The position numbers and the translations under genes are program-made. A stretch of 28,455 nt of DNA, taken from IMG/VR virus record IMGVR_UViG_3300032073_002705, positions 1 to 28,455 of that record; one strand, written 5' to 3'. This stretch comes from a virus. The first letter of the stretch is position 1. Every line of letters starts with the position of its first letter. The notes beneath the pieces are model-generated. The model was not told where the DNA came from and did not search any database. It saw nothing but the letters and a program-made list of their open reading frames with translations. Positions 1-28,455 of this stretch are shown piece by piece.

Positions 1-819
1 AAAGCAGTACGTCCTCTAAACATGCTCAGACAAATAGAGGATGCTGTTGTAATCTATAGAATCTCTCGTGCGCCAGAACGTCGAATTTTCTATATCGATG
101 TGGGTAACTTACCCAAGAACAAAGCAGAGCAATATCTTCGTGATATCATGAACCGTTATCGCAACAAACTAACGTATGATGCAAGCACAGGCGAAATTCG
201 TGATGACCGTAATCATATGCACATGCTTGAAGACTATTGGCTACCAAGACGAGAAGGTGGTAGGGGAACCGAAATCACCACTCTTGATGGTGGACAGAAC
301 CTCGGTGAAATGGAAGATGTCGAATACCTGCTCAAGAAGGTATACCGATCACTCAACGTACCCACAAGTAGAATGGAACCCGATACGGGATTCAACATGG
401 GACGATCTGCTGAAATTACTCGGGATGAAGTTAAGTTCTTCAAATTCATCGAAAAACTTCGCGCCAGATTTACTGAGTTATTAATGCAACTCCTCAGAAC
501 ACAACTTCTGCTAAAGGGTGTGATGAGTGACGACGATTGGAACAATCTACGACAGACTATAAAGTTTACATACAATCAAGATTCATATTTTAGTGAACTA
601 AAAGAAACTGAAATCATGAAAGAACGTCTTGATATGTTAAGCCAGGTAGATGAATACATAGGTAAGTATTACTCGGTAGATTGGGTTAGAAGAAACATTC
701 TAAGACAATCCGAAGAAGATATAGATCTTATAGACACTCAAATAGAAAAAGAGAAAGCCGAAATGCCTCAAGAAGAAGGGGAAGATGAATTCGGTGGACT
801 TGAAGGAGGACAGTTCTGA
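1..819 (+). CDS. 20: Portal vertex protein gp20 (3' part; 5' end outside window)
   Basis: The gp20 portal protein forms the dodecameric ring at the head vertex through which DNA is packaged and to which the neck attaches. The frame is open from base 1, so the gene starts upstream and 272 residues are visible. The segment RAPERRIFYIDVGNLPK followed by KAEQYLRDIMNRYRNKL is the classic conserved gp20 block, used as a marker for T4-like marine phages. The C-terminus is acidic and Gly-rich (EEGEDEFGGLEGGQF), as is usual for the family. Its TGA overlaps the next start by one base (ATGG at 819), so the prohead genes are translationally linked. The internal ATG at base 22 is not a real start, because homology continues upstream of it. 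Family assignment is secure. Confidence 0.96.
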   Translation, partial: KAVRPLNMLRQIEDAVVIYRISRAPERRIFYIDVGNLPKNKAEQYLRDIMNRYRNKLTYDASTGEIRDDRNHMHMLEDYWLPRREGGRGTEITTLDGGQNLGEMEDVEYLLKKVYRSLNVPTSRMEPDTGFNMGRSAEITRDEVKFFKFIEKLRARFTELLMQLLRTQLLLKGVMSDDDWNNLRQTIKFTYNQDSYFSELKETEIMKERLDMLSQVDEYIGKYYSVDWVRRNILRQSEEDIDLIDTQIEKEKAEMPQEEGEDEFGGLEGGQF

Positions 820-2012
820 TGGAAGAAACAGAAGTATCAAACATCGATAGCATGGTAATTTCTCTACTCAACCAAGACAGAGATTCGTTCTCCGGGGCAT
901 TCACTGATGCCATGAAAGAAAGAATTTCAGGTAAACTTGATGACATGACACAGGAAGTGTCAAAAGAATTACTTTCTATGGAAGAAGGATGGGCAGATAA
1001 AGCGATATCTATTGCTGCGAAGGCAGGAAAAGTTGCCGCTGGAGCAGGTCGTCTTGCTGCTAAAGGTGGAGCAGTTGCTGCTAAAGGTGGAGCAAAGGTA
1101 GGAGGTACTGTTGCTGGTGCTGCTGCTAAAGGTGGAGCAAAAGCAGGAGCAAACTTTGCTACCAACAACCCTAATACTATGAAACTTGCCAGTCGAATTG
1201 GTTCTGGAATACGCTCACGAAAAGATTCAATGATTAAACGAGTTGGTTCAGGACTACGAACAGCGGGTTCATATGCAAAACAAGTAGCAGCAGATCCTAA
1301 TGTAAGAGATGCGGCAGGAAAAGCAATATCAAGTACATTATCTAGTGCGGGGAAACAGGCCATATCAGGTAAAGCACCAAAGTCAGGGAAGTCAGGGAAG
1401 TCGGGGAAAAAAGGCAATAAAAAGAGCGGTGAGGATTCACTCGGTTCGGCGATAGGAAAAGCAGCAATAGATGCGTGGAAAAAGAAACGAGAGTTTCAAA
1501 ACGCCAAACGAACAGGGCAAAACCCTCCGTTGAAGTTAGCATCTTCGTTTGAACCAGACAACAATGAATTAATTGAAATGAATTATACTTTTGATTCTCC
1601 AAGAACAGCCAAAAAGTTTATGACTTCTGCTACACAAGCAGGGATCAATAAGCGAGATTTATCTACTAAAGGTAAAACTGTAACAGTTGGTAGCATAAAA
1701 GATAAAGACATGAAAGAAATGATTCGTTATCTTGCTAAAGAAATGAAAGCAACCATGAAAGAGTCATTGATTCCTGCACTACAGTTAGCAGTGTATACAG
1801 ACGAAACCGTTATTGTAGAAGCCAAAAACGGAATTGATATACATATTACACCAAAAGAGGCTTCAATGATCTCGTCTATTCATGATAGTCTAAACGAAGA
1901 CAATCAGGATACAATGAGGAATTTGATGGTAGAGTCAGAAGAAGAATACGAAAAAATTCTAAATTTCTGTAAAGAACAATTTATCGAAGAGGAATCCAAT
2001 CATGTCAACTGA
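819..2012 (+). CDS. Putative prohead core protein, Lys/Ala/Gly-rich (gp67 position)
   Basis: This 397-residue protein lies between the portal and protease genes, where T4 carries the small prohead core genes 67 and 68, so a scaffold or core role is inferred from position. Residues 1-60 are acidic and probably helical. Residues ~65-215 are very rich in Ala, Lys, Gly and Ser, with three copies of AAKGGA and a run of SGK repeats, giving a histone-H1-like basic low-complexity region. Residues ~235-395 look globular, with a helical, acidic end (EESEEEYEKILNFCKEQF). T4 gp67 is only about 80 residues, so this is either a greatly enlarged core protein or a lineage-specific virion/core protein. The gene overlaps the next one by 11 bases. 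The function is not recognised directly from sequence. Confidence 0.6.
   Translation: MEETEVSNIDSMVISLLNQDRDSFSGAFTDAMKERISGKLDDMTQEVSKELLSMEEGWADKAISIAAKAGKVAAGAGRLAAKGGAVAAKGGAKVGGTVAGAAAKGGAKAGANFATNNPNTMKLASRIGSGIRSRKDSMIKRVGSGLRTAGSYAKQVAADPNVRDAAGKAISSTLSSAGKQAISGKAPKSGKSGKSGKKGNKKSGEDSLGSAIGKAAIDAWKKKREFQNAKRTGQNPPLKLASSFEPDNNELIEMNYTFDSPRTAKKFMTSATQAGINKRDLSTKGKTVTVGSIKDKDMKEMIRYLAKEMKATMKESLIPALQLAVYTDETVIVEAKNGIDIHITPKEASMISSIHDSLNEDNQDTMRNLMVESEEEYEKILNFCKEQFIEEESNHVN
1056..1139 (+). repeat. Three copies of an 18-bp in-frame repeat
   Basis: GCTGCTAAAGGTGGAGCA occurs identically at 1056-1073, 1077-1094 and 1122-1139. All three copies are in the reading frame of the surrounding prohead-region gene and encode AAKGGA each time. 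Copies one and two are separated by three bases, and copy three by 27. Perfect nucleotide identity suggests recent internal duplication rather than selection on protein sequence alone. Confidence 0.9.
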
Positions 2013-2520
2013 ATCAATACTAAAGCATATTCTTGATGAAAACCTAATAGATGCACAAAAAGAAATCAATTCTCTCTTAATGATTAAAGTAGGAGATGCT
2101 TTACAACAGTTTAAAGAAGACTACGTTCCGTTTGTATACTCTGAGTCTTTAGGTGTTGCTGGTATTGCAGAAGCCAAAAAGAAAGCAAAAGTAACCGACA
2201 AAGAAGATGACGGTGAAGGAATGGATCCCGTTGGTAAAGCAGATTCTGATATAGACAACGACGGCGATTCTGATGAATCAGACGAGTACCTAAAGAACCG
2301 TAGAAAAGCAATTGGTAAAAACATCGATAAAGAAGATGATGATGATGACGAAGATGATGTCAAAGAAGAAGTCGAAATTTCTGAGCGTGGAGATGCTAGA
2401 TCAACTCACATCTATGGTGTAGAACGAAATAAGTATGCTGGTATGACTGATGATCAGAAAGATCAAGTAAAAGCCAAGTACTATAGAGAAGCAGAAACTG
2501 CACAGAGGGAACGACGATGA
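2002..2520 (+). CDS. Prohead core protein, acidic, with EF-hand-like loop (gp67/68 type)
   Basis: This 172-residue protein has an N-terminal helical segment (ILKHILDENLIDAQKEINSLL) of the kind seen in T4-like prohead core proteins, followed by a highly charged Asp/Glu/Lys-rich remainder. The gene sits directly before the gp21 protease and overlaps it (ATGA at 2517-2520), as expected for the core gene cluster. Such core proteins fill the prohead interior and are degraded by gp21 during maturation. Residues 83-94 (DIDNDGDSDESD) have Asp at loop positions 1, 3, 5, 7, 9 and 12 and Gly at position 6, matching an EF-hand/dockerin Ca2+-binding loop. An acidic stretch, EDDDDDEDD, follows at about 111-119. 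Start ATG 2002 has GAGG upstream. The assignment rests on position and composition. Confidence 0.7.
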   Translation: MSTESILKHILDENLIDAQKEINSLLMIKVGDALQQFKEDYVPFVYSESLGVAGIAEAKKKAKVTDKEDDGEGMDPVGKADSDIDNDGDSDESDEYLKNRRKAIGKNIDKEDDDDDEDDVKEEVEISERGDARSTHIYGVERNKYAGMTDDQKDQVKAKYYREAETAQRERR

Positions 2521-3164
2521 AACTAATCACCGAGATGACAGAAGACGTTCAGTTTATTGTAGAAAAGACTGATGAAGATGGATCAAAGTCTCACTACATT
2601 GAAGGTATCTTCATGCAAGCAGAACGAAAGAACCGAAACGGTAGAGTATACCCACAAAAAGTTCTTACAGATGAAGTAGAAAGATACAACAAAGAATTTG
2701 TTGCAAAGAACCGAGCAATGGGTGAACTAAACCACCCAGATGGTCCTACTGTCAATCTCGACAGAGTTTCACACATCATCAAAGAACTCAGAACAGAGGG
2801 AAGTGATATTGTGGGTAAAGCCAAAATCCTAGAAACCCCAATGGGTAAGATTGCAAAGAATCTTATCGACGAGGGTGCAAAACTGGGTGTGTCTTCCCGT
2901 GGTATGGGTTCTCTCGAAGAACGAAGAGGCGTAAACTATGTGAAGGATGATTTCATGCTTTCCGCCGTCGATTTAGTTGCAGATCCATCTGCGCCAGGTG
3001 CCTTTGTAAACGGTATCATGGAAGGTAAGGAATGGATTTGGGACAACGGAATGATTCGTGAAAAGCGAATCGAAGAGTACAAGCACGTTATCGAAAATGC
3101 ATGTAGACAGGATCTTGAAGAAAAAGCACTAAGTGTATTCAAGGACTTTATGTCTAGCATTTAA
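2517..3164 (+). CDS. 21: Prohead core scaffold protease gp21
   Basis: Gp21 is the serine protease packed inside the T4 prohead. After assembly it cleaves the scaffold and the N-terminus of the major capsid protein. The 215-residue sequence shows the conserved family segments: GRVYPQKVL (~43-50), MGELNHPDGP with the probable catalytic His73, and LGVSSRGMGSLEER with the probable nucleophile Ser126 or Ser127. DLVADPSAPGAF follows at about 152-163. The length matches T4 gp21 (212). ATG 2517 overlaps the preceding TGA and has an upstream AGAGGGA. The next gene after a TATAAATA element is the scaffold gene, the canonical order. Confidence 0.96.
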   Translation: MKLITEMTEDVQFIVEKTDEDGSKSHYIEGIFMQAERKNRNGRVYPQKVLTDEVERYNKEFVAKNRAMGELNHPDGPTVNLDRVSHIIKELRTEGSDIVGKAKILETPMGKIAKNLIDEGAKLGVSSRGMGSLEERRGVNYVKDDFMLSAVDLVADPSAPGAFVNGIMEGKEWIWDNGMIREKRIEEYKHVIENACRQDLEEKALSVFKDFMSSI

Positions 3165-3168
3165 TTAT

Positions 3169-3176
3169 TATAAATA
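3169..3176 (+). promoter_or_regulatory. T4-type late promoter (TATAAATA) before gene 22
   Basis: A perfect TATAAATA, the octamer recognised by the T4 late sigma factor gp55, lies five bases after the gene 21 stop and 52 bases before the gene 22 ATG. T4 late promoters need only this -10 element, and a gp55 homologue is encoded in this window (10123-10689). Transcription would start about a turn of helix downstream and leave a ~40-base leader containing AAGGAG. Confidence 0.85.
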
Positions 3177-3228
3177 ATTGAGATTTACTTCACAAAAGTA
3201 TACAACTTCACGACAAGGAGAAACAGAA

Positions 3229-4182
3229 ATGTCAGATTACGATCAGGAAGAAATTCTAGAGGGCGACGAAACAAAGACTCTAGATACCAAATCAGAGGAA
3301 GATGCGAATCTGTATCAAGACGCAGAAGGCAAACACGCCAAGATTGATACCGATAAAGGCACCGAAGGTAAAGATAAGAAAAACAAGGCATCAATTGCTG
3401 CTAAAGCATCTGCTGCTGCTTCAAAAATTGATACCCCAACTGCATCTGGTTCTTCGCAAGAAAGACTAGAACAGCACATGGGTACTCTCTTTGACGGTGA
3501 AGATCTTACTGAAGACTTCAAGACAAAGGCAAGCACTGTCTTTGAAGCAGTCATTGGGGAACGAATTACTGAGATCGAAGAAGATCTTACTGCTCAGTAT
3601 CAGAACCTCCTTGCAGAGCATATCGAAGAAACCACTGAAGAGTTGACAGAAAAACTCGACGATTACCTCAACTATGTTGTTGAGCAGTGGGTTGAAGAAA
3701 ACCAAATGGCTATTGAAAAGGGTATTCGTACCGACGTTGCAGAAAACTTTATCGGTGGTCTCAAGACCCTGTTCGAGAACTGCTACATTGATATGCCAGA
3801 TGAGAAGTACGATCTTGTCGATGATGTCATGGAATCAAACCACGATCTCGAAGAGAAGATGAACGATCTGTTTGAGCAAAATGTTAATCTCCGCAAAGAA
3901 GTCATTGCACACCAGTGTGGTGAAGTGTTTGCAGAAGAGTCTGAAGGTCTACTCGACACCGATGTCGAAAGACTTGCTTCTCTCGCCGAAGGTATTGAAT
4001 TTGAAAATGTAGATCAATACAGAGAAAAGATTAAAGTACTCAGAGAAAACTACTTTGCTGATAAAGTAACAATCAACGAAGAAGTTGCTGAGACTACTAA
4101 TCAGCAAATTAACGAAGGTAGTGTTATGGATAAATATCTAAACACTATGAGTAGACACGCACAGGCTAACAAGATTTCTTAA
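3229..4182 (+). CDS. 22: Prohead core scaffold protein gp22
   Basis: Gp22 is the major internal scaffold on which the capsid shell assembles; gp21 later degrades it to peptides. The 317-residue product is acidic and predominantly helical. It has an Ala/Lys patch (~50-70) and long Glu-rich helices from about 95 to 300, including ITEIEEDLTAQYQNLLAEHIEE and a section around VEQWVEENQMAIEKGIRTDVAENFIGGLKTLFENCYIDMPDEKYD that is typical of marine gp22. The chosen ATG at 3229 follows AAGGAG by eight bases; an upstream in-frame TTG at 3178 has no ribosome-binding site and lies on the promoter. It is somewhat longer than T4 gp22 (269). It lies between 21 and 23, as in all T4-like phages. Confidence 0.92.
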   Translation: MSDYDQEEILEGDETKTLDTKSEEDANLYQDAEGKHAKIDTDKGTEGKDKKNKASIAAKASAAASKIDTPTASGSSQERLEQHMGTLFDGEDLTEDFKTKASTVFEAVIGERITEIEEDLTAQYQNLLAEHIEETTEELTEKLDDYLNYVVEQWVEENQMAIEKGIRTDVAENFIGGLKTLFENCYIDMPDEKYDLVDDVMESNHDLEEKMNDLFEQNVNLRKEVIAHQCGEVFAEESEGLLDTDVERLASLAEGIEFENVDQYREKIKVLRENYFADKVTINEEVAETTNQQINEGSVMDKYLNTMSRHAQANKIS

Positions 4183-4194
4183 AACCTCAAAAGG

Positions 4195-4202
4195 TATATA
4201 TA
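4195..4202 (+). promoter_or_regulatory. Probable late promoter variant (TATATATA) before gene 23
   Basis: TATATATA differs from the late consensus TATAAATA at one position. It lies 12 bases after the gene 22 stop and 46 bases before the gene 23 ATG. A dedicated late promoter before the major capsid gene is expected. The AT-rich leader then carries AAAAGGAG just before the start. Confidence 0.6.
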
Positions 4203-4248
4203 ACAAGTATTACAACTTAACTCAACAGAGTCAAAAGGAGAATCCAAG

Positions 4249-5643
4249 ATGGAAGACTTTAATAGATCACAAACCCCGTATGATGCCCTCAACGAAAAAT
4301 GGGCACCCGTACTAGACCACGCTGAAATGGGAACAATCGATGATCCCTATAAGCGTAAAGTAACTGCCGCTCTACTTGAAAACCAAGAAAGAGCATTACG
4401 AGAACAGCACATGCACGAATCCTCACCCGCTAACGCAATGGGTGCTGGTGGATTCTCTGTTAGTGCTGCTGCTGACAACGCAAGCAACAACGCCATTGCT
4501 GGTTATGATCCCATTCTAATCAGTCTTGTTCGTCGTTCAATGCCTAACCTTCTTGCATACGACCTTGCTGGTGTTCAGCCTATGTCTGCACCCACTGGTC
4601 TCATCTTTGCGATGCGTGCAAGATACGATAGCCAGGGTGGAAACGAAGCACTCTATCAGGAAGCATTCGCTAAGTTCTCCGGTGAGGGTAACACCTCCGG
4701 TGGACCTGACGGTGGTATCACTGGTTCGCATACCAGTATCGATCCTACTGATGGTTCGCTTTCGCTCGACGGTTTCCGTGCATTGCTAACTGCTACCGCT
4801 GAAGGTCTTGGATCTTCGGACGGTACTCCCTTCAAGGAGATGGCATTTAGCATTGAACGAGTCGCTGTTGAAGCCAAGACTCGCGCCCTCAAGGCAGAGT
4901 ACACCACTGAACTCGCCCAAGACCTCAAGGCGGTTCACGGACTTGATGCTGAGACTGAACTTGCTAACATTCTTAGCACTGAGATTCTCACTGAAATCAA
5001 CCGCGAAATGGTTCGTACTATCTACACTTCAGCATCCGCTGGTGCCCAGAACAAGGATCTAAGCACTGCTGGTACTTACGATCTTAACACTGACTCAGAC
5101 GGACGATGGAGTGCTGAAAGATTCCGTGGACTCATGTTCCAGTTAGAGCGTGAAGCCAACGTAATCTCCAAGAAGACTCGCCGCGGTAAGGGTAACTTCG
5201 TTATCTGCTCCTCGGATGTTGCTTCTGCACTCGCAATGGGTGGATGGTTAAACCTCTCACCAGCAATCAACACTCAACTCGATGTTGATGACACTGGTAA
5301 CACTTTCGTTGGTACACTCAACGGTAAGATGAAGGTTTACATCGATCCCTACTCAGCAACATCAGATCCTTCTGGTTCCGCAGACGTTAACTTCGCCTGC
5401 GTCGGTTACAGAGGTACTAACCCATATGATGCTGGACTCTTCTACTGCCCATACGTTCCTCTCCAGATGGTTCGTGCGGTTGGTGAGAACACCTTCCAGC
5501 CCAAGATCGGGTTCAAGACTCGTTACGGAATGGTTGCAAACCCATTCGCCAAGGAAGAGGGTACTACCCCAACTCTTGGTAATGCTGATAACGTCTACTA
5601 CAGACTGTTCACCATCAGCAACCTTCACGGTAACACTGCCTGA
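4249..5643 (+). CDS. 23: Major capsid protein gp23
   Basis: This is the HK97-fold major head protein, which forms the hexamers of the T4-like capsid. The 464-residue sequence begins with a pro-region (~1-60) and then shows family segments: GYDPILISLVRRSMPNLLAYDLAGVQPMSAPTGLIFAMR (~85-122), a Gly/Ser/Thr-rich insertion (~145-180), and the C-terminal VGYRGTNPYDAGLFYCPYVPLQ and FKTRYGMVANPFA blocks. Gp21 cleaves after [LI]-x-E; L42-L43-E44 and L50-R51-E52 fit that rule and are candidate maturation sites. ATG 4249 follows AAAAGGAG. Codon usage is visibly richer in C-ending codons than in neighbouring genes, as expected for the most highly expressed protein. No gene 24 (vertex protein) follows. 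Confidence 0.98.
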   Translation: MEDFNRSQTPYDALNEKWAPVLDHAEMGTIDDPYKRKVTAALLENQERALREQHMHESSPANAMGAGGFSVSAAADNASNNAIAGYDPILISLVRRSMPNLLAYDLAGVQPMSAPTGLIFAMRARYDSQGGNEALYQEAFAKFSGEGNTSGGPDGGITGSHTSIDPTDGSLSLDGFRALLTATAEGLGSSDGTPFKEMAFSIERVAVEAKTRALKAEYTTELAQDLKAVHGLDAETELANILSTEILTEINREMVRTIYTSASAGAQNKDLSTAGTYDLNTDSDGRWSAERFRGLMFQLEREANVISKKTRRGKGNFVICSSDVASALAMGGWLNLSPAINTQLDVDDTGNTFVGTLNGKMKVYIDPYSATSDPSGSADVNFACVGYRGTNPYDAGLFYCPYVPLQMVRAVGENTFQPKIGFKTRYGMVANPFAKEEGTTPTLGNADNVYYRLFTISNLHGNTA

Positions 5644-5670
5644 TGCAGCGTAATCTAAGACACTGAAACA

Positions 5671-5701
5671 GGGGAGTCCTTCGGGACTCCCCTTTTCTTT
5701 T
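5671..5701 (+). terminator. Rho-independent terminator with UUCG tetraloop after gene 23
   Basis: GGGGAGTCC (5671-5679), loop TTCG (5680-5683) and GGACTCCCC (5684-5692) form a perfect 9-bp GC-rich stem closed by an extra-stable UUCG tetraloop, followed by TTTTCTTTT. It lies 27 bases after the gene 23 stop and would end the abundant capsid transcript or protect its 3' end. Confidence 0.96.
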
Positions 5702-5708
5702 ATACATA
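5701..5708 (+). promoter_or_regulatory. Possible late promoter variant (TATACATA) before gene 3
   Basis: TATACATA has one mismatch to TATAAATA. It starts at the end of the gene 23 terminator's T-tract and lies 19 bases before the gene 3 ATG. A new late start would be needed if the terminator is efficient. The leader would be very short, barely including the AAGGAG at 5715-5720, so this call is tentative. Confidence 0.45.
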
Positions 5709-5726
5709 CTATTGAAGGAGTTTCTT

Positions 5727-6332
5727 ATGTCTTATACTGTAGAGGGTGGATATACTGGAGATTGGATCGGAATGACAGGTGATTCTCCTGTTGGTATTCC
5801 TGACGTTACTCTAGTAAAGAACCCAAGACAACCAGAGACAAATAATTATCTGGCTAATAATTATTTCAAGATGGAGTTTACAAGACTCCCTACTGTCACT
5901 TACTTCTGTCAAAGAGTAAACCTACCATCACTATCTTTTACTCCAGTAGAAAGAGGAAATCCAACTGGGATAATTGAAAAATGGATGGGTGGTAGATATC
6001 TGTTTGAAGATTTAACAGTATCGTTTCAGGTAGACGAATCTATGAAGAACTGGTTGGAAGTTTATAACTGGATGGGATCTATCAGTCCCTCTTGGGATCA
6101 CGGTAGTTTGATAAGTGGTCAGTACAATCAAGACTTCTTCTCAAACGCAACATTGAATATTACGAACAGCACATATAAACCAAAACTGAAAGTGATGTTT
6201 CATGATCTATTCCCAACATCGATTAGTGGTATTGATTTTGATTCAACAAATACAGAAAATGAACCTGTGATTGCAACTGCTACATTTGCATATACTTATT
6301 ATACAGTAGAAGAATACACAACTTCTGCTTGA
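5727..6332 (+). CDS. 3: Tail completion and sheath stabilizer protein gp3
   Basis: Gp3 caps the head-proximal end of the T4 tail tube and stabilises the contracted-tail precursor before head joining. The 201-residue product aligns by eye with T4 gp3: LFEDLTVSFQVDESMKNWLEVYNWM corresponds to the T4 FEYDPLIVRFIVDEELKSWIGMYEWM region, and the C-terminal PVIATATFAYTYYTVEE corresponds to PALVCTATIPYTYFQVE. The N-terminal ~40 residues extend beyond T4 gp3. The fold is related to the gp19 tail tube family, so automated annotation may call it gp19. Start ATG 5727 has AAGGAG six bases upstream; the in-frame TTG 5712 overlaps that site and is rejected. Position between 23 and uvsY is the marine T4-like arrangement. 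Confidence 0.82.
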   Translation: MSYTVEGGYTGDWIGMTGDSPVGIPDVTLVKNPRQPETNNYLANNYFKMEFTRLPTVTYFCQRVNLPSLSFTPVERGNPTGIIEKWMGGRYLFEDLTVSFQVDESMKNWLEVYNWMGSISPSWDHGSLISGQYNQDFFSNATLNITNSTYKPKLKVMFHDLFPTSISGIDFDSTNTENEPVIATATFAYTYYTVEEYTTSA

Positions 6333-6357
6333 CCTTTTGCCTTTATTGATTTATAAT
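6329..6357 (+). promoter_or_regulatory. Sigma70-like promoter before uvsY
   Basis: TTGACC (6329-6334), a 17-base spacer and TATAAT (6352-6357) form a near-consensus bacterial promoter. It overlaps the TGA of gene 3 and lies about 20 bases before the uvsY ATG. It would let host RNA polymerase transcribe the uvsY-uvsW recombination genes early, independently of the late genes upstream. Confidence 0.8.
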
Positions 6358-6370
6358 CTGATAGAAGGAG

Positions 6371-6380
6371 TTATATTATG
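6371..6380 (+). promoter_or_regulatory. TTATATTATG initiation element at uvsY (candidate RegA site)
   Basis: The decamer TTATATTATG ends with the uvsY start codon and directly follows AAGGAG. The identical decamer is found at the starts of genes 45 and 44 in this window. RegA of T4 represses genes 44 and 45 by binding AU-rich initiation regions, so a shared operator is plausible but untested. Confidence 0.4.
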
Positions 6381-6812
6381 ACTATAGATGAACTGCGAAC
6401 TATGGCTAGTGTTGATCTTACAATGGATAAGACAGAACTAGACATCGAGTCTATGAAAACGCCACAACTACACAACAAATATTTAATCCTATTCGGTGAT
6501 GAGAAATTGATTCTAGGTAAGTACACATCAGATCTGAATGTGCTTAGAAGAAACAAATGGCTATATTACACAGGTAAACTCAGCAGAGAACAACTTGAAG
6601 ATTTTGGATGGGAACCGTTCGACCTTAATATATTGAAAACTGATATAGACAAATTTATGGATGCTGATGAGGATATTATTCTTCTCAGCAACAAAATTCT
6701 ACTACAAAAAGAAAAAGTAAGTTACTTGGAAGGTGTGGTAAAAATCATAAACAATAGACAATGGTCTATTCGATCATCTATTGATTGGTTGAAATTTACA
6801 CAGGGTGTATGA
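6378..6812 (+). CDS. uvsY: UvsY recombination mediator
   Basis: UvsY loads the UvsX recombinase onto gp32-coated single-stranded DNA. The 144-residue length fits T4 UvsY (137), and the pattern is the same. It has an acidic start, a central basic/aromatic helix (LRRNKWLYYTGKLS, ~55-70) corresponding to the T4 KARLDYYSGRGD region, an Asp-rich section (DIDKFMDADEDIILL), and a C-terminal helix ending in RQWSIRSSIDWLKF. It is preceded by AAGGAG and a sigma70-like promoter and overlaps uvsW by ATGA, the usual uvsY-uvsW pairing. UvsX itself is not in this window. Confidence 0.88.
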   Translation: MTIDELRTMASVDLTMDKTELDIESMKTPQLHNKYLILFGDEKLILGKYTSDLNVLRRNKWLYYTGKLSREQLEDFGWEPFDLNILKTDIDKFMDADEDIILLSNKILLQKEKVSYLEGVVKIINNRQWSIRSSIDWLKFTQGV

Positions 6813-8299
6813 GTGATATAGAAATACATCACGTTGATTCGGTATCGTTAAAGGTTCTTTGTGACAGATCTGTTGCAAAAGAACTCAGCGGATTTTTTAC
6901 ATTCTCGGTGCCTAATTACCAATATACACCTGCATACAAAAACAAATTGTGGGATGGTCAAATTCGTCTGTACAATATGCACAGTGCCACTATCTATGCA
7001 GGACTCTTGGATTATGTCTTAAAATTTGCACAAGATAGAAACTACACAGTAGACTATACAGCACCTGCTAAATCACATACGACAACTAAAAAGAATACGG
7101 AAAAGTTTATAAATGAATTTGTAAAGCCAACTGTCGGTGGTAAAGACATAACACCGCATGAACACCAAATCAATTCAGTCACTCATGCAATTAATAATGA
7201 TAGGTGTCTTCTTCTTTCGCCAACAGGTAGTGGTAAGTCTCTCATCATTTATTCTTTGCTTCGGTACTACGAATCAGTGATACCAAAAGAGAAACAAATG
7301 CTGGTGATCGTTCCAACTACAGGTCTAGTTACACAAATGTACAATGACTTCAAAGATTATTCATCAAAGACTAAATGGTCGGCAGAAGACAAGTGTCATA
7401 TGATATTTTCTGGAAGAGACAAGAATACAAATAAGAAGGTTATCATTACTACATGGCAAAGTATCTACAAGATGCCTGAGAAATATTTTAGTAACTTCAG
7501 CGTTGTATTTGGAGACGAATGTCATCTGTTCAAAGCCAAGTCATTAACGTCTCTTATGACAAAACTGAAAGACTGTCCATATAGAATTGGAACCACCGGG
7601 ACATTGGATGGAACTGCCACACACAAATTAGTTATTGAAGGACTCTTCGGTAGAGTGTATAATGTAACGACAACCAAGACTCTCATGGAAAAAGATCTAT
7701 TATCCGACATAGACATTGATTGCCTTGTAGTACAATACACTGACGAAGAAATTCAAGAAATGAAACGAGTTACTTATCAGGAAGAAATAAAATGGATAGT
7801 GACAAACAAGAAACGAAATGAATTCATCAAAAAACTTTCATGTGGAATAACGGGAAACACTCTACTTCTATTTAACTATGTTGAATTACACGGGAAACCT
7901 TTATACGATCTCATAACAGAAGCATGTCCAGATAAAAAAGTATTCTTTATCTACGGAGAAACAGATGCCGCTGAAAGAGAAGAGATTCGTAATATCGTAG
8001 ATAGAGAAAAGAATGCCATTCTTATTGCATCATATGGTACATGTTCTACCGGGATAAATATAAAGAACATAAACAACATAATCTTTGCTTCACCATCTAA
8101 GTCTGTTATTAGAATCCTACAGTCGATTGGTAGAGGATTGCGTAGAACACAGGAAAAAAATAAAGTAAAATTATACGACATCAGTGATGATCTGTGCTAT
8201 AAGAAGTACAGAAACCACACCATGAAACATCTGGATGAAAGAATAAAGATATATACTAAAGAGAACTTCGAGTTTAAGTTACTTAATATCCAAATATGA
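6809..8299 (+). CDS. uvsW: UvsW recombination DNA helicase
   Basis: UvsW is a superfamily 2 helicase that branch-migrates recombination and fork intermediates and unwinds R-loops, shutting down origin-dependent replication late in infection. The 496-residue sequence has an N-terminal substrate-binding region (~1-110, with NKLWDGQIRLYN), Walker A SPTGSGKS at 137-144, a Walker B/DExH box VVFGDECH (~230), the TGTLDGT motif III region, and a C-terminal helicase domain with motif VI QSIGRGLRR. I chose ATG 6809, which overlaps the uvsY stop (ATGA); the in-frame TTG at 6785 lies inside uvsY and lacks a ribosome-binding site. T4 UvsW is 587 residues, so this version is shorter. Confidence 0.95.
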   Translation: MSDIEIHHVDSVSLKVLCDRSVAKELSGFFTFSVPNYQYTPAYKNKLWDGQIRLYNMHSATIYAGLLDYVLKFAQDRNYTVDYTAPAKSHTTTKKNTEKFINEFVKPTVGGKDITPHEHQINSVTHAINNDRCLLLSPTGSGKSLIIYSLLRYYESVIPKEKQMLVIVPTTGLVTQMYNDFKDYSSKTKWSAEDKCHMIFSGRDKNTNKKVIITTWQSIYKMPEKYFSNFSVVFGDECHLFKAKSLTSLMTKLKDCPYRIGTTGTLDGTATHKLVIEGLFGRVYNVTTTKTLMEKDLLSDIDIDCLVVQYTDEEIQEMKRVTYQEEIKWIVTNKKRNEFIKKLSCGITGNTLLLFNYVELHGKPLYDLITEACPDKKVFFIYGETDAAEREEIRNIVDREKNAILIASYGTCSTGINIKNINNIIFASPSKSVIRILQSIGRGLRRTQEKNKVKLYDISDDLCYKKYRNHTMKHLDERIKIYTKENFEFKLLNIQI

Positions 8300-8312
8300 G
8301 AGGTGCAGAATA

Positions 8313-9029
8313 ATGAATACATCATATCGGATCTTGAAATTAAAAAGCGGCGAGCAGTTGATCGCATCGATTACGGGTAGCAACAAAGACAAACTCATAG
8401 TCTTTCGACCAATGATTTTTAAGAACACAATGATAACAGACATGTCTGGTAGACAGAGAGAAATTACAGTGCTTCGTAATTGGCTAGCATATACTAATCA
8501 AATTGAAACCAAAATTCCCAAAGACTTTATTGTTTCATACTTAGATCCTGACGAAGATGTCAAAGATCTTTATGAACTTGAAAAAGAAAAAGAAGATGTA
8601 CAGGTAACTAAGCCGCAAATCATCGATAAGAAAAAACTAAACGAAGAAAATATGGATGATAAGCAGAAGTCATTTATGGACTTTATGTCTCAGATCAAAG
8701 ACAACTTTGAATCAAAAGAAGACTTGCAGGACATGTTAGACGATCTAGAAGATGAGATGGAAGAAGAATTGGAAAATATGAACTTAGATCCTAACGGTCA
8801 TCCACTTCAAAATTTAATCACAATGACTATGTTTCTTCCGCCTGAAGCATTGATGACACTAGTTGATGCTGGACTCATTGATGCCGCAGATATAAAAGAT
8901 CTCATCGATACTATGAACAACAATATACCGTACAAAAAACCTGATAAAAAACGACAGTCTGATGAAGACTTTGGAAATGAATGGACTGATTGGAGTCCGG
9001 ATATATCAGACTACTTTAAAGAAGATTAA
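8313..9029 (+). CDS. Conserved phage protein of unknown function, acidic
   Basis: This 238-residue protein has two parts. Residues 1-~95 are rich in beta-prone segments (YRILKLKSGEQLIASITGSNKDKLIVFRPM), reminiscent of a small Sm/Lsm-like barrel, but that is only a visual impression. Residues ~95-238 are Asp/Glu/Lys-rich and helical (MLDDLEDEMEEELENMNL) with a hydrophobic helical patch at LITMTMFLPPEALMTLVDAGLIDAADIKDLI. ATG 8313 has GAGGTG 13 bases after the uvsW stop, so it belongs to the uvsY-uvsW operon. Its position between uvsW and the late sigma gene 55 suggests a replication or transcription accessory role. No catalytic motif is seen. Confidence 0.75.
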   Translation: MNTSYRILKLKSGEQLIASITGSNKDKLIVFRPMIFKNTMITDMSGRQREITVLRNWLAYTNQIETKIPKDFIVSYLDPDEDVKDLYELEKEKEDVQVTKPQIIDKKKLNEENMDDKQKSFMDFMSQIKDNFESKEDLQDMLDDLEDEMEEELENMNLDPNGHPLQNLITMTMFLPPEALMTLVDAGLIDAADIKDLIDTMNNNIPYKKPDKKRQSDEDFGNEWTDWSPDISDYFKED

Positions 9030-9104
9030 TATACCCCTTTTTCCCGGGCACACAGAAAGTGTAATGCATATTTGTATTTTTGTCAAGTAAAATCCAATTT
9101 AAAT

Positions 9105-9133
9105 TTGAAATTGTGTTCATTATGTGGTATAGT
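9105..9133 (+). promoter_or_regulatory. Sigma70-like promoter before the inserted glycosyltransferase gene
   Basis: TTGAAA (9105-9110), a 17-base spacer and TATAGT (9128-9133) lie in the 136-base gap after the uvsW operon, 32 bases before the glycosyltransferase ATG. The rest of the gap (9030-9104) is AT-rich with no gene and no convincing terminator. The promoter would serve the glycosyltransferase and genes 55 and 47 downstream. Confidence 0.75.
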
Positions 9134-9156
9134 ATGAGTAATCAAACACGAAAAGG
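9134..9156 (+). repeat. Leader repeat, copy A (before glycosyltransferase)
   Basis: ATGAGTAATCAAACACG-AAAAGG lies ten bases before the glycosyltransferase start. It matches copy B (10095-10118), located in the same position relative to gene 55, with two substitutions and a one-base gap. The repeats bracket the glycosyltransferase gene and end in its ribosome-binding site. Confidence 0.8.
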
Positions 9157-9165
9157 ATATTTAGA

Positions 9166-10098
9166 ATGAAAGAATTGATGCAAGAGGCTATAAAACATAT
9201 AAACTTCTACAATGGAGTTTTATGTCAAGATCCTACTCCCCTTCCCGGTCAAGCAGAACCGGAAATTATTTTCTATTCAGAGAATGATATTCCATTTGAA
9301 TATAGTGTTGTTGTTCCTATATTCAATCAAGAGACTATCATAGAAAAAAACATACAAAGTATTATTAAAAACATGGACTCTAATTTTGAGTTTATAGTAA
9401 TTCTTGATAACTGCGTAGATAATACTAAAGATATCGTTTTAGACTATTTTAAAAATAATACTTTTGATAATATTGCAAAGGTAGTTGTGGTAGAACAAAC
9501 CACACCAGTTTTTGAAACCACTTGCGATAACATTGGGTTTGTTCTATCTAGCGGGAAGTATATTGTCGAAATTCAAGCAGACATGGAGATGATTGAATAT
9601 GGATTTAATTCTAATCTTGCTAGAGGACTTCAGCAATATGATGATATCATAGGTGTTTCGGGTAGATGCACGCATGTATTCGGTAACTGTATTGGTGTTG
9701 GAAAACTTGGAGAGTTAATTAGTGAACCGATCGCGTCACTCAATCCTCCTCTGGACAGAAATGTATTGTACATGTACGGCACGTGTAATCGAGGACCACT
9801 CATTCTTGACAGAGATAAGTTAAAGCACATGAAGTATCTAGATGAGCAGAATTACTTTTTAGATAACTCTGATCACGATCTGTTTGCTAGAGCGTACAGC
9901 GAAAAGAACTGGAACTGTGGTTATATTCCAATTGATTTTAACTGTCCTATGCAGCACGGGAGTACAAGAAAACCTCTTCTAGATGAAGTAAGAGAACTGA
10001 ATCAACATTTCTTATCATTGAAGTCTGAAAGATCAGGGAATGGTTTTGTAGATACGTTTACAGAACAAATAAACCCAGAGACAAGAAAATTAATATGA
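9166..10098 (+). CDS. Family 2 (GT-A) glycosyltransferase
   Basis: The gene encodes a 310-residue nucleotide-sugar-dependent glycosyltransferase. The GT2 start FEYSVVVPIFNQETIIEKNI is at ~44-63, followed by VILDNCVDNT (78-87), which matches the GT2 D-x-S-x-D-x-T block with Cys in place of Ser. QADMEM at 137-142 stands where the metal-binding DxD normally is, so the first Asp is replaced by Gln. A ~40-residue N-terminal extension precedes the domain. No membrane segment or signal peptide is seen, so it acts in the cytoplasm. It sits alone between uvsW and gene 55 with its own promoter and flanking leader repeats, signs of an inserted cargo gene. The acceptor is unknown; virion protein, DNA or host glycan are all possible. 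Confidence 0.85.
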   Translation: MKELMQEAIKHINFYNGVLCQDPTPLPGQAEPEIIFYSENDIPFEYSVVVPIFNQETIIEKNIQSIIKNMDSNFEFIVILDNCVDNTKDIVLDYFKNNTFDNIAKVVVVEQTTPVFETTCDNIGFVLSSGKYIVEIQADMEMIEYGFNSNLARGLQQYDDIIGVSGRCTHVFGNCIGVGKLGELISEPIASLNPPLDRNVLYMYGTCNRGPLILDRDKLKHMKYLDEQNYFLDNSDHDLFARAYSEKNWNCGYIPIDFNCPMQHGSTRKPLLDEVRELNQHFLSLKSERSGNGFVDTFTEQINPETRKLI

Positions 10099-10118
10099 AT
10101 AATCAAACATGGAAAAGG
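10095..10118 (+). repeat. Leader repeat, copy B (before gene 55)
   Basis: ATGAATAATCAAACATGGAAAAGG overlaps the stop codon of the glycosyltransferase gene (TGA 10096-10098) and provides the ribosome-binding site of gene 55. It is nearly identical to copy A at 9134-9156. The likely history is duplication of the gene 55 leader when the glycosyltransferase gene was inserted. Confidence 0.8.
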
Positions 10119-10122
10119 TGCG

Positions 10123-10689
10123 ATGAGTAAAAAAGCGAATCACTACATTGACAATAAAGAGTTCTATGCTGCTATGATAGAGTGGAAAAAACAAATCATT
10201 GAAGCAGAAGATTGTGACGATCCTAAACCCCCAGTTACGGATTATATTGGAGAATGCTTTCTTAAGATTGCAGAACATCTCTCATACAAGCCAAACTTTA
10301 TAAACTATCCATACCGTGAGGAGATGGTAGGAGATGGTATAGAAAACTGCCTAATGTATGCTCATAATTTTGATCCTGAAAAATCGAAGAACCCATTTTC
10401 ATATTTCACACAAATCATATATTATGCCTTTCTGCGTAGGATCGAAAAAGAAAAGAAACAATCATATGTTAAGTATAAGGCGATGGAACTGTCTGACGAC
10501 GGATCGTTGAGTAATTGGTACAAGAGTAATTATTTCGATAAGGAAAATGTAAGACAGGCACTCACGCACCACTTCGATTTGAACGAGAATGACATAAAGA
10601 AATTTGAACCCAAGAAGAAAAAGAAGAAGAAGAAAAAGGGTTTAGATTCAGTGATGGATAATGCAGATGAAGATAGCACTACTGAATGA
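10123..10689 (+). CDS. 55: Late transcription sigma factor gp55
   Basis: Gp55 is the small, divergent sigma70-family factor that directs host RNA polymerase to TATAAATA late promoters and binds the gp45 sliding clamp. The 188-residue sequence shows the sigma region-2-like core: YIGECFLKIAEHLSYKPNFINYPYREEMVGDGIENCLMYAHNFDPEKSKNPFSYFTQIIYYAFLRRI (~41-107), typical of gp55. An unbroken run of nine lysines (K164-K172) precedes the acidic C-terminus with GLDSVMD, the region where T4 gp55 carries its clamp-binding peptide. ATG 10123 follows AAAAGG and overlaps the leader repeat. The gene overlaps gene 47 by 23 bases. Matching late promoters occur in this window. Its coactivator gp33 was not identified. 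Confidence 0.93.
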   Translation: MSKKANHYIDNKEFYAAMIEWKKQIIEAEDCDDPKPPVTDYIGECFLKIAEHLSYKPNFINYPYREEMVGDGIENCLMYAHNFDPEKSKNPFSYFTQIIYYAFLRRIEKEKKQSYVKYKAMELSDDGSLSNWYKSNYFDKENVRQALTHHFDLNENDIKKFEPKKKKKKKKKGLDSVMDNADEDSTTE

Positions 10690-11707
10690 TACGCACTTTG
10701 GTGCAAGGGGAGATAGTCAATTATTTTTTGACTACTTCATGAAATTTTTTGATGAAGTGTTCTTTCCCTATCTAAAAGAAAATAATATCGATACGGTTAT
10801 ACATGCAGGTGATCTTATGGATCGCCGTAAGTTTGTTAACTTTAGTATACTGAACCAAGTCAGAACTAAATTTATTCAGAGACTGAGTGATGAAAAAATT
10901 ACGGTGCATTGTATACTAGGAAACCATGATGTATACTACAGAAACACCAATGAGATTAATTCTTTGAAAGAGTTATTCAATAACGATATAACTGTATATG
11001 ATAAACCATCAGTGCTGTCGTTCGACGGGTTGGATATAGCATTACTTCCTTGGGTAAATAAAACAAATCATGACGAGTCTGTTGAGTTTATTAAAAGTGC
11101 TTCTGCACCTATCCTAATAGGACACCTTGAATTGGACGGTTATCAAGTGATGAGAGGTGTGGGTCATAGAGGAGGAATGGATCCAAAGTTGTTTGATAGG
11201 TATGAGAAAGTAATCAGCGGACACTTTCATTGTAGACATACTCAAGGTAATGTTGATTACCTTGGTACACAATATCAAATTACATTTGCTGATCTAAAAG
11301 AGGCAAAAGGATTCCACATACTAGATACAGATACCCGAGATCTTACGTTTATAGAAAATCCATATAAGATGTTTCATCGCCTTGTATATGATGACAGTTC
11401 AGGCTCATGTGAGTTTGAAGATCTTTCATATCTTGAGGGATGCTATGTTCGTGTAGAAGTAAATTCTAAGAAACACCCATACAGTTTTGATAGGCTAATG
11501 GATAGTCTGTATGATGTAGGCGTTGCAAAGATTACTACAGTAGAAGATTATATTGAAATTGATGAAAATGATAAAGAACTAGTTGACTTGGCACAAGATA
11601 CTGTTACACTAATTAACAACGAAATAGATCTTATAGAAGAGATTGTGGATAAAGACAAGATGAAGCGTCTTGTTAAGGAACTGTATATGGAAAGTCTTTC
11701 GATATGA
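10667..11707 (+). CDS. 47: Recombination endonuclease subunit gp47 (Mre11/SbcD-like)
   Basis: Gp47 is the Mre11-type metallophosphoesterase that, with the gp46 ATPase, resects DNA ends for recombination-dependent replication and host DNA breakdown. The 346-residue product has all the phosphoesterase motifs in order: NDTHFG (7-12), HAGDLMDRR, LGNHDVYY, IGHLEL and SGHFHC. ATG 10667 gives the family-typical MKIALLNDTHFG and lies eight bases after GGA; the in-frame ATG at 10661 is too close to that site. The start is inside gene 55, so the two are translationally coupled. The length matches T4 gp47 (339). Confidence 0.96.
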   Translation: MKIALLNDTHFGARGDSQLFFDYFMKFFDEVFFPYLKENNIDTVIHAGDLMDRRKFVNFSILNQVRTKFIQRLSDEKITVHCILGNHDVYYRNTNEINSLKELFNNDITVYDKPSVLSFDGLDIALLPWVNKTNHDESVEFIKSASAPILIGHLELDGYQVMRGVGHRGGMDPKLFDRYEKVISGHFHCRHTQGNVDYLGTQYQITFADLKEAKGFHILDTDTRDLTFIENPYKMFHRLVYDDSSGSCEFEDLSYLEGCYVRVEVNSKKHPYSFDRLMDSLYDVGVAKITTVEDYIEIDENDKELVDLAQDTVTLINNEIDLIEEIVDKDKMKRLVKELYMESLSI

Positions 11708-12306
11708 ATATTTTTGTACTTCACGAATCGTCACTAACGTCCGCAAACCACATGTGTGACAAGCACATTGTAAAGATGCCGGTCGAAACTGCACAGATGC
11801 TTTCGACCATTCATCGAGTCCTTGACGGAGAAGAGTATGTCGGTTATTCAAAAACTGGTAGGCGAATCAAAAGGTGGACGCATTGGCTTGATGATGACAT
11901 GACAGATCGTAAGTTTCTGTACCATGCTACAATGGTAAATCACCCATGTACAATCTGGGCCCGCGAAACATTGGGTAACTACATGTGGTTGGTTTCTCAC
12001 GGCAAACAACTCTGTAGGGAATATACAAGAAGATACGGCCGTCGTCATGCGTCAGAATCTATTATTGAATTCTGTCATGAATCTTGGCCCAAGAACATTG
12101 ATCAAGACACCTACCACAAGGTTACTCCCTTTGCTCAGGCAATGCCTGATGAGTACAAGGTGGAAGGGGATGCCGTTAGTGCCTACAGAAAGTATTACAT
12201 TGGAGAAAAGGCTAGATTCGCAAAGTGGAAAAAAGGTATTGGACATTGTGATTACCGAAAACCTCACGATCACCAACCTGAATGGTTTACTGGAGAACTA
12301 GTATAA
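11704..12306 (+). CDS. Conserved phage protein between genes 47 and 46, unknown function
   Basis: This 200-residue protein belongs to a family I recognise from many T4-like marine phages but cannot name. Its conserved features are an N-terminal beta strand (MNIFVLHES), then MCDKHIVKMPVETAQML (~17-33) and the later segment VNHPCTIWARETLGNYMWL (~78-96). These are followed by CREYTRRYG, TPFAQAMPDEYKVEGDAVSAYRKYY, and a basic Trp-rich end FAKWKKGIGHCDYRKP. Conserved His, Cys, Asp and Lys residues suggest an enzyme, possibly metal- or nucleic-acid-binding. It overlaps the gene 47 stop (ATGA at 11704) and is two bases from the gene 46 ATG, so it is co-translated with the nuclease pair and probably works with it. 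Confidence 0.8.
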   Translation: MNIFVLHESSLTSANHMCDKHIVKMPVETAQMLSTIHRVLDGEEYVGYSKTGRRIKRWTHWLDDDMTDRKFLYHATMVNHPCTIWARETLGNYMWLVSHGKQLCREYTRRYGRRHASESIIEFCHESWPKNIDQDTYHKVTPFAQAMPDEYKVEGDAVSAYRKYYIGEKARFAKWKKGIGHCDYRKPHDHQPEWFTGELV

Positions 12307-12307
12307 C

Positions 12308-14020
12308 ATGATAGTATTTCAAACTCTCAGTTGGAAAAACTTTCTATCAACCGGGAACACTAAAACAGTTTTAGATCTACGGAGACACGATAATACTTTG
12401 GTGTCGGGAGATAATGGAGCAGGTAAGTCAACCATGCTTGATGCTTTGACATTTGCTCTATTTGGAAAATCGTTTCGTGGTATAAACATCCCACAACTTC
12501 CCAACAGTATCAATGATAAAGACTGTGAAGTAGAGATCGTTTTCACCGTGGGTAAAGACACATATAAAGTAATTCGTACTCTGAAGCCTAAAAAGTTCGA
12601 GATATTCAAGAACGACACTTTGCTACCACAAGATGCACAATCTAAAGACTATCAGAAGATTCTTGAAGAACAGATTTTAAAAATGACATACAAGTCATTC
12701 TGTCAGGTTGTTATTCTTGGATCATCTAATTACATTCCTTTCATGCAATTGAGTGCATCTGATCGAAGATCCGTTGTAGAAAATCTGTTAGACATTGATG
12801 TGTTTTCTGTGATGAATACTCTTGTTCGTTCTAGATTGCAAATGACAAAAGAGTACGTAAAGAACATTGATACTAAACTCGAAATTGTAAAGAGTAAGGT
12901 AGACGAAAAACAAAAATTTATAGACACGCTAGAAAAGAAGTCTAGCGATTCTGTTGACAAATATAAAAAAGACATAGATGATTCTCAGAAACAAATTGAA
13001 GAGATTAACAGAGAGATAGAAAAAAATAAAGTTCGTATAAGTGAACTTATGTCCACCATTGAAGATCGAAACGATGTTCCTACTGAACTCATAAAATTAG
13101 AATCTGAAGAAAAAGAATACAAGAGTAAGATAAAGAACATCAAAAAGAATCTAAAGTTCTATGAAGAAAACGATACATGTCCTTCTTGTAAACAAGATAT
13201 ACAGAAGCATCATAAAGAATGTATGATCGGAGAGAAGAACAAAGAAAAAGAAGAAGTGGAAACATCTTTAACTGCGTTGTCTGTTCTTGTAGAAAATATA
13301 GAAACAAGACTAAGCACAATAAACAGCATACTTGCTGATGTTGACGTAGTAGAAAAGTCTATATCTGAAAAACAAAACAAGATTAGTGCCTCCTCACAAT
13401 ACATTAACAAGTTGCAGAAAAATATAACTTCGGTTTTATCTGAGGGTACTGAAGTCCAAGAAACCAAAGACGAACTGAATCAGTTACTAGGTGAAGGTAC
13501 ACAGCATGTCCAAAGAAGAAAAGAACTTATTGAAGATAAACACTATTATAGTATTGCTTCTACTCTTCTAAAGGACAGTGGAATCAAATCTAAGATTATC
13601 AAACACTATCTTCCTATTATGAACAAGTTGATTAACAAGTATCTGGCAGATATGGATTTCTTCTGTCAGTTCAATCTGGATGAAAACTTTGACGAGACAA
13701 TCAAAAGTCGTCATCGTGACGAGTTTACTTATCATAGTTTTAGTGAGGGAGAAAGATTGAGAATCGACTTATCTCTTCTTCTTGCTTGGCGAGAAATAGC
13801 ACGACTGAAGAACAGTGTGAACTGTAATCTTCTGATTCTTGATGAGGTATTTGATTCGAGCCTAGATAGTGTAGGCACTGAAGAGTTTCTTAAACTCTTG
13901 ACAAGATTCGGAGATCGTGCTAATATATTCGTAATCAGTCATAAGTCAGATTCTATGACCGATAAATTCAGTAACCATTTAGTCTTTGAAAAGAAGAATA
14001 ACTTTAGTAGAATAAAATGA
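12308..14020 (+). CDS. 46: Recombination endonuclease subunit gp46 (Rad50/SbcC-like)
   Basis: Gp46 is the ABC-type ATPase partner of gp47 in the end-resection complex. The 570-residue length equals the T4 protein (560) within a few residues. Walker A GDNGAGKS is at 34-41. Long coiled-coil arms (~175-290 and ~300-430) flank a zinc-hook CPSC motif at C291-C294. The C-terminal half carries the signature HSFSEGERLRIDLSLLLAWRE and Walker B LLILDEVFDSSLD near residue 500, then VISHKSD. ATG 12308 lies two bases after the preceding stop. The stop overlaps the methyltransferase start (ATGATG at 14017), linking that accessory gene to the operon. Confidence 0.96.
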   Translation: MIVFQTLSWKNFLSTGNTKTVLDLRRHDNTLVSGDNGAGKSTMLDALTFALFGKSFRGINIPQLPNSINDKDCEVEIVFTVGKDTYKVIRTLKPKKFEIFKNDTLLPQDAQSKDYQKILEEQILKMTYKSFCQVVILGSSNYIPFMQLSASDRRSVVENLLDIDVFSVMNTLVRSRLQMTKEYVKNIDTKLEIVKSKVDEKQKFIDTLEKKSSDSVDKYKKDIDDSQKQIEEINREIEKNKVRISELMSTIEDRNDVPTELIKLESEEKEYKSKIKNIKKNLKFYEENDTCPSCKQDIQKHHKECMIGEKNKEKEEVETSLTALSVLVENIETRLSTINSILADVDVVEKSISEKQNKISASSQYINKLQKNITSVLSEGTEVQETKDELNQLLGEGTQHVQRRKELIEDKHYYSIASTLLKDSGIKSKIIKHYLPIMNKLINKYLADMDFFCQFNLDENFDETIKSRHRDEFTYHSFSEGERLRIDLSLLLAWREIARLKNSVNCNLLILDEVFDSSLDSVGTEEFLKLLTRFGDRANIFVISHKSDSMTDKFSNHLVFEKKNNFSRIK

Positions 14021-15600
14021 TGAAACCTTATTATGAACGTAATGATTATGTAATTGATTCTGATATCAATTGCAATTTTGAAGATCTGCTAGAGATGACT
14101 CCTGATCAATTTCGACAGTGGGTTGTTGATATGCGTAAAGAGATAAAGGTTGTATGGGATACATATGGTTGTCCTCCACGGACTGGTAAAGATGAGAAAG
14201 ACATCGTGGATTCATTCAACAAGATTGCAGAGTATCCTGTACATCAGTTTACCCACACAGACGAACTGTCTGATGTTGATGATGATGTGATAATCAACAA
14301 ATCTAGAATGGGTGTTGAGGTTGATCAGTGGTTTTCAAATATGTTTAAGACTAGAATCAACTATACAGAGAAAGACAACGGATACTCAATTTACGATCTA
14401 GTAGCAGACGATACACGATTAGATCAGGTTGTCAAGGGTGCTACTCGTCATCTTCGTCGGGACTCCTTTTATACACACGCACTCTCTGCAATAAAGCACA
14501 GCACCAAATACGCCATCGTAGATGTTGCTAGTGGTGATGAGTGGATGGGTGTGTTCTTCTCTAATCCTTCTATCTTTTCCGGACATGATTTTCTTCTTGA
14601 ACAGATCAAGATCCGCGAAGGTGCAAATTCTGGATACTTCCAACTTGAACAGGATGATGTTCTTCAACTTACCAGAGAACAAGTAGAGAAGTGGAAGGAC
14701 AAGATGTCCTACAGACATCATTCAACTTTCGATATTAATACTATGCCAGATGATAAAGTATATGCAATTCGTATATATAAAACGGGAAGAAAAGTTTTTC
14801 CTGCTGGATTTAAATCATTTAGAATCGGGTATATTCAACCTGCTGTGAATTTCCCCCCAATGACTGCGAAATATTTATATGAACGATTTACCGAAGACAT
14901 CAAAGATCAAGAACGAATTGTTATCTACGATCCATCAAGTGGGTGGGGTGGCCGCATACTTGGCGCTATGGGTTGTCGGGATGATCGTAGCATTCATTAT
15001 GTGGGGACTGATCCAAATCCTGATAATTTTTATGGGGATAATTCTGGTAGTAAGTACGAGTCTCTCGCTACTTTTTACAATACCAAAACTTATAGAGGAA
15101 ATCCATTCTTTTCCAGAACTAATACGTTCCGGCAATTTATGGAAGGATCAGAAGAAATCGGAAAACACCCAGACTTCCAACAGTACAAAGGAAACGTAGA
15201 TCTTATATTTACATCACCTCCATATTTCAATAGAGAGGCTTATAGTGAAGACGAAAACCAATCATATAAGAAGTATGGATCATCATATGAATCATGGCGA
15301 GATGGATTCTTGCGACCAACACTGGAGACATGCTATGAGTGGTTACGACCTAACAGATATTTACTATGGAACGTGGCAGATGTATTAGTTAGTGGAAAAT
15401 ATCTACCAATTGAACAAGACAGTATTGACATTCTGGAATCATTAGGTATGATATACAGATACACATTAAAGATGGGACTAGAGGGAATGCCTGGTCAGAA
15501 TCGAGTAGACGAAGATGGTATTCCTAAATGTAAAAACTTTTGTAAAGTAAATGATAAATATTTGAAGTACGAACCAGTGTTCGTGTTTTTCAAGCCTTGA
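14017..15600 (+). CDS. SAM-dependent DNA methyltransferase with long N-terminal region
   Basis: This 527-residue protein has a C-terminal amino-methyltransferase domain. Motif I, which binds S-adenosylmethionine, is YDPSSGWGGRILGAMG at 304-319. An acidic residue suited to motif II follows (VGTDPNPDN, ~329-337), and motif IV, the catalytic loop, is FTSPPYF at 398-404. SPPY is characteristic of N4-cytosine and some N6-adenine methyltransferases. The order I before IV is the gamma/alpha-type order, not beta. The N-terminal ~270 residues are not recognised and may hold the DNA-recognition part. No restriction endonuclease gene is adjacent, so it is an orphan enzyme, perhaps protecting phage DNA. 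It overlaps gene 46 by four bases; two consecutive ATG codons make the exact start uncertain by one residue. Confidence 0.82.
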   Translation: MMKPYYERNDYVIDSDINCNFEDLLEMTPDQFRQWVVDMRKEIKVVWDTYGCPPRTGKDEKDIVDSFNKIAEYPVHQFTHTDELSDVDDDVIINKSRMGVEVDQWFSNMFKTRINYTEKDNGYSIYDLVADDTRLDQVVKGATRHLRRDSFYTHALSAIKHSTKYAIVDVASGDEWMGVFFSNPSIFSGHDFLLEQIKIREGANSGYFQLEQDDVLQLTREQVEKWKDKMSYRHHSTFDINTMPDDKVYAIRIYKTGRKVFPAGFKSFRIGYIQPAVNFPPMTAKYLYERFTEDIKDQERIVIYDPSSGWGGRILGAMGCRDDRSIHYVGTDPNPDNFYGDNSGSKYESLATFYNTKTYRGNPFFSRTNTFRQFMEGSEEIGKHPDFQQYKGNVDLIFTSPPYFNREAYSEDENQSYKKYGSSYESWRDGFLRPTLETCYEWLRPNRYLLWNVADVLVSGKYLPIEQDSIDILESLGMIYRYTLKMGLEGMPGQNRVDEDGIPKCKNFCKVNDKYLKYEPVFVFFKP

Positions 15601-15611
15601 AAGGAAACATT

Positions 15612-17057
15612 ATGGCTAAAAAGAAGAAGACAAGTGACTTAACTTATATTATGAACCCTCGTTGCGGGTGGTGTAAAAAGGCGGATCCTGTAGTAGAAGA
15701 ACTTCGTGCTGCTGGACATGATATTACGATTCTAGATGTTACCGATACTGATGCTGCAAAGAAGTCTCAAGAACTTCAGGCAAAGTTTAACATCCAGTGT
15801 GGTACTCCTTTGTTCCTTGATGCCAAGACTGGTAACAGTGTATGTGGTATGCGAGGTAAGGAGATTCTTGAGAAGTGGGCAAACGGAGAAGAGATCCCTG
15901 CACCTCCACCTCGTCCGAAGCCCCAGAACGCTCCTCAGCGTCCTCAGAACGCGCCTCAGCAACCCCCAGCAGAACAATGGCCCAAGACTCAGTTCATTAA
16001 GTTGGATTATGTTTGGGTGGATGGTAAGAAGAACAAGCAACTTCGTTCTAAGACAAAGTTTGTAACCCTCACGCTAGAACAGCCACCTACTCCTGAATAT
16101 CTTCTTGGTGTTCTTCCTGAGTCTGGCTTTGATGGTTCGAGTACAAACCAAGCAAAGACGGAAGACAGCGATTGTATCCTCCGACCTGTTAGGGTTTATC
16201 CTAATGTTCAGGATCGAGGAAGAGATCCTTCGTTCGTTGTTATGTGTGAGGTATTTGATTCTAATGGCAAACCCCATAAGAGCAACACTCGAGCCACACT
16301 TCGTCGTACACTAGAACGTGTTGGTGGTGCTGATGATCTCTGGTTTGGTATTGAACAAGAATACACGATTATAGAATCAAACAGTGACAAACCAATTGGA
16401 TGGCCTGATGGTGAACCAAAACCACAGGGTGATTACTACTGTGGAATGGGTAGCACTAATGTCAAAGGAAGGCGACTTGCAGAACAACATGCGTTCCTCT
16501 GTAACAACAGTGGAGTCCTTCTAGATGGGTTTCATCCTGAAGTCATGCTCTCCCAATGGGAGTATCAGACTCGTCCCAAGATCGCTCTTCGTGCTGCTGA
16601 TGATCTCTGGTTTACACGATATCTTCTTCACAAGACTGCTGAGATGATGGACATGACAATCAGTTTCGATCCTAAGCCAGTAGATGGTGACTGGAACGGA
16701 TCCGGCGCACACATCAATTTCTCAACCAAGGTAATGAGAGAATCATCTAGTATGGACTATCTAAACCTCATGTGTGCAACTCTCAAGGACACACACGATG
16801 AAGCAATTGCTTCATACGGACCAGGAAATGAACGTAGGTTGAGTGGTAAGCACGAAACTTCTGCAATTGATATCTTCAGTTGGGGAGAGTGTGATAGATC
16901 TGCTTCAATTCGTATCCCACACAGCACATCCAATAACAATGGTATTGGTCATGTAGAAGATAGACGACCTGCTGCTAACGTAGATCCTTATGAAGCACTG
17001 AACTACCTTACTACTCAGATCGTAACAATCTCTCAAGAAGTTCTCGTCGCTACATAA
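15612..17057 (+). CDS. Glutaredoxin-like domain fused to type II glutamine synthetase
   Basis: The protein has 481 residues. Residues ~1-95 form a glutaredoxin/thioredoxin-like domain with redox motif C18-G-W-C21 and cis-Pro segment GTP at 64-66. A Pro/Gln-rich linker (~96-124) follows. Residues ~126-481 are a full-length glutamine synthetase of the eukaryotic-type GSII class: DYVWVDG, FDGSSTNQ, WFGIEQEYT (E248, E250), EVMLSQWEYQ (E310, E317), GSGAHINFST (H367), RRLSGKHET (E415), DRSASIRIP (R429, R434) and VEDRRPAANVDP (E449, R451). These correspond to the metal-, glutamate- and ATP-binding residues of human GS, so ATP-dependent glutamate + ammonia to glutamine activity is likely. ATG 15612 follows AAAGGA; the in-frame TTG 15597 lies in the methyltransferase end. 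It is an accessory metabolic gene, unusual in a phage. Confidence 0.9.
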   Translation: MAKKKKTSDLTYIMNPRCGWCKKADPVVEELRAAGHDITILDVTDTDAAKKSQELQAKFNIQCGTPLFLDAKTGNSVCGMRGKEILEKWANGEEIPAPPPRPKPQNAPQRPQNAPQQPPAEQWPKTQFIKLDYVWVDGKKNKQLRSKTKFVTLTLEQPPTPEYLLGVLPESGFDGSSTNQAKTEDSDCILRPVRVYPNVQDRGRDPSFVVMCEVFDSNGKPHKSNTRATLRRTLERVGGADDLWFGIEQEYTIIESNSDKPIGWPDGEPKPQGDYYCGMGSTNVKGRRLAEQHAFLCNNSGVLLDGFHPEVMLSQWEYQTRPKIALRAADDLWFTRYLLHKTAEMMDMTISFDPKPVDGDWNGSGAHINFSTKVMRESSSMDYLNLMCATLKDTHDEAIASYGPGNERRLSGKHETSAIDIFSWGECDRSASIRIPHSTSNNNGIGHVEDRRPAANVDPYEALNYLTTQIVTISQEVLVAT

Positions 17058-17082
17058 TAGTAAACTCTAACAAAGGATAATT

Positions 17083-17832
17083 GTGTCTAAAAGAAATTCA
17101 AAAAAACTACTTGAACGTGCATACGGAAAAGAACCAGAATTTAATGCATTTGATCTTAGTTCAGACGAATACGATTGGAATCTGTCCAAGGCATATTCTT
17201 GGTACAGAACAAACTCTACTACAAAGCAAGAAAAGGCATGGACGTTAGACTATATGAAAGAGAAAGGATTCTCGAAGGATGATATGTCCTATGTTAAGTC
17301 TTTGCCAGCAAAAAGTTTTTTAAATCAAGGAAGATTTTTCAGACTTAGTACTAGGGGTGCTACACACAAGGCACAACGAATCAAAGATATGGATGCGTTT
17401 CTTTCTTCTTCTATCAGAGAAGGTAAGAAGAAGAAAGAAACTGCTCCACCCAGAAAGAGTGTTCAGGATTATATCCGTGAACAAGTAGAAGAGTATCTAG
17501 GCGATCTTGAACATAAGATCGATGATATTACTGCGAAATTGTCAAAGAAAGAAAAGGTTGAGTTTTCTATTCTTTCTTGGCTAAAATCTAATGATGTAAA
17601 GTCAGTTCAGGCAAAACGTATTGCAGAATATTGGAAACCTCTTGCTGATGAGATTCAACAGGCAATAAATAAAGAGGATCCTCAACTCACAGAAGGATAT
17701 AGTTTTATGGGTAGGGTTGCACTTAAGCGTCTTCATAAAACACTTATTGAGTGGATTGAAGTATGCAGTCAGTATGCAATTGATGTTAAGCCTATTAGAA
17801 AAAAGAGAAGAAAGAAAAATGTCTCTAAATAA
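17083..17832 (+). CDS. Hypothetical protein, basic, possible coiled coil
   Basis: This 249-residue protein is not recognised. The N-terminal half contains DYNLSKAYSWYR-like aromatic segments (EYDWNLSKAYSWYRTN, ~29-44) and FLNQGRFFRLSTRGATH (~80-96). A Lys-rich linker (~112-125) leads to a helical, probably coiled-coil segment SVQDYIREQVEEYLGDLEHKIDDI and a C-terminal helical domain. It ends in a strongly basic tail (RKKRRKKN). Composition suggests nucleic-acid contact, but no catalytic motif is visible. The start is GTG 17083 with AAAGGA ten bases before it; no ATG is available near the ribosome-binding site. Its last 14 bases overlap the next gene. It lies in the accessory stretch between genes 46 and rnh. 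Confidence 0.75.
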   Translation: MSKRNSKKLLERAYGKEPEFNAFDLSSDEYDWNLSKAYSWYRTNSTTKQEKAWTLDYMKEKGFSKDDMSYVKSLPAKSFLNQGRFFRLSTRGATHKAQRIKDMDAFLSSSIREGKKKKETAPPRKSVQDYIREQVEEYLGDLEHKIDDITAKLSKKEKVEFSILSWLKSNDVKSVQAKRIAEYWKPLADEIQQAINKEDPQLTEGYSFMGRVALKRLHKTLIEWIEVCSQYAIDVKPIRKKRRKKNVSK

Positions 17833-18133
17833 CATAATCGATTTCCGCGTCAGAGATCCTCAAGGTAATATGGTAACATACAACCGAGGGGATTATGTTC
17901 GACAAAGTGGTAATATTTATGTTGCAATGAGAGAGACTAGCGGGTATGATCCTAGACATGGTGAACGTGGTGGATGGAAAATTATTACCACGAACAGAAT
18001 AGAAGACTTTGATTATACTAACGATGCACCTAAAAATCCAAGTGAAGGCGATAAGTGGTTAGATGCCACTTCCGGTAAGATGTTTCATCGAATAAGAAAC
18101 ACTGATGGATCTGGATCTTGGGTAGAATTTTGA
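17819..18133 (+). CDS. Small carbohydrate-binding-like / fibre-like protein
   Basis: This is a 104-residue protein. Residues 20-54 (YNRGDYVRQSGNIYVAM, then GWKII) resemble the small aromatic chitin-binding module found in chitinases and phage fibres: Tyr-x-x-Gly-Asp-x-Val, then Tyr-x-Ala, then Trp. Residues 69-104 (DAPKNPSEGDKWLDATSGK, then GSWVEF) match the short repeat found in many phage tail-fibre and virion proteins (APSNPxxGDxWxD-type). A virion adhesin or decoration role is therefore inferred. ATG 17819 overlaps the preceding gene by 14 bases and has an AGAAG-type site. No signal peptide is present. It is a structural-type gene in a replication cluster, which is out of place. Confidence 0.65.
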   Translation: MSLNNIIDFRVRDPQGNMVTYNRGDYVRQSGNIYVAMRETSGYDPRHGERGGWKIITTNRIEDFDYTNDAPKNPSEGDKWLDATSGKMFHRIRNTDGSGSWVEF

Positions 18134-18142
18134 TATGAACTA

Positions 18143-18157
18143 GGAGATTTTAAAATT
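18143..18157 (+). promoter_or_regulatory. Ribosome-binding site with probable AUU start codon (rnh)
   Basis: GGAG at 18143-18146 is followed eight bases later by ATT at 18155-18157, then ATT TTA TTG. No ATG or GTG is in frame between the upstream TGA (18131-18133) and codon 20 or beyond. The TTG at 18164 is 17 bases from GGAG, too far for normal initiation. Initiating at ATT restores the MILLD-type N-terminus with the first catalytic aspartate. Confidence 0.55.
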
Positions 18158-18988
18158 ATTTTATTGGACAACAATCAGTTGATAATTGCCAGTTTGTTTC
18201 AGTCAATGAAGCAAGAGGCAGAATTAAGCGAAGATTTGGTACGTCATCTTATTCTTAACACGTATAGGATGTACAGGACTAAATTCAAAGCGAAGTATGG
18301 TGAAATTGTTATCTGTAGTGACGGTGGTAGCGATTGGCGTAAGGAATTGTTTCCGCTATACAAAGCAAACAGAAAGAAGAGTCAAGCAAAGTCTGAGATC
18401 GACTGGTCTAAAATGCATGACATCATGAATGTTATTCGTGGAGAGATGCAAGAGAACTTCCCGTACAAGAATGTACAGATCAGGGGAGTAGAGGCAGATG
18501 ACATCATTGCTACTCTGGCAAAACATTACCACACACAAGAAAAGATCTTGATCGTTTCTAATGATAAGGACTTCCAGCAGTTGCAGAAGTATCCTAATGT
18601 GGAACAATACAGTCCACTGAAGAAGCGTTTGGTTGCGTGTCCGGATCCTGAACAGTTCATAGTCTATCATATTATCAAAGGCGACACCTCTGATGGAATT
18701 CCAAACATTCTATCTGATGACGATTCTTTTGTAGATGAAAACAAAAGACAAAAGCCTTGTGGCGAGAAACGTATTGCTGAGATAAAAGAAGATCTGACTA
18801 CATGGAGTAATACAGATAATTGGAAGAGAAATAAATCGTTAATTGATTTTTCTAGTATACCACAGGACGTAGAATCTGTTATACTAGAGGAATATCATAA
18901 AGAACCAAAAGGTAATCGAGGAAAGATTCTCAATTACTTCATTGACAAAAAACTAAAAATACTAACAAATCATATAGAGGAATTTTGA
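18155..18988 (+). CDS. rnh: RNase H / 5'-3' exonuclease (FEN-like)
   Basis: T4 RNase H removes RNA primers and flaps from Okazaki fragments. The product (277 residues from the ATT start) has the FEN/PIN-type acidic residues. D5 is in ILLDNNQ, D56 in VICSDGG, E113/D115/D116 in GVEADDIIATL, D137/D139 in VSNDKDFQQL, and D177/D180 in KGDTSDGIPN. A Lys/Arg-rich patch around LYKANRKKSQAK (~68-79) fits the bridge or arch region that threads the flap. The chosen start is non-canonical; with TTG 18164 the protein would begin M-DNNQ and lose only three residues. It is followed one base later by the small gene before the clamp gene, consistent with a replisome operon. Confidence 0.88.
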   Translation: MILLDNNQLIIASLFQSMKQEAELSEDLVRHLILNTYRMYRTKFKAKYGEIVICSDGGSDWRKELFPLYKANRKKSQAKSEIDWSKMHDIMNVIRGEMQENFPYKNVQIRGVEADDIIATLAKHYHTQEKILIVSNDKDFQQLQKYPNVEQYSPLKKRLVACPDPEQFIVYHIIKGDTSDGIPNILSDDDSFVDENKRQKPCGEKRIAEIKEDLTTWSNTDNWKRNKSLIDFSSIPQDVESVILEEYHKEPKGNRGKILNYFIDKKLKILTNHIEEF

Positions 18989-18989
18989 A

Positions 18990-19190
18990 GTGAAAGGCAA
19001 GAAAAAGAATAGAAATGGTAACAAGTACCAAGATGAAGATGTGAGAGATATTGAACGCGGTGGGCTTCGTAGAGAGAAACGAAAAACCAGAAGAAGAAAC
19101 GAAAAGCAGGCAATTAAAGATATTTATTATGGAACAAAGATCGTAGTGGATGATCTTGATCCAGATCCACTGTACGACTTTGAAGATTGA
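18990..19190 (+). CDS. Small basic protein with acidic aromatic tail, next to clamp gene
   Basis: This is a 66-residue protein. Residues 1-43 are strongly basic (RREKRKTRRRNEK), suited to nucleic-acid binding. The end is acidic with aromatic residues (DDLDPDPLYDFED). A short hydrophobic-acidic C-terminal tail of this sort resembles in outline the clamp-binding peptides of T4 gp45 partners, and the gene lies directly before gene 45, but there is no firm homology. The start is GTG 18990 with AGAGG nine bases upstream, one base after the rnh stop. The gene is small, but the operon position, ribosome-binding site and biased composition support it. Confidence 0.62.
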   Translation: MKGKKKNRNGNKYQDEDVRDIERGGLRREKRKTRRRNEKQAIKDIYYGTKIVVDDLDPDPLYDFED

Positions 19191-19201
19191 TCTTAAGGAG
19201 A

Positions 19202-19211
19202 TTATATTATG
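19202..19211 (+). promoter_or_regulatory. TTATATTATG initiation element at gene 45 (candidate RegA site)
   Basis: The decamer is identical to those at uvsY and gene 44, and it places the start codon as its last three bases after AAGGAGA. In T4, RegA represses gene 45 translation at the start region, so this is a reasonable operator candidate. Confidence 0.4.
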
Positions 19212-19901
19212 ACAACAGCAACAAAAATGACACTTTCACGAACTACGTTGGATGTTCTGAAGAACTATGCGTCCATCAACTCCAACATTCTGGTACGACC
19301 CGGAAACACTCTTACTACAATTTCTGGTGTGAAAAACATCATGGCAGAAGCAGTGGTTGAAGAAACTTTCGATACTGAGTTTGGTATCTGGGATCTTAAC
19401 AAGTTTCTTGGAACGATCTCTCTGTTTGATAGTCCTGTGTTTGATTTCGAGGACAATTTTGTCAGGATTACAAATGGAAACAGCAAGTCAGAGGTAGTAT
19501 ATTATTATTCTGCACCAAACCTACTTACCACTTCCAGCAACAAGATTAATATGCCTGAGAGTGTTATTAGTTTTCAACTGAAGGAAACAGATCTTCAGGA
19601 ACTCCAGAAGGCAGCGTCCGTTCTACAACTTCCAGATCTTGTAGTGAGATCGGGTAATGATAAGATTGAACTTGCAGTTCTTGATAAGGCAGATACTAGC
19701 ACCAATGTATATTCTATTGATGTTGGTGATCTCACGGACAGTTCTGAGTTTTCTTTCTACTTCAAGGTAGATAACATGAAGATGATTTCAGGTGATTATG
19801 ATGTAGACATCACCGAGAAAGTAGTCAGTCAATTTACACACAAGACACAGGATATTAAGTATTGGGTTGCGTTGGAGTCTGATTCTACTTTTACTCGTTG
19901 A
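19209..19901 (+). CDS. 45: Sliding clamp gp45
   Basis: Gp45 is the trimeric PCNA-like clamp that tethers the DNA polymerase and, in T4, also activates late transcription through gp55/gp33. The 230-residue product matches T4 gp45 (228) in length and layout: an N-terminal KMTLSRTTLDVLKNYASINSNILVRPGN, EFGIWDLNKFLGTISLF at ~57-73, and the second repeat starting near LKETDLQELQKAASVLQLPDLVV. It has the usual high content of beta-prone segments and acidic character. Start ATG 19209 has AAGGAG upstream. Gene 44 follows after 16 bases, the conserved 45-44-62 order. Confidence 0.95.
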   Translation: MTTATKMTLSRTTLDVLKNYASINSNILVRPGNTLTTISGVKNIMAEAVVEETFDTEFGIWDLNKFLGTISLFDSPVFDFEDNFVRITNGNSKSEVVYYYSAPNLLTTSSNKINMPESVISFQLKETDLQELQKAASVLQLPDLVVRSGNDKIELAVLDKADTSTNVYSIDVGDLTDSSEFSFYFKVDNMKMISGDYDVDITEKVVSQFTHKTQDIKYWVALESDSTFTR

Positions 19902-19910
19902 TTGAAAGAT

Positions 19911-19920
19911 TTATATTATG
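19911..19920 (+). promoter_or_regulatory. TTATATTATG initiation element at gene 44 (candidate RegA site)
   Basis: This is a third identical copy of the decamer found at uvsY and gene 45, again ending with the ATG. Unlike the other two it has no strong AAGGAG (only GAAAGA). Gene 44 is a known RegA target in T4. Confidence 0.4.
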
Positions 19921-20856
19921 ATTGAAGAATATCTTTGGGTTGAGAAGTACAGACCCCAAAAAATTGAAGACTGTATTCTGCCTGAGTCCATTACGGAAAC
20001 TTTCAATGATATGGTTAAGGTGGGAGAATCACAGAACCTTCTACTTTCTGGATCGGCGGGTTGTGGTAAAACCACAATTGCTAAAGCACTGTGTAATGAA
20101 CTGGACACAGATTACTTGGTAATCAACTGTTCAGAGGATGGGAATATTGATACTCTTAGAACCAAGATCAGAAACTTTGCCAGCACTGTTTCTATTACAG
20201 GTAATAAGAAGATTGTTATTCTTGATGAGTTTGACTATTCAAACGCACAGTCCACACAACCCGCTCTGCGTGGGTTCATTGAAGAGTTCTCGAAGAACTG
20301 TAGGTTCATTCTTACCTGTAACTTCAAGAACAGAATCATCGAACCTCTGCATTCTAGATGCACCTGTATCAACTTTAGCATTCCCAAGGACGAGAAACCT
20401 AAACTTGCAATTAAGTTTATGGATCGTATTAAGTTCATTCTTGATTCCGAAGGTGTAAAGTATGAAGAGAGAGTCCTTGCAGAGTTGATCACTAAACACT
20501 TCCCTGACTTCAGGAGAGTCATCAATGAACTTCAGAGATACTCTGTGTCTGGTGGGATTGATACAGGAATACTCACACAGATCGGTGAGATACATATTAA
20601 GGATCTCATGAAGAACATGAAGGACAAGGACTTTACTTCGTGTAGGAAATGGGTAGTTGAGAATCTAGACAACGCACCAACTGAGTTGTTTAGAAAAATA
20701 TATGATGGATTATATGTACATCTGAATCCATCTTCAATTCCACAGGCGGTGTTGGTGCTTGCGGAATATCAGTATAAGTCTGCGTTTGTAGCAGATCAAG
20801 AAATTAATTTGGTAGCATGTATTGTAGAACTCATGATGGGATGTGAATTAAAATGA
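19918..20856 (+). CDS. 44: Clamp loader ATPase subunit gp44
   Basis: Gp44 is the AAA+ ATPase that, with gp62, opens and loads the gp45 clamp. The 312-residue product (T4: 319) begins with the RFC-type WVEKYRPQKIEDC. Walker A GSAGCGKTT is at 45-53, and Walker B VILDEFD is at about 100-106, with D103-E104-F-D, the T4-like DEFD variant. The SRC arginine-finger motif is at S147-R148-C149 in EPLHSRCTCINF. The C-terminal collar domain follows. The last bases overlap the next gene (ATGA at 20853), so translation of the downstream co-chaperonin gene is coupled. Confidence 0.96.
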   Translation: MIEEYLWVEKYRPQKIEDCILPESITETFNDMVKVGESQNLLLSGSAGCGKTTIAKALCNELDTDYLVINCSEDGNIDTLRTKIRNFASTVSITGNKKIVILDEFDYSNAQSTQPALRGFIEEFSKNCRFILTCNFKNRIIEPLHSRCTCINFSIPKDEKPKLAIKFMDRIKFILDSEGVKYEERVLAELITKHFPDFRRVINELQRYSVSGGIDTGILTQIGEIHIKDLMKNMKDKDFTSCRKWVVENLDNAPTELFRKIYDGLYVHLNPSSIPQAVLVLAEYQYKSAFVADQEINLVACIVELMMGCELK

Positions 20857-21146
20857 AAAAGTTTAAAGCAGAAGGTGATCACTTGATCTTGGAAAAGATC
20901 AATTACGACGAAGAACAAACAACAGCAGGAGGAATCATTTACAAGCCTAAAGATGTGCTTGATTCTTCTTTCTCGGAGGCAAAGATCGTTTCAATGGGTA
21001 AGGGATTTCCCATTCCAAACGGTGATATCCCAGAAGTAAATTATAAGGTAGGCGATGTTGTTCTCTATGATGCTAGATCTCGGATGGGAATGCATCAAGA
21101 TTTTGATGTAATTCGACGAGAACATGTAATTGCAGTGGTGAGTTGA
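20853..21146 (+). CDS. GroES-like co-chaperonin (gp31-type role)
   Basis: The 97-residue protein has the GroES layout: HLILEKINYDEEQTTAGGIIYKPK at 10-33 matches the first strand plus mobile loop, with GGII-Y in place of the GroES GGIVL that contacts GroEL. EAKIVSMGKG at ~42-51 matches the GEVLAVGNG strand, then NGDIPEVNYKVGDVVLYD (~56-73) and the final HVIAVV. In T4, gp31 replaces host GroES so that GroEL can fold the capsid protein gp23; the same role is inferred here. It shows more similarity to bacterial GroES than T4 gp31 does. It lies between genes 44 and 62, overlapping both, which splits the clamp-loader pair. Confidence 0.88.
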   Translation: MKKFKAEGDHLILEKINYDEEQTTAGGIIYKPKDVLDSSFSEAKIVSMGKGFPIPNGDIPEVNYKVGDVVLYDARSRMGMHQDFDVIRREHVIAVVS

Positions 21147-21529
21147 TGAAACTGACTGAATACTTGAACGCGATTAATCATAGTAAAGATCCTCTTATGG
21201 ATGGTGATGATCTCGCAGAGAAAAAGTATGCACCCTTCGTGGTTAATAGGTGTTTATCATATTTTCCTGACACAGTACTACATGCAAATCATATGAACTT
21301 TCACCATATGGCAGACAAGAAGTGTCAGTTTGATTATTTCGTAGGTGCTATTCGTAAGAGAAAGCGATTCAGTAAATGGCTTAAGAACGAAACTGAATCG
21401 GATCTTGAAGTGGTGAAGAAGCACTATGGATATTCAAACGCACGGGCAAGGGAAGTTATGGATATGCTAACACCAGACAACATTGCAGAAATAAGAAGTA
21501 GGTATGGAGAATGCCCTGAAATGAAATAA
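21146..21529 (+). CDS. 62: Clamp loader small subunit gp62
   Basis: Gp62 is the single non-ATPase subunit of the T4 clamp loader. The 127-residue sequence matches its central conserved part: YAPFVVNRCLSYFPDTVLHANHMN (T4: [21 protein letters not shown]), then KCQFDYFVGAIRKRKRFSKWLK (T4: [20 protein letters not shown]), then a C-terminal helical part. It is shorter than T4 gp62 (187), which is common in marine relatives. ATG 21146 shares a base with the preceding stop (TGATG); the in-frame TTG at 21143 is less likely. Confidence 0.92.
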   Translation: MKLTEYLNAINHSKDPLMDGDDLAEKKYAPFVVNRCLSYFPDTVLHANHMNFHHMADKKCQFDYFVGAIRKRKRFSKWLKNETESDLEVVKKHYGYSNARAREVMDMLTPDNIAEIRSRYGECPEMK

Positions 21530-21531
21530 AC

Positions 21532-21539
21532 TATAAATA
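21532..21539 (+). promoter_or_regulatory. T4-type late promoter (TATAAATA) before regA
   Basis: A perfect TATAAATA lies two bases after the gene 62 stop and 37 bases before the regA ATG. It sits inside AACTAT-AA-ATAGTT, a small inverted repeat. It would give late transcripts of regA running into the downstream glycosyltransferase cassette. A TATAAT at 21556-21561 has no matching -35 and was not called. Confidence 0.75.
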
Positions 21540-21575
21540 GTTATGTCAGAAATGATATAATGAAAGAGAAGTACT

Positions 21576-21980
21576 ATGACAAATGAGGACATTTTTAGAG
21601 GACTGGGCGTCGAAATAACCCTGAAAGAAAAAGATGATTTCTTGAAGGTACGTGAAACCCTTACCCGAATCGGGATCTCGTCAAGAAAAGAAAATAAACT
21701 ATTTCAGTCGTGTCATATCTTGCACAAGCGAGGTAGGTATGCTATAATGCATTTCAAAGAGTTATTTTCTCTTGATGGATTAGATACAGATATATCTCAG
21801 AACGATGTTGCAAGACGAAACACTATAGCAAGTCTTCTAGAAGAGTGGGGGTTGCTAGAGATAGTTGACGAAGAAACCGACGAGGATCAGTATGCAGGTT
21901 TAGGGCAAATAAAAATCATTCCCTTCAAGGAGAAAGATGATTGGGAATTGATTCCTAAATACCATATAGGAAACAGTTAA
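21576..21980 (+). CDS. regA: RegA translational repressor
   Basis: RegA binds the initiation regions of early phage mRNAs and blocks their translation, in T4 including genes 44, 45 and regA itself. The 134-residue product aligns closely with T4 RegA (122): VEITLKEKDDFLKVRETLTRIGIS, then LFQSCHILHKRGRYAIMHFKELFSLDG, then VARRNTIASLLEEWGLLEIV, then WELIPKYHIGN at the end. There is a 10-residue N-terminal extension relative to T4 (MTNEDIFRGLG). It stands after gene 62 as in T4; the polymerase gene 43 expected next is not in the window, displaced by the glycan cassette. Confidence 0.96.
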   Translation: MTNEDIFRGLGVEITLKEKDDFLKVRETLTRIGISSRKENKLFQSCHILHKRGRYAIMHFKELFSLDGLDTDISQNDVARRNTIASLLEEWGLLEIVDEETDEDQYAGLGQIKIIPFKEKDDWELIPKYHIGNS

Positions 21981-21996
21981 GAAAGATTATTTTATT

Positions 21997-22647
21997 ATGC
22001 AAACATTAGTGATCAGTTTCTATAGTGACATAGAAGACAACACTTATTATAGTGATCATGGAAAGAGACTACAGAAAGAACTAGACTCTTTTGCCATACC
22101 TTGTAATATAGAGCATAAAGAAAGTCTAGGTACTTACAGAGACAACTGTCTAAGTAAGCCTAGATTTATACTAGAAAAATTACAACAATATAACAGACCC
22201 TTACTGTGGTTAGATGTTGATAGTAGAGTTCATAAACCACTTGATATATTCGACACCTTTGGAGATGACGTAGATGTAGCAGTGGCGTCTTCTAATGCAC
22301 AATTGTCTGGTGTAAAGGCATCTCCTATCTTCTTCAGGAATAACGACAAAGCAAAGTCTGTATTACATATGTGGATGAGTGCAATTGATAAGATCAAAGA
22401 AGACAATCATCCAGTGTTTGATCATGAACCTTTCTTCGGTGTTTTACATGCACTTGCTCCCTCGATGAACATTGGACTGGTTGGTCCTGAGTTTTGTATT
22501 TGGCCTGGTTATACCAATGAGAATACATGCATCACAATGGGACTCACTGACTCAGACACGAAGAAAGAGAACCTTAGAAAAATGGGTATTGCCGAAGACG
22601 CAATAGAATTTCAATCACCGGGAAATAAATATGACATGGATAGTTAA
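21997..22647 (+). CDS. Glycosyltransferase-like protein (GT-A, DxD)
   Basis: This 216-residue protein resembles nucleotide-diphospho-sugar transferases of the GT77-like type. It has a beta strand start (LVISFYSDIEDN), then YRDNCLSKPRFILEKLQQY, and the metal-binding LLWLDVDSRVHKP with D73-V-D75. A central acceptor region follows, with FDHEPFFGVLHAL and a Pro/Gly-rich end. No membrane segments are present. It begins 16 bases after regA with TTTTATTATG at the start and no strong ribosome-binding site, and it overlaps the next gene by 17 bases. It is the first gene of the glycan cassette. The specific sugar and acceptor cannot be told. Confidence 0.72.
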   Translation: MQTLVISFYSDIEDNTYYSDHGKRLQKELDSFAIPCNIEHKESLGTYRDNCLSKPRFILEKLQQYNRPLLWLDVDSRVHKPLDIFDTFGDDVDVAVASSNAQLSGVKASPIFFRNNDKAKSVLHMWMSAIDKIKEDNHPVFDHEPFFGVLHALAPSMNIGLVGPEFCIWPGYTNENTCITMGLTDSDTKKENLRKMGIAEDAIEFQSPGNKYDMDS

Positions 22648-23572
22648 AGGACTACCTTTCAGTAGACATCAATCATCATGCTCGAATACCAAACCAACAT
22701 CATTTTCTTGGGATGATGATATTGATCTTGATGTTGAGTTGTGGGTAGATTATGCACTCGAAGAAGGTGTACACACCCCCCGAGAAAAAAAATATAAGTA
22801 CGCATGGATATGTGAATCCCGTGCTATCCTTCCTTTTCTGTCAAGACTGTATGACACAGACAAAGATGGAAAAAAGATTGTTAATGGAATTACTCCAACA
22901 TTACAGTCGATGATTGATTCTTATGATATCATCTTTACGTGTGACTGGGATCTTATTGCACTTCATGATAAAATCCAATTTACATATGCTGGTAGCACTT
23001 TACCTTGGATTTTTCCTGTTGATCCTTTCGACACTATTAAACTAAAATCTTGTTCGTTTGTTTCGTCCAATAAGAATATGTGTCTAGGACATTCTTATAG
23101 AAAAGACGTATATGATTATATCAAAAAAGAAGATTTGGGTATTGATGTATATGGATCAATTACTGGAGAAGGTTATTTCGGTGCCTGTGACAGGTGTTGG
23201 GAACGAGGGGGAGAAGAAGGATGGATGGACAAACGATCTGCAATCGTTGATTACAAATTCAGTATTGTTATGGAAAATGATTTCTACCCTTCATATTTTA
23301 CAGAGAAGATAACAGATTGTTTTTCTTCCTTTACCATACCGATATACATGGGAACATCTGATCTTTATCGCTGGTTTGATTCAGATGGAATCATACAGGT
23401 ATCTTCGGTTGACGAAATGAAAGAATGTATCAAATATTATAGTGATAACGACCTATGGGATGATCTGTATAAAGAAAAATCATATCATATAAAACAAAAC
23501 TGGGAAAAGGTTCAACAGTTACGGCACCCTGACGACATTATCTTTGCACAAATAAAAGAAGCATCAAAATGA
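22631..23572 (+). CDS. Fucosyltransferase-like glycosyltransferase (GT10 type)
   Basis: This is a 313-residue protein. Residues 208-243 carry the C-terminal nucleotide-binding signature of the alpha-1,3-fucosyltransferase family: YKFSIVMEN, then SYFTEKITDCFSSFTIPIYMG (family pattern F-x-E-N, TEK, P-x-x-x-G). The N-terminal part (~30-200) would be the acceptor domain. It contains a paired Cys motif GACDRCW (~184-190). GDP-fucose as donor is inferred from the family and may not hold for phage members. The gene overlaps the previous one by 17 bases and the next by four (ATGA), so the cassette is one translational unit here. The same signature recurs in the fused protein at 24290. Confidence 0.78.
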   Translation: MTWIVKGLPFSRHQSSCSNTKPTSFSWDDDIDLDVELWVDYALEEGVHTPREKKYKYAWICESRAILPFLSRLYDTDKDGKKIVNGITPTLQSMIDSYDIIFTCDWDLIALHDKIQFTYAGSTLPWIFPVDPFDTIKLKSCSFVSSNKNMCLGHSYRKDVYDYIKKEDLGIDVYGSITGEGYFGACDRCWERGGEEGWMDKRSAIVDYKFSIVMENDFYPSYFTEKITDCFSSFTIPIYMGTSDLYRWFDSDGIIQVSSVDEMKECIKYYSDNDLWDDLYKEKSYHIKQNWEKVQQLRHPDDIIFAQIKEASK

Positions 23573-24279
23573 AGTATGTGACATTTACTAATATAGGTTC
23601 AATTGAACTTTGTGATAATTTTCTCCAGAGTGTTAGGAATCTTGGTATGGAAAAGGATGTAATTGTATATTGTCTTGATTCAGAATCACAAAGAATCCTA
23701 GAGAGTAAATTTGATTGTGAGTTTAGTCTGTTCGAGAACGATTCAATAGAAGCACCATTTCATATGTACGGATCTCAAGAGTTTAGAAGAGTAACAAAAA
23801 ACAAGATACAAATTATATTAGATGCATTACAGAGTAAAGAAAGTATTGTATATACAGATTGTGATGTTGTTTTTAGGAAATCCCCCACCCAGTTCATTTT
23901 AGATAATGATAAAGATGGTGTTGATATCTTCTTTGCTACTGATGATCCATTTATGAAGATGTGTACAGGATTCATGTATGTCAAAAATACAGAATCAATT
24001 CATAGATTATTTCATGAATACTTCATTCATAACGAAAAGTATGATGAGGTAAAAAACGAACATATGTTTGATCAGGAAATCATAAACGCAATTCTTCAGA
24101 ACAACCAAACGAATATTACATATGGAGTGTATCCACCGCAGTTTGTTAGCAACGGACATATATATTTCAGTGAGTCAAATCAAACAGGAAATGAATATGT
24201 TGTTCATGCTAATTTCACGATGGGAAAAGACAACAAAATCAACAGATTAAAAGGTGCTAATCTTTGGTTCAGTACTTAG
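23569..24279 (+). CDS. Nucleotide-diphospho-sugar transferase (GT77-like)
   Basis: This 236-residue protein begins with a strand MKYVTFTNIGSIELCDNFLQSV. ESIVYTDCDVVFRKSP at 91-106 carries the DxD motif D97-C-D99, and ATDDPFMKMCTGFMYVKNT (~127-145) follows, the layout of the PF03407-type GT-A family. The C-terminus includes FDQEIINAIL and VVHANFTMGKDNKI, a position where these enzymes place a metal- or donor-binding His. It is cytoplasmic, with no membrane segment. It overlaps the preceding fucosyltransferase-like gene by ATGA and ends 10 bases before the fused glycosyltransferase. Confidence 0.8.
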   Translation: MKYVTFTNIGSIELCDNFLQSVRNLGMEKDVIVYCLDSESQRILESKFDCEFSLFENDSIEAPFHMYGSQEFRRVTKNKIQIILDALQSKESIVYTDCDVVFRKSPTQFILDNDKDGVDIFFATDDPFMKMCTGFMYVKNTESIHRLFHEYFIHNEKYDEVKNEHMFDQEIINAILQNNQTNITYGVYPPQFVSNGHIYFSESNQTGNEYVVHANFTMGKDNKINRLKGANLWFST

Positions 24280-24289
24280 AAAGTATATT

Positions 24290-25882
24290 ATGAAAACAGA
24301 AGCAACAATTATTAATGGTCATTATTTATTTGAACCCGGTGTTCTAAAATTTGATAAAGATGTGGAAATACACTGTTGTCGTTTTGGTTCTTCGGCGGCA
24401 AGGGTTAGTGAAGAATGGGAACCAAACTACCCACAACATAATATTATGTTTATGAATCCTCAAGCCTATAAGGTTTTAATTACTAGTACCGAATCATATC
24501 TCTCTCCGAATAGAGAACTTCCGGAAGTTATACTAGCAAACCATAAACAGTACGATCTCGTCCTGACAACCGATCCCCTGATTATTAATAGTTGTGATAA
24601 TGCAGTATTCTTTGGTTATGGAACTACATGGCTAAATCAAGGACACATAGATCATCCGGACGGATTGGGAAAATTCGATGAGGAGTATGTTAGAGAATTT
24701 TGGAACGATAAAGAATTTGGTTTGAGTTTTCTTTGTTCAATACATTCAAGAAAGTCAACCGGATATGATTTGAGAAGAGATCTGTGGATGAACAAGGATA
24801 TGATCAGTATCCCTACGAGTTTTTATGCAAGTCCCAGAAATCCACCACCTCTACCACCTGGTCCTATTGGTGCTGATTTGCTCTTACCAAATGATGATAG
24901 ATCTGTGGTGTTCAATACTCAGTTTTCGTTGTCAATTGAAAATGCAATAGTAGATAATTATTTTACAGAAAAATTAATGGATTGTTTTTTGACTAAAACA
25001 GTTCCAATTTACTATGGATGTCCTAATATTAATTACTTCTTTAACTCAAGAGGAATTATTGATATCACACATGATGCTGATATAGAAACTACTATTAATA
25101 AGTTGAACAACATCAATGAAGAAACATACGAGAATATGCTCCCCTTTATTGAAGAAAACTATGAAAAGGCGTTAGAGTATTGTAAGGATACATTTGCGGA
25201 AAGAGTTAGAATGCAAATTGAAACATCAATGAATCCTGCGGTAAAAAACAACGAAGGTAAGTTGCTCTCTATAGGAATATTATCTCTTGAGGATGATCAG
25301 AGAAAAACATATTTAAATAGATTATTGAATGTATTGAATTCTCAAATGTCAACACAAGACAAACAAGATATAGAAATTATTGTAAATGTTGATGATGGAT
25401 CTAAATCGGTGGGTACAAAGAGAAACGAGGTGCTAGATAATGCATCCGGAAAGTATATCTGTTTTGTTGATGACGATGATATGGTGTCTGATAATTACAT
25501 TGAGAAGATTCTTAATGTTATCAAAGCACACCCGGACGTTGACTCGATAGGATTTACTGGAATGTTCTACACCAATGGCACTCCTCTAATGCATTTTAAA
25601 CATGCAAATGAATATGGTGGTCACTATAAAGACTTTAAAGGCGTTCAGCATAGACCTATAAACCATCTTAATCCAGTAAGACTTGAGATTGCAAAACAAA
25701 TAAAGTTTACAGAAAAGAATTTCGGAGAAGACTCTGATTATTGTGATGCTCTTTTTGATTCTAAGTTAATTAAAAAAGAAGTCATTATAGATGATACTTT
25801 GTATCATTACTTATGGAGTCCTGAAGAGTCCCGAACACATGTAAATGTAAATAGTGCTATACCCGGAGTTACTGACGTATGA
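24290..25882 (+). CDS. Bifunctional glycosyltransferase: GT10-like + GT2 fusion
   Basis: This 530-residue protein joins two catalytic domains. Residues ~1-310 are fucosyltransferase-like, with SLSIENAIVDNYFTEKLMD then CFLTKTVPIYYGCPN at 213-246 matching the GT10 signature. A Pro-rich insertion PRNPPPLPPGPIG lies at 182-194. Residues ~325-530 are a GT2 domain: LLSIGILSLEDDQRKTYLNRLL, then VNVDDGSKSVGTKRNEVLD at 366-384, and FVDDDDMVSDNYI at 392-404 with the metal-binding acidic run. The frame is open without interruption. ATG 24290 is chosen because the in-frame ATG 24254 lies inside the previous gene; the preceding GTATATTATG resembles the initiation decamer of uvsY/45/44. A two-step transfer on the same glycan is inferred. 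Confidence 0.82.
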   Translation: MKTEATIINGHYLFEPGVLKFDKDVEIHCCRFGSSAARVSEEWEPNYPQHNIMFMNPQAYKVLITSTESYLSPNRELPEVILANHKQYDLVLTTDPLIINSCDNAVFFGYGTTWLNQGHIDHPDGLGKFDEEYVREFWNDKEFGLSFLCSIHSRKSTGYDLRRDLWMNKDMISIPTSFYASPRNPPPLPPGPIGADLLLPNDDRSVVFNTQFSLSIENAIVDNYFTEKLMDCFLTKTVPIYYGCPNINYFFNSRGIIDITHDADIETTINKLNNINEETYENMLPFIEENYEKALEYCKDTFAERVRMQIETSMNPAVKNNEGKLLSIGILSLEDDQRKTYLNRLLNVLNSQMSTQDKQDIEIIVNVDDGSKSVGTKRNEVLDNASGKYICFVDDDDMVSDNYIEKILNVIKAHPDVDSIGFTGMFYTNGTPLMHFKHANEYGGHYKDFKGVQHRPINHLNPVRLEIAKQIKFTEKNFGEDSDYCDALFDSKLIKKEVIIDDTLYHYLWSPEESRTHVNVNSAIPGVTDV

Positions 25883-26757
25883 AAAAGGTAATTGCTTTTA
25901 GTTTATGGGGAAACGACCCAATGTATAATGTTGGTGCTATAAAGAATGCTAGTCTTGTTCAGATGGTATATGGTAATTCTTGGACATCTCGGTTTTATTT
26001 AGCAGACGATGTTCCACAGGAAACAATAGAAGAGTTGAATAAAGTTCCAAATACAGAATGTATTATGATGGGATCCCCGAATGATTGGTATGGGACTTTC
26101 TGGAGATTTCTTGCTATAGATGATACTGATATCGCTATGTTTAGAGATACAGATTCAAGAATAACAGACAGAGAGTATGCTGCCGTGAAGCAATGGTTGG
26201 ATAATGATGAATCAGTACATATAATGAGAGATCACCCATATCATTCTGAAACCATACTTGCTGGTATGTGGGGATGTAAATCAAAGGATCTTATTAATCT
26301 TATTAATGAGTTTCAATATAAAAATAACGATTTGCCTACGGTTACTACATTGAAGGAATCTATTGCTCATTGGACTCGATATAAGATTATTGAAGCAACT
26401 ACAGAGGGTGGAGTGCATAACTACAAAGGCAACGATCAGCAATATCTGAGAGAGGTTGTATATCCATGCGTGTATAAATCTTCTTTTATACATGATTCAT
26501 TTACATCGTACAATCCGTGGTCTAATAGAATGAACGACGGCGGGAATATAAGAGCAGAGATGTTCGGATCTGCCGAATTAAACACCGGATTCCCATCATT
26601 GAGAAAACGAAAAGATACCTTAACTATGGGGAAGAGTATAAATGATATTATTGATTGGAATGATTTTGTCGGCCAGGTTTATGACGAGAATGACATACCA
26701 AATGAAGAATACGCACTACTTATAAAAAATATAAGTAAAAAAATTCACCCGAGTTGA
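25879..26757 (+). CDS. Putative glycosyltransferase, DxD-containing, family unassigned
   Basis: This 292-residue protein begins VIAFSLWGNDPMYNVGAIKNASLV and has WRFLAIDDTDIAMFRDTDSRI at 75-95, where R89-D-T-D-S-R fits a GT-A nucleotide-sugar-binding DxD. HIMRDHPYHSETILAGMWGCK (~114-134) follows. A late GGVHNYKGNDQQYLREVVYP segment (~176-195) contains the Asp-Gln pair typical of acceptor or catalytic loops in this type. I recognise the pattern from phage and bacterial polysaccharide clusters but cannot name a CAZy family. It overlaps the fused glycosyltransferase (ATGA at 25879), which supports a shared pathway. Confidence 0.7.
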   Translation: MKKVIAFSLWGNDPMYNVGAIKNASLVQMVYGNSWTSRFYLADDVPQETIEELNKVPNTECIMMGSPNDWYGTFWRFLAIDDTDIAMFRDTDSRITDREYAAVKQWLDNDESVHIMRDHPYHSETILAGMWGCKSKDLINLINEFQYKNNDLPTVTTLKESIAHWTRYKIIEATTEGGVHNYKGNDQQYLREVVYPCVYKSSFIHDSFTSYNPWSNRMNDGGNIRAEMFGSAELNTGFPSLRKRKDTLTMGKSINDIIDWNDFVGQVYDENDIPNEEYALLIKNISKKIHPS

Positions 26758-26780
26758 AACACAAGACAAGGTAACTACAT

Positions 26781-27596
26781 ATGAACAAAGATAAATTATG
26801 CGTGGTTTCTGTTGGAATTGACGGAAGAGAACCATATTCGCAGTTCACAAAAATTCTTCAACAGCAGTCAATTGAAAATGGTTATGATGCAATGGTGTGG
26901 ACAAATGATTTTCCACCCGGTAGTCCTACTCATGATCAAGTTCCTTATGCATTTAAACCTTTTGCAATTCAAGCGGCACGGGATGCAGGATATACTAAAA
27001 TCCTTTGGATGGATTCTAAATGTTATATTCTTTCTCAAGTAACTCCTATAGAAGAAGCACTAGAGAAAGATGGATATTGGTTTGTAGAGGACGGGATGAC
27101 TGTTGGTGAGTGGTGTAAAGATTCTGCACTCCCTCTTTTTGGTATAACCAGAGAAGAAGGATTCGGTATGAACGTAATCGCAGCAAAACATTTTGCTTTA
27201 AATTTTGAACATAAAATTGCTAGGGATTTCTTTGATGCCTATATGGGGTATGCAGTAGATAACGATGGTGAAGCATATATTGGTCCGTGGACAAACGAAA
27301 ACGGAGAAGCATCGACAGATGAAAGAGTCAGGGGACATAGACATGATCAGGTGTGTGGTAGTGTAGTACGACATAAACTTGGTATGAAACTATCACCAAA
27401 TAATGTTGTGGATTGGAGAGACGGATGGAAATACAAAGATGAACCAAATCCACACGGTACATTTGATCCTCTAATTCTTTTTGATGGGTATTTGCACGGC
27501 ACAGCATTAAATTGTACATGTCCTATTTGTTCAGAAGTAAATCCTAAGATTATAAGCGGAGAAATTGTTCCTCCACCCTGTTTTTGGAGACAATAG
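26781..27596 (+). CDS. Putative glycosyltransferase-like protein with Cys-rich tail
   Basis: This 271-residue protein begins LCVVSVGIDGREPYSQFTKIL. KILWMDSKCYIL is at 73-84, where the GT-A DxD would be, but it reads D78-S-K80, so the second metal ligand is missing. This could mean altered chemistry or a metal-independent enzyme. Conserved-looking segments include HDQVPYAFKPFAIQAARDAGY and RGHRHDQVCGSVV. The C-terminus has CTCPICSEVNPK, a CxCxxC group that might bind a metal. The gene starts 23 bases after the previous one with CAAGGTAACTACAT before ATG. It is the last member of the cassette before a gap of 82 bases. The function is inferred from fold-like pattern and context only. Confidence 0.62.
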   Translation: MNKDKLCVVSVGIDGREPYSQFTKILQQQSIENGYDAMVWTNDFPPGSPTHDQVPYAFKPFAIQAARDAGYTKILWMDSKCYILSQVTPIEEALEKDGYWFVEDGMTVGEWCKDSALPLFGITREEGFGMNVIAAKHFALNFEHKIARDFFDAYMGYAVDNDGEAYIGPWTNENGEASTDERVRGHRHDQVCGSVVRHKLGMKLSPNNVVDWRDGWKYKDEPNPHGTFDPLILFDGYLHGTALNCTCPICSEVNPKIISGEIVPPPCFWRQ

Positions 27597-27678
27597 TAAT
27601 GACTAACAATAACCTAATTAAATCAGATACATACTTGAGTGAGAACCTTTAGACGATTTGAAATGAAGGAGATTCGTA

Positions 27679-28455
27679 ATGGAAAAAGTGGTTATCACAG
27701 GCGCACTTGGATATATTGGAACAGAACTCTGTAAAGTATATTCAGGTGAAGCACGATTTAAAAATGTTGTAGCAGTTGATACTAGATTTGTATCAGAGCG
27801 AGTTAAGCAACTCAGGGATTGGGGTATTGACTTTATTCAATGTTCCATCTTAGATGAAGAGTGTATGAAGGATATAGTATCTGATGCTAATGTTGTTATT
27901 CATCTTGCAGGTGTAACAGATGTTGCGTACACTAAGACTGAATCCAATCCAGAGCAAGATGCACTGATTAAAGCCACGGCAATTGATGGCACTAGAAATA
28001 TCATCAATAACATTACAGATGAATGTAAATTAATCTTTCCTTCCACGCATGTAATCTACGAAGGTTTTGAACAAACAAAACTTGATATTTTAGAAACAGA
28101 AGAACCATGTCCCGTTCTTTCTTATGCCAAAGGTAAGGTACAATCTGAAATAGACTTAAGCAACTCGAATAAAAATTATGTTATACTTCGTCTTGCAACT
28201 GTTTGTGGTTTCTCGACAGATACAATGCGTATAAACATTATGCCTAATCTGTTTTCCAAGATTGCATCGCAACAAGGAACTATCAAATTGTTTTCGGGTG
28301 GAGTTCAACTGAAAAGTTTAGTTCCGCTTTTGGATGTTGTCCATTGTATTAAGTTTATGTCAGACAATAAAGATATCAGCAGAGAAACATTTCATCTTTC
28401 AAAAGAGAGCATGACTGTTAAAGATGTTGCCAAGATTTGTAAGAAATATAATCCA
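27679..28455 (+). CDS. NAD-dependent sugar epimerase/dehydratase (3' end outside window)
   Basis: The first 259 codons of a short-chain dehydrogenase/reductase of the extended (UDP-glucose epimerase-like) class are visible. The Rossmann motif is VVITGALGYIGTEL (4-17). The second-strand acidic residue is in AVDTRF, and VVIHLAGVTDV is near 74-84. A catalytic PSTHVIYEG region follows, with S-Y-A-K-G-K supplying the Tyr-x-x-x-Lys pair around residue 149. Such enzymes make activated sugars by C4 epimerisation, dehydration or related steps, so it probably supplies donor sugar to the glycosyltransferases upstream. ATG 27679 follows AAGGAG (27666-27671). The gene runs off the window at 28455 without a stop. 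The 82-base gap before it shows no clear promoter. Confidence 0.88.
   Translation, partial: MEKVVITGALGYIGTELCKVYSGEARFKNVVAVDTRFVSERVKQLRDWGIDFIQCSILDEECMKDIVSDANVVIHLAGVTDVAYTKTESNPEQDALIKATAIDGTRNIINNITDECKLIFPSTHVIYEGFEQTKLDILETEEPCPVLSYAKGKVQSEIDLSNSNKNYVILRLATVCGFSTDTMRINIMPNLFSKIASQQGTIKLFSGGVQLKSLVPLLDVVHCIKFMSDNKDISRETFHLSKESMTVKDVAKICKKYNP

Follow-up and report, generated by a model that had tools for sequence, protein, structure and literature searches.

A thioredoxin-like domain joined to a type II glutamine synthetase in uncultured T4-like phages

Genomic setting of the fusion gene

The window, by which we mean the whole stretch of 28,455 nucleotides analyzed here (IMG/VR record IMGVR_UViG_3300032073_002705), carries the T4-like markers gp20, gp23, gp45/44/62, gp46/47, gp55, UvsY, UvsW, and RegA. 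Its gp23 is closest to those of Synechococcus phages (identity up to 59%), and its core genes follow the order of cyanophage S-CAM9 from uvsY to regA; core genes and gene order thus bear out the T4-like assignment made in a preliminary description of the sequence. The interval between gp46 and gp45, which holds other genes in S-CAM9, is bordered on the left by a gp46-like SbcC subunit (12308..14020, + strand, as are the following genes up to gp45) and on the right by the gp45 sliding clamp (19209..19901). In between lie a methylase-like gene with a TSPPY motif (14017..15600), here called g14017, the fusion gene (15612..17057), a gene matching phrog_11903 (17083..17832), and a T4 RNase H-like gene (18164..18988), which places the fusion gene among gp46, rnh, gp45, gp44, and gp62. 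A small Cpn10 (GroES-like) co-chaperonin is encoded between gp44 and gp62 (20853-21146), and glycosyltransferases (GT10 fucosyltransferase-like, GT2, and nucleotide-diphospho-sugar transferase) are found downstream of regA (21997-27596), as in many relatives.

The fusion gene is a single uninterrupted open reading frame of 481 aa. An AAAGGA motif in the sequence (15600..15605, +) resembles a ribosome-binding site and lies 6 nt upstream of the ATG at 15612, with TTG 15597 as an alternative start. The product consists of a thioredoxin-fold redox domain (aa ~8-94; 15633..15893, +) with beta-alpha-beta-alpha-beta-beta-alpha topology, a Pro/Gln-rich linker (aa ~95-127; 15894..15992, +) that is predicted to be disordered from the AlphaFold model (pLDDT below 50 at aa 99-121), and a type II glutamine synthetase (GSII) domain (aa 128-481; 15993..17054, +), so that the preliminary description was right to see a CGWC domain, a linker, and a full-length GSII in one frame.

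The same fusion is encoded by at least 28 further IMG/VR contigs from several metagenomes (27 in the census described below, plus L249), 24 of which were found in the first viral scan and the remainder in later ones. The carriers are uncultured, mostly marine T4-like phages, and identity to the window protein ranges from 97% down to about 48%, some contigs being near copies. For the redox and GS domains, dN/dS was 0.03-0.23 (eight pairs), and both domains are evidently under purifying selection. An assembly or frameshift artefact, which the preliminary description had named as a possible refutation, is ruled out because the fusion recurs on 28 further contigs from several metagenomes and its dN/dS is low.

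Wherever the contigs extend far enough, the fusion gene is found in the gp46-gp45 interval, mostly directly after g14017; it fills a variable slot of cyanophage-like T4 phages. Among 51 g14017 loci whose downstream genes could be read, 16 carry the fusion, 7 an unfused GSII (L238, L240, L241, L258, L262, L263, and L271), and 28 no GS, and in many contigs without GS a relative of the 17083..17832 product directly follows g14017. The contigs with unfused GS showed no redox module elsewhere on the same contigs. As a cyanophage marker, psbA was sought in 18 contigs, which are fragments, and found in none. One relative without GS has an NAD-dependent epimerase (sugar nucleotide) gene in the slot (L233:5581-6480). 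The g14017 product has a mean column identity of 87% over 14 contigs, in most of which it is more conserved than gp23 or gp46; it matches 140 IMG/VR stretches, yet the phage collection contains no relative of nearly full length.

The glutamine synthetase domain

The domain, about 350 residues long, has the sequence and fold of GSII: phmmer matched it to solved GSII at an E value of 9e-86, and the full-length predicted model has Streptomyces GSII as its top Foldseek match (TM 0.91, normalized by target). The residues for metal, glutamate, ATP, and the ammonia site are present, and every active-site residue placed from the sequence in the preliminary description (E248, E250, E310, E317, H367, E415, R429, R434, E449, and R451) does align to the GSII active site. 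The mapped metal, substrate, and ammonia-site columns, the latter with the motif D174 and S177, are invariant in 19 of 19 fusions and 13 of 13 standalone viral GS, in keeping with the earlier claim that this is a GSII-class enzyme whose catalytic and binding residues are retained. The NCBIfam GlnII equivalog profile (NF041605) matched over nearly its whole length at 335.7 bits, below its cut-off of 500 bits; substrate identity is therefore read from the active-site residues, and we speak of a GSII-class enzyme, not of a GlnII equivalog. In fold, length, and active-site residues the enzyme resembles GSII of maize (2d3a) and Streptomyces (4bax), from which it differs by its extra N-terminal redox domain; it belongs to a deep branch of viral sequences only, and its identity to the best matches listed from cells is 42-48%. 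Overall, it looks like an active, catalytically competent GSII.

The redox domain

The N-terminal domain had been called a glutaredoxin, a label that profiles and fold do not favor. Its best redox-family match was Pfam thioredoxin PF00085, which just missed its cut-off (22.6 against 23.5 bits), whereas glutaredoxin PF00462 stayed further below (15.6 against 22.9 bits); searches of Pfam, PHROGs, and NCBIfam gave no match to the module family that reached threshold. Modeled alone (pLDDT 86), the domain matched thioredoxins with Z up to 10.4 (Thermus thioredoxin), and the alignment begins at about residue 17 of many thioredoxins, so the first beta-alpha unit is missing. A minimal topology of this kind is common to glutaredoxins. 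Among the aligned redox domains the active-site CGWC (C18 and C21; 15663..15674, +) is invariant (24 of 24), as are C63-G-T-P66 (15798..15809, +), the expected cis-Pro loop, and C78-G79 (15843..15848, +), giving four invariant cysteines (C18, C21, C63, and C78). The glutaredoxin CPYC/CGFS motif and the TVP and GG glutathione motifs are absent from the alignment, which has CGWC, GTP, and CGM/CGF in their stead. With thioredoxin (PF00085) the domain shares the thioredoxin fold, a CXXC motif, and the expected cis-Pro; it differs in having CGWC and not the canonical WCGPC in every aligned row, in lacking the first beta-alpha unit, and in carrying two additional invariant cysteines. Judged by sequence, then, it is a divergent thioredoxin-fold domain and not a glutaredoxin, and we name it thioredoxin-like because PF00085 is the best of the redox families yet falls below its cut-off.

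In a census, the domain was attached to GS in 27 proteins, to a short helical tail in 13, to a coiled-coil tail in 22, and to a YY..VVGD domain in 11, the majority of this last set also having a Lys-rich tail. Besides GS, then, its partners include at least three tails unrelated to one another; in every architecture aligned, CGWC, CGTP, and CG are invariant. T4-like phages account for many of the longer contigs that encode the non-GS proteins. Fifteen contigs carry the module without GS and 12 carry GS without the module, all of them fragments, and on three fusion-phage contigs the fused domain was the sole thioredoxin-like match detected. In a tree built from the redox domain alone (100 columns), GS-linked and short-tail forms are intermixed and a single GS-linked clade is weakly rejected (AU p 0.038), which suggests exchange of the redox domain at the hinge. 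The coiled-coil proteins (L185-L209) have a repeated 'WKxxYEKWxKENDHLPN' and a C-terminal 'LDxLxxHLGVK'; for one of them (L203 record, G022:C1:33962-35402), a match to canonical thioredoxin (69 bits, read with one in-frame TGA) is located roughly 1 kb away.

Phylogeny and gene neighborhoods of viral GSII

In the GSII tree, the fused GS and their syntenic unfused counterparts share a single branch made up of viral sequences only (100/98). Its sister group consists of eight standalone GS from other phages, and the three longest contigs of this group carry a T4-like gp23. Both together are set apart (100/99) from cellular, plant, and megaphage GSII, and the phylogenetic check that had been called for thus places the fused GS outside cellular GSII. 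The megaphage enzymes (LR756501, LR745206, and LR756502) are likewise GSII in phage records, at 42-45% identity, but no redox domain was matched on them, and in the tree they lie outside the fusion branch, interspersed with GSII of cells and of other viruses. The fused proteins split into two sets, and each has an unfused set as its sister; accordingly, the redox domain would have been acquired on two occasions, or acquired once with two later losses. A single simple fusion event, compatible with the one clade of the first tree, was abandoned once the syntenic unfused GS had been added and the clade split. A cellular source of the fusion was likewise rejected, since none of the 80 closest GSII from bacteria or archaea carries the domain; in 369 genomes from a single bacterial class, thioredoxin-like matches were weak throughout, at about 31 bits or less.

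The sister GS share a conserved gene order, PolB-RecA-DnaB-primase-GS-ThyX-RNR, and in several contigs the primase, GS, and ThyX genes overlap. The cluster was seen in L025, L026, L027, L030, L033, L034, L039, and L042, with the exceptions that L026 ends after GS and that ThyX of L027 is only a remnant.

Discussion

The reading we favor, with a probability of roughly 0.58, is that the fusion combines a working phage GS for nucleotide supply with a mobile, general thiol-reducing module, not a dedicated switch. It would operate as follows: (i) a phage-owned type II GS would be expressed alongside the phage replication genes and convert glutamate, NH3, and ATP to glutamine; (ii) this glutamine would feed nucleotide, and probably also sugar, synthesis in infected nitrogen-poor bacteria; (iii) the N-terminal domain, a thioredoxin-fold module that is mobile and specific to phages, would be attached flexibly through the linker and most likely serve as an autonomous thiol reductant tethered near GS and its neighbors, keeping them reduced while infection proceeds. 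A class II enzyme would probably escape the adenylylation and small-protein control that the host exerts on the usual bacterial GSI.

A role of viral GSII in nucleotide synthesis draws its best support from the sister cluster and would extend to the fusion by kinship; the nucleotide-supply role put forward in the preliminary description fits a sister branch whose GS genes are flanked by a primase-like gene on one side and ThyX/RNR on the other. On the long fusion contigs, which are incomplete, neither an RNR large subunit nor a class II glutamine amidotransferase was matched. That a tethered reductant might protect the synthetase or its neighbors is plausible, because plant GSII enzymes can be stabilized and activated under thiol-reducing conditions (PMC8219043). 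As the domain occurs on unrelated phage proteins and close relatives of the fused GS do without it, it looks like an interchangeable phage add-on module more than a dedicated switch. A bolder version, which we offer tentatively, holds that marine T4-like phages have a clip-on thioredoxin-fold module that recombines onto various proteins at the conserved Pro-rich hinge and, when placed on GSII, yields a self-reducing or redox-responsive GS that couples phage nitrogen assimilation to the redox state of the infected cell.

A different emphasis is given by redox gating, in which a disulfide with a regulatory role in GS would be reduced by the tethered domain, so that activity would depend on the redox state, or the light state, of the infected cell, in the way suggested for chloroplast GS2. 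DTT increases and oxidation decreases the activity of plant GS2, overexpression of thioredoxin m raises its activity and content, and the same study cites older proposals that thioredoxin controls GS in algae and cyanobacteria, although direct redox activation could not be shown in it (PMC8219043). The fusion would hold both partners together, and Cys212, Cys277, and Cys297 of GS are invariant, but they are so in all groups, so that no GS cysteine is specific to the fused proteins; in addition, the slot of the fusion can hold an unfused GS instead, and the domain occurs on proteins without GS. C388 was rejected as a fusion-specific partner: it is present in 17 of 19 fused and 4 of 13 standalone GS, but also in 6 of 6 unfused syntenic GS. 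On these three counts (cysteines, unfused alleles, and non-GS carriers) the earlier suggestion that the domain regulates the synthetase is weak, and a dedicated redox switch, possible but unsupported, seems to us unlikely.

Host thioredoxin serves as the processivity subunit of T7 DNA polymerase, and the redox-like domain might similarly be a docking or scaffolding module whose chemistry carries little weight, GS being merely tethered to a phage complex. Its presence on coiled-coil and Lys-rich tails with no evident redox role agrees with such a function, but CGWC, CGTP, and the fourth cysteine are invariant in all architectures aligned, and we regard docking as decidedly improbable. Least probable is a ligase of GS fold that would use another amine, for instance to modify DNA or glycans, together with the methylase-like neighbor or the glycosyltransferase cluster, an alternative raised in the preliminary description that gains from the adjoining methylase-like gene, the several glycosyltransferases downstream, and the missed GlnII cut-off but is weakened by the invariant ammonia-site D174 and S177 and all other mapped catalytic residues, by the methylase-like gene lacking an adjoining GS in 28 of 51 loci, and by the sister GS beside ThyX and RNR.

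With regard to prior knowledge, none of the matches among 50,697 phage records spans both parts of the fusion, and a search with just the redox domain gave no match there, consistent with the earlier impression that this is not a standard phage protein. The BFVD viral structure library held no full-length counterpart, and no paper on a thioredoxin-GS fusion in phage was found among open-licence papers. Viral GSII has been known since 2007, when the GOS survey described marine viral type II GS as a large viral group in the type II GS tree (PMC1821046), and GS has been reported in moraphages (PMC12619734). Both thus place GS on marine or aquatic viruses; in the portions available of these two papers, a thioredoxin fusion is not mentioned, the type of the moraphage GS is not stated, and the GOS survey assigns viral GSII no function or genetic setting. 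The fusion and its module family appear to be unreported in the searchable open-licence literature. Viral GSII can now be given two homes, a replication/nucleotide cluster in one T4-like branch and the gp46-gp45 slot in another, and a widespread group of T4-like phage proteins can be recognized by the redox module. The fused, unfused, and absent states in otherwise syntenic phages amount to a natural experiment on the effect of tethering a thioredoxin to an enzyme. The PHROGs family phrog_21628, listed as 'unknown function', matches the GS domain (15993-17054) and is probably a glutamine synthetase family.
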